Source of the DNA: Candidatus Petromonas tenebris | Lineage (GTDB): Bacteria > Bacillota > Clostridia > Peptostreptococcales > Caminicellaceae | Assembly (NCBI GenBank): GCA_014236755.1 | Contig: JACCKY010000003.1 | Location: 1-64,000, forward strand | Length of the DNA: 64,000 nucleotides | Direction of reading: 5' to 3' | Part shown: piece after piece, positions 1 through 64,000 of the stretch | Position numbering within the stretch: position 1 is the first letter of the stretch | Layout of the letters: every line of letters begins with the position of its first letter | Made by a program: the position numbers and the translations under genes | Notes under the pieces: model-generated | Databases searched by the model: none | What the model was told of the DNA's origin: nothing | Seen by the model: only the letters and a program-made list of their open reading frames with translations

Positions 1-962
1 GGATAAGGATCAAAGTCCTCAGCATCTACCCTTTGCATATTACTTACTTCATATTGAGAGCGTATCTTAGTTCTTTCATACAGAAATCTATATATGTCTT
101 CTCTAAATCTTTGCCAAACTGGATGATTTTTCTTGGGAGGCAAATGCTTGATACTCAACTTATTGTCAAGGTAAAAATGGAAACCAAACATTCTGGCATT
201 TATAAGATAGTCTATATCCTCACCCCTTGTTATATTTGGGTCAAAAGGAACTACCTGGTACATATTTTTATGTATTACCATAGCTCCCCCAAAGGCAAAG
301 GGAGTATGTTTAATCCTAGGCCCGCAGCTGATTATCTTATCAAAGGCTTTGGCCTTACTGCCAAATCTGTCCCAGTACGTCATCCAAGGCTCCATATTAA
401 CGTCATCATAATATTCATCATGTTTATTCAAATAATATCCTGCAACACCATATATATTTTCACCATAAACTCTTTTTCCTATGAATTCTTTAGCCATGTC
501 GATAAAATCAGGATTTTCGAATATCTCATCATCATCAATCAAAATAGTGACCTCAGAAGAAAGTATATGGGATGCATATAGACACATATTTCTTACATTG
601 GCATATCCCTTTAAGTTTAAAAGTCTTATAACATCTTTATTTAATCCTCTATTGATGCATATTTCTTTGATTTCTCTCAAGTTATCGACTGTGAATATAT
701 AGGTTTCTATTCCCAGTCTCACTTCTCCTATTATTTTTTTAACCTTCTCTTGCGCTTCCTTCTCTACTTCATCTGTAGTGGGACAAATCAAAATTATTAG
801 CTTAAAATCTTTATTCTTTAATATCTTCATGCTTTCTAAGGTTCTCCCTAAAGTGCCCTCTTCATCTATGGGGGTGGGATGGTCGTATACGGCGTCACCT
901 TCTCTCCACCCGATTTCCTTTTTTCTTCCCCAGTAAGTTGGTATTACAACTGTAGTTCTCAT
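1..962 (-). CDS. Glycosyltransferase, GT-A/family 2-like, partial (3' end cut by window)
   Basis: An open minus-strand frame starts at an ATG at 962, with GGAGG eight bases upstream, and runs off the window edge after about 320 codons. The N-terminus (TTVVIPTYWGR) is a typical GT-A beta strand. An acidic VTILIDDDE motif near residue 150 fits the metal/nucleotide-sugar binding site. RGEDIDYLINARMFG near residue 255 resembles the ED catalytic-base region of family 2 enzymes. I infer transfer of an activated sugar, with donor and acceptor unknown. It follows the GT4 gene by one base, so the two are probably co-transcribed. The C-terminus is not visible. Confidence 0.75.
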   Translation of the reverse strand, partial: MRTTVVIPTYWGRKKEIGWREGDAVYDHPTPIDEEGTLGRTLESMKILKNKDFKLIILICPTTDEVEKEAQEKVKKIIGEVRLGIETYIFTVDNLREIKEICINRGLNKDVIRLLNLKGYANVRNMCLYASHILSSEVTILIDDDEIFENPDFIDMAKEFIGKRVYGENIYGVAGYYLNKHDEYYDDVNMEPWMTYWDRFGSKAKAFDKIISCGPRIKHTPFAFGGAMVIHKNMYQVVPFDPNITRGEDIDYLINARMFGFHFYLDNKLSIKHLPPKKNHPVWQRFREDIYRFLYERTKIRSQYEVSNMQRVDAEDFDPY

Positions 963-963
963 T

Positions 964-2175
964 TTATGCCTCCAATCTATAGCTATTTATAATTTCTTTA
1001 TACAACTTTTCAACCTTATCCACGGTCCTTTTCCATGAAAAATTCTCAGCTGCATACCGATGGGCCTTTTTACTCCTCTCTTCCTTATCCTTCCTTGTTA
1101 GCTCTTTAATTATGGCCTTGTATAGTTCAATATCATCATCAACATCCACAAGGGATCCTACTTCATCATTTATAAAATCAACAAGTCCTCCTTGATTAGT
1201 TCCCACAACCGGTGTTCCGCATGCAAGGGCTTCTACCGCCACAAGTCCGAAGGGCTCCATCCTTGAAGGCACCACATTTACATCTGAAATATTATATATA
1301 TCTACAAGGGTCTGCTGACTTACATGTCCTAGAAAGAACACTTTGCTTAGATTTAAAGATTCCTTTAGTCTTCTAAGCTCATTATAAAGTTCTCCATTCC
1401 CCGCTATCAAAGTAACTACATTTTTATTTAAAGCATCGCTATACATTTTTGCAGCCTTTATTAAAACATCTACACCTTTAAAATGAGTCAATTTACCTGC
1501 AAAGGATACTATATAATCAGGAACAACATTTATGTTAAACTCTTTCAACACCTTCATTTTATCAACATTTTTAGGCATAAATAATTCTTCATCATATCCG
1601 TTCATAATAATCTTTCTTCTATTTTCTTCCACTTTATAAAGCTCTTTTACGTCTTCATCAACCTGTCTTGAAATAGTAATAACCTTTTTGGCCTTTCTTG
1701 CTCCTTCAATAGCATAGGGATGATATCTGCTATCCTTTTTAAATCCCTTTATATCCGTTCCATGGGCTGTAATAACGTATGGTATATCCGTCTTAGCTGC
1801 AGCATAAGGAGCTATCCAAAGGTGTTGAGCATGGATTATATCAGGCTTAAACTTTTCCACCTCTTCCTTAATTGCCTTTATAAAGGTATCAATATATTTT
1901 CTAATCTGTCCATCATCTAATCTATAAAATGTATTATTGCTCCTTGGATGGCTAGTAAAGCATGGAAAGTTATAATCTATCTCATAATCTATTTTTTTAG
2001 CTCCATCGAAAAATATGGGGCGTATTTCAAACTCTTCAGAAGGAACTTTGGTATTTTCAGGAAATATAACCTTAACTTTATGCCCCCTTGTCGTCAGCTC
2101 TTTTGCTAGGTTTTTAGTATAAACACCGCTACCTGAGCCTTCAAGCGGAAAATGATTTATCATTAATATTCTCAC
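964..2175 (-). CDS. Glycosyltransferase family 4 (GT-B, glycogen-synthase-like)
   Basis: This 403-residue protein has the two-domain GT-B plan. The N-terminus has a glycine-rich GSGSGVYTKNLAKEL segment, followed by HAQHLWIAPYAAAKTDIPYV and TAHGTD in the acceptor domain. The C-terminal donor-binding domain carries SFAGKLTHFKGVDVLIKAA and the EPFGLVAVEALACGTPVVGT signature, whose glutamates hold the sugar nucleotide in GT4 enzymes. The start is a GTG at 2175 preceded by AAAGGAGG. It overlaps the end of the upstream gene by 35 bases and is followed one base later by a family 2-like gene. A role in making a surface polysaccharide or a glycosylated solute is inference; the substrate is not readable. 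Confidence 0.9.
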   Translation of the reverse strand: MRILMINHFPLEGSGSGVYTKNLAKELTTRGHKVKVIFPENTKVPSEEFEIRPIFFDGAKKIDYEIDYNFPCFTSHPRSNNTFYRLDDGQIRKYIDTFIKAIKEEVEKFKPDIIHAQHLWIAPYAAAKTDIPYVITAHGTDIKGFKKDSRYHPYAIEGARKAKKVITISRQVDEDVKELYKVEENRRKIIMNGYDEELFMPKNVDKMKVLKEFNINVVPDYIVSFAGKLTHFKGVDVLIKAAKMYSDALNKNVVTLIAGNGELYNELRRLKESLNLSKVFFLGHVSQQTLVDIYNISDVNVVPSRMEPFGLVAVEALACGTPVVGTNQGGLVDFINDEVGSLVDVDDDIELYKAIIKELTRKDKEERSKKAHRYAAENFSWKRTVDKVEKLYKEIINSYRLEA

Positions 2176-3349
2176 CTATTACTTCCTCCTTTCGATCAAA
2201 TTTTTCTATAAATTCATTCCAACTATTTAATGTTCTATTATATTCTTTTATTACTTTATTAAGCTGTTTATAGCTTATTTCAAGGGCTTTTGGCAGTATT
2301 AAAAACCTCTCATCATTTAGATATTTTGCCACAGCCTTTGCCCCTATCTTTATGTTCTCCATCTGATAACCCTTCACTTCTTCAATGTCTCTACCCATGA
2401 TCCAATTCAAGAATGGGTTTCTACCTATCCACCCCAGACAAGCATAGTAAAATCTATCCTTTATATCTGCAGTGCTCCTTATATCTGGAACTTCAGGGTA
2501 ATTACTATAAGTATCATGGAATATTTTTGTATCTATATCTATACACTTTTTATCTATTTCTTTAAATCTTAATCCTAAAAGTGTATCCTCACCCCTTGTT
2601 AAAATCGCCTCTCCGTTTACAGTATATACCGTTGAAAAAAATGGAGGCAAACTTCTAAATCCTTTAAGTTTTATAGCTACATTTCCACCTAATATCTTGT
2701 CCGTATCAAATACCCTTCGATTGTAATAATTGTCTAAATTTAAGCACTTATGTTTATTGCTTTCTAAAATATATCCATAAACTGCTTCCTTTTGCAGCCC
2801 TATCAATAGCTCTTTCATCCCATCAAATTTCATTGGCGGAATTATATAATATCCTGAATAATCACTTGTGGTAATAATCACATCTTCCCGTTTAAGATAT
2901 TCCAAGTGCCTTCCTATGAAGTCTATCTCCCTTTCCACTACCTCTCCTTCATGCTCAGTCAAAACTTTAGGATAAACATCGGTATCAATAAACACAAGTA
3001 CTTCAGAGCCTGTAAGCATTGCTTCAATAACTGCATAATTCCTATATATTCCATAAGGAACTAAACCATAGGTATCAAGTGTTGGTGAATTAAGAAGTGT
3101 ATTTATAGATTCTACAGAGATTCCCATATTCAGTAAGTCACATCTTCCTGAAATAAAACTGTTAATTTTAACTGGAAAAACCTTAGTTCTTTTTCTAAGT
3201 TTTTCTATCAGTTTAAAATCACAGTTGTGGGAATAAACGATTACTATACTATATATACTGTGGCCATATTTTGATGCATTGCCCAAAAACTGTTCAATTG
3301 GATCTAGGGTATTAAATTCTTTAGTTATAATTCCTAATGAAACCTTCAT
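2141..3349 (-). CDS. Putative GT-A-fold glycosyltransferase, first gene of the operon
   Basis: This 402-residue protein has a good ribosome site (GAGGAGG) seven bases before the ATG. I do not recognise a named family. The sequence EVLVFIDTDVYPKVL near residue 120 is a DxD-like motif at the end of a hydrophobic strand, as in GT-A glycosyltransferases. GEDTLLGLRF near residue 255 resembles the ED motif used for acceptor activation. No membrane segments or signal peptide are visible. It leads a three-gene operon with a GT4 and a family 2-like enzyme, overlapping the GT4 gene by 35 bases. This suggests that the three proteins assemble one glycan or compatible solute. The function is otherwise unknown. 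Confidence 0.65.
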   Translation of the reverse strand: MKVSLGIITKEFNTLDPIEQFLGNASKYGHSIYSIVIVYSHNCDFKLIEKLRKRTKVFPVKINSFISGRCDLLNMGISVESINTLLNSPTLDTYGLVPYGIYRNYAVIEAMLTGSEVLVFIDTDVYPKVLTEHEGEVVEREIDFIGRHLEYLKREDVIITTSDYSGYYIIPPMKFDGMKELLIGLQKEAVYGYILESNKHKCLNLDNYYNRRVFDTDKILGGNVAIKLKGFRSLPPFFSTVYTVNGEAILTRGEDTLLGLRFKEIDKKCIDIDTKIFHDTYSNYPEVPDIRSTADIKDRFYYACLGWIGRNPFLNWIMGRDIEEVKGYQMENIKIGAKAVAKYLNDERFLILPKALEISYKQLNKVIKEYNRTLNSWNEFIEKFDRKEEVIGENINDKSFSA

Positions 3350-3475
3350 AAATATACCTCCTCTTTTGTAGCTGTTAAATTTTCAATATATTTTATTTAT
3401 ACCCCTTGAACCCTCTTATTTAACATAAATTTAACATAATTATTTTAAGACACTTCTAAAAAATATAATATAAAA

Positions 3476-3504
3476 GTTATTTTTCATAGAATAAATGTTA
3501 TAAT
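3476..3504 (+). promoter_or_regulatory. Candidate promoter for queT
   Basis: A perfect TATAAT lies at 3499-3504, about 42 bases before the queT start. The matching -35 region (GTTATT at 3476-3481) is weak. The leader between them and the gene carries AAGAGGTG as ribosome site. I looked here for a preQ1 aptamer and did not see one. Confidence 0.45.
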
Positions 3505-3545
3505 AATGTTGCTGTAATTCTATTTAAAATCTAAGAGGTGTTTTT

Positions 3546-4016
3546 ATGAGAGGTACAAGATTTATTGTTCAGTCATCTATAATAGCTACTATATATACAG
3601 TTTTGACCATTGCCTTTGCCCCTATAAGCTACGGGGAAATTCAGGTGAGAATATCCGAAGCATTGACGATTTTGCCCTACTTTACTCCTGCAGCAATTCC
3701 AGGACTTTTTGTAGGTTGTCTTATTGCAAATATGCTTAGTCCTGTTGGAGTATTTGATGTAATTTTCGGAAGTCTTGCTTCTTTAATTGCTGCATATATG
3801 TCATATAAAATGCCAAAAAAATGGCTTGTCCCTATACCCCCTATAATAGTAAATGCTATTGTTGTAGGGCTATTACTTAGATATGCATATAGCCTGCCTA
3901 TTCCTTTGGCACTATTAATGCTTTATGTAGCTATTGGTCAAATTATAGCCTGCTACGGCTTGGGATATCCTCTTTTAATAATATTAAATAGATATAAAAA
4001 CAAAATTTTCAAATAA
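3546..4016 (+). CDS. queT: QueT-family queuosine-precursor transporter (ECF S component)
   Basis: This 156-residue, very hydrophobic protein has five to six membrane segments. The conserved stretch YGEIQVRISEALTILPYFTP followed by GLFVGCLIANM is characteristic of QueT, the substrate-binding subunit that takes up queuine/preQ-type bases together with a shared ECF energy module. No energy-module genes are in this window, as expected for group II ECF systems. It is the only gene in its transcription unit; AAGAGGTG sits five bases before the ATG. It may supply a base for tRNA queuosine. Identification rests on motif recognition and typical length. Confidence 0.85.
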   Translation: MRGTRFIVQSSIIATIYTVLTIAFAPISYGEIQVRISEALTILPYFTPAAIPGLFVGCLIANMLSPVGVFDVIFGSLASLIAAYMSYKMPKKWLVPIPPIIVNAIVVGLLLRYAYSLPIPLALLMLYVAIGQIIACYGLGYPLLIILNRYKNKIFK

Positions 4017-4026
4017 AAATTTCTTT

Positions 4027-4182
4027 AAATTAGCCTCTTGTGCTAGTTACTCTAACAGTATAGTTTTAAATATCCTTCAATGTTTCCTCTGAAGCGACTT
4101 TGAAGAGCTGTTTTTACCTCTAAATCTTTTCTATATAAAACAGCTCTTCTACGGAGCCTGAAGAGGATTATTGAAGGATATC
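4027..4182. repeat. Hairpin repeat family A, copy 1
   Basis: This is an imperfect palindrome shared with copies near 36.4 and 37.5 kb. Its outer 12-bp stem pairs 4070-4081 with 4170-4181. It is followed by a GTT/TT internal loop, a TCCTCT/AGAGGA stem (4085-4090 with 4162-4167), an internal loop containing GA on both strands (4096-4097 and 4154-4155), and a perfect 13-bp stem (4102-4114 with 4137-4149) closing a variable loop. The left flank (from 4027) is shared with copy 3; the right flank beyond 4183 differs from the other copies. It lies between convergent genes (queT and a sensor kinase). Confidence 0.85.
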
Positions 4183-4186
4183 TATA

Positions 4187-4216
4187 TAGAATACCAGTTA
4201 CGGTATTCTATATTTT
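4187..4216 (+). terminator. Hairpin, possible queT terminator
   Basis: A nine-base perfect stem (TAGAATACC with GGTATTCTA) with a six-base loop is followed by TATATTTTAGG, a weak T-rich tail in the direction of queT. It directly follows repeat A copy 1. Confidence 0.35.
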
Positions 4217-4296
4217 AGGTTTTGATTCTATTTAGTTCTAATAGAAGCTCATCATCACTTCTACCATAACAAATACAGAAGGCAATACAGCTAAGA

Positions 4297-5928
4297 TTAT
4301 CTGAAACTTAATGGAAATCTTACTATAAAGTGATTCCCCTCTTTATCTACCTTCAGTTCAATAGTTCCATTATTTTTACGAACCATCTTCTTAACTATAT
4401 AAAGCCCCAGGCCGTTTCCTTCCTGACCCTTCGTTGTAAATCCCTTTTTAAATATCTTATCTCTTATATCCTCAGGGATAAGAGGAACGTTATTAGTTAC
4501 CTCAAATACATAGTCATCTAATTCTTCATATATTTTAATTTTGAGTTTTTTATCCTCATCCTCTGAGTTTTCCAATGCGTACATTGCATTCTTAATCAGG
4601 TTTGAAAGTATTTTGGTAAGATCGTATACTTTTACAGGGAGGTTTTCCGAAAGTTTTATACAGTCTATCTCCACATCTATATTTTTTTCTCTTGCCTTAG
4701 ATATAGCTGTAAAGATAGTGGACTCAAGTTCTGCAATACCGATTTCATATTTGCTTCTGAGTACCATTCCTTCTTTTGCTACCATCTTCAAGTATTCAAG
4801 TGCTTTATCTGAATACTCCAGTTCAATAAGCCCCCGTATTATCTGTAGATGATTCATAAAATCATGCTTATACATTCTGAGTTTTTCATTCATTTCTTCA
4901 CTTAGCACGAGACGGTAATGGGCCATTTCTTTTTCAGTTACAACTCTTGAAAGAATAATGACTTCTATAACAATCCATAGCGTCAAAAATATACTTATAA
5001 ATGCAATAAGCCAGAAGCTTTTTTTAAGATTAATTTCAATAGTTTCAGTCAATTCCTTCTTGGGTACAATAGCTTTAAGATACCAACCCACAGTATTTAG
5101 CGGAGCTATTCCCACCAAAAACTGATTATTATTCATACTTATTTCTCTCATTTTATAAAATTTTTCACCTCTAACCAATAAGTCAAATAAGTCTTTAGAA
5201 ATTGTATAGTCAGATTGACTTAATGCAAGTTTTTTATTATCGTCATAAATATCTAGCCCTCCGGTAATTCCAAAGGATGCATCCCGATATAAAGCTTTAA
5301 AGCCTTCAATATTTATAAAAGTAAACAAATAACCTACATTTCCTTCTTCCCAGACCGGCCTTATCTTTTGAGCTAAAAAGAACAGTTTTTCTCCCATATG
5401 GGTGCTTTGAAATACAGGGCTAGCCGGTATATACCACCAAAATAAATTCTCTCTACTACCAGACATGGCCTTATATATATCACTTTTAATAAAATGGTCC
5501 ATATTTATAGTCAAGTCTTCACTTGATGAGATAACTATACCTTCTTCAGTAATACATAAAAATTGGTATATATATGGATTTTCTGTTTTCAGATTCTGAA
5601 ATTTTTCTTTAATGAAATGAAGTATCTTTTCCTGGGCATTATCAGGCAGACCTTGAAAATCTTGAAGGCCCTTTCTAATACCATTTTGACTAGCTATTTC
5701 ATATGCACCTTCCTCAATACCTGTAAGGGTTAAGTCTATAGACTGACTGGTTTTTATTAGAATTTGATTAACTGCCTTAATCTTTTCCTCTTTTACCACA
5801 TTTACAGTCTTCGTGTATACAAAGTACATATATAAAGCCATCGGTATATATATAAGTATTAAAAATAAAATCAGTACTCGCATACGAAGTACTTTTTTTC
5901 TACTGAATAAATCCAGGAGTCTATCCAA
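4297..5928 (-). CDS. Membrane sensor histidine kinase, Spo0B-type DHp (CitA/DcuS-like)
   Basis: This 543-residue sensor kinase has one membrane helix near residues 17-37, an extracellular region of about 265 residues that looks like a double-Cache ligand sensor, and a second helix near 305-327. The phospho-acceptor region YKHDFMNHLQIIRGLIELE is the Spo0B/CitA-type form, with the His near residue 356. The ATPase domain carries the N box (LSNLIKNAMYAL) and the G box (GNGLGLYIVKKM). Such kinases normally sense small acids and signal to a partner regulator, but no response regulator is adjacent, so it is an orphan here. The ligand is unknown. Repeat C copy 1 lies in its upstream region. Confidence 0.88.
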   Translation of the reverse strand: MDRLLDLFSRKKVLRMRVLILFLILIYIPMALYMYFVYTKTVNVVKEEKIKAVNQILIKTSQSIDLTLTGIEEGAYEIASQNGIRKGLQDFQGLPDNAQEKILHFIKEKFQNLKTENPYIYQFLCITEEGIVISSSEDLTINMDHFIKSDIYKAMSGSRENLFWWYIPASPVFQSTHMGEKLFFLAQKIRPVWEEGNVGYLFTFINIEGFKALYRDASFGITGGLDIYDDNKKLALSQSDYTISKDLFDLLVRGEKFYKMREISMNNNQFLVGIAPLNTVGWYLKAIVPKKELTETIEINLKKSFWLIAFISIFLTLWIVIEVIILSRVVTEKEMAHYRLVLSEEMNEKLRMYKHDFMNHLQIIRGLIELEYSDKALEYLKMVAKEGMVLRSKYEIGIAELESTIFTAISKAREKNIDVEIDCIKLSENLPVKVYDLTKILSNLIKNAMYALENSEDEDKKLKIKIYEELDDYVFEVTNNVPLIPEDIRDKIFKKGFTTKGQEGNGLGLYIVKKMVRKNNGTIELKVDKEGNHFIVRFPLSFR

Positions 5929-6021
5929 TGTATAACCACTCCATCTAACTTTTTATATAGCTTTCTGCAAAACTGTTATATCTATTTTACTAGATAATAT
6001 CCCTTATTTTCAAGAAAGAAA

Positions 6022-6218
6022 AAACAAAAGCGTCTTCGACGCATTTGTTGGTTCGTAGTTAGTAGTTCGTAGTTGGTAGCCCTGATTAGCTCTTAGTTCT
6101 TAGCTCTTGGCTCTTGGCAAATCCTAGTCGTTCTTTAGGGTCTTTGTTAGCCTTTTTAATATTTAACTGGGAGTAGTTTGCAATTTCTTGCAAAAATGTT
6201 TGAGTTCCTAACCAAAAA
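6022..6218. repeat. Dispersed repeat family C, copy 1
   Basis: This copy is nearly identical over its first 120 bases to a segment at 26733. It begins with a small hairpin (GCGTC TTC GACGC flanked by AACAAA and TTTGTT), then has quasi-repetitive TTCGTAGTT and TAGCTCTTAG units, and ends in a region with TTTGCAATTTCTTGCAAAAA. No reading frame spans it. It fills most of the 334-base gap between the kinase start and the holin-like gene; nothing else is apparent in that gap. Confidence 0.8.
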
Positions 6219-6262
6219 TATACGGCCCTGTTATGCAGAGCCTTATATTGTGATTTTTCTCT

Positions 6263-6514
6263 TTAATTTCTTTCTATGGTCTGCTTTAGCAGCTGATGTC
6301 CTAGAACAGCAACTCCTGTAACCAAAACCCCTTGGACAATCGATTGTACGCTAAGTCCCAGTGTTAAAACTGAGCCTACTATCCCCATCACCAATAATAT
6401 CCAAGGAATTGTCCAATCTGCTATTTTAGGAGTTCTCTTAAGAAATGTTCCTATAATCCAAATAGCAGGAACTAATGTTATTGCTTCATCTAGCAAATAA
6501 CTCATTATGTCCAT
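6263..6514 (-). CDS. Phage-holin-like small membrane protein
   Basis: This 83-residue protein has two to three hydrophobic segments: an amphipathic N-terminus, TIPWILLVMGIVGSVLTLGL, and a C-terminal segment ending in a basic tail. The pattern and the sequence around WTIPWILLVMGIVGS fit the family of clostridial 'phage holin' proteins (PF16079-like). No other phage genes are adjacent, so this is either a domesticated holin or a chromosomal small membrane protein. A GGGGGG-rich ribosome site precedes the ATG. It is separated by 56 bases from mnmA, on the same strand. Confidence 0.7.
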   Translation of the reverse strand: MDIMSYLLDEAITLVPAIWIIGTFLKRTPKIADWTIPWILLVMGIVGSVLTLGLSVQSIVQGVLVTGVAVLGHQLLKQTIERN

Positions 6515-6570
6515 AAAAATCCCCCCTTATCTAATTTTATGAGGGGGGACATTCTGCATATGCAAATATA

Positions 6571-7668
<1,098 letters not shown>

Positions 7669-7794
7669 TTATAATCAACCTTTCTTTAAAGTATTTATAA
7701 TTCCTTATCTATAGTTAAGTAACTTCATAAATCTTTACACTATTTTTTATCATGTTTCTTCAACATCTGTCAATACTTATTATTCCATATATTC

Positions 7795-7830
7795 AAAAAA
7801 AAATCAGATAAGTTTGTTTACCCATCTGAT
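7795..7830 (-). terminator. Rho-independent terminator of the DapA-family gene
   Basis: On the minus strand the hairpin ATCAGAT...ATCTGAT is followed by nine Ts. It lies about 50 bases beyond the stop of the aldolase gene at 7884. Confidence 0.8.
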
Positions 7831-7883
7831 TATTGTCAATATTCTCGTAAGATTACTAGTTGTCTTTTTCATGATACTCCCCT

Positions 7884-8768
7884 CTAAACTATTGCTCCAT
7901 ATTCTCTTAACACTCTTTCAATATTTCTTTTATTTTCATCGGAAAGAGGTCTTAAGGGTCTTCTCGGATATCCACCTTTATACCCCAACATATCTAATGC
8001 CGCTTTTAGAGCTGGTATTCCAAATTTTCCTGTTACCATAAAATTAATTTCCATCATTTTTAGCTGCAATTTTCTAGCTTCTTCAATTTTACCTTGTTGA
8101 AATAACGAAACCAGCTTGCAGCAGTCATCAGGTAAAATATTAGCAAGAGCTAAAGTGGCTCCCCTTGCACCTACTGCTAAGGCAGGCAGGAGATAACCGG
8201 CATTTCCCGCAAATACAGCAAAATCATCATCTGTATTTCTTACTATCTCTGTAAGCTGCACGATATTTCCAGATGTGTCCTTTATCCCTACTATATTTGG
8301 GTGCTTTGCCAATTTTGCGATCAAAGAAGCAGGAAGGTTTATACCTGTATTTTTAGGCATGTTGTAAATCATCAAAGGAATAGGGGATTCATCAGCAACA
8401 TCAATATAATGCTGGTATAGAACATCTTCTTTCATGCTTCCTTTATAGTAATTTGGAGGCAAAATTAATAGGGCATCTGCGCCGATCTCTGCCATCTCTT
8501 TACTTAAGGAAATTGTTGCCTTCGTAGACTCACATCCTGCTCCTACTATTATCTTTTTATCTTTATTAAAATTTTCTATAACGAACTTAGCCAATTCTAA
8601 CTTTTCCTCTTTTGACAAATATGTAAATTCGCCATTAGATCCCAATACAACAATTCCGTCTAAATCCGTCTTTCCCCATTTTTCTAAATTGTATTTCAGC
8701 TTTTCATAATCTATCTCTTCATTTTTGTTAAAAGGCGTTACTATCGGTGTATAAATTCCTTTAAACAT
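7884..8768 (-). CDS. DapA/HOGA-family class I aldolase (4-hydroxy-tetrahydrodipicolinate synthase-like)
   Basis: This 294-residue TIM-barrel lyase or synthase is of the dihydrodipicolinate synthase superfamily. The Schiff-base lysine is in GIKDTSGN near residue 163 and the conserved tyrosine in YNMPKNTG near 135. The pyruvate-binding loop reads GSNGE where true DapA usually has GSTGE. GSNGE also occurs in hydroxy-oxoglutarate aldolases, so lysine/diaminopimelate synthesis is likely but not certain. The gene stands alone with its own terminator and no lysine-pathway neighbours. A lysine riboswitch was not seen upstream. The product acts on pyruvate in the cytoplasm in all known family members. 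Confidence 0.8.
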   Translation of the reverse strand: MFKGIYTPIVTPFNKNEEIDYEKLKYNLEKWGKTDLDGIVVLGSNGEFTYLSKEEKLELAKFVIENFNKDKKIIVGAGCESTKATISLSKEMAEIGADALLILPPNYYKGSMKEDVLYQHYIDVADESPIPLMIYNMPKNTGINLPASLIAKLAKHPNIVGIKDTSGNIVQLTEIVRNTDDDFAVFAGNAGYLLPALAVGARGATLALANILPDDCCKLVSLFQQGKIEEARKLQLKMMEINFMVTGKFGIPALKAALDMLGYKGGYPRRPLRPLSDENKRNIERVLREYGAIV

Positions 8769-9020
8769 TCTTCATACCTCCATTTAATATTTATTCATGA
8801 CTGTCTATCTATATGCAGTTTATCATATATATTTAATCCGCAACAGAGGTCTAGCAAATTTTTTCGTGTCTCTAATTATTTTTTATTTAGTATAACAAGT
8901 TTCTATATTTTAACTATTTATCAAAATATTTCTTTGGTATTGAACTTATGCTTATATTTCCATTTATTAAAACCATATATTTTTTATATTGTGCAAATAA
9001 TAATACAAAGGAGGGTTTAT

Positions 9021-9188
9021 ATGGCAAAAAATAGATTTAAAGAAAATATGGTTGAAATGCCTATTGAAAATCACAGAACTGCTGCCTGGGCTAATATAGA
9101 AAAACTTAAAAATGTCTCAAGAGTACCGATTCCTACAGAACTTGAAGTTGAACATGCTAAAGAATGGGTAGATAAAAATCAAAAATAG
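9021..9188 (+). CDS. Small DUF3787-like clostridial protein
   Basis: This 55-residue protein has ENHRTAAWANIEKLKNVSRV and EHAKEWVDKNQK, matching my memory of the short DUF3787 family found in spore-forming Clostridia. The start is the ATG at 9021, chosen because AAAGGAGGG ends five bases upstream; the longer upstream frame has no ribosome site. No catalytic motif, membrane segment or zinc site is visible. Function is unknown; family distribution hints at a sporulation or cell-envelope link, which is inference. Confidence 0.75.
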   Translation: MAKNRFKENMVEMPIENHRTAAWANIEKLKNVSRVPIPTELEVEHAKEWVDKNQK

Positions 9189-9193
9189 CATGC

Positions 9194-9235
9194 AAAAAGA
9201 CTATAGGCGGCTTGGCTTGTCCACCTATAGTCTTA
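9194..9235. terminator. Bidirectional terminator between DUF3787-like gene and cstA
   Basis: The ten-base stem AGACTATAGG/CCTATAGTCT (9198-9207 with 9224-9233) lies between convergent genes. On the minus strand it is followed by TTTTT, which serves cstA; on the plus strand the tail is weaker (TAATATATTT). Confidence 0.75.
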
Positions 9236-9259
9236 ATATATTTAAAAAAACATTTGCGA

Positions 9260-10681
9260 TTATGCTGCAATTTTTTCTGCCTCAGCATTTGTATCTTTCT
9301 TAACTTTTATTAAGAAAAGTCCTAGTAAACTTACTGCTATAACAACTCCTACAGAATTTGATAATCCAGCTGCAAGTTTAAATCCTTCTTTAGCCTGCAG
9401 TATATAAGCGGTCGTAACACCTGTCATAAATGTAGCAGGTACTGTACAAATCCAGTGCAGTTTGCCTTTTTGAGCCAAGTAAGCTGCAGAAGCCCAAAGC
9501 ACTATCATTGCAAGGGTCTGATTTGACCATGAGAAGTATCTCCATACTATACCGAAATCTATCATTGTAAGTGCTATCCCCACTGCAAAGAGTGGTATTG
9601 CTATATAGAATCTGTTTAGAGTCTTGCTCTGATTAAAGTTTAGCGCATCAGCAATAACTAGTCTCGCACTTCTAAATGCAGTATCTCCAGACGTTATAGG
9701 GCATGCAACTACTCCAAGTAGTGCAAGTACTCCACCTACAGTTCCAAGAATTGTAGTGGAAATTTCATTTACAACTACTGCCGGTCCACCATTTCCAAGT
9801 GTTGCTGCAAGTCCTTCAGTTCCTCCAAAGAATGCCATGGAAGCTGCAGCCCATATCATCGCTATTATACCTTCTGCTATCATTGAACCATAGAATATTC
9901 TTCTACCTTCACTTTCTTTCCTAACACATCTTGCCATAAGTGGAGACTGAGTAGCATGGAAACCTGATATTGCTCCACAAGCTATAGTTATAAATAAAAA
10001 TGGAAATATAGATGTTCCCTTTGGATGAAGATTAGCTAAAGTCAGCTCGGGTATAGTGTATCCTTTTATTATTATTCCAGCCCCTATACCAACTGCCATT
10101 ATAAGCAGCGATGCTCCAAATAAGGGGTAAATTTTACCTATAAGCTTATCCACTGGAAGTACTGTTGCCAATAAGTAATAAGCTATTATAATTCCAATCC
10201 ATATCTTAGAATTAAGTCCAGTTAGATTGCTTAAAAGACCTGCCGGTCCCATGACAAATACTACACCTACTAAAACTAAAAGCACAACACTGAAAACTCT
10301 CATAACTGCCTTGACCTTATCTCCTAAGTATATACCAACTATTTCTGATACACTCATACCTTTATGCCTGATTGAGAGCATTCCTGAAAAATAATCGTGT
10401 ACCGCTCCTGCAAATATACATCCCAAAACTATCCATAAAAATGCCGCTGGACCCCATAATGCTCCTGCTATAGCTCCAAATATTGGCCCTAAGCCAGCTA
10501 TATTCAAAAATTGAATCAGGAAAATTCTCGGCCAACTCATAGGAATATAATCAACACCGTCTTCCATTGCCACAGCTGGAGTTTTATTGGAATCTGATAT
10601 TCCGAAAACCTTTTCCACAAACTTGCCATAAAGGAAATAACCTACAATTAAAATTGCAATAGAAGTTAAAAAGCTAATCAT
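9260..10681 (-). CDS. cstA: CstA-family transporter, probable pyruvate (or peptide) importer
   Basis: This 473-residue integral membrane protein has many helices. The N-terminal half carries the CstA hallmark segments (IAGLGPIFGAIAGALWGPAA and MSVSEIVGIYLGD). Later, ISGFHATQSPLMARC and SGDTAFRSARLVIAD are conserved family blocks. It is shorter than the roughly 700-residue enterobacterial CstA/BtsT, as is common in Clostridia. CstA-family proteins import pyruvate and sometimes peptides. Upstream lie a LytT-like regulator, a LytS-like kinase and pyruvate:ferredoxin oxidoreductase, all on the same strand, which supports pyruvate. It is separated from the regulator gene by a terminator, so it has its own promoter region, with a direct repeat at 10749-10784. 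Confidence 0.88.
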   Translation of the reverse strand: MISFLTSIAILIVGYFLYGKFVEKVFGISDSNKTPAVAMEDGVDYIPMSWPRIFLIQFLNIAGLGPIFGAIAGALWGPAAFLWIVLGCIFAGAVHDYFSGMLSIRHKGMSVSEIVGIYLGDKVKAVMRVFSVVLLVLVGVVFVMGPAGLLSNLTGLNSKIWIGIIIAYYLLATVLPVDKLIGKIYPLFGASLLIMAVGIGAGIIIKGYTIPELTLANLHPKGTSIFPFLFITIACGAISGFHATQSPLMARCVRKESEGRRIFYGSMIAEGIIAMIWAAASMAFFGGTEGLAATLGNGGPAVVVNEISTTILGTVGGVLALLGVVACPITSGDTAFRSARLVIADALNFNQSKTLNRFYIAIPLFAVGIALTMIDFGIVWRYFSWSNQTLAMIVLWASAAYLAQKGKLHWICTVPATFMTGVTTAYILQAKEGFKLAAGLSNSVGVVIAVSLLGLFLIKVKKDTNAEAEKIAA

Positions 10682-10714
10682 ATTAGTCCTCCTCTTTAGT
10701 TTTATTTACTAATA

Positions 10715-10744
10715 ATTATATGTTAAATACAAACCGATTAACTA
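10715..10744 (-). promoter_or_regulatory. Candidate cstA promoter with poor -35
   Basis: On the minus strand a TATAAT lies at 10720-10715, about 34 bases before the cstA ATG. The sequence 18 bases further upstream (AGTTAA) is a poor -35 match, as expected if transcription needs an activator bound at the direct repeat just beyond it. Confidence 0.5.
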
Positions 10745-10748
10745 TTTC

Positions 10749-10784
10749 ATTCAAAAAATGCAAGTTTTTATTCATAAAGTGCAA
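10749..10784 (-). promoter_or_regulatory. Direct repeat, candidate LytTR-type operator for cstA
   Basis: Two 15-base units, ATTCAAAAAATGCAA at 10749 and ATTCATAAAGTGCAA at 10770, match at 13 positions and are spaced exactly 21 bases, two helical turns. LytTR-domain activators bind tandem direct repeats upstream of the -35 element. The pair ends a few bases from the candidate cstA -35 and the adjacent gene encodes a LytTR regulator. The assignment is inferred from this layout. Confidence 0.6.
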
Positions 10785-10811
10785 AAAAAATAACACGAAA
10801 TTCATTTCGTG
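10783..10811 (-). terminator. Terminator of the lytS/lytT-like pair
   Basis: On the minus strand CACGAAA TGAA TTTCGTG (10811-10794) is followed by TTATTTTTTTT. It lies 14 bases after the regulator's stop and separates it from cstA. Confidence 0.85.
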
Positions 10812-10824
10812 CCATCAAAATATT

Positions 10825-11550
10825 TTATATTCTCATCATTTTTCTAAACTTTTTAACGTTACTTCTACTAACGGGTATCTCTACCTCCAGATCCTTAAGT
10901 TTCACATTATAGGTATTATTAAACCAGGGAATTATTTCTTCAACCTTATCTATATTTATTATATAGGATCTATGACTTCTAAAAAATCTCTCCTGGGGAA
11001 GCTCCTTTAAAAAGCTGGTGATATTCATATTGGCTACATACTCTCCATCCTCAGTATAAACAAGGGTTTCCCGCTCTTTCGTTTCACAGTAGTATATATC
11101 ATTTACATTTACAACTATCATTTTTCCATCTTTCCAAAGAGTAATTTTACTTTTTACTACTCCATTGTTTTCCCTTTTCTCCTGTTTTTCATTAAACTTT
11201 TTTTCAAGTCTTTTTAATGTATTTATTATTCTATCCTCGGAGTAGGGTTTTAATATATAATCAACAGCCTGTATTTCAAAGGCCTCTAGAGCATATTCCT
11301 TGTAGGCCGTTATAAATACTATATCGGGCTTATCTTCAAATTTATTTATTATCTTTCCCAGAGACATTCCGTCCAGATTTGGTATGTTTATATCTAAAAA
11401 AATTAAGTCTACCTTGTTATTTTCCAAAAACTTCAAAGCCTTCAGCGAATCATCAAATTCCTCTGTTATTTCAATAGAGCTATAGTTATTTATAAAGTAT
11501 TTTAATTCTTCTCTTGCCGGATATTCGTCTTCAACTATTATACATCTCAA
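10825..11550 (-). CDS. LytTR-family response regulator (LytT/BtsR-like)
   Basis: This response regulator of about 241 residues has an N-terminal receiver domain (CIIVEDEYPAREELKYF; phospho-acceptor Asp in DLIFLDINIP; Lys in YILKPYSED) and a C-terminal LytTR DNA-binding domain (VNVNDIYYCETKERETLVY; FFRSHRSYIINIDKV). I place the start at the TTG at 11550: AAAGGAGTGG ends eight bases upstream, and the alternative at 11586 would lie inside the kinase gene. It pairs with the LytS-like kinase immediately upstream. In the E. coli Bts and B. subtilis LytST systems such pairs respond to pyruvate and switch on a pyruvate carrier, so cstA next door is the likely target. Confidence 0.92.
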   Translation of the reverse strand: MRCIIVEDEYPAREELKYFINNYSSIEITEEFDDSLKALKFLENNKVDLIFLDINIPNLDGMSLGKIINKFEDKPDIVFITAYKEYALEAFEIQAVDYILKPYSEDRIINTLKRLEKKFNEKQEKRENNGVVKSKITLWKDGKMIVVNVNDIYYCETKERETLVYTEDGEYVANMNITSFLKELPQERFFRSHRSYIINIDKVEEIIPWFNNTYNVKLKDLEVEIPVSRSNVKKFRKMMRI

Positions 11551-11563
11551 AATATCCACTCCT

Positions 11564-13246
11564 TTATTTTTTGTTATAAACCTCAAAACTTATTCTAGTT
11601 CCCTTGGTAAGCCTCTTTATGTCAAGTCCCTTTCCATAGAGTATTTTTAATCTGTTATGGACATTTGCTAGGCCTATTTTATTTCCTTTAACCGTACCCT
11701 TATATATGGAGATAATAACCTCAGGGTCAATTCCTATACCATCATCTTCTATAGTAATTTGGGCTGTTCCCCCTCCATTATCCTTTTTTATGCTTACCTT
11801 TACAGTACCTCCATCTCCATCCTTTAAAATTCCATGTCTTATGGAGTTTTCAACCAGGGGTTGGATTATAAGGCTTGGTATCTTAATATCTATATCCTCA
11901 TCCACATCATATATAACATTTAATTTTTCTCCATATCTTGCCTGCTCTATCTTTACATATGCCTTTACCTGATTGAGCTCACTTTCTATATTTACAAGTT
12001 CGTCTCCTTTTTCTAAATTATATCTCAAATAGGTGGAAAGGTCTATTATAAGGTCTCTAGCCTTATTAGGATCTATTCTCACAAAGGAAACTATTGTATT
12101 AAGGGCATTAAATAAGAAGTGAGGATTTATCTGAGCCTGTAAGGCCTTTATCTCGGCTTTACTTGCCATGTCTTTTATTTTTTCAAGCTTACTTATTTCC
12201 AGCTGGGTCGATATAAGATGAGATAATCCCTCTGCCAGTATTTTGTCCCTATAGGTCACTGCATTTTCTCTCTCATAATATATTTTTAACGTCCCCACTA
12301 CCTTATCCTTTTCTTTTAGGGGAACTATTACTGCAGACTTTAGAGGGTAATTATGTTCAAGACAGTTTATTTCCGATGAATCGTTTAAAATATAAACCTT
12401 GCCTTCATTTATAACTTTTTCAGTAGCTCCAGTCATTATACCTTTTCCATTTATGATCTGATCTTCTCCAGACCCTACGTGGGCTAAAACATGATTTGTG
12501 TTGGTTATGGAAACAGCATCGGCTTCAACGGAATCCTTTATGATCTCGCATATTTTATGCATAGATTCCTTGGTTTCTTCTCTAAAATAAGGTAGAGTAT
12601 CATTTGCAATCTCTAGGGCCAGTTTCGCCTGTCTTGCAGCTATTTCTTCCTTTACCTCAAATATATTTTCCGTTATGATTATGACAATTGCTATACCGAT
12701 TCCATTTACCAAGACCATGGGAATATAGATTTCTTTGACTATTGATAGAGCTACATAAAAGGGCTTTGACATCAATAGAATCAAACCCATACTAAGATTT
12801 TCCACCACTATTCCGCCTATCAGACCATAAAACCATCTGTTATTTCTATCGGATTTTTTGTATATTCCCCCCGAAATATACCCTCCAAAAAATGTAGCTA
12901 TGGCACAGGGGATTGCCGTGATACCTCCTATATCTATTGCAATGCGGTGAATGCCTGCTATCAGGCCTGAAATGATTCCTACCAAAGGTCCTCCTAAAAT
13001 CCCTCCTACTATGACTCCTATGTTCCTCGTATTGGCTATTGCGCCCCTTACATCTATACCTATATAAGTGCCAAGGATTCCAAAACCTCCAAATAATATA
13101 GAAAGTATTATAAGTTCTCCTGTATTAATTTTTGTCTTTCTAATAATTTTCTTAAATGTTTTCAGTCTTGATATAAAAAATGCTATTACGATAACGTATC
13201 CTAGATGGTTTACAAGCTGTTTAAATAGAGTTATCAAGTTTATCAT
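11564..13246 (-). CDS. LytS-type sensor histidine kinase
   Basis: This kinase has an N-terminal 5TM-5TMR_LYT membrane sensor (repeated glycine-rich segments such as IGVIVGGILGGPLVGIISGL), a GAF domain in the middle (ILNDSSEINCLEHNYPLKSA), the phospho-acceptor helix AQINPHFLFNALNTIVSF, and an ATPase domain (IIQPLVENSIRHG, DDGIGI, GNKIGLANVHNRL). The frame is open to 13357, but that extension would translate the terminator of the preceding nifJ gene. I therefore prefer the ATG at 13246 (or the TTG at 13237, nine bases after GGAG). The N-terminus then matches LytS relatives. Its sensory domain type binds pyruvate in characterised relatives. Confidence 0.9.
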   Translation of the reverse strand: MINLITLFKQLVNHLGYVIVIAFFISRLKTFKKIIRKTKINTGELIILSILFGGFGILGTYIGIDVRGAIANTRNIGVIVGGILGGPLVGIISGLIAGIHRIAIDIGGITAIPCAIATFFGGYISGGIYKKSDRNNRWFYGLIGGIVVENLSMGLILLMSKPFYVALSIVKEIYIPMVLVNGIGIAIVIIITENIFEVKEEIAARQAKLALEIANDTLPYFREETKESMHKICEIIKDSVEADAVSITNTNHVLAHVGSGEDQIINGKGIMTGATEKVINEGKVYILNDSSEINCLEHNYPLKSAVIVPLKEKDKVVGTLKIYYERENAVTYRDKILAEGLSHLISTQLEISKLEKIKDMASKAEIKALQAQINPHFLFNALNTIVSFVRIDPNKARDLIIDLSTYLRYNLEKGDELVNIESELNQVKAYVKIEQARYGEKLNVIYDVDEDIDIKIPSLIIQPLVENSIRHGILKDGDGGTVKVSIKKDNGGGTAQITIEDDGIGIDPEVIISIYKGTVKGNKIGLANVHNRLKILYGKGLDIKRLTKGTRISFEVYNKK

Positions 13247-13313
13247 CTCCAGATTTAAAAAATCATAAACAATTCTATCAGAAAAGTATAAAATTAAAAA
13301 GCCTGTTTTTTTA

Positions 13314-13343
13314 CATTTTAAAAGAGAGGCCCTGAGCCTCTCT
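13314..13343 (-). terminator. Terminator of nifJ
   Basis: On the minus strand an eight-base perfect stem AGAGAGGC / GCCTCTCT is followed by TTTTAAAATG. It starts 14 bases after the nifJ stop codon. The short T tail suggests partial read-through into the sensor kinase gene. Confidence 0.7.
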
Positions 13344-13356
13344 ATAAAATACTTCA

Positions 13357-16300
13357 TTAACTGTACTGCATCTCTGCTAATCTCTTATAGGTTTGATATT
13401 TATCTTTGGCATCAGCCTCAGCCTTTGCAAATAGTTCCTCTGCAATATCAGGAAATGTATTTTTGATCTGAGCAAAACGAATTTCACTTAATAGAAAATC
13501 TCTAAAAGATTCTTTAGGTGCATTAGAGTCTAATATAAATGGATTTTTGCCCTGCTTTTTAAGCTCAGGATTGTATCTGTAAAGATGCCAGTATCCTGAT
13601 TCTACAGCTCTTTTCTCTTGAGCTACAGAGGTACCCATGCCATGCTTTATACCATGACTTACACACGGAGCATAGGCTATGATAAGGGACGGTCCTTTAT
13701 ATGATTCTGCTTCGGTAATGGCCTTTATAGTTTGATTCATATTTGCTCCAAAGGAAACCTGGGCTACATATACGTACCCATAGCTCATTGCCATCATACC
13801 AAGGTCTTTTTTGCGAATCTTTTTACCAGATGCTGCGAACTTCGCTGCTGCAGCCGTTGGTGTAGCTTTTGAAGATTGTCCTCCTGTATTGGAGTATACT
13901 TCCGTATCCATAACCAGTATGTTTACATCTTCTCCAGAAGCCAATACATGATCTAATCCGCCATATCCTATATCATAGGCCCAACCGTCACCACCTATAA
14001 TCCATTGAGATTGTTTAATCAAATAATCCTTTTTCTCTAAAATTTCCTGAATTATCCTGTTATTTTTATATTTGGAGTCACTTATTATTGATAGCAGCTT
14101 TCCTGTTGCCTTCTTTGAACCTTCACCGTCATACATATTGTCTATCCATTCTTGGAAAGCACCTTTTACATTATCCTCCAAATCAGAATTTATCCCCTCC
14201 TTCATTATATTGCGAAGTCTTTCTCTAATATGTTTAGATGCCAAGTATATACCATATCCATACTCGGCATTATCTTCAAATAACGAATTTGCCCACGCCG
14301 GTCCACGACCTTCACGATTTGTAGTGTAAGGAATTGATGGTGCACTGCCTCCCCATATCGATGAGCATCCAGTTGCATTTGCAATAACCATCCTATCTCC
14401 ATACAACTGTGTAGCCAACTTAACATAAGCCGTCTCTCCGCATCCTGCACAGGCTCCATGGAATTCCAACAGAGGCATAGCAAACTGGCTTCCTTTAAGG
14501 GAGTATTTATTCATCAAATCATCTCTGTACGGCAAGTTTTTAGCTGCATATTCCCAGTTCTCAACCTGTCTTGGTATCTCTTCCTCGGCATTTACCATAA
14601 CTAGAGCTTTACCCGGTGCCGGGCATATATCGGCACAATTACTGCATCCTGTACAATCTAGTGGACTAACTTGAATACGATATTCATATCCTTCAAGCCC
14701 CTTACCTATAGCCTTCTTGGTTTCAAAGGTATCAGGAGCATTTCCCTTTTCTTCTTCATTCAGTAAAAATGGTCTTATTACCGCATGGGGACAGATAAGA
14801 GAACATTGGTTACATTGAATACACTTATCTGTCTGCCACTCTGGTACCATCACAGCTATGCCACGTTTTTCATAGGCTGTTGTGCCAAGGGGAAAAGTTC
14901 CATCTTCCATACCTTTAAAGGCACTTACGGGAAGCTCATCACCTTCATGTCTTGCCATGGGTCTTTGAATATTTTTAACAAAGTCTGATTCATCTTTAAC
15001 ATATATATCTTCCTGAAGTGCATCCTCTGCATTGGCCCATGATTCAGGCACACTGACCTTTTTTAGTCCTTCTATTCCTCTATCTACTGCCTTATAGTTC
15101 ATTTGAACAATCTTTTCGCCTTTTTTACCGTATGTCTTATCAATAGATTCCTTAAGATATTTTACAGCATCTTCTATAGGAATAACCTTAGCCAACTTAA
15201 AGAAAGCAGACTGCATGATCATATTTATTCTTCCACCAAGTCCTATATCCTGTGCGATACCTATAGCATCTATAATATAGAAGTTTATATCGTTATTGGC
15301 GATATATCTCTTAATTGCAGCGGGAAGCTTTTCATCCAGTTCATCCTCACTCCATGGACAGTTGAGAACAAATGTGCCTCCCTTTTTTAATCCTTTTAAT
15401 AGATCATAGTGGTATACGTAGGATTTGTTATGACATGCCACATAGTCCGCATTATATACTAAATAAGCGGATTTAATAGGCTCTTTACCAAACCTTAAAT
15501 GGGAAACTGTAGTTCCGCCAGACTTTTTACTGTCATAGGAGAAATAACCCTGAGCATACATATCTGTATTGTCTCCTATGATCTTGATAGCCATCTTGTT
15601 TGCCCCAACTGTACCATCGGAACCTAGTCCCCAGAATTTACATCTGATGGTTCCCTCCGGTGTAGTTTCCACCATTTCTTCTTCTGGAAGTGATGTACCA
15701 GTTACATCATCTACTATACCAATTGTAAAATGATCCTTTGGTTCATATTTTTTAAGGTTATTAAATACTGCTATAAACTGTGAAGGTCTAGTATCCTTGG
15801 AACCGAGTCCGTATCTTCCGCCAACAATAAATGGACCCTCCTTCTTACCATGGAATATACTTTTTACGTCTTCACATAATGGTTCACCTACTGCACCCGG
15901 TTCCTTTGTTCTGTCAAGCACTGCTATTCTCTTAACCGTTTTAGGAAGTACATCTAGGAAATATTTTTCTGAGAAGGGTCTATATAGATGGACATTTACA
16001 AGGCCCACCTTTTCCCCTTTACTCATCAAATAGTCCACTACCTCTTCTATTACGGCACATGCTGAACCCATAGCTACTATTACATTTTCAGCATCCTTTG
16101 CACCGTAATAATTAAAAGGTTTATACTCTCTTCTAGTTAAATCACTAATTTTTTTCATATAGTAAGCAACGATATCCGGCACTTTCTCAAAGAAAGGATT
16201 TGCCGCTTCTCTATTTTGGAAATAAATATCAGGGTTTTGAGCAGTTCCTCTAAGCACTGGACGATTTGGGTTAAGGGAGTTATTTCTAAAAGCCTTTACT

Positions 16301-16896
16301 CCTTGATAATCTAGTAGTTTATCAAAATCTTCATAATCTATTACTTCAATTTTTTGCACTTCATGGGAATTTCTAAATCCATCAAAAAAGTGTAAAAAAG
16401 GGACTCTGGCTTTTATTGCTGCAAGATGTGCAACTCCCGCTAGATCCATTATTTCCTGAACGCTGCTTGATGCAAGTAGTGCAAAACCAGTTTGCCTTGT
16501 TGCCATAACATCCTGATGATCACCAAATATTGATAATGCCTGGGCTGCAATGGCTCTGGCACTTACATGGAATACGCCGGGTAATAGTTCTCCAGATATT
16601 TTATACATATTAGGTACCATCAAGAGTAGACCTTGAGAAGCAGTGTAGGTTGTAGTCAGAGCTCCTCCCTGTAAAGAACCATGCATAGCTCCTGCAGCTC
16701 CTGCTTCCGACTGCATTTCTACAACCTTTACAGGCTGTCCAAATAGATTCTTCTTCCCATTTGCCGACCATAGGTCTACAAGCTCGGCCATAGGAGAAGA
16801 CGGAGTAATTGGGTAAATTGCTGCAACTTCTGTAAATGCATATGATACATATGCAGCAGCTTCATTTCCATCCATTGTCTTCATCTTCTTTGTCAT
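13357..16896 (-). CDS. nifJ: Pyruvate:ferredoxin (flavodoxin) oxidoreductase
   Basis: This is a full-length 1179-residue single-chain enzyme that converts pyruvate and CoA to acetyl-CoA, CO2 and reduced ferredoxin. Domain order is normal: domain I with AIYPITPSSPMAELVD near residue 33, a CoA-binding/transketolase C-type region, the bacterial insert, a two-cluster ferredoxin domain (CIQCNQCSLICPH near 695 and CTGCSNCADICP near 755), the proximal cluster motif CAGCGETAYVK near 820, and the thiamine diphosphate domain (GGDGWAYDIGYGG near 970; TEVYSNTGGQSSK). It is central to fermentation in anaerobes. The neighbouring pyruvate-type sensor pair and cstA suggest coordinated control of pyruvate uptake and use. 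Confidence 0.98.
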   Translation of the reverse strand: MTKKMKTMDGNEAAAYVSYAFTEVAAIYPITPSSPMAELVDLWSANGKKNLFGQPVKVVEMQSEAGAAGAMHGSLQGGALTTTYTASQGLLLMVPNMYKISGELLPGVFHVSARAIAAQALSIFGDHQDVMATRQTGFALLASSSVQEIMDLAGVAHLAAIKARVPFLHFFDGFRNSHEVQKIEVIDYEDFDKLLDYQGVKAFRNNSLNPNRPVLRGTAQNPDIYFQNREAANPFFEKVPDIVAYYMKKISDLTRREYKPFNYYGAKDAENVIVAMGSACAVIEEVVDYLMSKGEKVGLVNVHLYRPFSEKYFLDVLPKTVKRIAVLDRTKEPGAVGEPLCEDVKSIFHGKKEGPFIVGGRYGLGSKDTRPSQFIAVFNNLKKYEPKDHFTIGIVDDVTGTSLPEEEMVETTPEGTIRCKFWGLGSDGTVGANKMAIKIIGDNTDMYAQGYFSYDSKKSGGTTVSHLRFGKEPIKSAYLVYNADYVACHNKSYVYHYDLLKGLKKGGTFVLNCPWSEDELDEKLPAAIKRYIANNDINFYIIDAIGIAQDIGLGGRINMIMQSAFFKLAKVIPIEDAVKYLKESIDKTYGKKGEKIVQMNYKAVDRGIEGLKKVSVPESWANAEDALQEDIYVKDESDFVKNIQRPMARHEGDELPVSAFKGMEDGTFPLGTTAYEKRGIAVMVPEWQTDKCIQCNQCSLICPHAVIRPFLLNEEEKGNAPDTFETKKAIGKGLEGYEYRIQVSPLDCTGCSNCADICPAPGKALVMVNAEEEIPRQVENWEYAAKNLPYRDDLMNKYSLKGSQFAMPLLEFHGACAGCGETAYVKLATQLYGDRMVIANATGCSSIWGGSAPSIPYTTNREGRGPAWANSLFEDNAEYGYGIYLASKHIRERLRNIMKEGINSDLEDNVKGAFQEWIDNMYDGEGSKKATGKLLSIISDSKYKNNRIIQEILEKKDYLIKQSQWIIGGDGWAYDIGYGGLDHVLASGEDVNILVMDTEVYSNTGGQSSKATPTAAAAKFAASGKKIRKKDLGMMAMSYGYVYVAQVSFGANMNQTIKAITEAESYKGPSLIIAYAPCVSHGIKHGMGTSVAQEKRAVESGYWHLYRYNPELKKQGKNPFILDSNAPKESFRDFLLSEIRFAQIKNTFPDIAEELFAKAEADAKDKYQTYKRLAEMQYS

Positions 16897-17002
16897 ATAT
16901 TCCCCTCCATATTATAGTATTTTTTCTTTTAATAGTTATTGTTGCCAATGTTGGTCTTATCATACAATTATTAGTATTGTACGATTTAAAATAATCATAC
17001 AT

Positions 17003-17031
17003 AAAAAAAAAAAATCAGCTATGCTGATTTT
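17003..17031 (-). terminator. Terminator of the CmpB-like gene
   Basis: On the minus strand AAAATCAGC ATA GCTGATTTT is followed by a run of twelve Ts, ideal rho-independent structure. It overlaps the last codons of the gene ending at 17030. Confidence 0.9.
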
Positions 17032-17443
17032 AAATTTTAATTATATCATCTATCTTTCTTAGTCCATCATGAACCTTTTCAAATAAAAGTCCAGCTAAAA
17101 ACCATACTGGTCCATAGTCCAGCCTGATAAGTCCATTTACGGAAAAAAGGTTTCCACTGTAATCCCATGGACACACTCCTAATATCTGTCTAAGGAGCCA
17201 TCCTGTAGAATACTCCATTGTAAATATGAATACGGTATATATTCCTCCCCTCAATATAGTCGGCCAGTACCTTATCTTGTCATGGATAGGCTCCATTAAA
17301 ACCGCTAGGCCGTATATGAAGAACATCCACATATATGTATGCCCAGTGAGCTTTACATCACCGCTAAACATAGCACCAAGTCCCGTCCAAAATATCTCTA
17401 TGCACCATCCTAAAAGTCCGTATATTATAAATCTTCTACTCAT
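17030..17443 (-). CDS. Putative ABC-transporter permease, PF06541 (CmpB)-like membrane protein
   Basis: This 137-residue protein has four predicted membrane segments. The block CPWDYSGNLFSVNGLIRLDY followed by GPVWFLAGLLFE is the conserved core of the PF06541 family, annotated as 'putative ABC transporter type IV/permease' in Firmicutes but never tied to a known ATPase. The start context is ordinary. No ATPase or binding protein is adjacent. The function is unknown; the family name reflects homology rather than a demonstrated activity. Confidence 0.8.
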   Translation of the reverse strand: MSRRFIIYGLLGWCIEIFWTGLGAMFSGDVKLTGHTYMWMFFIYGLAVLMEPIHDKIRYWPTILRGGIYTVFIFTMEYSTGWLLRQILGVCPWDYSGNLFSVNGLIRLDYGPVWFLAGLLFEKVHDGLRKIDDIIKI

Positions 17444-17475
17444 ATTATTATTTTTTACAAATTTTCTTTTAAATA

Positions 17476-17503
17476 TTATAAAGGAGCAAAAAAATTCTGC
17501 TCC
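17476..17503 (-). terminator. Possible terminator downstream of the larE remnant
   Basis: On the minus strand GGAGCAGAATTTTTTTGCTCC is followed by TTTATAAT. It lies about 60 bases after the stop of the remnant. Confidence 0.4.
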
Positions 17504-17560
17504 CTACCTACTGAACTAAGTTTCACTTAATGCACCAGCCCCCGCTGGTACATCTATTCT

Positions 17561-17815
17561 TTACTTTCCAATGGCAGCATTAAAGCTTCCTGTTCTATAG
17601 CCTTCCATGTCTAGAGTTATATACTTAAACCCAAACTCTTTAAGCTTATGGGAGATAGCGTCCAAAATATCCTCATTAAACAGCTTATTTCTATCTCCCC
17701 TATCCACCTCAATTCTAGCCAGATCTCCATAGCATCTAACTCTAACCGCTCTAAATCCTATTTCCCACTTTGGTATGTAGGGCGACGCTATGATTACCGC
17801 TTTGCCACTTAACAT
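17561..17815 (-). pseudogene. C-terminal fragment of LarE-like sulfur transferase
   Basis: The 84-residue frame ends with RVRCYGDLARIEVDRG and KYITLDMEGYRTGSFN, which I recognise as the C-terminal end of LarE, the PP-loop enzyme that makes the nickel-pincer cofactor of lactate racemase. The N-terminal ATP-binding PP-loop, about 190 residues in LarE, is missing. A stop codon directly precedes the ATG and typA ends only 50 bases upstream, so no room exists for the rest. No larB or larC is nearby. I read it as a remnant of a deleted gene rather than a working small protein. Confidence 0.75.
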
Positions 17816-17865
17816 TTAAGATACATCAAACCTATACAATAATCAATCCTTTATAAGAACAAAGC

Positions 17866-19686
17866 TTATTTGTTATTTCTATTATTAAATCTTATTCTTT
17901 CTGTTTCATTTAAAATCTTCTTTCTAAGTCTAATTGCATCGGGAGTAATTTCCACTAGCTCATCATCATCGATAAACTCCAATGCTTCCTCTAGATTGAA
18001 AATTCTTGGAGGCGAAAGTTTTAGAGCATCATCGGAGCCTGAAGCTCTTGTATTTGTAAGCTTTTTATTTTTGCATGGATTAACTGTCATATCTTCCTTT
18101 CTACTGTTCATTCCTACTATCATACCCTCATATACTTCTGTTCCCGGCTCTATAAACATTTCAGCCCTTTCACTAAGGTTATATAAAGAATAAGCCATAG
18201 CAGTTCCGTTATTTTGAGAAACTAAAACCCCATTGGTTCTCTTAGGTATTTCACCCTTATATTCTTCATATCTTTCAAAGGAGCGGACTATGGTTCCTTC
18301 GCCTCTGGTATCATTAATAAATTCACTTCTAAAACCTAGAAGTCCCCTAGTTGGCACAAGATACTCAAGTCTAACGTAATCATTTTCGGCAGTCATGCCC
18401 TCCATGATTCCTTTCCTCTGATTCAGCTTAGCGATTACCGTTCCTGAGTATATCTCCGGTACGTTTATTATGACCCTTTCTATAGGCTCCATAAGTTTTC
18501 CATTCTCTTTATGCATTAAGACTTCGGGTTTTGAAACTCCAACTTCATATCCTTCTCTTCTCATATTTTCCAAAAGAATGGATAAGTGCAGTTCACCCCT
18601 GCCTGAGACCTTATATCCATCCGTCGTATCCAAGGGCTCCACATTAAGTCCTACATTGACTTCAAGCTCTTTTTCAAGTCTATCTTTTAAATGTCTCGTA
18701 GTTAAGTATTTGCCGCTCTTTCCTGCTAGAGGAGAGTCATTTACGAGAAAATTCATAGATAAAGTAGGTTCTTCAATCCTTATCATTTCCATAGGCAGTA
18801 CATTTTCATGTGCACAAATAGTTTCTCCTATTGATATATCTGGTATTCCCGCTATTACGGCAATATCTCCGCTTCGAGCTTCCTCTACTGCAGTTTGTTT
18901 AAGTCCTTTATAAACAAAGAGCTTAGATATCTTGCCCTTTTGTACACTACCATCTCTTTTTGATATTGAAACCTTTTGTCCTTCTTTTATAGTTCCTCTA
19001 TATATCCTACCTATTCCAAGTCTGCCAATATAGTCATCATAGGCAAGGGCTGATATCTGCATTTGCAATGGTTTCTCATCATAATCGGGGTATACATCCA
19101 CATGTTCCAATATAGTTTCAAATAATGGAGACAGATCTGTACTATCATCGTCCAGTTCCATCTTGGCAATTCCATCTTTAGCAATTCCATATATAATCGG
19201 AAACTCCAATTGCTCATCCGTTGCATCGAGATCTACAAACAGGTCGAATGTCATGTTTACAACCTCTTCAGCTCTTTGATCCTTTTTATCTATCTTATTA
19301 ATAAGTAAAATAGGTTTTAAACCGTGTTCTAAAGATTTTTGGAGCACAAATCTGGTTTGGGGCATAGGCCCTTCACTGGAATCCACCAATAGAATAACCG
19401 TATCCACTGTTTTTATAATCCTCTCAACCTCTGATGAAAAATCGGAGTGACCCGGTGTATCAACTATATTTATTTTAACTCCTTTATATTCAATAGAACA
19501 GTTTTTGGAATAGATAGTTATACCCCTTTCCCTTTCAAGGTCATTACTATCCATTACACAGTCCACAACTTCTTCATTTTCTCTAAAAATGCCGCTTTGA
19601 CTTAAAAAGGCATCTACCAGCGTTGATTTTCCTGCATCAACATGGGCTATAACAGCTATATTAATTATTGATTGTTTTTTCAACAT
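17866..19686 (-). CDS. typA: Ribosome-associated GTPase TypA/BipA
   Basis: This 606-residue translational GTPase has G1 AHVDAGKSTLVDAFLSQSG at residue 14, switch region DSNDLERERGITIYSKN, G3 DTPGHSDF, G4 NKIDKKDQ, an EF-G-like domain and the BipA C-terminal domain (RGLLGFRSEFINDTRGEG). It binds the ribosome like EF-G and helps 50S assembly and stress or cold adaptation. Most TypA proteins have HVDHGKTT at G1; here it reads HVDAGKST, a mild variant that keeps the P-loop. It is preceded upstream, on the same strand, by a cold-shock protein with its own terminator, which may be coincidence or a shared theme of cold growth. Confidence 0.95.
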   Translation of the reverse strand: MLKKQSIINIAVIAHVDAGKSTLVDAFLSQSGIFRENEEVVDCVMDSNDLERERGITIYSKNCSIEYKGVKINIVDTPGHSDFSSEVERIIKTVDTVILLVDSSEGPMPQTRFVLQKSLEHGLKPILLINKIDKKDQRAEEVVNMTFDLFVDLDATDEQLEFPIIYGIAKDGIAKMELDDDSTDLSPLFETILEHVDVYPDYDEKPLQMQISALAYDDYIGRLGIGRIYRGTIKEGQKVSISKRDGSVQKGKISKLFVYKGLKQTAVEEARSGDIAVIAGIPDISIGETICAHENVLPMEMIRIEEPTLSMNFLVNDSPLAGKSGKYLTTRHLKDRLEKELEVNVGLNVEPLDTTDGYKVSGRGELHLSILLENMRREGYEVGVSKPEVLMHKENGKLMEPIERVIINVPEIYSGTVIAKLNQRKGIMEGMTAENDYVRLEYLVPTRGLLGFRSEFINDTRGEGTIVRSFERYEEYKGEIPKRTNGVLVSQNNGTAMAYSLYNLSERAEMFIEPGTEVYEGMIVGMNSRKEDMTVNPCKNKKLTNTRASGSDDALKLSPPRIFNLEEALEFIDDDELVEITPDAIRLRKKILNETERIRFNNRNNK

Positions 19687-19710
19687 ATTAACTTCCTTTC
19701 TATGGCACAG

Positions 19711-19741
19711 AAAAAACGCCCTTCTGTTACGAACGGCGTTC
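19711..19741 (-). terminator. Terminator of the cold-shock gene
   Basis: On the minus strand AACGCC ... GGGCGTT (stem with a 14-base loop) is followed by TTTTT, about 45 bases after the stop at 19784. Confidence 0.75.
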
Positions 19742-19783
19742 TTCAGGTCTATAGTTTATATTATAGTTAAAATTAATTTTCGA

Positions 19784-19984
19784 TTATAATTTAACTACAT
19801 TAGCTGCTTGAGGTCCTTTAGTACCGTCAACAACTTCAAATTCAACTTTTTGACCTTCTTCTAATGTTTTGAACCCATCTCCTTGTATTGCAGAATAATG
19901 TACAAATACATCTTCTTCTCCTTCAACAGAGATAAATCCAAATCCTTTTTCTGAGTTAAACCACTTAACTGTTCCTAATTTCAT
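19784..19984 (-). CDS. Cold-shock protein (CspA family)
   Basis: This 66-residue single OB-fold protein has both nucleic-acid-binding motifs: KGFGFI (RNP1) and VFVHYSAI (RNP2). It starts [10 protein letters not shown] at an ATG at 19984 with GGAGG seven bases upstream; an in-frame TTG further up overlaps the ribosome site and is unlikely. Proteins of this family bind single-stranded RNA and DNA as chaperones and melt structure in mRNA. It is a monocistronic gene with its own terminator. Confidence 0.96.
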
Positions 19985-20079
19985 TAAAAAATCCTCCAAA
20001 TAAATAATATTTTGTATCTAACTAATTAAGTATAACATTATAAACATTTTTCGTCAATACAATTTAAGATATTTTTATA

Positions 20080-20799
20080 CTATTTATTAAGTTCCTCCTC
20101 TATTATGTGTCGTACCTTATTTGATAGTTTCATAGAATCCTTGACCATTTCATCATCTATAAAAATCGGCTCAGAAATTATGACTTCTACATCAGCTGGT
20201 CTGATTTTCAAGTTATCTCTGGGCATTATTTTATAGGCTCCTTTTATAGTTACAGGAACTATAGGAACTTTAGATTTGGTTGCCAGCTTGAGAGCCCCTG
20301 GTTTAAATTCCCTTAGGCTACCATCCTCACTTCTGGTACCTTCAGGAAAGATAACCAAAGAGTAACCTTCCTTCAAAAACTTTACACCTTTATTGATTGC
20401 CTTCAGGGACTGTCTTACATCCTTTCGGTCCATAAATACACAGTGCATATATTTCATCCAGGTACTTAGCATTGGTATTTTAGACAATTCCATCTTCGCA
20501 ATGAAAGCCAAAGGTTTATCCATAAGGGCAATCAATATAGGTATATCAAAGTAGCTTTGATGGTTACTCACAAAGAGTACAGGTCCTGTTTCCGAAAGGT
20601 TTTCCTTACCCCTTATACTTACTCTAGCACCGCTTAAAGAAACCACCCCTTTTGCCAACCTTTTGATTACTTTGCCAGTTATCCTGTCTACTTCATGGAC
20701 TTTATTTTGGTTGTCAAAGCTCTTTACTTTAAGTAAAGAAGGTAGACTTAAAATAAAACCAGTTACTAAGTAAATAGCTAAAATAATTGTTCTTATCAT
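20080..20799 (-). CDS. plsC: 1-acyl-sn-glycerol-3-phosphate acyltransferase
   Basis: This 239-residue protein has one N-terminal membrane segment. The catalytic HX4D motif is in FVSNHQSYFDIPIL near residue 95, the glycerol-3-phosphate motif VFMDRKDVRQ near 138, and the FPEGTRSEDG motif near 170. It transfers a second acyl chain onto lysophosphatidic acid to form phosphatidic acid at the membrane. It is a single gene with normal length. Confidence 0.93.
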   Translation of the reverse strand: MIRTIILAIYLVTGFILSLPSLLKVKSFDNQNKVHEVDRITGKVIKRLAKGVVSLSGARVSIRGKENLSETGPVLFVSNHQSYFDIPILIALMDKPLAFIAKMELSKIPMLSTWMKYMHCVFMDRKDVRQSLKAINKGVKFLKEGYSLVIFPEGTRSEDGSLREFKPGALKLATKSKVPIVPVTIKGAYKIMPRDNLKIRPADVEVIISEPIFIDDEMVKDSMKLSNKVRHIIEEELNK

Positions 20800-20915
20800 T
20801 GTTACACCTCTACTCTATATTTTAATTGTCTTCATTAGAATTATTATTCTATATTTCCCTTAAGTTTACCTTCTATTATTCATATTTTTTTGTTTCCAAT
20901 TATTTATAGTAATCT

Positions 20916-21146
20916 TTACTGAATTTCTACCTTAAGTACTAAATCGTCTAGCTTACAGCATAGTACATTTGCTAAAACTTCTATTTTTTAAAAGCTTGGG
21001 TTCTTCTTGTCACCTCTTTCAAGTTCCTCTAAATAGGATTTTGAAATTGATGTTCCGTACTTGGGGCTTTTGGTAAGAATTTCAACATCTCGGGCTGTAT
21101 ATCCGAGACGTATTCTTATCTCTCTAATTTTTTTACCATTTAACAT
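20916..21146 (-). pseudogene. XRE-family helix-turn-helix regulator interrupted by an in-frame TAA
   Basis: The start at 21146 (MLNGKKIREIRIRLGYTARD) has a GAGGGGGA ribosome site. The HTH region runs through SISKSYLEELERGDKKNPSF, the usual boundary of helix 4, where a TAA at 20990-20988 stops it. The same frame continues for 23 more codons with KIEVLANVLCCKLDDLVL, the usual fifth helix of XRE proteins, to a second stop at 20918-20916. The whole thus has normal family length (about 76 codons) with one nonsense codon. I infer a recently inactivated regulator, or a sequencing error. Confidence 0.8.
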
Positions 21147-21485
21147 AGTAAATTCCCCCTCGTAAGACATGATTTTAGTATTAAGTTTTTAAAGATTTTC
21201 TATTAATTTAATTATATGATATGAATGTTAAGTTTTATTAAAGTTTATTATTTTTTTATAGTTTTCTTTGTTAAAATATAAATTCCTTTGCTGCAATATA
21301 TTTTTTCTGCCTTTTGCAAAACTGGTCGATAATCCGCAGTACTTGGTATGATTTTTACCAAAAATAGTAGAATTTATAGTTGATCTTTCACAAAATATAA
21401 ATCCCGATAGTAGATTTTATTAATCTACCATCAGGATCTATGATTTAAGAAGTCATAATTTAATTTTATATGGTATTCACCTTAT
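21147..21485. other. AT-rich intergenic stretch
   Basis: Between the broken XRE gene and ilvB I see only the ilvB terminator (21401-21437) and AT-rich sequence. No frame, repeat copy or aptamer is recognisable. Confidence 0.6.
21401..21437 (-). terminator. Terminator of the leu-ilv operon
   Basis: On the minus strand a long stem (ATCCTGATGGTAGATT against AATCTACTATCGGGAT, one wobble/mismatch) is followed by TTATATTTT, 48 bases after the ilvB stop. Confidence 0.85.
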
Positions 21486-23138
21486 TTAACTGATATCTGT
21501 CATATTCCCAAGACCTTCACCGGCTAAAACAATAGGACTTACTAAATCTTCTGTTTCAATAGGACATTCAATAATCGTAAAGTTTTTACTACTTAACGCT
21601 TCTTTTAATATACTTTCGGCTTCATTTATATTTTCGATTCTGTAACCTTCCGCTCCATAGGCCTTTGCCAGAGCCATAAAGTCTAAAGACTTTTTAAAAT
21701 CTACTGCTGAATAGCGTTTATTACAATAGCAGTGCTGAAGTTGACGAACCATACCTAGACTTTTATTATTAAAAAGTAGTACTTTTATAGGTAGCTCTAA
21801 TTCAGCTATGGTTCCCAGTTCCGCCATCCCCATCTGGAAGCTTCCATCACCGGTTATAGCAACAACTAAATTATCAGGCATAGCAAGTTGTGCCCCTATG
21901 GCTGCCGGTATGCCGTACCCCATTGTGCCCAGTCCCCCTGATGTAATCAAAGTTTTGGGAATATCAAAGGAATAACATTTGGCAGTCCACATTTGATGCT
22001 GTCCAACATCTGTAGTGATGATTGTGGTTTTAGGCACTATTTCCTGCACTTTTTGAAGTATCCAAGGAGAATTTATCCCCTTATGAATTTGTGTACTTAC
22101 TTTTTTGTTTCTTACTTTTTTAGACATTCCTTCAGGTCGTTTTCTCATTTTTTTAAGTATATCCTGTAATACATTTTTAAGGTCTCCAACTATAGGTAGA
22201 TCAGGTTTTACATTTTTCCCTATTTCAGCAGGATCGATATCAATGTGGATAATCCGGGCGTTAGGGGCAAACTTATCCACATTACCAACAGCACGATCAT
22301 CAAACCTCATACCTAAAGCCACGAAACAGTCACAGTTTTGCACTACATCATTAGCTAGCTTATTCCCGTAGGTCCCCAGCATCCCTAAAAAAGCTTCATG
22401 GTTTCCTGGAAAAGCACCTAATCCCATTAAGGTTGACACCACCTGAGCCCCAGTTAATTCTATAAGCTCCCTAACTTCCTCAAAGGCTCCAGAACTGATT
22501 ACTCCTCCTCCCGTACAGATAACAGGTTTTTCAGCCTGAATTAAAAGCTTTACTGCCTTTTTGATCATATTTGGATGTCCGTCTACTGTAGGCTTATAAC
22601 TTCGTATGTCGACATTTTCATAGGGTCTATAGTCGCAGATAGCTGTTGATACATCTGTGGGTATATCAATCAAAACCGGTCCCGGTCTTCCAGTTTTGGC
22701 TATGTGGAAAGCCTCTGCCACTATTTTGGCTAAATCCTTTACATCCTGAACAAGATAGTTATGCTTTGTAATCGGAGAAGTTATTCCCGTAATATCCACC
22801 TCTTGAAAAGCATCTGTTCCAACCATAATCTTAGGTACCTGACCAGTAATTATAACTAAAGGAATGGAATCCATGTAAGCAGTAGCTATTCCTGTCACCA
22901 AGTTAGTGGCTCCTGGCCCGGAAGTAGCAAGACATACACCTACTCTTCCTGATACTCGAGCATAACCGCTGGCTGCATGTGCTCCACCTTGTTCATGTCT
23001 GACAAGAATATGCTCTATAGAGCTTTCATACAACGCATCATAAATTCCTAAAACTGCTCCTCCAGGATAACCGAAGATATATTCAGTCCCCTGCTCTTCC
23101 AAGGCTTTTATTAGAATCTGTGCCCCATTCATTTTCAT
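21486..23138 (-). CDS. ilvB: Acetolactate synthase, large catalytic subunit
   Basis: This protein of about 550 residues condenses two pyruvates (or pyruvate and 2-oxobutyrate) using thiamine diphosphate. It has EYIFGYPGGAVLGIYDAL with the catalytic Glu in the following RHEQGGAHAASGYAR, a central FAD-binding domain, and the diphosphate motif GDGSFQMGMAELGTI. I prefer the ATG at 23138, which overlaps the ilvN stop as ATGA and so gives translational coupling; the frame is open to 23153. It is the last gene of the leu operon. No ilvC or ilvD is in the window, so the later isoleucine/valine steps are encoded elsewhere. Confidence 0.96.
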   Translation of the reverse strand: MKMNGAQILIKALEEQGTEYIFGYPGGAVLGIYDALYESSIEHILVRHEQGGAHAASGYARVSGRVGVCLATSGPGATNLVTGIATAYMDSIPLVIITGQVPKIMVGTDAFQEVDITGITSPITKHNYLVQDVKDLAKIVAEAFHIAKTGRPGPVLIDIPTDVSTAICDYRPYENVDIRSYKPTVDGHPNMIKKAVKLLIQAEKPVICTGGGVISSGAFEEVRELIELTGAQVVSTLMGLGAFPGNHEAFLGMLGTYGNKLANDVVQNCDCFVALGMRFDDRAVGNVDKFAPNARIIHIDIDPAEIGKNVKPDLPIVGDLKNVLQDILKKMRKRPEGMSKKVRNKKVSTQIHKGINSPWILQKVQEIVPKTTIITTDVGQHQMWTAKCYSFDIPKTLITSGGLGTMGYGIPAAIGAQLAMPDNLVVAITGDGSFQMGMAELGTIAELELPIKVLLFNNKSLGMVRQLQHCYCNKRYSAVDFKKSLDFMALAKAYGAEGYRIENINEAESILKEALSSKNFTIIECPIETEDLVSPIVLAGEGLGNMTDIS

Positions 23139-23641
23139 TTTATCCCACCCCATCCCGATCCTTCTTTGTTTTCTCTAACCATTGAAACAGTTCCGGTCTT
23201 AACCATTTCCTGAATCCCAAAGGGCTGCAGCGAATTAATAATTGCCTGTATCTTCATTTCATCTCCTGTAGCCTCAACCATTAGAGATTTTCGGCCTATA
23301 TCTACAATTCGAGCTCTAAAAATATCCATCAGCTGAATGATTTCACTTCTATTGTCATTATTAGCAGTTACGCGGGCCAGAAGAAGCTGACGGTCAACGG
23401 TTTCATCACATGTAATATCACTTACCTTTATTACATCGATAAGTTTATTCAGCTGTTTTATAACCTGCTCGATGATACGGTCATTTCCATTTACGACGAT
23501 AGTCATTTGAGCAACACCATTTTCCTCTGTTTTACTGACAACCAAACTTTCAATATTGTATCCTCTTCTGCTGAATAGACCTGAAACTTTTGAAAGTACA
23601 CCGGCATGATGCTCCACCCAAACTGCTAATACATGTCTCAT
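23135..23641 (-). CDS. ilvN: Acetolactate synthase, small regulatory subunit
   Basis: This 168-residue protein has an N-terminal ACT domain (VEHHAGVLSKVSGLFSRRGY NIESL region) and the ALS small-subunit C-terminal domain (IVDIGRKSLMVEATG). The subunit activates the catalytic subunit and gives valine feedback inhibition in the family. It begins seven bases after leuB and overlaps ilvB by four bases. Its order before ilvB is inverted relative to many operons. Confidence 0.95.
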   Translation of the reverse strand: MRHVLAVWVEHHAGVLSKVSGLFSRRGYNIESLVVSKTEENGVAQMTIVVNGNDRIIEQVIKQLNKLIDVIKVSDITCDETVDRQLLLARVTANNDNRSEIIQLMDIFRARIVDIGRKSLMVEATGDEMKIQAIINSLQPFGIQEMVKTGTVSMVRENKEGSGWGGIK

Positions 23642-23647
23642 AGCTAT

Positions 23648-24724
23648 TTATCCTCCAATCTGTTCCAAAATAAGTTTTCCCATTTCTTTTGTCCCTACTA
23701 ACTTCATATCTTTACTCATTATATCTCCTGTACGGTAATTATTTTTCAATACTTCTGAGATTGCTTTCTCAATAGCAGCTGCTTCCTCTTCCAAGTCGAA
23801 GGAATATCTAAGCATCATAGCTGCTGATAGTATAGTGGCAATTGGATTTGCCTTATCCTGACCTGCTATATCTGGAGCAGAACCATGAATTGGTTCATAC
23901 ATTCCCTTATTGTCCTCTCCAAGGCTGGCTGAGGGAAGCATCCCAATAGACCCAGTAATCATACTGGCTTCATCGGATAAGATATCTCCAAACATATTGG
24001 TAGTTAATATCACATCAAACTGTCCTGGATCACGTACCAGCTGCATGGCAGCATTATCTACGTACATATGGTTTAAATACACATCAGGATAATCCTTAGC
24101 CACCTTTTCCACCACTGAACGCCATAATCTTGAACTTTCAAGTACATTGGCCTTATCTACACTTGTTACTCTACTATTTCTTTTTCTTGCTATTTCAAAG
24201 GCGGTCTTTGCTATTCTCTCTACTTCTACTTCGCTGTATTGCTTTACATCATAGGCTTCTTCACCCATTTTACCGTTTTTACGTCCCTTTTCACCAAAAT
24301 ATATGCCTCCTGTAAGCTCTCGAACTACGCAGATATCAATTCCGTCTCCTATTATCTCAGGCTTTAAGGGACAAGCATCTTTTAGTTCGTTGTACATAAT
24401 AGCAGGCCGAATATTGGCATATAATCCTAAAGCCTTCCTCAGTGTCAATAATGCCTTTTCTGGTCTCTTTTCACCAGGTAAATTATCCCATTTGGGACCT
24501 CCCAAGGCTCCCAATAATACCGCATCACTTTCTTTACAAACATCTAATGTCTCCTCCGGCAAAATCTCTCCCTGGGCATCGATAGCACAACCACCGGCTA
24601 AGACTTCTGTAAATGCAAATTTATGGTTGAAAATCTTGCCTACTTTTTCTAAAACTTGAATAGTTTCCATTATAACTTCCGGTCCTATTCCATCACCCGG
24701 AATTACTGCTATATTAAAATTCAC
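23648..24724 (-). CDS. leuB: 3-isopropylmalate dehydrogenase
   Basis: This 358-residue NAD-dependent oxidative decarboxylase makes the leucine precursor 2-oxoisocaproate. It starts [15 protein letters not shown], contains [15 protein letters not shown], the substrate Arg region GLYANIRPA, the Tyr/Lys catalytic sites ([13 protein letters not shown] and [14 protein letters not shown]) and the metal-binding [14 protein letters not shown]. The start is GTG with AAAGGAGG upstream. Hairpin repeat B copy 1 separates it from leuD. Confidence 0.97.
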
Positions 24725-24759
24725 TTTTATTTCCTCCTTTGTACTTTTAACATGTTACT

Positions 24760-24941
24760 ATAGATGAACAACTCTAAGATTCAATTTATATTACCCTAGG
24801 GATTTTGAGGTTTCCTTCTGAGTGATTTTGAGGTATTTGTTGCTACTTCTATCTTTTATTTGAAGAGGGCAAATCTTCACATGAACCAGAAGGATTCTCA
24901 AAATCCTAATAAATTTAACCTTAAACTTTGTTATCTATATG
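24760..24941. repeat. Hairpin repeat family B, copy 1 (inside the leu operon)
   Basis: This palindromic repeat is shared with 35549-35730. The central stem GATTTTGAG/CTCAAAATC and the TCCTTCTG/CAGAAGGA stem are intact, joined by the GTT/TT internal loop. The inner stem is weaker than in copy 2 (ATTTG/CAAAT). The outer arms, rich in A and T, also pair, and the right arm runs into the last codons of leuD. On the mRNA it would form a large hairpin between leuD and leuB. Confidence 0.85.
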
Positions 24942-25418
24942 TTTTATATAATTCACCAATCCTCCTGACGAAATAATTTTCTGCATAAATTCAGGAAGGG
25001 GCTCTGCCTGATAGGTTTGATTCTTAGTCAGATTTTTAATTGTTCCCTTTGTAAAGTCTACCTCTACTTCATCTCCCGCATCGATATTATCAGCTGCCTC
25101 ATCACACTCGAGAATAGGCAGACCAATATTGAATGAGTTCCTGTAAAATATTCTTGCAAATGTTTTGGCGATTACACAGGATATTCCCGATGCCTTAATT
25201 GCAATTGGTGCATGTTCTCTGGAAGAACCACATCCAAAATTTTTATGGGCTACAATTATGTCCCCATACCGTACCTTTTTAGCAAAACTGTCATCTATAT
25301 CCTCCATACAATGCTTTGCAAGTTCCTTTGGATCTGAGCTGTTTAAATATCTTGCTGGAATAATGACATCAGTATCCACATTGTCTCCGTATTTGAAAAC
25401 TCTTCCCCTTTTTTTCAT
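24921..25418 (-). CDS. leuD: 3-isopropylmalate dehydratase, small subunit
   Basis: This 165-residue swivel-domain subunit is of the archaeal/clostridial short type. It has [19 protein letters not shown] at the start, [18 protein letters not shown] (substrate-binding loop) near residue 57, and [17 protein letters not shown]. It works with LeuC on 2- to 3-isopropylmalate isomerisation. Its final codons, coding for [10 protein letters not shown], overlap the right arm of hairpin repeat B copy 1, so the C-terminus may have been rewritten by the insertion. It starts 13 bases after leuC. Confidence 0.96.
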
Positions 25419-25431
25419 TAATAATCTCCTC

Positions 25432-26694
25432 CTATTCTATATCCTCAGGATTTGTGATTTTTCCTGTCAATGCTGAAGCTGCTGCAACAGCGGGACTCGA
25501 TAGGTATACCTCCGATTCGGGATGTCCCATCCTCCCTACAAAATTACGATTTGTAGTTGCAACGGCCCTTTCACCCTTAGCTAGAATACCCATGTGTCCA
25601 CCTAGACAGGGCCCGCAGGTAGGTGTGCTGACTACAGCACCTGCCTTTATAAAGGTCTCGATCAAGCCTTCCTCTAAAGCTTGGAGATAAATTTTTTGGG
25701 TTGCCGGGAATATGATTACCCTAATACCCTTTGCAACTTTTCTATTCTTCAATATCTTTGCAACTGCTCTTAAATCCTCAATCCTGCCATTGGTACAAGA
25801 ACCAATGACCACCTGATCTATTTTTATATCTCCCACTTCATCGATTGTACGTGTATTATCGGGCAGATGGGGAAACGCAACTGTAGGGCGAATTGTACCT
25901 AAGTCAATTTCGTATATCTTATCATACTCAGCATCCTCATCAGGCTTATAAACTGCATATTCTTTAGTAGAATGTTCTTTTATATATTCAATGGTAGTTT
26001 CATCGACAATGAATATTCCATTTTTCCCTCCAGCTTCAATTGCCATGTTTGCCATAGAAAAACGGTCATCCATAGACAGATTTTTTACCCCTTCTCCTAC
26101 AAATTCCATAGACTTATATAAAGCACCGTCTACTCCGATCATTCCTATAATGTGGAGAATAATATCCTTACCACTTACCCATTTTTGTGGTTTACCCTTT
26201 AATTCAAATTTAATTGCACTAGGAACTTTAAACCAACACTTGCCTGTGGCCATTCCAGCAGCCATGTCGGTACTTCCTACTCCTGTGGAGAAGGCTCCCA
26301 AAGCACCGTAGGTACATGTATGGGAGTCAGCGCCAATTACTACGTCACCGGCTACCACAAGTCCTTTTTCTGGTAAAAGTGCATGCTCTATCCCCATCTC
26401 TCCTATTTCAAAATAATTTTCAATTTCCTTCTCATGTGCAAATTCACGAACTATTTTGCAATGTTCTGCCGATTTGATATCCTTATTTGGAGTAAAATGA
26501 TCTGGTACTATAGCCACTTTTTGTTTATCAAATACTTCTTTTTTTCCCATTTTCTTAAATTCTGTTATAGCCACCGGAGTCGTAACATCATTTCCCAGCA
26601 CCATATCCAGATTGACTTCAACAAATTGACCAGCCCTTACCTTATTCAATCCCGCATGTGCCGCTAATATCTTTTGAGTCATAGTCATTCCCAT
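25432..26694 (-). CDS. leuC: 3-isopropylmalate dehydratase, large subunit
   Basis: This 420-residue aconitase-family protein carries the three Fe-S cysteines in [14 protein letters not shown] (near residue 298) and [13 protein letters not shown] (near 358). [18 protein letters not shown] near residue 124 is the conserved substrate/cluster region. The length matches the archaeal-type LeuC (LeuC2) that pairs with the short LeuD present next door. The ATG at 26694 has GGGGAG upstream. Repeat C copy 2 lies between it and leuA. Confidence 0.96.
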
Positions 26695-26732
26695 GATATA
26701 TTTCTCCCCTTTCTATTTTCATATCCTTTAAG

Positions 26733-26965
26733 AACAAAGGCGTCTTCGATGCATTTGTTGGTTCGTAGTTAATAGTTCGTAGTTGGTAGCCCTAATTAGC
26801 TCTTAGTTCTTAGCTCTTGGCTCTTGGCAAATCCTAGTCGTTCTTTAGGGTCTTTCTTGCGGCCTGTCACCTTTTTGCCATGAGCGGTCAGCAGTTAGCT
26901 GTTAGCCTTTTTATTATATTAGCATCTGCAATTTTTGGCAAAAAACCTTTGAGCTCCTATACTAA
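26733..26965. repeat. Dispersed repeat family C, copy 2 (inside the leu operon)
   Basis: This copy matches copy 1 at 6022-6218 through the initial GCGTCTTCGATGC hairpin, the TTCGTAGTT units and CAAATCCTAGTCGTTCTTTAG. It then has an extra segment of roughly 50 bases (from CTTGCGGCCTG to CAGTTAGCT) and resumes similarity at GTTAGCCTTTTT, ending near TTTGAGCTCCTA. It lies between leuA and leuC, so it is transcribed with the operon. No coding frame is present. Confidence 0.8.
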
Positions 26966-26987
26966 AATAAAATCTAATATTACAACT

Positions 26988-28526
26988 TTATGAAACATTT
27001 TTTTCTTTCTCTTGTGAATATATTTCATAAAGCATTTTGTTGACTGCGTTTACATAAGCCTTTATGCTGGCCTCAATTACATCTGTACTAATTCCTCTAC
27101 CAGTATATATTCGCTTATCTTTTCTGATCTTAACGATAGCTTCTCCCTGGGCATCCTTTCCTTCTGTAACGGAATGCAGATAGTAGTCTTCCAAAATCAA
27201 TTCCATATCTACTATTTTTTCAATGGCTTTAAAAGCTGCATCTACTGGTCCGTCTCCCGTTGATACGTCTTCTATTTCCACATCGTTATACTTAAGCATT
27301 ACAGAAGCAGTTGCAGTAATTGAGTTTCCGCTGTTTATTATAAATCTCTTCAGTTTATAAACCTTTGGAATCTTAGTAGAATCCTTTGTTATAATAGCTT
27401 CAATATCTCTGTTGTAAATCACTTTCTTTTTATCTGCAAGATCCTTAAATTCTTTAAAGGCTACATCTAACTCTTCCTTTGATAGGGTGTACCCTAGCAT
27501 CTTAAGTCTTTCTTCAAAAGCATGCCGTCCTGAATGTTTTCCAAGGACCATTGTATTATTAGAAAGCCCGATAGATTCAGGTGTCATGATTTCATACGTG
27601 CTTCTTTCATTGAGTACACCGTGCTGGTGAATTCCTGATTCATGGGCAAAGGCATTGGCCCCTACAATCGCCTTGTTAGGCTGTACATGAATGCCTGTTA
27701 TTGTGCTTAAAAGCTTACTGGAACGCATAATCTGGGTGGTATCAATATTGCAGTCGAGGTCAAAAAAATCTCTTCTAGTGTTAAGAGCCATTACTATTTC
27801 TTCTAGTGCTGCATTTCCAGCCCTTTCCCCTATTCCGTTTATGGTACATTCCAGTTGAGTGGCTCCTGCCTTGGCGGCAGCTATGGTATTGGCAACTGCC
27901 ATTCCCAGATCATTATGACAGTGAACGGATATCTCAGCTTTATGAATATTTGATACCTTTTCCTTGATAGTTTTTATAAGGCTATAAAATTCATCGGGTG
28001 TTGTATAGCCCACGGTATCGGGGATATTGATTACCGTTGCTCCTGCTTCAATGACTTTTTCGAAAATTCTAGCTAAAAATTCTGGATTACTCCTTGTAGC
28101 ATCCTCTGCAGAAAATTCTATGTCTTCACAGTACTTTTTTGCATATTTAACCATATTTATTGCATTTTCAAGAACCTCTTCTGGTCTCATCTTCAATTTG
28201 TACTTCATATGAATATCTGATGTAGCTATAAAAGTGTGTATTCTTGGTTTTTCAGCATACTTGACAGCTTCCCATGCACAGTCTATATCCTTTGGTAATG
28301 CCCTTGCCAAACTGGCAACAGTACAATTTTTTACGTTTTTTGCAATTTCTTTTACGGATATAAAATCTCCCTGGGATGCTATGGCAAAGCCAGCTTCAAT
28401 TACATCTACTTTCAAAAGCTCCAATTGTTTTGCCATTTGGATTTTTTCTTGAAGATTCATGCTGCATCCTGGAGACTGCTCTCCATCTCTTAGGGTTGTA
28501 TCGAATATTTTTATTTGCTCACCCAT
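26988..28526 (-). CDS. leuA: 2-isopropylmalate synthase
   Basis: This protein of about 512 residues is the first committed enzyme of leucine synthesis, condensing acetyl-CoA with 2-oxoisovalerate. The HMGL-type barrel starts IKIFDTTLRDGEQSPG and has the metal ligands in ISVHCHNDLGMAVANT. ERAGNAALEEIVMAL and HESGIHQHGVLNE complete the active site. The C-terminal 120 residues are the leucine-binding regulatory domain (STGDGPVDAAFKAIEKI). I use the ATG at 28526, seven bases after GGGGAGG; the frame is open 14 codons further up. A T-box leader controls it. Confidence 0.97.
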   Translation of the reverse strand: MGEQIKIFDTTLRDGEQSPGCSMNLQEKIQMAKQLELLKVDVIEAGFAIASQGDFISVKEIAKNVKNCTVASLARALPKDIDCAWEAVKYAEKPRIHTFIATSDIHMKYKLKMRPEEVLENAINMVKYAKKYCEDIEFSAEDATRSNPEFLARIFEKVIEAGATVINIPDTVGYTTPDEFYSLIKTIKEKVSNIHKAEISVHCHNDLGMAVANTIAAAKAGATQLECTINGIGERAGNAALEEIVMALNTRRDFFDLDCNIDTTQIMRSSKLLSTITGIHVQPNKAIVGANAFAHESGIHQHGVLNERSTYEIMTPESIGLSNNTMVLGKHSGRHAFEERLKMLGYTLSKEELDVAFKEFKDLADKKKVIYNRDIEAIITKDSTKIPKVYKLKRFIINSGNSITATASVMLKYNDVEIEDVSTGDGPVDAAFKAIEKIVDMELILEDYYLHSVTEGKDAQGEAIVKIRKDKRIYTGRGISTDVIEASIKAYVNAVNKMLYEIYSQEKEKNVS

Positions 28527-28570
28527 AGTAAAACCTCCCCTTTTTATTCTAGCTTTTTTGTAAAACAAAA

Positions 28571-28848
28571 ACCTCGTCCTTGAATCAATCTTTATTCAAG
28601 GACGAGGTATACTTTCCCCGCGGTACCACCTTTTTTGTTTCTACGTAACCGCAGAAACCTCTTTTTCAGGTTCAATCAAACCCTGGCCTGTTAACGGAGC
28701 CTTCCGTTTTCTCCTACTTTATTTTCAGAGAAACCGCTTAGGAGCGAGTAGCATCTTTCTACAGTATCGGCTCACAGCAACCGCCGACTCTCTGAAACTG
28801 CTTATGAAAAATGCGCTCTCCTTCATAGCATTTGTATTTTTATTAAGT
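28571..28848 (-). promoter_or_regulatory. T-box leader of the leu operon (probable leucine tRNA sensor)
   Basis: The minus strand shows the T-box core GGTGGTACCGCGGGG (28630-28616), preceded by stem I elements and followed by a perfect 15-bp terminator stem (28594-28608 with 28571-28585) and a T run. The possible specifier is CTC (Leu) in GCTACTCGCTCC late in stem I, consistent with leuA downstream; that assignment is from position only. Uncharged tRNA should pair with the T-box and prevent termination. A TATAAT at 28862-28857 places the RNA start near 28850. The rest of the gap up to metA (28870-29048) is AT-rich with nothing recognisable. Confidence 0.93.
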
Positions 28849-29048
28849 TTTTTAACATTATACTCCATATCTTATGAATGTTTACATGTATTAATAAATT
28901 TATATGTCTATTCCAATATCTTGAGTGCTATTGCTTTTTATAATGTATTGTTATGCATTTTAACAAAATTTAATTTCCATGTCAATGGATATTTTCAAAA
29001 AATATAAAATTATATATATATTAAAAATTTTGTGGATGCTCATACTAT

Positions 29049-29966
29049 TTATGGGTTATTATCCAAAGTGTATGGGGTTTCTTGATATACATAGTAATTA
29101 AGCCAGTTTGAAAACAAAAGATGTGCATGCCCCCTCCATGTGACAACAGGATCATTTGCAGGATCATCGCTTAGAAAATAATTTTTAGGTATTTCGATAT
29201 TTCTTCCCAATGAAACATCCCTTAGATATTCATTCTTTAAAGTAAACTTATCGTATTCGGAATGTCCGCTTACGAATATTTGTCTGCCATCCTTTGAAGC
29301 TACTATATACACTCCAGCCTCCTTTGATTCTGATAAAATCTCAAGTTCAGAAATTTTTTCAATATCTTCTCTACGGACTTCCGTATGTCTGGAATGAGGT
29401 GCATAAAATGTATCATCAAATCCCCTCAAGAGTTTTGATTTTTTATTATTGACACCATGAGAGAAAACTCCAAATACCTTCTTCTTCAGTCCATATTTAG
29501 GAATCCCGTAGTGATGATACAATCCAGCCTGAGCTCCCCAACAGATGTGGAAAGTTGATGTAACATTCTTTACAGTGTAATCCATAATCTCCTTCAATTC
29601 ATCCCAGTAGTCAACTTCTTCAAAGCGGAGATGCTCAACTGGAGCTCCCGTTATAATCATTCCATCGAATTTCCGATGCTTTATCTCATTAAAAGTTTTA
29701 TAAAAGCTTTCTAAGTGCTCTTCCGAAGTATTTTTTGATTCATAGGTTTCAGTACTTAAAAGGGTTATCTCTACCTGGATAGGTATATTTCCAATTAATC
29801 GTAATAGCTGAGTTTCCGTTTCTATTTTAGTAGGCATTAAATTTAATATGGCAATTTGTAGCGGTCTGATATCTTGATGCAAAGCACGGCCTTCATCCAT
29901 AACGAAAATATTTTCTTCAGTTAGAGCTTTAAATGCAGGAAGCTTTTCTGGTATTATTATCGGCAT
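29049..29966 (-). CDS. metA: Homoserine O-acetyltransferase (MetA type)
   Basis: This 305-residue protein has the catalytic Cys in [18 protein letters not shown] near residue 142, the glutamate/histidine region [15 protein letters not shown] and [11 protein letters not shown], and ending [14 protein letters not shown]. In this family a glutamate after GAPV (here [15 protein letters not shown]) marks acetyl-CoA use, whereas glycine or leucine at that site is found with succinyl-CoA. It therefore probably makes O-acetylhomoserine, the substrate of MetY encoded just upstream in the same SAM-I controlled unit (15-base gap). Confidence 0.93.
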
Positions 29967-29981
29967 ATCTCTTACTCCCTT

Positions 29982-31464
<1,483 letters not shown>

Positions 31465-31496
31465 TTTTCATTTAATATATAGTTGTTTTAAATTTA

Positions 31497-33866
31497 TCAA
31501 GCCTGAAAAACCCTTCTAGCTATACTCACCGCCTCATTGGCATCCTTACCATAAAAATCTGCACCAATTACCTCGGCATATTCTTTATTAAGAACTGCTC
31601 CTCCCACCATTACAGAGCATGAAATACCATTTTTTCTAAGCTCATCTATAGTAATCTTCATATTGTCAACCGTAGTAGTCATGAGAGCACTTAAACCTAT
31701 CAGTTTTATATTCTCTTCCTTTGACGTTTTTACAATCTTCTCTACTGGTACGTCCCTTCCCAGATCGATAACTTCAAATCCATAATTTTCAAGAAGTATT
31801 TTAACTATGTTCTTGCCTATATCATGTATATCTCCCTTAACCGTTGCGAGAATAATTTTGCCCTTTGATATCCTTTCTTTCCCTTCCTTAAGTAAATGAT
31901 CCTTAATGACGTCAAAGGCCTTTTTTACAGTTTCTGCGCTTCTGAGCATTTGAGGTAAAAAGATCTCTCCCTTTTCATATTTCACGCCCACCGTATCTAG
32001 TGCTGGGATTAGGAATGAATCAACTATTTCCATGGAATCAGTGGACTTCAAGAGATCCTTCGTCATAGAGGCAGCTTCCTCCTTCATTCCCAGCAATACA
32101 ATATCCTTTAAGTCTTTTTGCGATACTGTATCTTTTTCTTTACCTTTATTTTCAATTTTTCCAAAGAAATTTATATACTCCTTGCATTCCTTATCCTGAT
32201 TGGCAAGAACTTTGAAAGCTCTTATCGTATCCATTATTTCCTCAGAAGTAGAGTCAGTAATTGGTGCATCGAGACCATAGGCCAAAGCCATGGCAAGATA
32301 CGTAACGTTTATCAGCCTTCTATTGGGAAGCCCAAAGGATACGTTACTGGCACCGAGTACCGTTTTTACATTATACTTATTTTTTATTAGTGGAATAGCC
32401 TTCAATGTTTCCATTACGGCACTTTGTTCAGTCGATGCCGTAAGTACCAAGCAATCTATCAAGATATTTTCCTCAGGTATTCCATAGGATTTTGCAGTAT
32501 CTATAATTTTTTCCGCTATTTTAAATCTTTTTTCTGCTGTTTTCGGAATTCCTTCTTCATCAAGGGTAAGCCCTATCACACAGGCACCATATTTCTTTGC
32601 AATGGGAAATATCTTCTCCATGCTTGAAGTCTTACCGTTTACAGAGTTTATTATGGGTTTTCCATTATAAAGCCTTACTGCAGCCTCTATTACTTCCGGT
32701 TTTGTGCTATCAATCTGAAGAGGAATATCTACTATACCTTGAAGCTCCTTTATTACATTTATCATAGTTTCCTTTTCATCTATTTCAGGTAGCCCAAAGT
32801 TTATATCAAGTATATCTGAACCAGTCTCCTTTTGGACAATAGCTTCCGATATTACGTAATCCAGGTCATGATTTCTTAGGGCTTCCTTGAGTCTTTTCTT
32901 CCCTGATGGATTTATCCTTTCCCCTATTACTTTTACCTCTTCCCCAATAATAACGGTTCTTGTAGAAGAGCATGCACAGGTGATTTTGCTATAGTTTGGC
33001 CTTAAGGGTTTTAACCCCTCTAAACTTTCCCTTACTTTTCTTATAAATTCCGGATTAGTTCCACAGCAGCCACCGAATACCGTTACACCTTTTTTAGCCA
33101 TAGACTTTATTTCCAAGGCAAATTCCTCCGGCGTTAGATCATAAACAGTTCTACCCTCCCTCATTTGAGGAAGTCCGGCATTAGGTTGTAGGATTACGGG
33201 AACAGATGAATATTTTAAAATGTTATCTATGATGGGCTTCACTTCCCTTGGTCCAAGGGAACAGTTTACTCCCAATGCATCTATTCCCAAGCCTTCAAGA
33301 ACCTGTACCATGGTAATTGGATCGGTTCCAGTCAGGGTCCTTCTATTTTCCCCAAAGGTCATAGTGCAAAAGACGGGAAGACTGCTGTTTTCCTTCGCAG
33401 CCAAAATGGCTGCCCTTGCCTCGTATAGATCAGATATTGTCTCTATTAGGACTAGATCAGCTCCGGCATCTTCCCCTGCCTTGATCTGCTGTCTAAAAAT
33501 ATCATAGGCCTCATCAAAACTAAGGGTTCCCATAGGCTCCATCATCTGCCCCGTAGGGCCTATGTCTAATGCCACAAATTTATTCTCTGCAGCCCTTCTA
33601 GCAATCTTAACCCCTTCCCTTATAATCTCTTCAGGAGAATAGGAAGAATCCTTCAGCTTTATCTTGTTTGCTCCAAAGGTATTTGTAGTTATTATATCGG
33701 CGCCTGCATCAATATATTTTTTATGAATGTTGTATACCTTTTCAGGATAAAATATATTATAGCTTTCTGGAATCTCTCCTGCCTTTAAGCCCTCTTTTTG
33801 GAGCATGGTGCCCATGGCTCCGTCAAAGAGTAGAAATTCTTTTTTAATTAGTTCTCTTAAGCCCAC
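31497..33866 (-). CDS. metH: Cobalamin-dependent methionine synthase without reactivation domain
   Basis: This protein of about 789 residues has the homocysteine/zinc domain (residues 1-290; LFDGAMGTMLQ, VNCSLGP, GGCCGTNPEFI), the methyltetrahydrofolate domain (about 310-570; VIGERINPSGKK, ILDINFG), a cap domain and the B12 domain with VKGDIHDIGKNIVKILL, whose His is the lower cobalt ligand. It lacks the C-terminal SAM-binding reactivation domain of the 1200-residue enzymes; a separate gene directly upstream supplies it. The start is probably the GTG at 33866, six bases after AAAGG; a GTG at 33875 is directly on the ribosome site. It overlaps the upstream gene. Confidence 0.95.
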   Translation of the reverse strand: MGLRELIKKEFLLFDGAMGTMLQKEGLKAGEIPESYNIFYPEKVYNIHKKYIDAGADIITTNTFGANKIKLKDSSYSPEEIIREGVKIARRAAENKFVALDIGPTGQMMEPMGTLSFDEAYDIFRQQIKAGEDAGADLVLIETISDLYEARAAILAAKENSSLPVFCTMTFGENRRTLTGTDPITMVQVLEGLGIDALGVNCSLGPREVKPIIDNILKYSSVPVILQPNAGLPQMREGRTVYDLTPEEFALEIKSMAKKGVTVFGGCCGTNPEFIRKVRESLEGLKPLRPNYSKITCACSSTRTVIIGEEVKVIGERINPSGKKRLKEALRNHDLDYVISEAIVQKETGSDILDINFGLPEIDEKETMINVIKELQGIVDIPLQIDSTKPEVIEAAVRLYNGKPIINSVNGKTSSMEKIFPIAKKYGACVIGLTLDEEGIPKTAEKRFKIAEKIIDTAKSYGIPEENILIDCLVLTASTEQSAVMETLKAIPLIKNKYNVKTVLGASNVSFGLPNRRLINVTYLAMALAYGLDAPITDSTSEEIMDTIRAFKVLANQDKECKEYINFFGKIENKGKEKDTVSQKDLKDIVLLGMKEEAASMTKDLLKSTDSMEIVDSFLIPALDTVGVKYEKGEIFLPQMLRSAETVKKAFDVIKDHLLKEGKERISKGKIILATVKGDIHDIGKNIVKILLENYGFEVIDLGRDVPVEKIVKTSKEENIKLIGLSALMTTTVDNMKITIDELRKNGISCSVMVGGAVLNKEYAEVIGADFYGKDANEAVSIARRVFQA

Positions 33867-34536
33867 ACTGATCACCTTTCTTTACGTACACACAGTTTTT
33901 ATAGCTACTACAGTCCCTGCATCCCATGGATTTAGATGAAACTTCATTTCTACAAAAGCCTATAACAGCTGTTACGGATTTTCTTGGTACAAGCATATAA
34001 TTGTTCGTTACAGTAAGACCAATTTGTCTATGGGCATTTAGAACCTTTATTATTTCAGGCTGAATGTCGATTGAAAAGTCACCATATCCGGGACTATATC
34101 TAAAAGTTATATTAAATCCTTCCTGTGCAGCGATTTTCTTTATGATTTTTTCAGTTTCGTCACATAATGATTCTATAGCAACCGTAGCACATGCATCCAT
34201 AACGATGCTTTTAGTCAGATCGACCTTACTGTAATATCTTATCTTTTTATCAATTCCACTACCTAGTGTTGATGCCATGATAGCGCATTTTTCGGAGCTC
34301 TTAAGATGATTATATATATCTTTACCTCTAAAGATTAATGTGGAGTCTTCTACATAGATTTTGTTGTGAGATTTGCTTATATCAAATATATTAAATACAA
34401 AATTTGCATTTTTATCAGCCTTTATTTCCTCAATACACTCGTTAATTAGATCATTAGTTATTTTATCTACTTCTTCACCACTATATTTTAAGTAGCGTAG
34501 TACCTCACTTTTATTGATATAAAATTTAATCACCAC
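33844..34536 (-). CDS. Stand-alone methionine synthase reactivation-domain protein
   Basis: This 230-residue protein is homologous to the C-terminal activation domain of MetH, which binds SAM and supports reductive methylation of oxidised B12. The RYSPGYGDFSIDIQPEI motif near residue 155 matches the SAM-binding segment. The C-terminus has a cysteine-rich tail (CRDCSSYKNCVY) as in clostridial members. It overlaps metH by about 23-32 bases and follows metF. The first eight codons are part of a 39-base direct duplication whose second copy lies 80 bases upstream. The start is one of two tandem GTG codons (34536 or 34533). Confidence 0.92.
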   Translation of the reverse strand: MVIKFYINKSEVLRYLKYSGEEVDKITNDLINECIEEIKADKNANFVFNIFDISKSHNKIYVEDSTLIFRGKDIYNHLKSSEKCAIMASTLGSGIDKKIRYYSKVDLTKSIVMDACATVAIESLCDETEKIIKKIAAQEGFNITFRYSPGYGDFSIDIQPEIIKVLNAHRQIGLTVTNNYMLVPRKSVTAVIGFCRNEVSSKSMGCRDCSSYKNCVYVKKGDQCGLKRTN

Positions 34537-34625
34537 CTTTTATAGAATCCGTTAACCCTTTCTACAATTTCTTCTGCGATTTCTCTACTTTTATTGATAT
34601 AAAATTTAATCACTACCTTTTATAG
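34507..34625. repeat. Short direct duplication spanning the reactivation-gene start
   Basis: A 39-base segment at 34507-34545 recurs at 34587-34625 with a single mismatch (ACC versus ACT within the start context), an 80-base offset. Both copies carry an AAAAGG ribosome site, a GTG start and the codons for IKFYINKS. The upstream copy gives a 27-codon reading frame (34613-34530) whose TGA overlaps the real GTG start, so it could act as a coupled leader peptide, or be a duplication scar. Its outer edge overlaps the last codon of metF. Confidence 0.8.
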
Positions 34626-35522
34626 GCATGATACTTTTTCGTTAGTTAATACACCTCTTATACTGGAAATACTACTAAGAATCCTTCTAGTCGTTTTCGG
34701 GTTATTCATTGTATATATATGAACTCCATCTACTCCCCAAGATAAAAGATCTATTATTTGTTCTACTGCATAAGCAATCCCTGCCTCTCTTAAAGCCTCA
34801 GGACTGTGTTCGTATTTTTCAATTATTCTACTAAACTTTTTCGGCAGGGTACAACCGGTTAAAGGAAGAATCTTCTCTATCTGCTTTGTATTTAAAACAG
34901 GTAAAATCCCTGCTAAAATAGGTACATTTATGCCAACTTTTTCAGCATTTTCTTTAAATCTATAAAAAATCTCATTGTCAAAAAAGAGCTGAGTTATAAG
35001 GAAATCTGCTCCAGCATCCACCTTTTCCTTTAAATTAATCAAATCCTGACTTAAACTTTCACATTCTGGATGCTTTTCAGGATAACAGGCAGCTCCAATA
35101 GAAAAATCATAGCTACTTTTGACGTGGAAAATTAGATCCCTAGCATATTTATAATGGTTAGGGCCTCCTAAATCTGCACCTTCGTACTGTGGATAGTCGC
35201 CCCTAAGGGCAAGTATGTTTTCAACACCATTTTTTTTAAGCACACTTAAAATATTGTCGATTTCCTCCTTGCTTGAAGTTAAACAGGTAAGGTGGGCTAA
35301 AGCTGATAGATCATACTTATTCTGTATATAAGAAGCTATCTCCACTGTTGTGTCTTTCGTGCTGCCTCCAGCACCATATGTAACACTTATAAAGTCAGGC
35401 CTTAAATCATTTAGCCCATCTATTGTATTGTATATTGTATCCACAGGATAATTCCTCTTAGGTGGAAATATCTCAAAAGAAATCAAAGGTTTCTTTTGAA
35501 CAAACTTATTTTTTATTGACAT
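34620..35522 (-). CDS. metF: Methylenetetrahydrofolate reductase
   Basis: This 300-residue flavin-dependent TIM barrel supplies methyltetrahydrofolate to MetH. It starts with PLISFEIFPPKRNYPVDTIY (active-site Glu), then FISVTYGAGGSTKD, ILALRGDYPQ (folate-binding Asp), AACYPEKHPE and FLITQLFFDNEIF, all canonical. It is the first gene of the metF/reactivator/metH unit, preceded by hairpin repeat B copy 2 and a SAM-I riboswitch. No Fe-S MetV partner is adjacent. Confidence 0.96.
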   Translation of the reverse strand: MSIKNKFVQKKPLISFEIFPPKRNYPVDTIYNTIDGLNDLRPDFISVTYGAGGSTKDTTVEIASYIQNKYDLSALAHLTCLTSSKEEIDNILSVLKKNGVENILALRGDYPQYEGADLGGPNHYKYARDLIFHVKSSYDFSIGAACYPEKHPECESLSQDLINLKEKVDAGADFLITQLFFDNEIFYRFKENAEKVGINVPILAGILPVLNTKQIEKILPLTGCTLPKKFSRIIEKYEHSPEALREAGIAYAVEQIIDLLSWGVDGVHIYTMNNPKTTRRILSSISSIRGVLTNEKVSCL

Positions 35523-35548
35523 TTAATTCTCCCCCTTATTCTATGAGT

Positions 35549-35730
35549 TGCTATAAATAAACAACTTTAAAATTTAATTTGTATTACTCTAGGGATTTTG
35601 AGGTTTCCTTCTGAGTGATTTTGAAGCATTTGTTGCTACTACTATTTTTTTAAATAAGCAACAAATCTTCACATGAACCAGAAGGATTCTCAAAATCCCA
35701 GTAATTAAACCTTTAGCTTTATTATCTACA
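35549..35730. repeat. Hairpin repeat family B, copy 2 (between riboswitch and metF)
   Basis: Best-preserved copy of family B. The outer stem of 11 perfect pairs (35592-35602 with 35689-35699) is followed by a GTT/TT internal loop, an eight-pair stem (35606-35613 with 35679-35686), an internal loop with GA on both strands (35617-35618 and 35675-35676), then GAAG/CTTC and a ten-pair stem (35628-35637 with 35657-35666). AT-rich outer arms extend the pairing. It lies downstream of the SAM-I terminator and ends about 25 bases before the metF ribosome site. Confidence 0.88.
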
Positions 35731-35756
35731 CTTTAATATTTTCTTTTCTATAAACT

Positions 35757-35905
35757 AAAAACTCCCTCGATAGTGAAGGAGTTTTGATAGCACAAATCTC
35801 TCATCTATCGGTAAAATATACCGCTGGACTTAGCACCAATATACATTTTAAGTACTGGTTGCCGGGCTTCATAGGGCCAGGTCCCTCCGCCACTCTTGAT
35901 AAGAG
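35757..35905 (-). promoter_or_regulatory. SAM-I riboswitch with terminator, controls metF operon
   Basis: The minus strand starts CTCTTATCAAGAG (35905-35893), then GAGGGACCTGGCCC, ATGAAGCCCGGCAACC, a TTGGTGCTAAGTCC segment and GATGAGAG. It ends in a terminator stem AAAACTCC...GGAGTTTT with TTTTTAG. The layout is the same as the riboswitch ahead of metY, so both methionine units should fall when SAM is high. Confidence 0.95.
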
Positions 35906-35957
35906 TACATATTCATATTTAGTTGTGAATTTTTATTATTTTTAACTATTAATAAAG

Positions 35958-35986
35958 ATATTACACGAAGTCATAAAATATGTCAA
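35958..35986 (-). promoter_or_regulatory. Sigma-A-type promoter of the metF riboswitch
   Basis: On the minus strand TTGACA (35986-35981) and TAATAT (35963-35958) are separated by 17 bases. It lies about 50 bases ahead of the SAM-I aptamer. Confidence 0.8.
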
Positions 35987-36007
35987 GTAATTTTTAAATT
36001 TTATTAA

Positions 36008-36358
36008 TTACTTTTTATTTTTAATCTTCATTTCCGCAAAGTATTCAGTATCCCTTAATGAAATATAGTGTTTAGTATAATCTACTTCAAAATTTACAAC
36101 AGATGACTGAAGATCTATATTTCTAAGCAAATGAACTGTACATACGTTATTGTTTTGAGAAGTGCAAAACCTCAATATCACATTTCTTACCATGGGAAAT
36201 TGCAGCCTTGAGTTTAAGTAATCTGGTGAATTATTTAAATATAAATTTACTGTTCTATTGCCAATGGGCAAAAACAGATCTATATCTTCTCCTTCTTCCC
36301 TTACAGTTCTTATATCAAAATCGCTGTCAACTATAAAACTGTTCTTTTTATATATCAT
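36008..36358 (-). CDS. Hypothetical protein
   Basis: This 116-residue soluble protein is not one I recognise. It has no signal peptide or membrane segment. The composition and alternation (DIDLFLPIGNRTVNLYLNNS, FEVDYTKHYISL) suggest mostly beta structure. The single cysteine pair is not arranged as a metal site. It has a plausible ATG and AGGTGGTG upstream, and lies alone between the metF promoter and repeat A copy 2. Two cysteines and an LRFCTSQNNN segment are the only distinctive points. Confidence 0.55.
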   Translation of the reverse strand: MIYKKNSFIVDSDFDIRTVREEGEDIDLFLPIGNRTVNLYLNNSPDYLNSRLQFPMVRNVILRFCTSQNNNVCTVHLLRNIDLQSSVVNFEVDYTKHYISLRDTEYFAEMKIKNKK

Positions 36359-36390
36359 ATGTATAACACCACCTATTTAAGTTAATTTAA

Positions 36391-36535
36391 TAGTATAGCT
36401 TTAAATATCCTTCAATGTTTCCTCTGAAGCGACTTTGAAGAGCTGTTTTTACCTCTAAATTTTTTATAAAACAGCTCTTCTACGGAGCCTGAAGAGGATT
36501 ATTGAAGGATATCTATAAGGAACTAGCGGAGTAAG
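36391..36535. repeat. Hairpin repeat family A, copy 2
   Basis: The core is nearly identical to copy 1: outer stem 36405-36416 with 36501-36512, the GTT/TT loop, TCCTCT/AGAGGA, the GA/GA loop, and the 13-bp inner stem ending AGCTGTTTT/AAAACAGCT with a shorter loop. The right flank AACTAGCG is shared with copy 3, while the left flank differs. It occupies most of the gap between the hypothetical gene and the iron-sulfur protein gene. Confidence 0.85.
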
Positions 36536-36540
36536 TTAAG

Positions 36541-37287
36541 TTAGAAACTACTGAAAGCACAGGGTCCAACTGTACATTTTCCACAGACATCGGCAAGACC
36601 TAAATCTGTGAATCTTTTATCAATTTTTAGTAAATGCTCATAACATTTGAACTTATCGAATGACTGGGCTTGTAATGCTCCTGTTGGGCAGTTTTTTACA
36701 CAAGCCAAACATTTTTCCTCTCTAAAATACTTACAGAAGTTAGTCTTTGGTCTTGGAGTGGGAGATATCTCAGCTGAAATGATGATGCTGCCAAATCGTC
36801 CAGCACAACCTGAAGATGTAATTAACATGTGATTTACACCAAATGTCCCAAGTCCAGCTATATAAGCAGCACTTCTATGAGACCAACTTGCTGTTAAGTC
36901 TACTTCATTAAAGTTATGGGTAGCCTTTTCATTGAATGATTTTATTCCATATAGTGATAACTCTTTCATTAGTTCTTTACAAATATATTCTATTAATGCA
37001 TTTGTTTCTATATAGGCAACCGCCCATTCTCTTGATACTTCATCATCTATTCTATTTGATATTACTACATCTTGAGCAAAAGGAATAAAAAAAGATATTA
37101 CTGTTTTTGCTTCCGGTAGCAGCTCTTTTGGATGTGCATGATGCTTTCCTATAATTTCTTTTATTTGTGTGAACAATGAGTCGTGAGCTGAAGCAAAACC
37201 AACTAAAGGTTCTCGATATTTAGTCACAGTATTTGCTTCTTCTACCAACAACTTGATTTTTTTCTCTATTTTTCTAGCCAGATGCAT
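36541..37287 (-). CDS. QueG-like 4Fe-4S protein (epoxyqueuosine reductase family)
   Basis: This 248-residue protein has an N-terminal region as in QueG relatives (KELLPEAKTVISFFIPFAQD; GTFGVNHMLITSSGCAGRFG). Its C-terminal ferredoxin-like domain carries CLACVKNCPTGAL and CGKCTVGPCAFSS, giving cysteines for one or two 4Fe-4S clusters. True QueG reduces epoxyqueuosine in tRNA and is longer (about 310-380 residues). This short paralogue, common in anaerobes, has an unproven substrate. Hairpin repeats of family A flank it on both sides. Confidence 0.8.
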   Translation of the reverse strand: MHLARKIEKKIKLLVEEANTVTKYREPLVGFASAHDSLFTQIKEIIGKHHAHPKELLPEAKTVISFFIPFAQDVVISNRIDDEVSREWAVAYIETNALIEYICKELMKELSLYGIKSFNEKATHNFNEVDLTASWSHRSAAYIAGLGTFGVNHMLITSSGCAGRFGSIIISAEISPTPRPKTNFCKYFREEKCLACVKNCPTGALQAQSFDKFKCYEHLLKIDKRFTDLGLADVCGKCTVGPCAFSSF

Positions 37288-37371
37288 TCTATCCCCCCAA
37301 TAAGTGTAAAATACAACTTTTTGTACATATTCTATCTTCTAACATTCCCTCTAACTCTTTCTTTAATCTTC

Positions 37372-37416
37372 TTACTATAGATATCCAACTCTAAAATTTA
37401 TTATCTCTAATTAAAA
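37372..37416. repeat. Fragment of hairpin repeat family B
   Basis: The sequence from TTACTATAGAT through CAACTCTAA matches the left outer arm of family B copy 1 (starting near 24765). The central stems are absent. It sits immediately left of repeat A copy 3. Confidence 0.5.
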
Positions 37417-37446
37417 TTATACTTCATTTTTTCATAAATTTCTAAT

Positions 37447-37632
37447 AATTTAACCTCTTGTGCTAGTTGCTCTCTAACAGTATAGCTTTAAATATCCTTC
37501 AATGTTTCCTCTGAAGCGACTTTGAAGAGCTGTTTTTGCCTCTAAATCTTTTCTATTAAAACAGCTCTTCTACGGAGCCTGAAGAGGATTATTGAAGGAT
37601 ATCTATAAGGAACTAGCGAGGCAAGTTAAATT
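37447..37632. repeat. Hairpin repeat family A, copy 3 (most complete)
   Basis: The element is about 186 bases with paired outer arms: AATTTAACC...GCTAGTT at the left and AACTAGCG...GTTAAATT at the right, enclosing the same core as copies 1 and 2. The outer 12-bp stem begins at 37492. The hairpin loop differs slightly (GCCTCTAAATCTTTTCTAT). It lies in the 525-base gap between the QueG-like gene and the carbamoylase remnant. Confidence 0.85.
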
Positions 37633-37670
37633 AATTAAGCACAAACTCAAATTTCAAAATAAAAAATCAC

Positions 37671-37704
37671 CTATCGCATTAAAACGACAAGTGATTTTAT
37701 TTTT
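37671..37704. terminator. Hairpin terminator
   Basis: AAAATCAC and GTGATTTT pair, with an inner TCG/CGA pairing. On the minus strand the stem is followed by TTTTTTATTTT. It is probably the end of the M20 amidohydrolase unit, including the remnant at 37813. Confidence 0.65.
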
Positions 37705-37812
37705 ATAATCTATAATTCATAATAATAAATTACCTCGACACACATACCCTATCATTTCAAAAATAAAAATAAAATCAAATTGAAAGGCTAAAAAGTTTCT
37801 ATTTATTTCATT

Positions 37813-38177
37813 CTATTTAGCTAATTTAACTAATACTTCACTTAAAACTTTAGCTCCCCTATAAATATCTTCAAAATTTGTAAATTCATCGGGAGCATGA
37901 CTTACACCATTGACACTGGGTACAAATATCATACCTATGTCAGTTATTCTTGCCATATTTAAGGCATCATGATAGGCTCCGCATATTTTTTTACAAAGTT
38001 TACAACAGTTCGTTCCTCAGAAGTATAAGGCAAGCGGGTTATGCCTTTTTACTCACTTTCAAAACCTATTTTTCCTAGTTCTTCAAAGTGTCTTCTTAAT
38101 CTTTCTTTACAAAGCTTATTAGCAATAATTACTTTGTAACCGCTCCCTAACCATTTATTAGATTTACTTACCCCCAT
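37813..38177 (-). pseudogene. Internally deleted M20 carbamoylase/allantoate amidohydrolase remnant
   Basis: The minus strand reads, from about 38120, CKERLRRHFEELGKIGFESE, a stop, then KGITRLPYTSEERTVVNFVK: the N-terminus of N-carbamoyl-amino-acid / allantoate hydrolases with one nonsense codon. It then jumps, with a frame change in a run of As, to GAYHDALNMARITDIGMIFV, PSVNGVSHAPDEFTNFED and LVKLAK with a stop at 37813, the C-terminus of the same family. About 300 central residues, including most zinc ligands, are missing. It follows the intact M20 amidohydrolase on the same strand. Confidence 0.85.
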
Positions 38178-38202
38178 ACTCTACGAGCTTCCTTCGTCGT
38201 CA

Positions 38203-39393
38203 TTATTTGTTATTTTCCAGCCAGTCTATAGCCCCTTGAGTAAGCAACGCTGTTCCTAACCAAAATACCTCCTCATCTAAATCAAACTTAGAATTATGGT
38301 GAGGGTAAACTATCCCATCAATTTCCTTTATAGAACTCAAAAAGAAAAATGTGCCCGGAACTTCTTCTAAAAAATACGCCATATCTTCTCCACCCATAAC
38401 AGGTACTTTTATTTCGATTATATCATCCTCACTAATTATTTTTTTTGCACTGTTTACAAAGTCTAATGTAAAATCTTCATCATTAACAAGAGGAGGATAT
38501 CCAAATGTATATTCATATTCATATTCTCCACGCATTCCTTTAGTAATGTTTTCTATTACTTCTTCTATACGTCTTGCAATCCTCTCTCTAACCTCTTTAT
38601 CCGTTGCCCTAACCGTACCTTCCAGTTCCACGAAATCCGGAATAATATTGTACGCTCTTCCACCATGAACTTTTCCTATAGTTAACACCGCTGGATCAGT
38701 AGCTTTAACTTCTCTGCTAACAATATTTTGAAGAGCTGTTATTACTTGACCAGTTATTGCTACTGGGTCTACTCCCTGCTCAGGATAAGCTCCATGGCAT
38801 CCCTTACCTTTAATTTTTATATGAAACCTATCTAGACAAGCCATAAGTTTTCCATAACAAACACCTATCTTTCCCGATGGAAGACCATCAACAACTCTAC
38901 CAATATGAAGTCCTATGACTGCATCAACCTTTGGGTTTTCAAGGGCACCATCTTCTATCATTGGTTTTGCTCCACCAGGCCCTTCTTCAGCTGGCTGAAA
39001 AATCAGTTTAATATTGCCTTTTAAGCTTGCTTTGTTTTCATTTAGTATTTTAGCAGCACCTAATAACATTGCTGTGTGGGCATCATGACCACAAGCATGC
39101 ATATTACCGTTTGTGGAAGCAAATGATAAACCCGTCTCTTCCTTTATTGCCAAGCCATCCATATCAGCTCTGAGGGCAATAGTCCTACCTGGTTTAGAAC
39201 CTTTAATAAGCCCCACTACACCATATCCCCCAACATTATCTCTGTATTCTATTCCCATCTCCTCCAGTCGTTCTTTTACATAAGCGGAGGTTTGAGGCAG
39301 TTGCAGTCCTACCTCAGGAATTTGATGCAATTCTCTTCTCCAGCTAACTATCTCTTCTTGTATTTTTTTTGATTCATTAACGATATCAATCAT
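38203..39393 (-). CDS. M20-family amidohydrolase (N-acyl-amino-acid / hippurate hydrolase type)
   Basis: This protein of about 396 residues has the M20D pattern: RADMDGLAIKEETGL, MHACGHDAHTAMLLGAA (metal ligands near residue 105), PAEEGPGGAKPMIEDG (catalytic Glu), the dimerisation insert, and VMGGEDMAYFLEEVPGTFFF. Family members cleave N-acyl or aminobenzoyl-type amides or dipeptides. The ATG at 39393 lies eight bases after AGGAG; the upstream GTG overlaps it. It follows two membrane proteins and a PucR regulator on the same strand, suggesting import and hydrolysis of one amide substrate. Confidence 0.92.
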   Translation of the reverse strand: MIDIVNESKKIQEEIVSWRRELHQIPEVGLQLPQTSAYVKERLEEMGIEYRDNVGGYGVVGLIKGSKPGRTIALRADMDGLAIKEETGLSFASTNGNMHACGHDAHTAMLLGAAKILNENKASLKGNIKLIFQPAEEGPGGAKPMIEDGALENPKVDAVIGLHIGRVVDGLPSGKIGVCYGKLMACLDRFHIKIKGKGCHGAYPEQGVDPVAITGQVITALQNIVSREVKATDPAVLTIGKVHGGRAYNIIPDFVELEGTVRATDKEVRERIARRIEEVIENITKGMRGEYEYEYTFGYPPLVNDEDFTLDFVNSAKKIISEDDIIEIKVPVMGGEDMAYFLEEVPGTFFFLSSIKEIDGIVYPHHNSKFDLDEEVFWLGTALLTQGAIDWLENNK

Positions 39394-39482
39394 TTTTAGC
39401 ACTCCTTTCTATTTTTCCCTCTACCCTTTTATTATTATAAAAACAAACCTCTCCCCCAAAAATTTCAAAGAACGTATCCATG

Positions 39483-40169
39483 TTACGCTTCACTTGTTGT
39501 ATTATTAGATTTATTCTCCTTATTGTACAGAATTCTAGCAATTCCTATTGTCCCGAAAACTGCAGCTATTATTAACATCCAAGCAGACATACCAGTAGTG
39601 TAACGTAATAGGACAGGAATACCTATACCAATAACGGCAAGTTTAGGATATTTGAAAGCAAACTGCCCAAAAACTGCTCCAAGAATAGCCGGTACGGTAT
39701 AATTCCTAAAAGCATCAGCCAAAGCAGGAGGGAATAATTTTATTAGCATAGTACCGACAAAAGCTGCTAAAGTAACACCTATTAAATTAGTAATGACCGA
39801 TCCAGTAATTCCTAAAGTTGAAATGACCTCGGCTTCTTTTGTTCCCGGTTTTGTGTCTGTAACTTCAAGAGCCATTCCGGCACAAGGCAAACGCAAGTTT
39901 GAAATATTGCCTGACAAGAACGACAAATATGTACCTGAAAGACCCAAGATAGAGTAATAGGATATCGGTTCAACTACATAAAAAGCTCCATATAAAGTGG
40001 CAATCATTCCCCAGGCCTTTAACGCTGTAGAAAACGATGGGGCAGCTCCATGAACTAAATACAGATAGATAGAAGGCAGAAAACTCAGTATAGCAGCAGT
40101 TAAAAGCGTCCACATTCCTACTTTAGTAACAGGTTTAAACCATACCTGGTTAAATTCTTTATTATCCAT
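39483..40169 (-). CDS. Integral membrane protein, second subunit of DUF5058-type carrier
   Basis: This 228-residue protein has about six membrane segments (for example MWTLLTAAILSFLPSIYLYL and AVIGIGIPVLLRYTTGMSAW). A conserved-looking polar stretch, SGNISNLRLPCAGMALEVTD, may line a path. I do not recognise a characterised family, but genes like this occur directly after DUF5058 genes and before M20 peptidases in Firmicutes. The gap to the neighbour is 23 bases. I infer that the two form one transporter for the substrate of the M20 enzyme. The C-terminus is a charged, asparagine-rich tail. Confidence 0.65.
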   Translation of the reverse strand: MDNKEFNQVWFKPVTKVGMWTLLTAAILSFLPSIYLYLVHGAAPSFSTALKAWGMIATLYGAFYVVEPISYYSILGLSGTYLSFLSGNISNLRLPCAGMALEVTDTKPGTKEAEVISTLGITGSVITNLIGVTLAAFVGTMLIKLFPPALADAFRNYTVPAILGAVFGQFAFKYPKLAVIGIGIPVLLRYTTGMSAWMLIIAAVFGTIGIARILYNKENKSNNTTSEA

Positions 40170-40192
40170 TAAAAGTCACCTCCATAAATAAT

Positions 40193-40906
40193 TTAAGCAA
40201 ACAGAACTGCAGCAAACATTCCAATCAACATAGCAATACCTAAAGAATATTCCTTAATCTTAGGATATTTTTTTGTTATATTTACCAGGGCAACCATTGC
40301 TATTGCTCCAACAATTACTGCAATTAAGTTTCCTCCACCCTTTATCACATAACCTGAGTTAAGGTATCCAAATACTCCCAGCATGGCAGCACCACTTAAT
40401 ACGGCCAGCCATTTTACATCTCCTCCGCCTACTTTGGTCCTCAATTTCTCTAATTTATGGCAGAACAAACCAACAAATACCAACCATCCTGCTCCATTCA
40501 CAGCCATTGTCCACCAGGAAGTTGCAACAGCTTTGAGGTCGTAGTCAGGCCCACCAAATTGAATTCCTAATGCATCTGCCCCTGTTTTAGCTGCTGTCAA
40601 CTCAGTTGGAGCTGATCCTATAATAGCTAGTCTCATCCAGCTAATGGGACCTCCAATCACTGACATCATACCCACCATAATTATAAATATAGCTATTACT
40701 GGCCCTATAGCAGTTATTAGTCCTGTTTTAAATGCAGTTTTACAAGTTTCATCTGGTATTCCCAGCTTTTTTGTAGTAGACCTAGCAAGCTTTGTATAAA
40801 TTATTGCTTGAATAGCTGCCATAATAACTACTGGTGCTGCCACAATCCATACACCCAATTCATTAGCTACTTTTAAAATCTGATCATTCACAAACAACAC
40901 CTCCAT
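40193..40906 (-). CDS. DUF5058-like integral membrane protein
   Basis: This 237-residue protein has six to seven membrane segments. The loop WMRLAIIGSAPTELTAAKTG followed by FGGPDYDLKAVATSWWTMAV is what I associate with the DUF5058 family (PF16481). It has a strong ribosome site (GGAGGTG). It forms an operon with a second membrane protein and an M20 amidohydrolase; the PucR-type regulator lies upstream on the same strand. Transport of a small nitrogen compound is inferred from context only. Confidence 0.7.
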   Translation of the reverse strand: MEVLFVNDQILKVANELGVWIVAAPVVIMAAIQAIIYTKLARSTTKKLGIPDETCKTAFKTGLITAIGPVIAIFIIMVGMMSVIGGPISWMRLAIIGSAPTELTAAKTGADALGIQFGGPDYDLKAVATSWWTMAVNGAGWLVFVGLFCHKLEKLRTKVGGGDVKWLAVLSGAAMLGVFGYLNSGYVIKGGGNLIAVIVGAIAMVALVNITKKYPKIKEYSLGIAMLIGMFAAVLFA

Positions 40907-41029
40907 TATTAAAGTTATTAGATATTTCTATAAATTTTCCTAAATTCTTTTGTAGAAATGTCAAAAAATTAACTGCTTTTTTTAATAATTGTTTTTTTAC
41001 ATAAAAATCTCTGTTAATTTTGTGTTTTT

Positions 41030-41066
41030 TTACAAAATAAAAAACACCTAAATAAATTAAGTGTTT
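41030..41066 (-). terminator. Terminator of the pucR-like gene
   Basis: On the minus strand AAACACTTAA...TAGGTGTTT is followed by TTTTATTTTG. The regulator's stop codon lies within the first arm. Confidence 0.75.
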
Positions 41067-42661
41067 AAGAGATTTATAAACTTTAATATAATTTCAAGCT
41101 TCAATCTTTCAATAGGATTTTTAAATTCAACATAACATAATTGCTGGATTTTATCTATTCTATACCGAACAGTATTACTGTGTATGAACAACTTTTTAGC
41201 AGCTAAATTATAATTACAGCCACTATCCAGATATGCTTTGAGAGTCAAAAGCAGTTCATCCTTATCATCTTGACTAAATATGGGAGAAATGTCTTCTACA
41301 ATGGTATTGAAATCCTCTTGCTGAAAGGCCTCTATTCTGAAAAGTCCAAAGGGTCCCAGTTCTTTATACAAGACAACTTTTTCACTTGGATAGATATGGC
41401 CTCCTATTTCTATAGACTTTATACTTTCTATATAACTTTTCCTTATATTAAAGACCCTGTCCACTGTATATCCTATTCCACACTTAAAATCGCTGTAAGG
41501 TATATCTTTCTCCAAATAATCTATGAGCATACTACATTTATCTTTGATTTCACCATTGTCAACAATGTCTTTATAGGTTTCATATAAAATTACTAACTGA
41601 TTTTTGCTTTGTAAGCCAAATATAGCTTTTTTTCTAGAAAAACTCTGATATATTCTCCGGGAAATCTTTTCTCTGTGTTCATACAAATATATATTCTCAT
41701 TAAGCTGCTGAATACATATACAAATAAACTTTTTATCAATATTAATCTGTAGATTTTGAGCTCTTTTATAAAGCTTTTCCTCATCTTTATAGGTCTTTTT
41801 AATTATATCCTGAATAAACTCATCCTGAAATATTCCTTCCATAGAGTTCATTAAATAAATTTGCTCATAAACGTAAGAGAGCAAAGTATAGCTCAATCTG
41901 ATGGAAAAAAGATCATAGTAGTCTATCTTATTCCCTGTTTCCCACACTACAAAATAAGCCACGGTTATATTTTGGACAATTATAGGGATGGTAATCCATG
42001 ATTTTTTTTTCTTATCTTCAATGTTTTTTATACGATAAATTTTTAACTTGTCACAAATAATTTCTCTTTGATGACTAAACGAAGGGTCCCATAAATCAGT
42101 ATAATCTATGCTATTTTTTTTACTTGAAATTTGTTTTCCAGTACTGTAAACATTATCACTCATTAAGTCATAAATTAAAACAGATTTTCCCAACTCAATA
42201 GAAAGATTTTGTATTATTCCCCTTATTTTTTTGTCAAAATACTGGTAGTTAGCATATATTGGTAAAAGCTTCTTGGTATCATTGATTCGCAAAATATATC
42301 TGTTTAAAACTACAGCATTTACGGCATTGATAACATCAATCCATGCAGCCTCATAGGGCAAACTGATTAAAGGTAAATTAAATTCATTACACATATTTAT
42401 AATTTCCTCAGGAATTGCCTTCAAAAACCTGTCCACTTTTATTCCAAGTCCTGCTGCATTATTTTGATGTAAATGTAAAATTACATTCTTGAAAAGCCCG
42501 TAGTCATTTTTAAATAAATACCCAGTTGTAACCACAAACTCCTTACCCTTAAACCATTTATATCCGTCAGGCGCATCAAATAAAGTAACCGCTTGTATCC
42601 TTCTGTCCAAACCCTTTGACCCTGCCAATATGCTACAGTCCTTAAAATATTTTGATTCCAA
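41057..42661 (-). CDS. PucR-family transcriptional regulator, damaged or non-standard start
   Basis: This protein of about 534 residues has an N-terminal PucR sensor domain (GSKGLDRRIQAVTLFDAPDG; KEFVVTTGYLFKND), a middle GGDEF-like/CdaR region, and a C-terminal HTH_30 domain (FIHSNTVRYRIDKIQQL). Family members activate genes for purine, ureide or amide use. The visible start is a TTG at 42661 only two bases after GGGAGG. The expected N-terminus GVTVREVLESKY is present upstream in frame, but the ATG at 42684 reads ATGGGG then TAA; one more G in that run would restore ATG and the full domain. It likely controls the operon at 38.2-40.9 kb. Confidence 0.85.
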   Translation of the reverse strand: MESKYFKDCSILAGSKGLDRRIQAVTLFDAPDGYKWFKGKEFVVTTGYLFKNDYGLFKNVILHLHQNNAAGLGIKVDRFLKAIPEEIINMCNEFNLPLISLPYEAAWIDVINAVNAVVLNRYILRINDTKKLLPIYANYQYFDKKIRGIIQNLSIELGKSVLIYDLMSDNVYSTGKQISSKKNSIDYTDLWDPSFSHQREIICDKLKIYRIKNIEDKKKKSWITIPIIVQNITVAYFVVWETGNKIDYYDLFSIRLSYTLLSYVYEQIYLMNSMEGIFQDEFIQDIIKKTYKDEEKLYKRAQNLQINIDKKFICICIQQLNENIYLYEHREKISRRIYQSFSRKKAIFGLQSKNQLVILYETYKDIVDNGEIKDKCSMLIDYLEKDIPYSDFKCGIGYTVDRVFNIRKSYIESIKSIEIGGHIYPSEKVVLYKELGPFGLFRIEAFQQEDFNTIVEDISPIFSQDDKDELLLTLKAYLDSGCNYNLAAKKLFIHSNTVRYRIDKIQQLCYVEFKNPIERLKLEIILKFINLLNT

Positions 42662-43037
42662 TACCTCCCTAACCGTTACCCCATTGATATCCCCCTTCTC
42701 CTTATGCTTCTAAATCATAGAAGCTTTTGGTATAATTTGCTATTCCATTTTTAATCTTATCTCTGCAAAATCTTCAAAATTCTTCAATCTTTAATTAATA
42801 TTTTCTGCGTAAGCTAACAGAATCTTGTAGCTCATTAGGTGTCATCTTATATATATATTAATTTTAATTCATAATTCATAATTATACCACAGTCAATAAT
42901 ATCTATCCTTACGGTTTCTTTCAAAAATAAAGTCAAATCGAAAAACTAAAAAATTAGTTGACTATACTAAAACGATATATTAGAATCAAATTATACTATC
43001 CCCAGGTATATGGGAGTAAGGAGGTTTTAATAGGAGG
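42662..43037. other. Intergenic stretch between pucR-like gene and rhodanese
   Basis: Apart from the disrupted pucR 5' end (42662-42684) and the rhodanese ribosome site, I see AT-rich sequence with TTCATAATTCATAATTATA-type low complexity. There is no repeat copy, aptamer or gene. Confidence 0.55.
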
Positions 43038-43046
43038 ATGATTACA

Positions 43047-43364
43047 ATGTTTAATTTTGGTACTAAATATGAAAAAATATCTGTTGATGAAATAGAAAAG
43101 CACATGAGTGAAGGAGCTATTCTAGTAGACATAAGAAATGAAGATGCCTATAAGGAAGGTCATATCAAAGGAGCTCTTAATATTCCCATGAAATCTTTGC
43201 CCTTTAGGATGAGTGAGCTGGATAAGAATAAAGATATATTAGTGATTTGTTATGTAGGTGGAAGTAGCAGAGTAGCTTCAAAGATTTTGAGCAAGGCGGG
43301 ATTTAACGTGAAAAATGTAAATGGCGGCATGAAGGCTTGGAAAGGCGAAGTAGTTACACTCTAA
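43047..43364 (+). CDS. Single-domain rhodanese-like protein
   Basis: This protein of about 105 residues has LVDIRNEDAYKEGHIKGALN (CH2A) and the active-site loop VICYVGGSSRVASKIL, with the catalytic Cys near residue 71, and VNGGMKAWKGEV at the end. Rhodaneses carry sulfur as a persulfide. The loop CYVGGSSR is typical of the bacterial single-domain GlpE/PspE group. I chose the ATG at 43047 because TAGGAGG lies eight bases upstream; the ATG at 43038 abuts it. It is a single gene on the plus strand. Confidence 0.92.
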   Translation: MFNFGTKYEKISVDEIEKHMSEGAILVDIRNEDAYKEGHIKGALNIPMKSLPFRMSELDKNKDILVICYVGGSSRVASKILSKAGFNVKNVNGGMKAWKGEVVTL

Positions 43365-43441
43365 TTCTTCGCCTTATTTTACATGATTAATATTCCTATA
43401 TATAATACGTAGGAAATTCATTTTTTACAATCCCTGTTTCT

Positions 43442-43996
43442 TTAATCTTCCCAACGCTTTAGACAGTCAGTATTTATATTAAAATTATCTAATACCCTTC
43501 CTATCGTTTGATTAACGATATCATCTATCGTTTTGGGATTTGTATAGAAGGCTGGAACTGGCGGTGTAATTATTGCTCCTATATGACATAGTTTAAGCAT
43601 GTTTTCTAAATGAATAGCATTTAAAGGCGTTTCCCTTGTCATCAATACTAACTTTCTTTTCTCTTTTATAGTTACATCTGCTGCTCTGATAATTAAGTCT
43701 TCTGTATAGCCGCTTGCTATTCCTGCTAAAGTTTTCATGCTGCAAGGAGCTATAACCATGCCATCACATTTGAATGAACCGCTAGATATTGAAACTGCTA
43801 AATTGTTTTCATTATAATAATAATCTGCTATTTTCACTACTTCTTCAACAGTATATTCCGTCTCAGTTTCTATTGTTACTTTACCCCACTTACTTATTAA
43901 AAGATGAGATTCTATACCTTTTTTCTTTAATTCTTGCAGTATTCTAATTCCATATATTGCTCCTGAGGCACCAGTAATAGCTAGAATAATTCCCAT
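43442..43996 (-). CDS. ubiX: UbiX-like flavin prenyltransferase
   Basis: This protein of about 184 residues attaches a dimethylallyl group to FMN, making the prenylated cofactor of UbiD decarboxylases. It starts [18 protein letters not shown], with [20 protein letters not shown] and [20 protein letters not shown], the prenyl/phosphate-binding segments. The frame begins two codons before the preferred ATG. Its expected client, UbiD, is only present next door as a deletion remnant, so this intact gene may serve a UbiD elsewhere or be on the way to loss. Confidence 0.93.
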
Positions 43997-44110
43997 AGCC
44001 ACTTCCCCTTTATAAAAAAATTAATTTTTTATATCAGTCAAACTTTTATATTGAAAAACTCCTACTATCAACAAGATCCCGAGCCCAATAAGGTTACTTA
44101 AATAATTTGG

Positions 44111-44812
44111 CTAGAATAACATAAATGCTGCTACCAACAAACCAATGCATTCATAACCAGAAGTTTTCCTGAATAACCGTCTGTTTACTCCGCTAGCCAA
44201 TGCATAACATCCAACAAGTATTGCTATTGAGGATACTATAATATGTTTTATATCACCATATAATAAAATCTCTGGTCTATATACAAAAACAAATGGAATT
44301 ATATAAGCAACTATGCCTAATTTAACTGCTGTAAACCCTACCTTCATCGGATCTGATTTAGCAATGGATGCTGCTGTATATGCAGCCATAGCTACGGGAG
44401 GTGTCATGGTAGCCATTGCTGCAAAATATACTATAAACATATGTGCAGCCATAGGCTGTACACCGGCTCTAATTAGAGCTGGAGCTGCTAATGATGCAGC
44501 CAAAATATATGTTGGAGTTATGTTCATTCCCATTCCGAGAATAATAGTTACAATCATTGTCAAAATTAGAGCCAAAAACAATTTCCCCGACGCCAATGCT
44601 AAAACAAGAGATGTAAACTTGGCGCCGATATCTGTTAATGAAATAATTCCTACTATAATCCCTGCCGCTGAACATGCTATTGCAATAATTAAAATAGTTT
44701 TTATAGAATGTTCTAAGGTACTTAATATTTTTTTTGGACTCATCCATTGACTTCTATCCTTTGTAAAATAGCTAAATACAATTAATAAAATAATTGATTC
44801 AAAGGCTGCTCT
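44111..44812 (-). pseudogene. C-terminal remnant of a TRAP transporter (TAXI-type) fused permease
   Basis: About 230 residues remain: the frame enters with AAFESIILLIVFSYFTKD, continues through MSPKKILSTLEHSIKTILI, the helix-rich GMGMNITPTYILAASLAAPA and MATMTPPVAMAAYTAASIAK, to the end. These match the last third of the roughly 640-residue 4TM/12TM TRAP permease fusions. The first two thirds are missing and the join falls in the tail of the UbiD remnant. No periplasmic binding protein is adjacent. An internal ATG could still start a 210-residue membrane fragment, but a functional carrier is unlikely. Confidence 0.82.
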
Positions 44813-45455
44813 GCCTATTCATCACATCATCGGGTACTTTTATTCTCTCTGGATAAGGTCTGCTCACGGGCTTTGTAGCATCAATTATCATCTTATCTCC
44901 TACTGCATGTATAATAGAAGATGGATCCAAAGAGCCACCTCTAACCCCTTTTATAATATCCACATCTTCAGTAGCCTGAACTCGAGTAGCCATTGCACAA
45001 AGAACTTCTTTTTCATTAAATACATCGATGTCTTTATCTACAACAATGATATGTTTTAGTTCATCCTTCCCTCGTATTAACATTCTGCGATGAGATGAAT
45101 TATATATTCCAGTATCTGGATCCGGTGCAATTACAGCATCCACTAAATAGGGATATCCATCCATCTCATGATGAGTAAGTACTGGTAACTCCGTTAAGTC
45201 TACTTCATCTCCTATCTTAACTATCTCTTTAACCGGGGCTTCTTCTTTGCTTATAACAATTGGTTTTATAAATCTTTGACTCCTTTTAGCCACTTCAAAA
45301 CTTGTTTCCATACGCCATTTATCTTTCATTAAATCCATGGCTACAGCACACTTTTCTCTTGTTGCAAACATATTAGTAATAACTTTAAATTGACTCAATT
45401 TACCTTTTAGATTTTTAACTTTTTCAAAAACTAATATGTAATTAAAAATTTTTAG
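44799..45455 (-). pseudogene. UbiD-family decarboxylase remnant with N-terminal and internal deletions
   Basis: The frame is open from 45455 and reads YILVFEKVKN then FKVITNMFATREKCAVAM, matching UbiD from about residue 35. It reaches ELPVLTHHEMDGYPYLVDAV and YNSSHRRML near residue 170 of UbiD, then jumps in frame to KHIIVVDKDIDVFNEKEVLC, IDATKPVSRPYPERIKVP near the UbiD C-terminus. Roughly 200 central residues, including most of the prenyl-FMN site, are missing, and no good start codon exists. It then stops inside TRAP permease sequence. The locus has lost function through at least three deletions. Confidence 0.85.
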
Positions 45456-45548
45456 TTACTGTATTGTAAAAAAGCTTAACCTGTTAACTTGTAAATAATA
45501 TGTATATATTATAAAATATAGTAAAATCCTTACAAAGGGGAGTTCTTT

Positions 45549-46283
45549 ATGTCTGAATATAAGGCTAAGATAACGCATTTATTCCACAGTGGATTTATTG
45601 TAGAAACTGAAAACCATACCTTAGTATTTGACTATTTTAATCCTCGTACTAACTCCAATTTACCTTCCAGCGGTCTATTAAATTTCCATTATTTTGCTGA
45701 AAAAGATAATGTGTTTGTCTTGGTATCCCACAGCCACAGCGATCACTATACTCCTGAAATATTTAAATGGCAAAGCCTAAATCCCAATATAAAATATATA
45801 CTTAGTGATGATGTAAAAGCTAAAGACATTAAACCGAATTATTATTTTATGAAAAAATATGAAGAATTAAAAATAGATAAAATAAAAATTAAAACCTATG
45901 GCACTACTGATAGAGGTCTGTCCTTTTTAGTTAAAGTAGACGGCTTGTCTATCTTTCATTCCGGTGATCTTAACTGGTGGCATTGGAAAGATGATTCTCC
46001 ACAGGTTCAGGCTAAGGAGGAGAGAGACTTTAAAGATGAGATTGAAAAAATAAAGGATGAAAAAATTGATATAGCCTTTGTTCCCGTTGACCCTAGGCTT
46101 GAAGAATTTTATTATCTTGCCGGTGAATATTTTGCTAGAACTATAAAACCAAATCTCTTAGTACCAATGCACTTTGGTGACAAGTTTTATATTACCGAAA
46201 AATTTAAAAAGAAAATCAGTAATTTATATCCCGAAATTCCTACTATTTCAAATATAATGGATGTTATATTTTTTAAAGAGTAG
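45549..46283 (+). CDS. Metallo-beta-lactamase-fold hydrolase
   Basis: This 244-residue protein has the MBL zinc motif in VLVSHSHSDHYTPEIFKW (near residue 62), further ligands in SIFHSGDLNWWHW (Asp) and LVPMHFGDKFY (His). It starts like UPF0173/L-ascorbate-lactonase-type members (HSGFIVETENHTLVFDYFNP). It is soluble and of unknown substrate. It is preceded by AAAGGGGAG and stands alone on the plus strand. Confidence 0.88.
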   Translation: MSEYKAKITHLFHSGFIVETENHTLVFDYFNPRTNSNLPSSGLLNFHYFAEKDNVFVLVSHSHSDHYTPEIFKWQSLNPNIKYILSDDVKAKDIKPNYYFMKKYEELKIDKIKIKTYGTTDRGLSFLVKVDGLSIFHSGDLNWWHWKDDSPQVQAKEERDFKDEIEKIKDEKIDIAFVPVDPRLEEFYYLAGEYFARTIKPNLLVPMHFGDKFYITEKFKKKISNLYPEIPTISNIMDVIFFKE

Positions 46284-46535
46284 CAAAAATAATTCAACTA
46301 GTCATAGTCGTTAGCTTAAGGTAATATATGGTTATTTCCTATATGAAAATGTAAAAAAACTCGCTCCTTGTTTTTTATACATTTTTATTATTATTGGAAT
46401 ATTATGAATTAAGTTAACTCTTATGTTTAAATAGTAAAGTATATATACAGTCAATATTTTCAATGATTAAAAGCATTTACATTGGGTAAAATAATTAATG
46501 AAATTTTCAAAATAACTTATAGAAAGGGTGATTTT

Positions 46536-46973
46536 ATGAGACACATGACTCCTTTTAATCGAAGAAAAAACATGATGAAAGAGTTTATGAGAAACTTCTT
46601 TGATGAAGATTTTGACTTTATGGACCTTTTGCCCAGCAGTGTAAATAGTGGGTTAATGCGTACGGATATTAAAGAAACAGACAAGGAATATATAATAGAA
46701 TCTGAAATGCCAGGTTTTACAAAGGATCAGATTGATATCAGCATAAATGACGGATATATAACCATCAAAGCCAAGAGAGAAGACCAGTTGAATGAAGAAA
46801 GGGAAGGGTATATCAGAAAGGAAAGAAGTTATGGTGAAGTTAAAAGGTCCTTTAAGCTACAAAATGTAAAAGAAGACGAAATAAAAGCTCAGTATAAAAA
46901 CGGACTTTTAAAGGTAACTTTGCCAAAGATTAAAGAGGGCAAAAATTCTTCAAAGAAAATTGATATTGAATAG
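46536..46973 (+). CDS. Small heat-shock protein Hsp20
   Basis: This protein of about 145 residues has a central alpha-crystallin domain (MRTDIKETDKEYIIESEMPG; IDISINDGYITIKAKRED) and the C-terminal GLLKVTLPKI that docks partner subunits, followed by a basic IDIE tail. The start is the ATG at 46536, after AAAGGGTG; the frame is open 18 codons further up without a ribosome site. It forms oligomers that hold unfolding proteins. No CIRCE-type operator was seen upstream. Confidence 0.95.
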   Translation: MRHMTPFNRRKNMMKEFMRNFFDEDFDFMDLLPSSVNSGLMRTDIKETDKEYIIESEMPGFTKDQIDISINDGYITIKAKREDQLNEEREGYIRKERSYGEVKRSFKLQNVKEDEIKAQYKNGLLKVTLPKIKEGKNSSKKIDIE

Positions 46974-47003
46974 GCTATCATGACTATGATAGCCTATTTT
47001 TTC
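46970..47003 (+). terminator. Terminator of hsp20
   Basis: The stem ATAGGCTATCAT/ATGATAGCCTAT is perfect over 12 pairs with a four-base loop and is followed by TTTTTTCT. The hsp20 stop codon is inside the stem. It also lies ahead of the convergent gene ending at 47025. Confidence 0.92.
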
Positions 47004-47024
47004 TCATTTAGCCTAAAAAACTAC

Positions 47025-47441
47025 CTATTTTTCCTCATTATGTACCTTTACTATTATAAGAGCCTCACCTTCAACAGGATTACTTCCTTTAATTGGTTCT
47101 ATATTTAATTTAGATCTTATCCATCCCATCATGTAGCGATCAATTACATACCCTATTGCAGCTCCTATAATGAATCCCCCTATACCAATAGCTATAGGTC
47201 CACCTGGAATAACAGTCCTACCCCATATTGTTCCAAAAAACATTAGTACCATTGCACCGCACATAACACCATTCGAATTGCTTATGCCGTCAGATTTACG
47301 AATACTGTCTCCAATTTTATGTTTATTATTCTTTAATCGGTCTAGAAAGACTATTTCATATTTTTTAAAATTATGAGTTTCTAATGTGTTAATTATTAGT
47401 TCTAAATTGATAGACTGTTTACATATTCCTAAAATGTACAT
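47025..47441 (-). CDS. Hypothetical membrane protein with glycine-rich helices
   Basis: This 138-residue protein has an N-terminal alpha/beta-like part (MYILGICKQSINLELIINTL), two glycine-rich hydrophobic segments (AMVLMFFGTIWG; GPIAIGIGGFIIGAAIGYVI) and a soluble tail. The pattern resembles membrane proteins with a glycine-zipper that fold on themselves; I do not recognise a named family with confidence. It ends near the hsp20 terminator and starts ten bases after the next gene, so the two form a small operon. Confidence 0.6.
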   Translation of the reverse strand: MYILGICKQSINLELIINTLETHNFKKYEIVFLDRLKNNKHKIGDSIRKSDGISNSNGVMCGAMVLMFFGTIWGRTVIPGGPIAIGIGGFIIGAAIGYVIDRYMMGWIRSKLNIEPIKGSNPVEGEALIIVKVHNEEK

Positions 47442-47447
47442 AGGATA

Positions 47448-47837
47448 TTAATGTCGTTTTTCTTGCATTTCCTCTAACTCACATAGCTGATTAATTTCTA
47501 TTGATAATCTATAAGAATCATATATAGCAAAAACCCATACTGTTATATAGAATAGTCCCCATCGTTCATCAAAAACATCATTTGCTTTTTGAAAATTACC
47601 TATTAGTGTATAGAAAATTGCTAGATTTATTCTGGCCTTGACATTAATAATTATTTCACCTGCTAAAAACAGTAATCCTCTTAAATTTTCTCCCATATGA
47701 ATATGACCTAACCCAGGCAAAGCAGCCGACCACCATGCCACAGTCCAAGGATTAAACCGATGTAAATACTTGATTCCAAAAACACTCATATACATTTTAC
47801 ACAATCGAATATCTTCTTTTTTTACTGTATTAAACAT
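47448..47837 (-). CDS. Hypothetical small membrane protein
   Basis: This 129-residue protein contains WTVAWWSAALPGLGHIHMGE, a TM2-like PGxGHxxxG motif, and two to three hydrophobic helices (LLFLAGEIIINVKARINLAI; FYITVWVFAIYDSYRLS). It resembles clostridial multi-pass proteins of unknown role. It is followed six bases later by another small membrane protein gene. AGGGGATAAA-type spacing before the ATG is ordinary. Confidence 0.6.
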   Translation of the reverse strand: MFNTVKKEDIRLCKMYMSVFGIKYLHRFNPWTVAWWSAALPGLGHIHMGENLRGLLFLAGEIIINVKARINLAIFYTLIGNFQKANDVFDERWGLFYITVWVFAIYDSYRLSIEINQLCELEEMQEKRH

Positions 47838-47932
47838 TTTATCCCCTACCTACGATGCCAATCTAAAAATGCAGCTTAGGATTATATATATTATCCATAT
47901 ATTTTTATAGTTACCCTATACAGAATTTGTTA

Positions 47933-47968
47933 CAAAAAAATAAAACTAAGGCATATCCAAACCTTAGT
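47933..47968 (-). terminator. Terminator of the ABC/AbrB-family operon
   Basis: On the minus strand ACTAAGG TTTGGATATG CCTTAGT is followed by TTTTATTTTTTT. It lies 36 bases after the stop at 48004. Confidence 0.85.
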
Positions 47969-48003
47969 CTTATTATTTAATATTTTGTATTTTTATGTTC
48001 TTC

Positions 48004-48501
48004 TTAAGCATTAATAAATTTGGCAAAAAATCTAATCACTAATGGTATTACAGTTATAACTGTAATAAGCCTCATAAGATGCAAGAGTGCAACCTTATGT
48101 GTCTCTGCACCGTATGCTTCAGATATTAATACCATATCGGTAAGGCCTCCCGGGGCACTGCTAAATAGGGCTGTTATCAAATCTATTCCTGCAATTTTAG
48201 ATATAAAAAAACCTAGAGTAAGACTCAAAGCCGTAAGTCCTACCAACAGAATACTTGCTGGTATAATAAGATTTTTAAGTCCGTAAATCGTATCCATTGT
48301 AAAGTTAAGTCCCAACATTCCTCCCACCACAATTTGAGCCATAAGTTTAAAATTGGAAGGAATTACTCCTTTATCTGTAGTTATATTATAAATTGCAACT
48401 GCAACCATCGCTCCTACAAAAGCTCCTGCAGGTATCTTAAGCTTGATACCTAAAAATCCGCCTAAGCCTGCAATTAAAAGGGTGTAAATAATCTTATCCA
48501 T
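48004..48501 (-). CDS. AbrB-family membrane protein (PF05145-like), single repeat
   Basis: This 165-residue protein has five or so membrane segments and is one half of the usual duplicated AbrB transporter. The sequence FSSAPGGLTDMVLISEAYG is the PGG(L/V)xxM motif near the end of each repeat, and KIPAGAFVGAMVAVAIYNI marks the start. It belongs to the membrane 'AbrB' (ammonia-monooxygenase-like) family and not to the DNA-binding AbrB. It follows the ABC permease by 14 bases in one operon. Half-size proteins probably dimerise. Confidence 0.85.
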   Translation of the reverse strand: MDKIIYTLLIAGLGGFLGIKLKIPAGAFVGAMVAVAIYNITTDKGVIPSNFKLMAQIVVGGMLGLNFTMDTIYGLKNLIIPASILLVGLTALSLTLGFFISKIAGIDLITALFSSAPGGLTDMVLISEAYGAETHKVALLHLMRLITVITVIPLVIRFFAKFINA

Positions 48502-48515
48502 ATTTTCTTTCCTCT

Positions 48516-49301
48516 CTAATTTTTATCCGTATTCATTTTTCCCACTCTAATCCAAACACAAAGCCTACTCTCAACATAATCAATCATTTTAAATATAAGC
48601 AGTCCCATTATACTAAGGGCAAGTATGCCGCTGAACATCTTAGTATAATTTACAGTTATCCAACTATTCATTATAAAATATCCGATACCGTATTGGGTAG
48701 CAAAGTTTTCAGCAAAAAATAGAACTGCTATGCTTGTACCTACACTAATTCGCAGTGCTGTTATTATCTTAGGAAGCACCGCTGGTATTACGAGGTGTCT
48801 ATAAATCTTTATTTGATTCATTCCCAATGATCTTACGGAGTAGAAAAGCTCCTTAGTCAGGGCTTTAACTCCATCCCGTGTTGTAACTATAATCTGAAAA
48901 ATAATTATTATAGTAATAAGTACTATTTTAGACAGGTTTCCTAAGCCAAATAAAATCATTAAAACGGGTAGAAAAGCTATCTTAGGTACCGGATATAAAA
49001 TATAAATTATAGGATTAATTATTTCATCTATTTTAGGATTCATTCCGATCCATAATCCCAATGAAACTCCTATAATCAGCGATACTGTAACAGCCATGGT
49101 TATCCTTCCAAGACTTCTCAGCAGATGAGATAATAGAAGATCAGGGAAAATCCTTATAAATGTAATCACTGTTTCATGGGGACTTGGTATTACGGAAGAA
49201 TGAACTGAAAAGTGCAAAGCATACCAAAACATAAAGATCATAAATGTTCCGTATAGTGCTCTATTCTTGCTGCCTTTCATCGTCCTTTCATCTCCATCCA
49301 C
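48516..49301 (-). CDS. NitT/TauT-type ABC transporter permease
   Basis: This 261-residue protein has six membrane segments. The EAA-like loop LFYSVRSLGMNQIKIYRHLV IPAVLPK region is the ATPase contact. The N-terminus (MFWYALHFSVHSSVIPSPHE) matches SsuC/TauC/ThiX permeases. It overlaps the ATPase gene by 25 bases; the true start may be the ATG six to eight codons into the frame. It imports sulfonates, nitrate, pyrimidine or aromatic acids in known members; the substrate here is unknown. Confidence 0.9.
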   Translation of the reverse strand: MDGDERTMKGSKNRALYGTFMIFMFWYALHFSVHSSVIPSPHETVITFIRIFPDLLLSHLLRSLGRITMAVTVSLIIGVSLGLWIGMNPKIDEIINPIIYILYPVPKIAFLPVLMILFGLGNLSKIVLITIIIIFQIIVTTRDGVKALTKELFYSVRSLGMNQIKIYRHLVIPAVLPKIITALRISVGTSIAVLFFAENFATQYGIGYFIMNSWITVNYTKMFSGILALSIMGLLIFKMIDYVESRLCVWIRVGKMNTDKN

Positions 49302-50008
49302 CTTCGTACTTTAAGGCATATTCTGTAAAAGTCCATCTTCTCTCTTAATTCCTCATCGCCAAAATATGGATTGTCTAGTATATGTTTAATTCCCGCCTTT
49401 TCCATGATAACAATTTTTTGGCCTAGAAACACTGCTTCAGCTATATTATGGGTAACCAATACAATAGTCATTGGGTTATTTTTAAAAATCCTAAGAATCA
49501 GATTTTGAATTTGCTCTTTAGTTATGGCATCTAGTGCTGAAGAGGGCTCATCCATAAGCAGCAGGTCTGGGCTGATAGTTAATGTTCTGGCTATAGCTAC
49601 TCTTTGTCTCTGTCCCCCACTAAGCTCCACGGGATATTTATACTTTAGGTCTTCTATTCTAAGCTCCTCTAATATTTGGTTAACAACCGGAACAATTTCA
49701 TTTCTAGATTTTTTCCTCACCTGCAGTCCTAAAGCCACATTATCCCAAACGGTCTTCCAAGGTAGTAGACCATAATCCTGAAGAATGACACCGGTACTTT
49801 GTCTTATACCTGTTTGCTCCTCGCCATTTATCCGTATCTTTCCTGCCTTTGGTGAAATAAGACCAGCTAATGCATAAAGTAAAGTAGTCTTACCACATCC
49901 CGAAGGTCCTATTATGGCACAGGTTGTATTTTTTTCTATTTCTAAGTTGATTTCATATAATGCTGTTTCCTCACCATAATCAACCCTTAGATTTTCAACT
50001 TCTATCAT
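49277..50008 (-). CDS. NitT/TauT-type ABC transporter ATPase
   Basis: This 243-residue protein has Walker A IIGPSGCGKTTLLYALAG at residue 32, Q-loop QDYGLLPWKTVWDNV, signature VELSGGQRQRVAIARTL, Walker B LLLMDEPSSALD and switch VTHNIAEAVFLG. The short Q-loop sequence and length fit the SsuB/TauB group. It overlaps the binding-protein gene by one base and the permease by 25 bases. Confidence 0.93.
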   Translation of the reverse strand: MIEVENLRVDYGEETALYEINLEIEKNTTCAIIGPSGCGKTTLLYALAGLISPKAGKIRINGEEQTGIRQSTGVILQDYGLLPWKTVWDNVALGLQVRKKSRNEIVPVVNQILEELRIEDLKYKYPVELSGGQRQRVAIARTLTISPDLLLMDEPSSALDAITKEQIQNLILRIFKNNPMTIVLVTHNIAEAVFLGQKIVIMEKAGIKHILDNPYFGDEELREKMDFYRICLKVRRWMEMKGR

Positions 50009-50925
50009 TAATAAATAAACTTCCTTTCAACCATATCATCATATTTAACGTCTATATCTACACCTTGCACATTTTCTATCCAATCGATTATCTTTTCCAT
50101 ATACTCTTTGTTTGGAACTCTTGTATTGTGATACTTAGGAAGTGCTATCAAATCCTTAATCTCGGGCTTTAATTTTATCCTTTCAATAAGTACATCCCTT
50201 GCTAAATCCTCATTCTTTTGAATGTCATTAACGGCACGATTGAACGCCTGATGAAAGAGCTTAATTGCCTTTTCCTTTTCTTTAATTGCCCTTGAAGTAA
50301 AAATCATAGCCTCTGGCATAAACTCGTCATTATTCTTATATACCCTTTTCTCAAGTCCGCTTAACTCACCCATAGAAGCTATCGGTTCTGGAATAACAGC
50401 CATATCCATCTGTCCAGCTTTAATCATCTCCAACCTTGCTGGTATTTCAGATATGTAGATTTTTTCCATATTATATTTGTCTCCAAGATATTGGTCTGAT
50501 AGAAAGTTCGATACACTGACCTCCATCATACCTACCTTCACATTCTTTTTCTCTTTAAAGTCTTTATTTACTAATATGGGAAAACTTCCATCGGTACTCG
50601 TTGTTATTTTGATGTCAAATCCGTTTTGAATATTGTTTACAAAGGCAATAAGATCTGTCATGGCTCCGTCAAGTTCTCCGCTTTGAAGAGCACTTTGTCT
50701 GTTTACTGCATTTGTATATATCTTTATATCAATATCTAATCCAAGTTCTTTAAAATACCCCCTTTTTTCAGCCAATAAAATCGGTGCAGAGTCAACAGCG
50801 GGCATGATACCTATTTTCAGAGCCAAATCCTCATTTGTATCTTTATCTGCTACCGATTCAGCACCACATCCTACTGCTAGAAACGCAATTATTAATGTTA
50901 ATAATACTTTCATTACTTTTTTCAT
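50008..50925 (-). CDS. NitT/TauT-type substrate-binding lipoprotein
   Basis: This 305-residue protein has a lipoprotein signal: a basic start, hydrophobic core TLIIAFLAVGC with Cys at residue 20. The mature part is of the NMT1/SsuA fold (LKIGIMPAVDSAPILLAEKR; GYFKELGLDIDIKIYTNAV; SGELDGAMTDL). The strongly conserved polar cleft residues of thiamine precursor or taurine binders cannot be assigned. It is anchored outside the membrane. It leads the operon and has no visible TPP aptamer upstream. Confidence 0.9.
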   Translation of the reverse strand: MKKVMKVLLTLIIAFLAVGCGAESVADKDTNEDLALKIGIMPAVDSAPILLAEKRGYFKELGLDIDIKIYTNAVNRQSALQSGELDGAMTDLIAFVNNIQNGFDIKITTSTDGSFPILVNKDFKEKKNVKVGMMEVSVSNFLSDQYLGDKYNMEKIYISEIPARLEMIKAGQMDMAVIPEPIASMGELSGLEKRVYKNNDEFMPEAMIFTSRAIKEKEKAIKLFHQAFNRAVNDIQKNEDLARDVLIERIKLKPEIKDLIALPKYHNTRVPNKEYMEKIIDWIENVQGVDIDVKYDDMVERKFIY

Positions 50926-51143
50926 ACTCCTATCTCCCTACCTTTCATGTTATTTAATTTCAAATTTGAATCAATACTTTCTCATAGCATTAAAAATGCA
51001 ATTTCAAATACACACATATATATTTTATAGTTTATTTTAAATGAAAACAACATAGTTAATTAGAATTGTTGACGTCTCTGCTAAAAATATTTAACATTAA
51101 ATATGTATAAATAATTTTATTCAAAGGCAAGGAGACTTCTATT

Positions 51144-52055
51144 ATGACATCTAAAACTTCCTACATACGTCACCTAATAAAGGATATATGGATTGCTTCA
51201 AGGCCCCTTTCACTAACTTTGGCCCTGTATTCTACTACTTTAGGCATAGTCATTGCACACCTTGAAGGAAAACTTTTTACCGATAATCTTTCCCTTGATT
51301 TGCGAAAGATCTTTTTAGTTACAGTGGCAGGGCTATTTGTACAAACGGCAACGAACTTTATAAATGACTACTTTGAATGTGAATATAAATACCGCAGACA
51401 GAGCAGCAAAAAATATTCATTCCTCGGCAAGAAGCGTACCCGTTTTGACATCCTAATATTTCTTTTAGGCATAGTCTGCTTTTTTATCACAGCCTTTATT
51501 GGTCTTTATTTGGTACATATTACAACTCCACGTCTGCTGATTGTAGGAATACTGGGAATTCTAGGAGGATATTCATATACAGGTGAACCTATAGTATATA
51601 AAAAGAAAGGTCTTGGTACTCCTCTTTCTTTTATTCTCATGGGTCCCCTTATGATATACGGCAGCTACCTTGTATTTGCTCAAAGATTTTCATGGAATCC
51701 TATAATACTTGGTCTGCCAGTCAGCTTTATGATACCTCTTCTTATGCTTAGCAATGAACTTAGAGATTTTGAAAGAGATAAGAGATTAAATATCCAAACT
51801 CTCACCGTACGAATAGGATATGCTCGTGGAAAAAAGCTTTTTCTTTCGCTACTAATCGGGGCTTATGGACTTACAACTATATATGTGTTTCTGAGGATGA
51901 TACCAGCTGCTGCTTTACTCGTCTTCGTTACAATACCTTTGGCCATCATCTCTTTCAAGACGGTATCCTCTGCCAAAAAGGAAGGCGTTCCAATTACTAA
52001 TAAGCTACATCTCAGCTTTGGACTGATTTTTATTTTAGCACTATTGATTAAGTAA
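51144..52055 (+). CDS. UbiA-family prenyltransferase (MenA-like)
   Basis: This 303-residue membrane protein has eight or nine helices. It carries the second acidic motif in NELRDFERDKRLNIQTLTVR, needed for the magnesium-prenyl diphosphate. The first motif reads NDYFECEYKYRR, where most members have NDxxDxxxD, so the second and third acidic positions are altered. It may prenylate a naphthoate or related acceptor, or be a derived homologue with changed substrate. No other menaquinone genes are in the window. AAGGAG lies upstream of the ATG. Confidence 0.82.
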   Translation: MTSKTSYIRHLIKDIWIASRPLSLTLALYSTTLGIVIAHLEGKLFTDNLSLDLRKIFLVTVAGLFVQTATNFINDYFECEYKYRRQSSKKYSFLGKKRTRFDILIFLLGIVCFFITAFIGLYLVHITTPRLLIVGILGILGGYSYTGEPIVYKKKGLGTPLSFILMGPLMIYGSYLVFAQRFSWNPIILGLPVSFMIPLLMLSNELRDFERDKRLNIQTLTVRIGYARGKKLFLSLLIGAYGLTTIYVFLRMIPAAALLVFVTIPLAIISFKTVSSAKKEGVPITNKLHLSFGLIFILALLIK

Positions 52056-52247
52056 AAATCAATACAGATTGATAAAACTTTAAAGACCTCCGTTTTATAA
52101 ATATTTCTTATTAAATATACAATTTTTATATTTTACTTTATATTTCAATGACGTTATAATTTTCCTAGGTGTGTATACAAAATACAATTAACATAATTAA
52201 GCCCTCTTTTCAATTAATTACAAAGGTATTTAGAGGTGATTATTAAT

Positions 52248-53237
52248 ATGGACTACTTAAAAGAATATTCTTCCGGTACTATCTTTGTGTTGATCATTTC
52301 AGTCGTATCAATCTTTATAAATGATTTGTTTAAAAATTATATAAATTTAGAAGCCCTTACTATCGCAATTATTATAGGAATTATTTATAATAATACTTTA
52401 GGCATCCATGATAGCTTTAAACCCGGTGTTAAATTTTCTCTTAAAAAACTTCTGAAAATTGGAATAGTTTTGTTAGGCTTTAAGTTAAATATAAAAGCGA
52501 TACTAGAGCTAGGTCCGAAGATACTTACTTTAGTTCTTATTTATGTTCCTGTTACTCTAATTCTTTCTATCCTTATAGGCAAAATATTTAAGGTAAATAA
52601 CAAACTTTCTGCATTGGTTGGTGTAGGATCATGCATATGTGGTGCCTCAGCTATAGTTGCGCTGACTCCTAGCATAAATGCTGATGAGGATGATTCGGTA
52701 ATTGCAGTATCAATTGTAAGCTTTTTAGGCGCAGCTGGCGTGCTGATTTACTCAGCAGTGGCGGCCAGTGGACTAAATTTAACTGAAATCCAGTACGGAA
52801 CCTGGTCAGGACTTACTCTTCATGGTGTTGCCCACGCTTTAGCTGCCGCCTTTGCTCTTGGAGATGTTTCAGGTGAAATTGGAACCTTCGTTAAAATGAC
52901 AAGGGTTTTAATGTTGGTTCCTGTTTCGCTAGCTTTAAGTTTTATGTTTAACAGGGAAAATAAAAATAATCAAAAAGCAAAATTTCCTATGTACGTTTTA
53001 TACTTTATCTTAGCAGGAATTATCAACTCATTGAGAATAATTCCTACTCCGATTACAAAAATACTTACTAAAATCAGTTCTTTACTCATACTTATGGCTA
53101 TGACAGCCATGGGATTATCAGTAAACTTCAGAAGCATTGTCAACAAGGGAATAAAAGCTTTAATTGTAGGGACTCTGCTATTTATCATTCTTTCTAGTGC
53201 CAGTCTTTTTTCAATAATAAATATTTTAATCGAGTAG
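52248..53237 (+). CDS. YeiH-family putative sulfate/anion exporter
   Basis: This protein of about 329 residues has ten membrane segments. The conserved GVGSCICGASAIVALTPSIN (near residue 125) and LTLHGVAHALAAAFALGD are signature blocks of PF03601. The start is the ATG at 52248, with AGAGGTG ten bases upstream; the earlier GTG lies in that site. Homologues are predicted to export sulfate or sulfite. The substrate is not proven. Confidence 0.88.
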   Translation: MDYLKEYSSGTIFVLIISVVSIFINDLFKNYINLEALTIAIIIGIIYNNTLGIHDSFKPGVKFSLKKLLKIGIVLLGFKLNIKAILELGPKILTLVLIYVPVTLILSILIGKIFKVNNKLSALVGVGSCICGASAIVALTPSINADEDDSVIAVSIVSFLGAAGVLIYSAVAASGLNLTEIQYGTWSGLTLHGVAHALAAAFALGDVSGEIGTFVKMTRVLMLVPVSLALSFMFNRENKNNQKAKFPMYVLYFILAGIINSLRIIPTPITKILTKISSLLILMAMTAMGLSVNFRSIVNKGIKALIVGTLLFIILSSASLFSIINILIE

Positions 53238-53289
53238 GAGGTAATTAATTATTTTAATTACCGTCCTCTCAGTCGAGTAAGCAAAATGT

Positions 53290-53579
53290 TTTAAGATCTT
53301 GATTAATCCAATACTGATTAGTCAAGGTCTTACTAAGTATTGGACTTTTAGATATACGCCAATAACCCTTTCGGGTATTGGCATATTGCCAAGCTTTATA
53401 TGCTGGAATTCCAATTTATATAGCCTCAAATGTGATTCGTATACCTCGGACCGGGATTTTGCCTCCGGCTTCCTTCAGATTCCACCTCACGATGGACACC
53501 CTTGCCTTTGGCTAGTAGTTGGCACGGCGGCCCCCACAGTGGACTTTCACCACCTAGTTATTACGCATGCCCGGCGCAC
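53290..53579 (-). other. 5' fragment of a group II intron (truncated ribozyme)
   Basis: On the minus strand, from 53579, the sequence starts GTGCGCCGGGCATGCGTAAT and continues with TAGGTGGTGAAAGTCCAC, ACTAGCCAAAGGCAAGGGTG and GGAATCTGAAGGAAGCCGGA, the 5' end and domain I of bacterial group II introns. Similarity fades near 53340. No reverse transcriptase, domain V or full 3' end follows. A TTACTCGAC at the left edge resembles an intron 3' end, so a large internal deletion is possible. It lies between the yeiH-like gene and the methyltransferase gene. Confidence 0.85.
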
Positions 53580-53619
53580 CTAAAAAACCTCTCAGCAAAA
53601 CTGCTGAGAGGTTTTTTAG
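53580..53619 (-). terminator. Perfect 18-bp terminator hairpin, intron insertion point
   Basis: CTAAAAAACCTCTCAGCA pairs over 18 bases with its reverse complement around a four-base loop. It lies just past the stop of the methyltransferase gene (53628), and the last T run ends one base before the intron's GTGCGCC. The symmetry makes it bidirectional. Confidence 0.9.
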
Positions 53620-53627
53620 GTGATTTG

Positions 53628-54200
53628 CTATACTGTACAGGTAATAACATAAAAGCTATTACCTATGAAATCTACTTTTTGGACTTCAAAACTAGAGTCT
53701 AAAACACATTTTTTTACATACTCAACATCTTTTCTTTTATAAATAGGGGGACCCATGTCTTCTTCTATTCTATTCCAATCTAGGATTACTAAATCGCCCT
53801 CATTTTTTAATACTCTTTTACATTCCTCTAAAAAGGATTTAGGTTCATCCAGCTCATGAAAAACCGTAGCGGTAAAAACCATATCCACAGATTGGTCTTC
53901 AATTCTAAAATCGTTCTCTCTAGAATGTATTATTTCCACATTAGCAAGATTCTCATTTTCTATTCTTCTTTTCGTCTCCTCTAACATCTTATCATTTATA
54001 TCTATGGCATAGATTATTCCACCCTCTTCTACTGCTTTAGCCATTGGTATGGTAAAATAGCCTATGCCGCAACCCACATCTGCAATGTAATATCCTTTTT
54101 CTATGGGTATCATTTCCATAACCCGATTAGGCGGCAAAATTTTTCTCCTCATGGGATTATCAAGCTTTGCCATGTTTTTGGCTTTGAATTTTTTAGTCAT
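53628..54200 (-). CDS. Class I SAM-dependent methyltransferase
   Basis: This 190-residue protein has the SAM-binding motif GYYIADVGCGIGYFTIPMA near residue 38, an acidic end to strand 2 (IIYAIDINDKML) and motif II/III VDMVFTATVFHELDEPKSF. The N-terminal NPMRRKILPPNRVMEMIPIE is as in the small UbiE-like methyltransferases of anaerobes. The substrate cannot be told. It is a single gene ending at the strong terminator at 53580. Confidence 0.9.
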   Translation of the reverse strand: MTKKFKAKNMAKLDNPMRRKILPPNRVMEMIPIEKGYYIADVGCGIGYFTIPMAKAVEEGGIIYAIDINDKMLEETKRRIENENLANVEIIHSRENDFRIEDQSVDMVFTATVFHELDEPKSFLEECKRVLKNEGDLVILDWNRIEEDMGPPIYKRKDVEYVKKCVLDSSFEVQKVDFIGNSFYVITCTV

Positions 54201-54362
54201 GTTTTCCCCCTTATCTTTTCTTTATTTTGGCTTTTCTAATATTATAAAATAATTTTGTGAATTAATACAACTCTTCTATATATTATTATCCCTTAAAGTC
54301 ACTAATAAAACAAGAAGCCATTAAACTGTGTAAAAACAATTTAATTGTTTCCTGTTTAAGCT

Positions 54363-55835
54363 TTATAATTCCCATTTTTCAAGGGTTTTAACATTTACAC
54401 TTCCACCCTTTGCAAAAAATTTGATACCTTTACTATCTTTATCAGGATAGACTCTACCTGTGAAAACCTCCTCACCGTCATTAACAAATATCTCTACAGA
54501 AGAAGTATCTAAAAATATATTTAACTTTAATATCTGACTACGCTTCAAAGTGCATCTTCTAATACCGCCGTATCCCTTACCGCTACGTTCTCTGTCAAAT
54601 TTAAATATATTATTTAATTTGTCATAGGATACTACTGTTTGCTGTGTACCATCATCAGAGCATCTTAGCTTAATTCCAAATTGTGTGGCATCCCTTATCT
54701 CACACTCTACAAGAATCTCTATAACATCTCCGCAAATGCCTTCCAGTTCAATTTCTTCATCTTTTATTTCAATTTGTTTATAGGAAATGGGCTTTTTCCT
54801 TAGAGTCTTTATTTCTTCAACTGGTCTTTGATATATTTTATCCCCTACTAAATGCAGTACTCTTGGAATAGTCATAGCATGAATCCATCCATAATCAATT
54901 GTAGGATGATCTTCCCTTTCTGGAAGACCCATCCAGGCAATAAGTATTCTTCTTCCCTTTTCATCTAGCATCGTTTGGGGTGCATAAAATTCAAAGCCTC
55001 TATCCAATTCCGTAAATTTCCCATGGTTTAATCTTCCGGTACTATAGTCGAGCTTTCCTATAAAATATCCTGCTTGGTAAATATTATTGTAAAAGTCTCC
55101 TTGAGGCTGAAGCCCTTGGGGACATGCTATGAGAACATCTTTCCCATTTAATTCAAACAAGTCAGGGCATTCCCACATGTACCCAAAATATCCGAGGTTA
55201 TTAAGATTTGAACCTGTTACTTCTCCAATCATCTCCCATTTCTTAATATCATGCGATTTGTATAGCAGTACTCTACCTTGCTCCTCTACAGTTTGAGCTC
55301 CTATAACCATATACCAGTTTGCGCCCTTTTTCCATACTTTAGGGTCCCTAAAGTGCCTTGTATATCCCTTTGGTTGATTATGAATCACAGGGTTGCCGGG
55401 CCACTTTTCAAATGTAATCCCATCCCTACTAGTTGCTATACACTGGTAGCTTTCTCTATTTCCCTTTTCATCCTTTACATTTCCCGTATACATAAGTGTA
55501 AATATCCCATTATTATTAACGGCACTTCCAGAATAACATCCATGGGTTTCATACCACTCACTGGGAGCTAAAGCTATGGGCATCTCCTCCCAATTAACCA
55601 AATCCCTACTCTTAACATGCCCCCAATATTTCAATCCATGCTTCGTATCGAAGGGATGAAACTGATAAAAAAGATGGTATTCTCCATTTATATGAATAAA
55701 GCCGTTTGGATCATTCAGTAGTCCTACTGGAGGCATAACATGGTATTTCAAACGATGGTAGTCACTTTTTATTAAATCCTTAGATTCCTCTATCTTGTGG
55801 TAGGCTTTTTTTAATAATTCAGTATTCTTAACCAT
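54363..55835 (-). CDS. scrB: Sucrose-6-phosphate hydrolase (GH32)
   Basis: This 490-residue enzyme has the GH32 nucleophile in PPVGLLNDPNGFIHINGEYH, the transition-state Asp in RHFRDPKVWKKG and the acid/base Glu in MWECPDLFELNG. The C-terminal beta-sandwich includes LDTSSVEIFVNDGEEVFTGR. It splits sucrose-6-phosphate into glucose-6-phosphate and fructose. It is the last gene of the scr operon, seven bases after the fructokinase gene. Confidence 0.95.
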   Translation of the reverse strand: MVKNTELLKKAYHKIEESKDLIKSDYHRLKYHVMPPVGLLNDPNGFIHINGEYHLFYQFHPFDTKHGLKYWGHVKSRDLVNWEEMPIALAPSEWYETHGCYSGSAVNNNGIFTLMYTGNVKDEKGNRESYQCIATSRDGITFEKWPGNPVIHNQPKGYTRHFRDPKVWKKGANWYMVIGAQTVEEQGRVLLYKSHDIKKWEMIGEVTGSNLNNLGYFGYMWECPDLFELNGKDVLIACPQGLQPQGDFYNNIYQAGYFIGKLDYSTGRLNHGKFTELDRGFEFYAPQTMLDEKGRRILIAWMGLPEREDHPTIDYGWIHAMTIPRVLHLVGDKIYQRPVEEIKTLRKKPISYKQIEIKDEEIELEGICGDVIEILVECEIRDATQFGIKLRCSDDGTQQTVVSYDKLNNIFKFDRERSGKGYGGIRRCTLKRSQILKLNIFLDTSSVEIFVNDGEEVFTGRVYPDKDSKGIKFFAKGGSVNVKTLEKWEL

Positions 55836-55842
55836 GCTTTTA

Positions 55843-56814
55843 TCACCTAATTTCTAAAGCCTTAACTTCTTCTAAAGTTGGTAGAGACGATATTGCTCCT
55901 AGCTTAGTACACACTAAGGCTCCTACCTTGTTTGCAAAGGCCGTAATTTCTTTTATGGCTTCAAAGTCATCAATTAAACTCTTAGAATCCTTCAGCTGGG
56001 AAACTCTGCTTAAGAAGGCCCCTACAAAAGCATCTCCCGCTCCTGTAGAGTCTATGGATTTTATTTTTATGCTTCCAACCCTTGTCATATCTCTATTGTT
56101 TGATACTAAAGTTCCTTCTTTCCCAAGGGTTACAGCAACTATTTTGGCTCCCAATTCATGAAATATTTTTATCCCTTCTTCTATATTTTCCTTACCAGAA
56201 ATTATTTTTATTTCTTCATCACTTACCTTTACAAAGTCTGCATACCCAAGACACTTCTTAGAAGCTTCTATAAAATCTTCAATCCGCCCTTTCCATAAAT
56301 CAACCCTATAGTTTGGGTCAAAAGATATGAAGATATCATTATTTATTGCTAGTTCCATAACCTTAAAATAGGTATCCTTTATGGGACCACCTAATAAAGC
56401 CGTTGCTGATCCGAAATGGATTATTTTTGAATTCATTACTATATTTTCATCTAAATCATCATACTTCAGGTCTCTATCTGCGCCTCTATTAAATACAAAA
56501 TCCCTTTCTCCGTCCTTCATCAAGGAAACGAATGCCAACGTGGTATTATGCTCCTTATCTAAAAATATCATTTCTGTATCTACCCCAGCTTCTTTAAGTA
56601 CCTCTTTTAAAAAGATACCAAAGGGGTCTGCCCCAACCTTTGCTGCCATAAGAGCTTCTCCATCCAGCCTTGATATAGAAGCTGCAACATTAGCCGGGGC
56701 ACCGCCAGCCTTCTTTATAAAGTTTTCTCCTTCAGACAAGTTCATGCCAACATCAGAACATATAAAATCAATAAGCAGTTCCCCTATACAAAGTACTTTA
56801 GTCGATCTCTCCAT
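55843..56814 (-). CDS. scrK: Fructokinase (PfkB family)
   Basis: This 323-residue ribokinase-fold sugar kinase has the N-terminal GG motif in KKAGGAPANVAASISRLDGE and the catalytic/ATP motif DSTGAGDAFVGAFLSR near residue 253. In this operon it phosphorylates the fructose released from sucrose-6-phosphate. It sits between the PTS gene and scrB with short gaps. Confidence 0.93.
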   Translation of the reverse strand: MERSTKVLCIGELLIDFICSDVGMNLSEGENFIKKAGGAPANVAASISRLDGEALMAAKVGADPFGIFLKEVLKEAGVDTEMIFLDKEHNTTLAFVSLMKDGERDFVFNRGADRDLKYDDLDENIVMNSKIIHFGSATALLGGPIKDTYFKVMELAINNDIFISFDPNYRVDLWKGRIEDFIEASKKCLGYADFVKVSDEEIKIISGKENIEEGIKIFHELGAKIVAVTLGKEGTLVSNNRDMTRVGSIKIKSIDSTGAGDAFVGAFLSRVSQLKDSKSLIDDFEAIKEITAFANKVGALVCTKLGAISSLPTLEEVKALEIR

Positions 56815-56887
56815 AAAACATGCTCCTCTTCATCTAGTAAAACTTTAAAGATACAATCTATATTCTATTCACACCTTTTTTTATAGC

Positions 56888-58771
56888 CTAATCTTCAAAT
56901 TCTATAGCTATTATTTCATCTCTAAAATCAATTTCACCATTTACTGCCAAGGGATTCACACCATTTAAATCATCAGTGTTTGTAATAGTTACTGAAGTAA
57001 TATGGGATGTTGCCTTTTCCTTTACTAAATCTAGATCAAACTCTACTAACTTATCTCCAATTTTAACCTTATCTCCCTTTTTAACAAAAGCCTCAAAGCC
57101 TTCTCCTTTCATTTTTACCGTATCTATACCTATATGAATCAATATCTCTGCTCCTTTTTCACTTCTTATAGCAATGGCATGCTTTGTATCAAATATCTGC
57201 TCTACTGTACCATTTACAGGCGATACTACCTTGCCATCCTGAGGGTCTATTGCAATACCTTCCCCTAATAGCTTACCTGAAAAAGTTTTGTCTGGAACTT
57301 CACTTAAAGAAAGGGCTTTTCCCTTTATTGGGGCATATATTGCTTCATAATTCTTTAATAAACTGTATTCTTTGTCTGTCGCGTCCTTTTTAGTGTCAAT
57401 ACTTCCTTCTTCTTTAAAGCCTATAACATAAGTTGCTACGAATGCACCGGTAAAGGCTAGTGCAAATCCTATCAGATAGTTAATTACTGCACCCTGCTTT
57501 ACTATTGCAATTCCAGGTATTCCTGTCAGTCCAACGGCTGTCATTCCTACCTTTGTAAGCACAACATAGCCACCGCCTATTGCACCTCCAATTGCTGCTG
57601 CAATAAACGGCTTAACAAGTCTAAGGTTAACACCGAAAATAGCAGCTTCAGTTATACCTAGTACACATGATAATGATGCAGGTAGAGCAATTGATTTTAA
57701 TTTTTTATTTCTGGTCTTAAAGTATACTGCCAGTGCAGCCCCACCCTGTGCAACATTTGCCATAGACCAAATAGGAAGCAAAAAGTTTATACCTATTTGC
57801 GGGTTGGCAAGAAGACCTGCCTCTATAGCATGAAAGCTGTGGTGTATTCCTGTTATAACTATAGAAGAGTATATTCCTCCAAATATAACTCCCGCCAATG
57901 CTCCAACATTATTATATAATGCCTGTAGTGATATGGAAATACCATCTCCTATTATTCTTCCAATTGGTCCAATAACTATTAGAGAAATAAATCCTGAAAT
58001 CATAAGTGTAAGGAATGGTGTTACGATTATATCAAGTACATTTGGAACTACTTTTCTTAAGCTTCTTTCAATATGTCCCATAATCCAAACTGCTATCAAT
58101 ATTGGAAGTACTGTTCCCTGGTATCCAATCATACTAACCTTAAATCCAAAAAGGTCAATTGTCTTTTCCACACCTCCACCTAAGGTCCATGCATTCTGCA
58201 GGGCCGGGTGAATCAATATACCTCCTAGAGCTGCTGCCAGATATGGATTTGCTCCAAACTCCTTAGCTGCACTAAAAGCAATTAATATAGGAAGAAACAC
58301 AAAGGCTGCGTTTGAAAACATATCTAGTAGGAATATTAAACTACTGTCTCCGCTTAACCATCCAAAGGTCTTACTCATGCCCAATAGTCCCATTAAAAGA
58401 CCACTGGCTACAATTGCAGGTATAATTGGAACAAATATATTGGACAAAATTCTGGCAAATCTTTGAAGAGGATTAAGTTTTTTCATAGCTGCCCTTTTAG
58501 TTTCAGTCAAATCCGCTTGATTGATGTTTGTTCCTTCAACCATAGCCTGATAAACCTTGTTAACAGCTCCCTGACCTATTATTATCTGGAACTGTCCTGA
58601 GTTTGAAAATGTTCCCTTTACTTCATTCATAGCTTCTAATGCTGCTTTATTAGCTTTTTTTTCATCTTTTAACACAAGACGAAGTCTCGTAGCACAGTGG
58701 GTTACGCTTTCTATATTTTTTTCGCCGCCCAAGTGCTTTAAAATATCCTTCCCTACTTTTTTGTAGTTCAT
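56888..58771 (-). CDS. scrA: PTS sucrose-type transporter, fused EIIBCA
   Basis: This 627-residue protein carries an N-terminal EIIB domain with the phospho-Cys in ESVTHCATRLRLVLKDEKKA, an EIIC membrane domain of ten or so helices (IHHSFHAIEAGLLANPQIGI) and a C-terminal EIIA domain with the phospho-His in ILIHIGIDTVKMKGEGFEAF. The Glc/Bgl superfamily BCA order fits the sucrose/beta-glucoside group; linkage to scrB and scrK makes sucrose likely. Its leader contains an antiterminator target and terminator. Confidence 0.93.
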   Translation of the reverse strand: MNYKKVGKDILKHLGGEKNIESVTHCATRLRLVLKDEKKANKAALEAMNEVKGTFSNSGQFQIIIGQGAVNKVYQAMVEGTNINQADLTETKRAAMKKLNPLQRFARILSNIFVPIIPAIVASGLLMGLLGMSKTFGWLSGDSSLIFLLDMFSNAAFVFLPILIAFSAAKEFGANPYLAAALGGILIHPALQNAWTLGGGVEKTIDLFGFKVSMIGYQGTVLPILIAVWIMGHIERSLRKVVPNVLDIIVTPFLTLMISGFISLIVIGPIGRIIGDGISISLQALYNNVGALAGVIFGGIYSSIVITGIHHSFHAIEAGLLANPQIGINFLLPIWSMANVAQGGAALAVYFKTRNKKLKSIALPASLSCVLGITEAAIFGVNLRLVKPFIAAAIGGAIGGGYVVLTKVGMTAVGLTGIPGIAIVKQGAVINYLIGFALAFTGAFVATYVIGFKEEGSIDTKKDATDKEYSLLKNYEAIYAPIKGKALSLSEVPDKTFSGKLLGEGIAIDPQDGKVVSPVNGTVEQIFDTKHAIAIRSEKGAEILIHIGIDTVKMKGEGFEAFVKKGDKVKIGDKLVEFDLDLVKEKATSHITSVTITNTDDLNGVNPLAVNGEIDFRDEIIAIEFED

Positions 58772-58820
58772 ATTTATCCTTCCTCCTTTTAAATTATTTT
58801 TATTTGTTTTTTATAAATAA

Positions 58821-58972
58821 AAAAACCTAAATTGAGTAACGTATATTCATACCTACAAAGACTGTTAATGTAAAACTTTCATTCTTCACTAACTAGTTTT
58901 CAAAAAAAGTCTTTATTTTATGAATACACATCACTTCAATTTAGGTTTTGCCTGCATTACCAGTAACAATCC
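58821..58972 (-). promoter_or_regulatory. RAT antiterminator site and terminator before scrA
   Basis: The minus strand has GGATTGTTACTGGTAATGC then AGGCAAAACC (58972-58944), the RNA target of LicT/SacT proteins. It overlaps a terminator whose stem AAACCTAAATTGA pairs with TCAATTTAGGTTT (58823-58835 with 58937-58949), followed by TTTTTTATTT. The loop of about 100 bases is unusually long, so the fold may include inner structure. Bound antiterminator protein should keep the RNA from terminating ahead of scrA. Confidence 0.9.
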
Positions 58973-58987
58973 TATTTTTGAAGCAAA

Positions 58988-59821
58988 CTATCTATTTACA
59001 ACTCTTTGCAGATGCAAACACAAGTAAACGATTTCTTCTTTGCCAATTTCATAGTCATAATTCTTGCTTATATATTCCTTTATTTTCAAAGCACAATCAT
59101 AATATTTCTTATAGTTTTTCTTAATCTGATCATAAAATGGTGGATTGTCATCCTCTGACTGCTTTTTGGAAAGTACTCTTTGGGCAAAATATTTAAGATG
59201 GGTCAGCAGTCTGCTATAGGAAATACTGTTTTCATCAAACTCCATTTTAAAATAGTATTTTATTATATTCAGTATGTCTTGTACGATATTGGTTATGCTG
59301 AAGGTATCTGCCATATCCTCGCCTAAAGATGCGTTAATAATATGAAGTGCTATAAAACCTGCTTCATCCTCTGGCATTTTAACACCTATTTCTTTTTCTA
59401 TATATTCAATTGCCCATAGTCCAATCTCATACTCCCTAGGATGAATCCTCTGTATTTCCCAAAGTAGATGATTTTTATTTTCTAGCCCTGCAATGGTTCT
59501 CTTTATTGCAAATGCTATGTGATCCGTCAAAGCTACATGGATATGATCGTCAAACTCAGTTTGTAGTTTGTCTTTAGCATAATTTATAATATTTTCAGAT
59601 ATTTTTATATATTCCAGTGGAATTTCATTTACGAGGCTCTGGAATTTTTTATTTTCTTTTTGATTTTGTATGAGAAATACTTTTTCTACTTTAGATTCAT
59701 CAACATCTTGACCGGCCTTTTTCTTAAAGGCAATTCCTCTGCCCATCACAACCATCTCTAAGCCCGTCTCTTTGTCAATGGTAGTTATGACATTATTATT
59801 TAGTACCTTTTGTATTTTCAT
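58988..59821 (-). CDS. BglG/LicT-family transcription antiterminator
   Basis: This 277-residue protein has an N-terminal RNA-binding CAT domain (KIQKVLNNNVITTIDKETGL; VMGRGIAFKKKAGQDVD) and two PTS regulation domains. Their His residues (DHIHVALTDHIAFAIKR and EAGFIALHIINAS in PRD1; LLTHLKYFAQRVL and EIVYLCLHLQRVV in PRD2) are targets of PTS phosphorylation. It binds the two nearby RAT sites when sucrose is transported. It is the first gene of the scr region and is itself under a RAT site (autoregulation). Confidence 0.94.
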   Translation of the reverse strand: MKIQKVLNNNVITTIDKETGLEMVVMGRGIAFKKKAGQDVDESKVEKVFLIQNQKENKKFQSLVNEIPLEYIKISENIINYAKDKLQTEFDDHIHVALTDHIAFAIKRTIAGLENKNHLLWEIQRIHPREYEIGLWAIEYIEKEIGVKMPEDEAGFIALHIINASLGEDMADTFSITNIVQDILNIIKYYFKMEFDENSISYSRLLTHLKYFAQRVLSKKQSEDDNPPFYDQIKKNYKKYYDCALKIKEYISKNYDYEIGKEEIVYLCLHLQRVVNR

Positions 59822-59885
59822 AGGATCACTCCACCATTTGATAGGGTAAAATCAAAAATGTAAAAATCACAATTATCTACAATAT

Positions 59886-59961
59886 AAAAAAACCCAAACT
59901 AAAACAACATACAACGTATTTATCTTAGTCTAGGTTTTGCCTGCATCACCAGTAACAATCC
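59886..59961 (-). promoter_or_regulatory. RAT antiterminator site and terminator before the antiterminator gene
   Basis: GGATTGTTACTGGTGATGC plus AGGCAAAACC (59961-59933) on the minus strand forms the RAT hairpin. It overlaps the terminator stem AAAACCTAGACTAA / TTAGTTTGGGTTTT with TTTTT. It differs by one base from the copy before scrA. Confidence 0.9.
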
Positions 59962-59995
59962 TATTTAAATCATAATCTTATATTTTTATGATGCA

Positions 59996-60024
59996 ATTAT
60001 AACAATTACATTGAAGCTTGTCAA
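59996..60024 (-). promoter_or_regulatory. Consensus promoter of the scr region
   Basis: On the minus strand TTGACA (60024-60019) and TATAAT (60001-59996) with a 17-base spacer form a perfect sigma-A consensus, 35 bases ahead of the first RAT hairpin. Confidence 0.93.
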
Positions 60025-60158
60025 GTTAAAAAAATAGGAAAATATTATTTGCTACGAAATGAACAAAGCCTCTATAAATTATATATATGAAATTTAAAAT
60101 ATTAACTACCACAATTAAAAAGTTTATGCTATAATATATTACATTATAAATTAAATAT

Positions 60159-60249
60159 GCGAGGGTGGCGGAATTGGCAGACGCGTAAGATTCAGGCTCT
60201 TATGGGCTACTTAAGGCCTGTGTGGGTTCGACTCCCATCCCTCGCACCA
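60159..60249 (+). tRNA. tRNA-Leu, anticodon CAG
   Basis: The sequence starts GCGAGGGTGGCGGAATTGGC and ends CCCTCGCACCA, with a seven-base acceptor stem and encoded CCA. The anticodon loop TTCAGGC gives CAG, reading CUG leucine codons. The long variable arm (from GGGCTACTTAAGGCC) is typical of class II leucine tRNA. TATAAT at 60130-60135 upstream may be its promoter. The rest of the 59822-60380 gap is covered by the scr leader and the terminator at 60352. Confidence 0.97.
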
Positions 60250-60351
60250 GTTTAGAAGATCTTAAATTTGTGATCCAATAATCTTCCCAATTTCTTTTTT
60301 CCAATTAGTTTAATAAAAATCAGTTTTTCAGTTGGATAAAAATGTATATAA

Positions 60352-60371
60352 AAAAATCCCATTGTGGGGAT
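60352..60371 (-). terminator. Terminator of fur-DUF134 unit
   Basis: On the minus strand ATCCC CACAAT GGGAT is followed by seven Ts. It lies ten bases past the stop of the DUF134 gene. Confidence 0.8.
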
Positions 60372-60380
60372 AATCTTTTA

Positions 60381-60833
60381 TTATTTCATACATCTTTTTG
60401 GTCTTCTACATCCTCTATTGCAAAACTTGCTTTTCTCAATGCAAACTATATCTTCAGATCCACATTCTGGACACTTATTAACTTCTTTCTCATAAACTTG
60501 ATCAAATATCTTATCACAATCATTACATTTATATTTGCATATATTAAATGTATAATTTCCACCTTCTATATTTATTGCTTTACCCTCAGTTAAGGCCCTT
60601 GCAACTTTATTTCTAGCCGAATCAATTATTAACTGAAATGTTTGTCGTGATACTTTCATTTTTTCTGCACACTCTTCTTGATTTAGCTTTTCTATGTCCT
60701 TTAACCTCATTGCTTCAAGCTCTTCAAGCTTAAGTCCAATTTCTTTAAGCTCACATTTTCTTTTACCTAGAGGAACAAAATATTTATTTTCCGGCATAAA
60801 TGCAATTTTTCTTGGTTTGACTGGCCTTGGCAA
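60381..60833 (-). CDS. DUF134 HTH regulator with C-terminal zinc ribbon
   Basis: This protein of about 150 residues starts PRPVKPRKIAFMPENKYFVP as in DUF134 proteins. A sigma-70 region 4-like HTH follows (LKLEELEAMRLKDIEKLNQE; MKVSRQTFQLIIDSARNKVA). Its C-terminal zinc ribbon has CNDCDKIFDQ and CPECGSEDIVC, plus a cysteine-rich tail. I take the TTG at 60833 as start, after AAAGGAGG, because the first residues then match the family; the longer frame overlaps the fur gene. Such proteins are linked to NifX/MinD-type iron-sulfur genes and probably regulate them. Confidence 0.87.
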   Translation of the reverse strand: MPRPVKPRKIAFMPENKYFVPLGKRKCELKEIGLKLEELEAMRLKDIEKLNQEECAEKMKVSRQTFQLIIDSARNKVARALTEGKAINIEGGNYTFNICKYKCNDCDKIFDQVYEKEVNKCPECGSEDIVCIEKSKFCNRGCRRPKRCMK

Positions 60834-60837
60834 ATTT

Positions 60838-61287
60838 TTACCTCCTTTTGCATTCCTCACATATTCCACTGAAAATTGCTGAGATATCTTTAATAATAAA
60901 ATTCTTTTGTTTTTCTATTTTGTCTATTATATCAATTACTTTTAAAATAATATTCTGATTATCTATATCAAATATTTTACCACATTTTTCACATTTAAAA
61001 TGAATATGAGTGCACTTTTTACTATAAAGTTTTAGCTCATAATACTTTGTATTATTAAAGATTGTTTTTTTTATTATACCATTTTTTTCGAGAATATTTA
61101 TAGTTCTATATACAGTTGCCATACTAACATGTTTCGATTTAACCCTGTTATAGATTTCTTCCCCACTTAAGTGACTATCTTCACTTAAAAAAATTTTAAT
61201 GATTTCTTTCCGTGCCCTTGTCATTCTATAGCCTTTATCTTTTAAAAGCTCCTTTATTTTATTTAATCTATCTTCCACCTTTATCAC
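60838..61287 (-). CDS. Fur-family metal or peroxide regulator
   Basis: This 149-residue protein has a winged helix N-terminus (GYRMTRARKEIIKIF; LSGEEIYNRVKSKHVSMATV YRTINILEKNG region) and a dimerisation domain with CTHIHFKCEKCGKIFDI and ICEECKRR as structural zinc sites. It could be Fur, PerR or Zur; the regulatory His/Asp set cannot be assigned by eye. It ends within the ribosome site of the DUF134 gene, so both are co-transcribed. Confidence 0.92.
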   Translation of the reverse strand: MIKVEDRLNKIKELLKDKGYRMTRARKEIIKIFLSEDSHLSGEEIYNRVKSKHVSMATVYRTINILEKNGIIKKTIFNNTKYYELKLYSKKCTHIHFKCEKCGKIFDIDNQNIILKVIDIIDKIEKQKNFIIKDISAIFSGICEECKRR

Positions 61288-61512
61288 CCTTTATCCGATG
61301 ACTGCCTACTCTAATATTCTTGTTTCAATCTTGTCGGTAAATAAATAGTATATGATAATAACACATATGTCTTTTAGGTTTTTTCATCAAATACCAATAG
61401 TATATTTAGAAAAATCTAAGAAAATCTATATATAAAGTTCCAATGGGAATGAACACTCTGACTTATACCTAATTTGCTAAGCATATAAAAAGTGTGTATA
61501 ATAAATATATGA

Positions 61513-61535
61513 AAAAAGCAGAATGAATTCATTCT
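61513..61535 (-). terminator. Terminator of the NifX/MinD cluster
   Basis: On the minus strand AGCAGAATGA ATTCATTCTGCT is a self-complementary stem followed by TTTTTTCATAT, right after the stop at 61538. Confidence 0.85.
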
Positions 61536-61537
61536 GC

Positions 61538-61894
61538 TTAACTATTACAATGTCCATGATTCATGCGTTCTTCACAAACGCTTCCTGTAGACTGTAATTC
61601 GCCATTTATATATTTTTGTATTACCTCTTCCAAATTTCCTTTTGTTCCTACGATAACTTCAATACCACTTTCTTTAAAAAGCTCTTGGGCAGTAGCTCCC
61701 ATACCCCCTGCTATTACCACATTTACATCGTTTTGTGCCAAATATGATGGTAAGAATCCCGGTCTATGGCCCGGATTTTCAATAAAGCTGCGTTTTTTCA
61801 CCTCTTTATTCTCTACTTGAAAAATCTCAAAGCCTTCACAATGTCCAAAATGATCTGATATTAAGTTTCCATCCTTTGCAATAGCTATTTTCAT
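61538..61894 (-). CDS. NifX/NifB-type FeMo-cofactor-binding domain protein
   Basis: This 118-residue single-domain protein has MKIAIAKDGNLISDHFGHCE at the start, and NDVNVVIAGGMGATAQELFK. Its C-terminal tail has CEERMNHGHC, giving additional ligands. Proteins of this fold (dinitrogenase iron-molybdenum cofactor family) bind metal-sulfur clusters; here without nitrogenase genes it belongs to the orange-protein-like group. It overlaps the ATPase gene by four bases. Confidence 0.9.
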   Translation of the reverse strand: MKIAIAKDGNLISDHFGHCEGFEIFQVENKEVKKRSFIENPGHRPGFLPSYLAQNDVNVVIAGGMGATAQELFKESGIEVIVGTKGNLEEVIQKYINGELQSTGSVCEERMNHGHCNS

Positions 61895-62754
61895 TTTTGT
61901 GCTTCCTCCTTCATTTTATATTTTAATTTTTCCCATATTGCTTTAATTTCTTTACCCGCTACGCTATCAGGATAGCTGACAATAGGCTTTAATTCATTGA
62001 TAGCCTTTATAACGGTATTATCAAAGGGAATCCTTCCTATTACATCCACATCTCTATCACTACAGAACTTTTGTATTTCATGACTAATTTCTTCATTAAT
62101 GTTATATTTGTTTATACATACATAGGGTTTTACTCCAAGAAATTCAACTACTGAAAGTACTCGAGCAAAATCTTCTAATCCTGATTGGCTAGGTTCTACT
62201 ACGATAAGTGCTGCATCACACTCCGTAATGGACGCCATTACTGCACATCCTACGCCAGGTGATCCATCTAATATAATCAATTCATTGTTTTGTCTATATT
62301 GTATTGCATTTTTTCTTACTTCCGTTACCAGCTTACCAGAACCTTCCGCTCCAATCTCCATCTCTGCTCTAGATAAAATGCCTTTATCTATCTCAGTAAT
62401 AATAGTTCTTCCAGTAATCTCATTTTCCAAAGAAATAGCATCAAATTCACATACAACTGTACATGCTGCACAACCTTCACACCTTAGCTCGTTTACCTTA
62501 TAATTCCTTATAGCTCCAAATCTGCAAGTATTTTCACAATCTCCACACTGAACACATTTAGCTGGATCAATATAGGCTAGTTTTGCACCTGTAAATGGCT
62601 TTGACTCTCTGTCCTTTCCTTCTAAAATAATATGAAGATTTGAGGCATCTACATCGCAATCAGCCTTTATGCTATTGATACTCAAATATGAGAAGGAGGC
62701 TGCGACTGTTGTTTTTCCTGTTCCGCCTTTACCGCTGATAATTACTAGCTGCAT
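61891..62754 (-). CDS. MinD/Mrp-like ATPase with two 4Fe-4S motifs
   Basis: This 287-residue P-loop ATPase starts VIISGKGGTGKTTVAASF. It carries an inserted double-cluster ferredoxin domain (CVQCGDCENTCRFGA near residue 65; CEGCAACTVVCEFDA near 95). ILDGSPGVGCAVMASITECD is the switch II region. It pairs with a paralogue encoded upstream, overlapping by ten bases. They likely form a heterodimer that handles Fe-S clusters or divisome-linked metal clusters, as in the ORP system. The precise partner is unknown. Confidence 0.9.
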   Translation of the reverse strand: MQLVIISGKGGTGKTTVAASFSYLSINSIKADCDVDASNLHIILEGKDRESKPFTGAKLAYIDPAKCVQCGDCENTCRFGAIRNYKVNELRCEGCAACTVVCEFDAISLENEITGRTIITEIDKGILSRAEMEIGAEGSGKLVTEVRKNAIQYRQNNELIILDGSPGVGCAVMASITECDAALIVVEPSQSGLEDFARVLSVVEFLGVKPYVCINKYNINEEISHEIQKFCSDRDVDVIGRIPFDNTVIKAINELKPIVSYPDSVAGKEIKAIWEKLKYKMKEEAQK

Positions 62755-63575
62755 TGAACCGCCTCCATAAGTGTCCTCGCAATACTCTTAAATATATTTT
62801 TATAAGTTTCATCCTCTACCAAAAGTTTTCCCTCTGAATAAAAAATGGCAATTTTTTTATCGTAGGGAATCAATCCAAGGATTGGAATATTTTTTTCATA
62901 ACAATATCTTGTGATAAGATTTTCATCTCCGGTTACTCGATTAATAATTATGCTAAAGGGTATATTTATCTTTTTAACTAGCTCTACTGCAATTTTTAAG
63001 TCATGAAGGCCAAAAGCCGTAGGTTCTGTAACAAGAATAGCATAATCGGCACCTTGGACTGCCTTTACAACATTACAGGAGCTTCCGGGAGAACAATCTA
63101 CAATAGTTGTTTTATCATCAATCAAATTTTTCAATTGACTGATAACTGGGCCTGCCATGGGCTCACCTATATTTAGGGTTCCACTTAGACATTCAATATC
63201 TCCATGTTTCCCTATATCTATCTTTCCAATCCTTCTTCTTGCTTCAATAATTGCTTTAGTCTGACATATAAGCGTGCAAGCCCCACATCCATGACATAAC
63301 TTTTCAAATAGCATAACACCTTGTTTCGTATGAACGAGAGCATTAAACTGACAAATGTCTACACATTTCTTACAGTCACTGCACTTTTCCTTATCTATAG
63401 AAGGAACTAGAATATAGACTTCTCTAGTTTCTTCAATCTTCGGTTTTAGAAAAATAAAACCATTTGGCTCTTCTACGTCACAATCTACATACCTACAGCC
63501 CATTATCTTTGCAAGATTTGTTGATACCGTTGTTTTTCCTGTACCACCCTTGCCACTTAGTACAGCGACCTGCAT
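62745..63575 (-). CDS. MinD/Mrp-like ATPase with 4Fe-4S domain, paralogue
   Basis: This protein of about 276 residues begins MQVAVLSGKGGTGKTTVSTN; the ATG at 63575 follows AAGGGG and sits one base after the stop of the upstream gene. The insert has CSDCKKCVDICQFNA and CHGCGACTLICQTKA. TTIVDCSPGSSCNVVKAVQG is the switch II block. It probably dimerises with the next protein (65-residue-scale similarity across the insert). Confidence 0.9.
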   Translation of the reverse strand: MQVAVLSGKGGTGKTTVSTNLAKIMGCRYVDCDVEEPNGFIFLKPKIEETREVYILVPSIDKEKCSDCKKCVDICQFNALVHTKQGVMLFEKLCHGCGACTLICQTKAIIEARRRIGKIDIGKHGDIECLSGTLNIGEPMAGPVISQLKNLIDDKTTIVDCSPGSSCNVVKAVQGADYAILVTEPTAFGLHDLKIAVELVKKINIPFSIIINRVTGDENLITRYCYEKNIPILGLIPYDKKIAIFYSEGKLLVEDETYKNIFKSIARTLMEAVQCS

Positions 63576-63576
63576 T

Positions 63577-63960
63577 CTACCAGCCCCTTCTGTTTCTATT
63601 TCCCATACCGGCATGTGAAGGACCAGGTTTATCAATAGTATCTAGCTTCCCTTCCTTAAAGTATTTAATCTGATCCTTTATATTTCCATCCATGATTTGA
63701 TAGACTTTTATATCAGAAGCACTTAAAACCTTCATAGCATTGGGACCTAAATTACCTGTTATTACAACATCTGCTTTTTCATCTATGACCTTTTGTGCAG
63801 CAGCTAATCCTGCCCCATGAGCAGTGTTTACCCCGTCATTTTTTACAAATGTAAACTCTTCTGTCTCAGTATCATAAATAGCAAAATAAACACATCTTCC
63901 AAATCTTCTATCTGTTAAAGCATCTTTTTCTTTTCCAGTACTTGTTACACAGATTCTCAT
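63577..63960 (-). CDS. NifX/NifB-type cluster-binding protein, second copy
   Basis: This 127-residue protein has MRICVTSTGKEKDALTDRRF GRCVYFAIYD segment and VVITGNLGPNAMKVL. It is about 30 percent like the protein at 61538 by eye. The basic glycine-rich end (GMGNRNRRGW) is typical of clostridial members. It overlaps the preceding frame by ATGA and leads directly into the ATPase. The gene set resembles the ORP clusters of anaerobes. Confidence 0.88.
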   Translation of the reverse strand: MRICVTSTGKEKDALTDRRFGRCVYFAIYDTETEEFTFVKNDGVNTAHGAGLAAAQKVIDEKADVVITGNLGPNAMKVLSASDIKVYQIMDGNIKDQIKYFKEGKLDTIDKPGPSHAGMGNRNRRGW

Positions 63961-64000
63961 GACTTGATACCTCCCATAATCTCTTCTATACTCTTAGAAA
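63957..64000 (-). CDS. C-terminal end of an upstream gene (partial)
   Basis: On the minus strand the frame SKSIEEIMGGIKS ends at a TGA that overlaps the next ATG (ATGA) by four bases, as the genes downstream do. Only 14 codons are in the window, so no family can be named. The TGA overlap is what suggests that it is a real gene in the same operon. Confidence 0.4.
   Translation of the reverse strand, partial: SKSIEEIMGGIKS

Follow-up and report, generated by a model that had tools for sequence, protein, structure and literature searches.

Five long hairpins lie in the window, by which we mean the whole 64,000-nt stretch analysed (Candidatus Petromonas tenebris, contig JACCKY010000003.1, positions 1–64,000). 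Read directly from the window sequence, they stand where an earlier note on this DNA had placed them, three in a family A and two in a family B, and they are real and far from chance: against 200 dinucleotide shuffles the folds reach z-scores of −8.7, −8.4 and −6.3 for the A copies and −5.8 and −9.2 for the B copies. Each hairpin is only the middle part of a larger element with inverted ends of its own.

4033–4184, + strand: family A copy 1, an IS982-type MITE with its right end lost; hairpin core 4070–4181
3546–4016, + strand, and 4297–5928, − strand: convergent neighbours of A copy 1, a QueT-transporter gene and a sensor-kinase-type gene
24759–24939, + strand: family B copy 1, an IS630-type MITE with TATAGAT..ATCTATA ends; core 24799–24906; antisense between the next two genes
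24921–25418, − strand: Aconitase_C gene
23648–24724, − strand: isocitrate/isopropylmalate-dehydrogenase gene
35552–35730, + strand: family B copy 2; core 35592–35699; antisense between the next two features
35798–35905, − strand: SAM riboswitch
34620–35522, − strand: MTHFR gene
35785–35758, − strand: terminator-like site of the SAM riboswitch, beside B copy 2
36386–36531, + strand: family A copy 2, with its left IS982-type end lost; core 36405–36512
36378–36385 and 36532–36539: identical 8 bases, TAAGTTAA, flanking A copy 2 (read directly)
37453–37626, + strand: family A copy 3, complete with IS982-type ends; core 37492–37602; inner TATAG..CTATA unit
37446–37452 and 37627–37633: TAATTTA and TAAATTA, flanking A copy 3, 6 of 7 bases alike

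Two of the three A copies in the window have lost one IS982-type end (4033–4184 the right, 36386–36531 the left), and the gene surroundings of B copy 1 are probably a leu operon. All the parts that the earlier note had listed are present: an outer stem, GTT opposite TT (the G being able to form a G-U pair), a stem of TCCTCT or TCCTTCTG, GA opposite GA, and an inner stem opening with GAAG/CTTC. Its description of the inner stem as paired in each copy fails for the B copy near 24760, because this copy has GAGG in place of GAAG and an imperfect inner stem (right arm AGAGGGCAAAT). The T-A pair ascribed to B beside the GA loop occurs in 22 of 42 aligned B copies; 13 of the 42 have C-G there.

The window holds further repeats. 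A 28-nt palindrome (TATAGAATACC..GGTATTCTATA, 4185–4212) directly adjoins the truncated right side of A copy 1, and could be either a terminator or a very small element with TATAG ends. A different, 129-nt repeat with heptad-like units (GTTCGTAGTTAGTAGTTCG, CTCTTAGTTCTTAGCTCTTGG) is found at 6020–6148 and 26730–26858 (95% identical), and similar sequence adjoins other elements in the genome. On the minus strand, 53358–53496 matches the Rfam model group-II-D1D4-3 (51.2 bits, gathering score 32), which suggests a piece of a group II intron.

Two MITE-like families with unrelated ends

Pattern searches of the 2.94-Mb genome (up to 3 mismatches) find 84 family A cores and 47 family B cores, with no match to reversed-pattern controls searched in the same way. 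Complete elements measure mostly about 171–176 bp in A and about 180–190 bp in B, the hairpin core being the inner 105–121 bp. Among copies with enough flank, none lies inside a frame of more than 150 aa (A, 0 of 78; B, 0 of 45). The elements are thus short, multicopy and intergenic, with imperfect terminal inverted repeats and a target-site duplication of 7 bp in A, B being consistent with TA. A and B are two high-copy, gene-less, MITE-like families with two unrelated end types. MITEs are usually classified by one parental IS.

Complete A copies start ACCTCTTGTGCTAGTT and finish AACTAGCGAGGCAAGT or variants of these. The A end TTAACCTCTTGTGCTAGTT has 18 of 19 bases in common with TTAACCTCATGTGCTAGTT, which adjoins an IS982 transposase gene (243.8 bits, cut-off 130) in a relative from the same bacterial family (G001), this IS982 element being represented by one end alone on its contig. 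The earlier note had suggested looking for target-site duplications, and the A flanks carry them: 7-bp repeats are exact in 23 of 54 end-complete copies (partner shuffles mean 6.7, maximum 15, 5,000 trials), and 42 of the 54 are alike in at least 6 of 7 positions (shuffles mean 26.4, maximum 35, 5,000 trials), a statistic weakened by the fixed target motif, whose consensus is TAANTTA. The 54 were kept from 87 A cores after dropping those that were without both recognisable ends, outside 165–180 bp or not A-initial. An A copy nested in a B copy (L011) has TAAAGTA on both flanks. In the draft genome itself (120 contigs) no IS982 gene exceeds the cut-off of 130; two weak matches reach 54.6 and 24.2 bits. 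Judged by its ends, family A is an IS982-derived MITE.

Family B spans TATAGAT to ATCTATA. IS630 elements duplicate TA targets, and none of 45 B copies has a flank repeat outside TATAG..CTATA, as expected for a TA-duplicating element. An IS630 relic in the same genome (L213, contig C115; end TATAGATATACGCCCTTAAAACTTAAT) begins with the same 27 bases as a B copy (L060); its transposase match covers model positions 204–295 of NF033545 with one stop (74.9 bits). A second relic (L082/L208, contig C51), with an end similar to that of B, scores 92.9 bits for a 124-aa frame and 103.7 bits over model positions 153–299 of NF033545, and a third match lies at a contig edge (C116, NF033545 positions 4–93, 44.9 bits). 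These three partial matches, a fragment, a stop-bearing frame and a contig-edge fragment, are what the draft assembly of 120 contigs holds, with no complete IS630 gene. By its ends, and in keeping with a TA target, family B is to be read as an IS630-derived MITE.

Several precedents exist in other lineages. RUP, the repeat unit of pneumococcus, is described as a 107-bp IS630-type MITE mobilised by IS630-Spn1, with TA-containing targets, and its reported insertions hit IS elements from more than six families (PMC2229807). Compared by description, family B is likewise a short, high-copy, intergenic MITE with IS630-type ends and a fit to TA-containing targets; it differs in its size of about 180–190 bp, in its long hairpin core and in that this core also occurs with IS982-type ends. 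A MITE of Cardinium (cOegib) is described as having inverted repeats very similar to those of an IS982-family element (PMC9769881), as in family A by description; A differs in that its draft genome shows no IS982 gene above the cut-off and in sharing its core with IS630-type MITEs. The bcr1–bcr18 repeats of the Bacillus cereus group are described as intergenic, often in UTRs and operons, bcr1–bcr3 as MITE-like, and some as having conserved folds (PMC3446304); by description A and B are also intergenic and MITE-like, the bcr repeats belonging to another lineage. ERIC and NEMIS/Correia are MITE-type repeats found in mRNA, with an orientation-dependent effect of ERIC and a proposed RNase III effect of NEMIS (PMC2229807). 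IS630-type MITEs (RUP), IS982-type MITEs (Cardinium) and MITE-like mRNA repeats (bcr, ERIC, NEMIS) are therefore already known. A 2024 review of prokaryotic MITEs uses none of the terms IS982, IS630, nested, chimer- or orientation in its main text (PMC10969869). In the literature covered, mostly titles and abstract starts with subscription papers mostly outside its scope, we found no report from bacteria in which a single core occurs with two kinds of IS ends.

The shared core and a proposed change of ends

Despite their unrelated ends, the two families carry the same middle. Local alignment of the A and B consensus cores scores 46, against a maximum of 32 for 1,000 random hairpins that keep the fold and the pair set (0 of 1,000 as high). 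The core extends to Maledivibacter halophilus: B scores 63 against its core (null maximum 30) and A 34 (null maximum 28), the Maledivibacter core scores 84 against G004 (null maximum 31) and 51 against G001 (29), and B scores 31 against G001 (30), each with 0 of 1,000. Weaker scores are obtained for A and G001 (25; 2 of 1,000), B and G004 (24; 11 of 1,000) and A and G004 (21; 33 of 1,000). The earlier note had seen in A and B one structural plan with changed helices and mostly kept loops. That plan stands; the notion of separate families converging on it gives way to sequence homology of the cores, and the shared plan is common descent of one hairpin core, a long palindrome.

A covariance model built from 39 cores (A, B and Maledivibacter), the search of related genomes that the earlier note had proposed, matched 5 of 393 genomes of the order: the genome itself, G001, Maledivibacter halophilus (G002), G004 and, weakly, one genome of another family (G100, E 8.6e-5). 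Maledivibacter halophilus M1 is classified in Caminicellaceae, Peptostreptococcales (NCBI). Of the five genomes listed for the bacterial family, four have the core and one, G003, gave no match, and in a sample of the class the genome itself was the sole match among 391. These searches scored the 10 best first-look candidates per genome with stricter filters, so that absence elsewhere is provisional. The G100 match (L108, 37.4 bits) is weak and lies between TATAGATAAACAAG and TTCATCTATA, and so is possibly another IS630-ended MITE; outside the bacterial family, such IS630-type ends may flank hairpins other than this core. An exact core pattern gave 11 matches on 10 stretches of a genome contig collection, all in Maledivibacter halophilus M1 (the window's genome being perhaps outside the collection). 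Among viral contigs it gave one of 19 kb, with copies at 855–946 and 3134–3225, one base off the two copies on Maledivibacter contig NZ_FUZT01000010. Plasmid records searched with B and phage records searched with A returned no match. In the Maledivibacter consensus (L096 and others) the apical loop repeats the left-arm TCCTTTTGA exactly (5 of 2,000 shuffles have a copy as long), and such a copy is not notable in the other four groups.

Maledivibacter and G004 cores have IS630-type ends. G001 has IS982-ended cores together with an IS630-ended core element (TATAGGGAACCAAC..GTTGGTTACCTATA; L206, 117–305) within an IS982 transposase gene, splitting its NF033520 match into positions 78–115 (C367:1–117) and 10–62 (C367:349–507); this recalls the reported insertion of RUP into IS elements, as far as the descriptions allow. 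The two kinds of G001 core, which have unrelated ends, align over 121 columns (score 133). Family A contains a 127-bp TATAG..CTATA unit inside its IS982-type ends. In the tree (midpoint-rooted, about 110 positions), the IS630-ended G001 copy groups with the IS982-ended G001 cores (support 97), and A groups with all G001 cores (100). To the left of the core at one G001 locus (L107), a small TATAGAGAATCC..GGAATCTCTATA insert, another TATAG-ended unit, splits the IS982-type left end.

In the simplest history the core first belonged to an IS630-type MITE, which used TA sites within IS982 elements as targets; the composite would then have shrunk to an IS982-ended MITE, which spread by itself. The nested unit is possibly still visible in A as TATAGCTTTAAATATCC..GGATATCTATA inside the IS982-type ends, and the G001 copy within the IS982 transposase gene suggests the route by which the ends changed. 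Capture by recombination would do as well as nesting and erosion, because in the IS982-ended G001 element, which lacks IS630 ends, homology stops at the core edges. The tree may equally fit a single capture by IS982 ends that was later reversed, or two separate captures.

We therefore consider it very likely that A and B are MITE-like families mobilised by different DDE transposases and carrying the same inherited hairpin core. Both would be non-autonomous, moved in trans, and after insertion the copies would act mostly as neutral DNA, with orientation as the exception. Against this stand the absence from the draft assembly of an IS982 gene over the cut-off and of a complete IS630 gene, and an orientation bias that the MITE reading alone leaves unexplained.

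Helices, loops and changes among copies

The covariation set comprises the same 39 cores (14 of 30 A loci, 18 of 30 B loci and 7 of 9 Maledivibacter copies). The earlier note had taken changed helices with kept loops as covariation, and the outcome is divided. Of all cells 93.5% are paired, whereas slid structures never exceed 57.6%; the covariation score of 0.352 compares with a control maximum of 0.131. Three of five measures (paired cells, double-change cells and score) lie above all 500 shuffles. Pairs changed on both sides (11 against a shuffle mean of 9.4; 79 of 500 shuffles as high) and further pair types (15 against a shuffle mean of 22.1) do not, and these two are the measures least inflated by relatedness.

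The loops are constant in the main. A, B and Maledivibacter all have GTT/TT and GA/GA although their inner and outer helices differ, and GA opposite GA is also present in G001. Most loops thus persist between genera, but the tandem GA is replaced in G004 by a paired GCTCC/GGAGC in four of five copies (the fifth is also without the GA loop), and G001 has lost the GTT/TT loop.

Within the genome, copies break pairs freely. Over the whole-element fold, the 73 A copies kept from 83 alignments show 341 one-sided pair-breaking changes, 139 leaving G-U, 14 compensated and 13 non-pairing double changes; the figures for the 42 B copies kept from 48 alignments are 168, 146, 22 and 9. Unique changes in the core show no strand-specific G-U preference (A, 21 for the plus and 21 for the minus strand; B, 20 and 17). 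Palindromes can be corrected arm to arm, and mutation followed by such correction in a long palindrome could also yield compensated helices, with no need for selection on RNA. Mean divergence from the family majority is 2–4% in A stems and 1–6% in B stems, with 14% in the inner right arm of B and about 21–22% in its apical loop, the most variable part. Core positions of A vary by 4.6%, against 6–13% at its ends; in B the left core arm varies by 4.5%, the right by 7.3% and the ends by 6–12%. The A core is thus somewhat less variable than its ends, which is unexpected under plain neutrality, and the B picture is mixed. The elements match no Rfam family at its gathering score, and a permissive scan covering B copy 2 and A copies 2 and 3 gave sub-threshold miRNA-type matches alone.

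Orientation relative to genes and its readings

Copies between codirectional genes (simple ORF caller) mostly oppose them: 39 of 55 in A (p = 0.003), 31 of 37 in B (p = 4e-5) and 70 of 92 together (p = 5e-7). The relatives give 8 of 11 antisense in Maledivibacter, 5 of 5 in G004 and 0 of 1 in G001. The total tested was 83:25, without the one countable opposite copy of G001 (83:26 with it), and neighbouring copies in these counts are not fully independent. Since both families are mostly antisense, mRNA would mostly carry the reverse complement, in which the tandem GA becomes UC opposite UC. The heptad repeats, as an orientation control, split 4 to 1, too few to use.

A promoter or terminator within the elements was considered as the source of the bias over the stretch 35400–37750 and, on that stretch, set aside. 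Promoter-like sites there are not above shuffle level (11 against a mean of 11.7); terminator-like sites exceed it (5 against 0.8), the five including two weak sites of 5 pairs within A, on the minus strand, and were not taken as the explanation.

Replication direction might instead set the orientation, if ends or hairpins favoured one template strand. Most genes lie on the contig-majority strand, which confounds the two effects, and even between convergent or divergent genes 19 of 30 copies oppose the majority gene strand. Where the neighbouring genes run against the majority, the copies divide 4 to 3, too few to decide, and the same bias would be required of two unrelated transposases. We regard this reading as rather doubtful.

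Selection on transcripts is the natural reading of the bias, because A and B insert by different routes yet share the core: the favoured orientation would most simply reflect some effect of the core on transcripts that is selected against, or for. ERIC and NEMIS/Correia, described from unrelated hosts, could serve as a model. In its strongest form, the core would be a cis-element that is under selection and able to spread, a mobile cassette of RNA (or DNA) carried by two unrelated end-systems and kept by the host, most internal loops persisting across genera as helices turn over; it would act on host mRNAs as the reverse complement, for example in mRNA processing or stability, so that copies persist in one orientation. 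The bias in both families and in Maledivibacter and G004 (G001 apart) is consistent with this, as are the retention of GAGGTTTCCTTYTGAGCGATTTT and ACATGAGCCARAAGGATTCTC between genera whose inner and outer helices have changed and the placing of copies between genes of a probable operon and downstream of the SAM riboswitch. The freely broken pairs, the even G-U counts of the two strands, the paired replacement of the GA loop in G004 and the lack of an Rfam match argue against it. A function for the core is possible; the full cassette we hold to be unlikely.

One of the two candidates in the earlier note is an undescribed structured RNA on the strand that it read, whose tandem GA pairs would make tertiary contacts or bind protein. 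That GA opposite GA is kept in A, B, Maledivibacter and G001, that the plus strand folds slightly better in three of four consensus cores, and that covariation score and paired cells exceed controls would suit it. This strand, however, is antisense in the 70 of 92 codirectional contexts, so the tandem GA would usually not be on the mRNA strand; the GA loop is absent from G004, G-U changes favour neither strand, two of five covariation measures fail to beat shuffles, and A and B, being homologous, are not independent samples. Such an RNA is very improbable.

The note's transposition alternative was a sensible one, the elements being mobile, but recognition of single-stranded hairpins by an IS200/IS605- or REP-type HUH transposase, which palindromic, high-copy, intergenic elements might suggest, is hardly credible: IS200/IS605- and REP-type elements are not known to make a target duplication, whereas A has 7-bp duplications, and the IS982-type ends of A and IS630-type ends of B both match DDE-type elements in the same or a related genome.

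On the preferred reading of two MITE-like families with one inherited core, what is unusual is the middle that both have in common and the direction it prefers with respect to genes, rather than a proven new RNA. One palindromic core appears with IS630-type and IS982-type ends in two genera, and the insertion inside an IS982 transposase gene illustrates a possible start of such an exchange. Constant loops with changed helices are, in mobile palindromes, no necessary sign of a selected RNA. If the orientation bias does reflect selection on transcripts, one genome would offer more than 100 natural insertions in which to test the effects of a mobile hairpin on neighbouring mRNAs.
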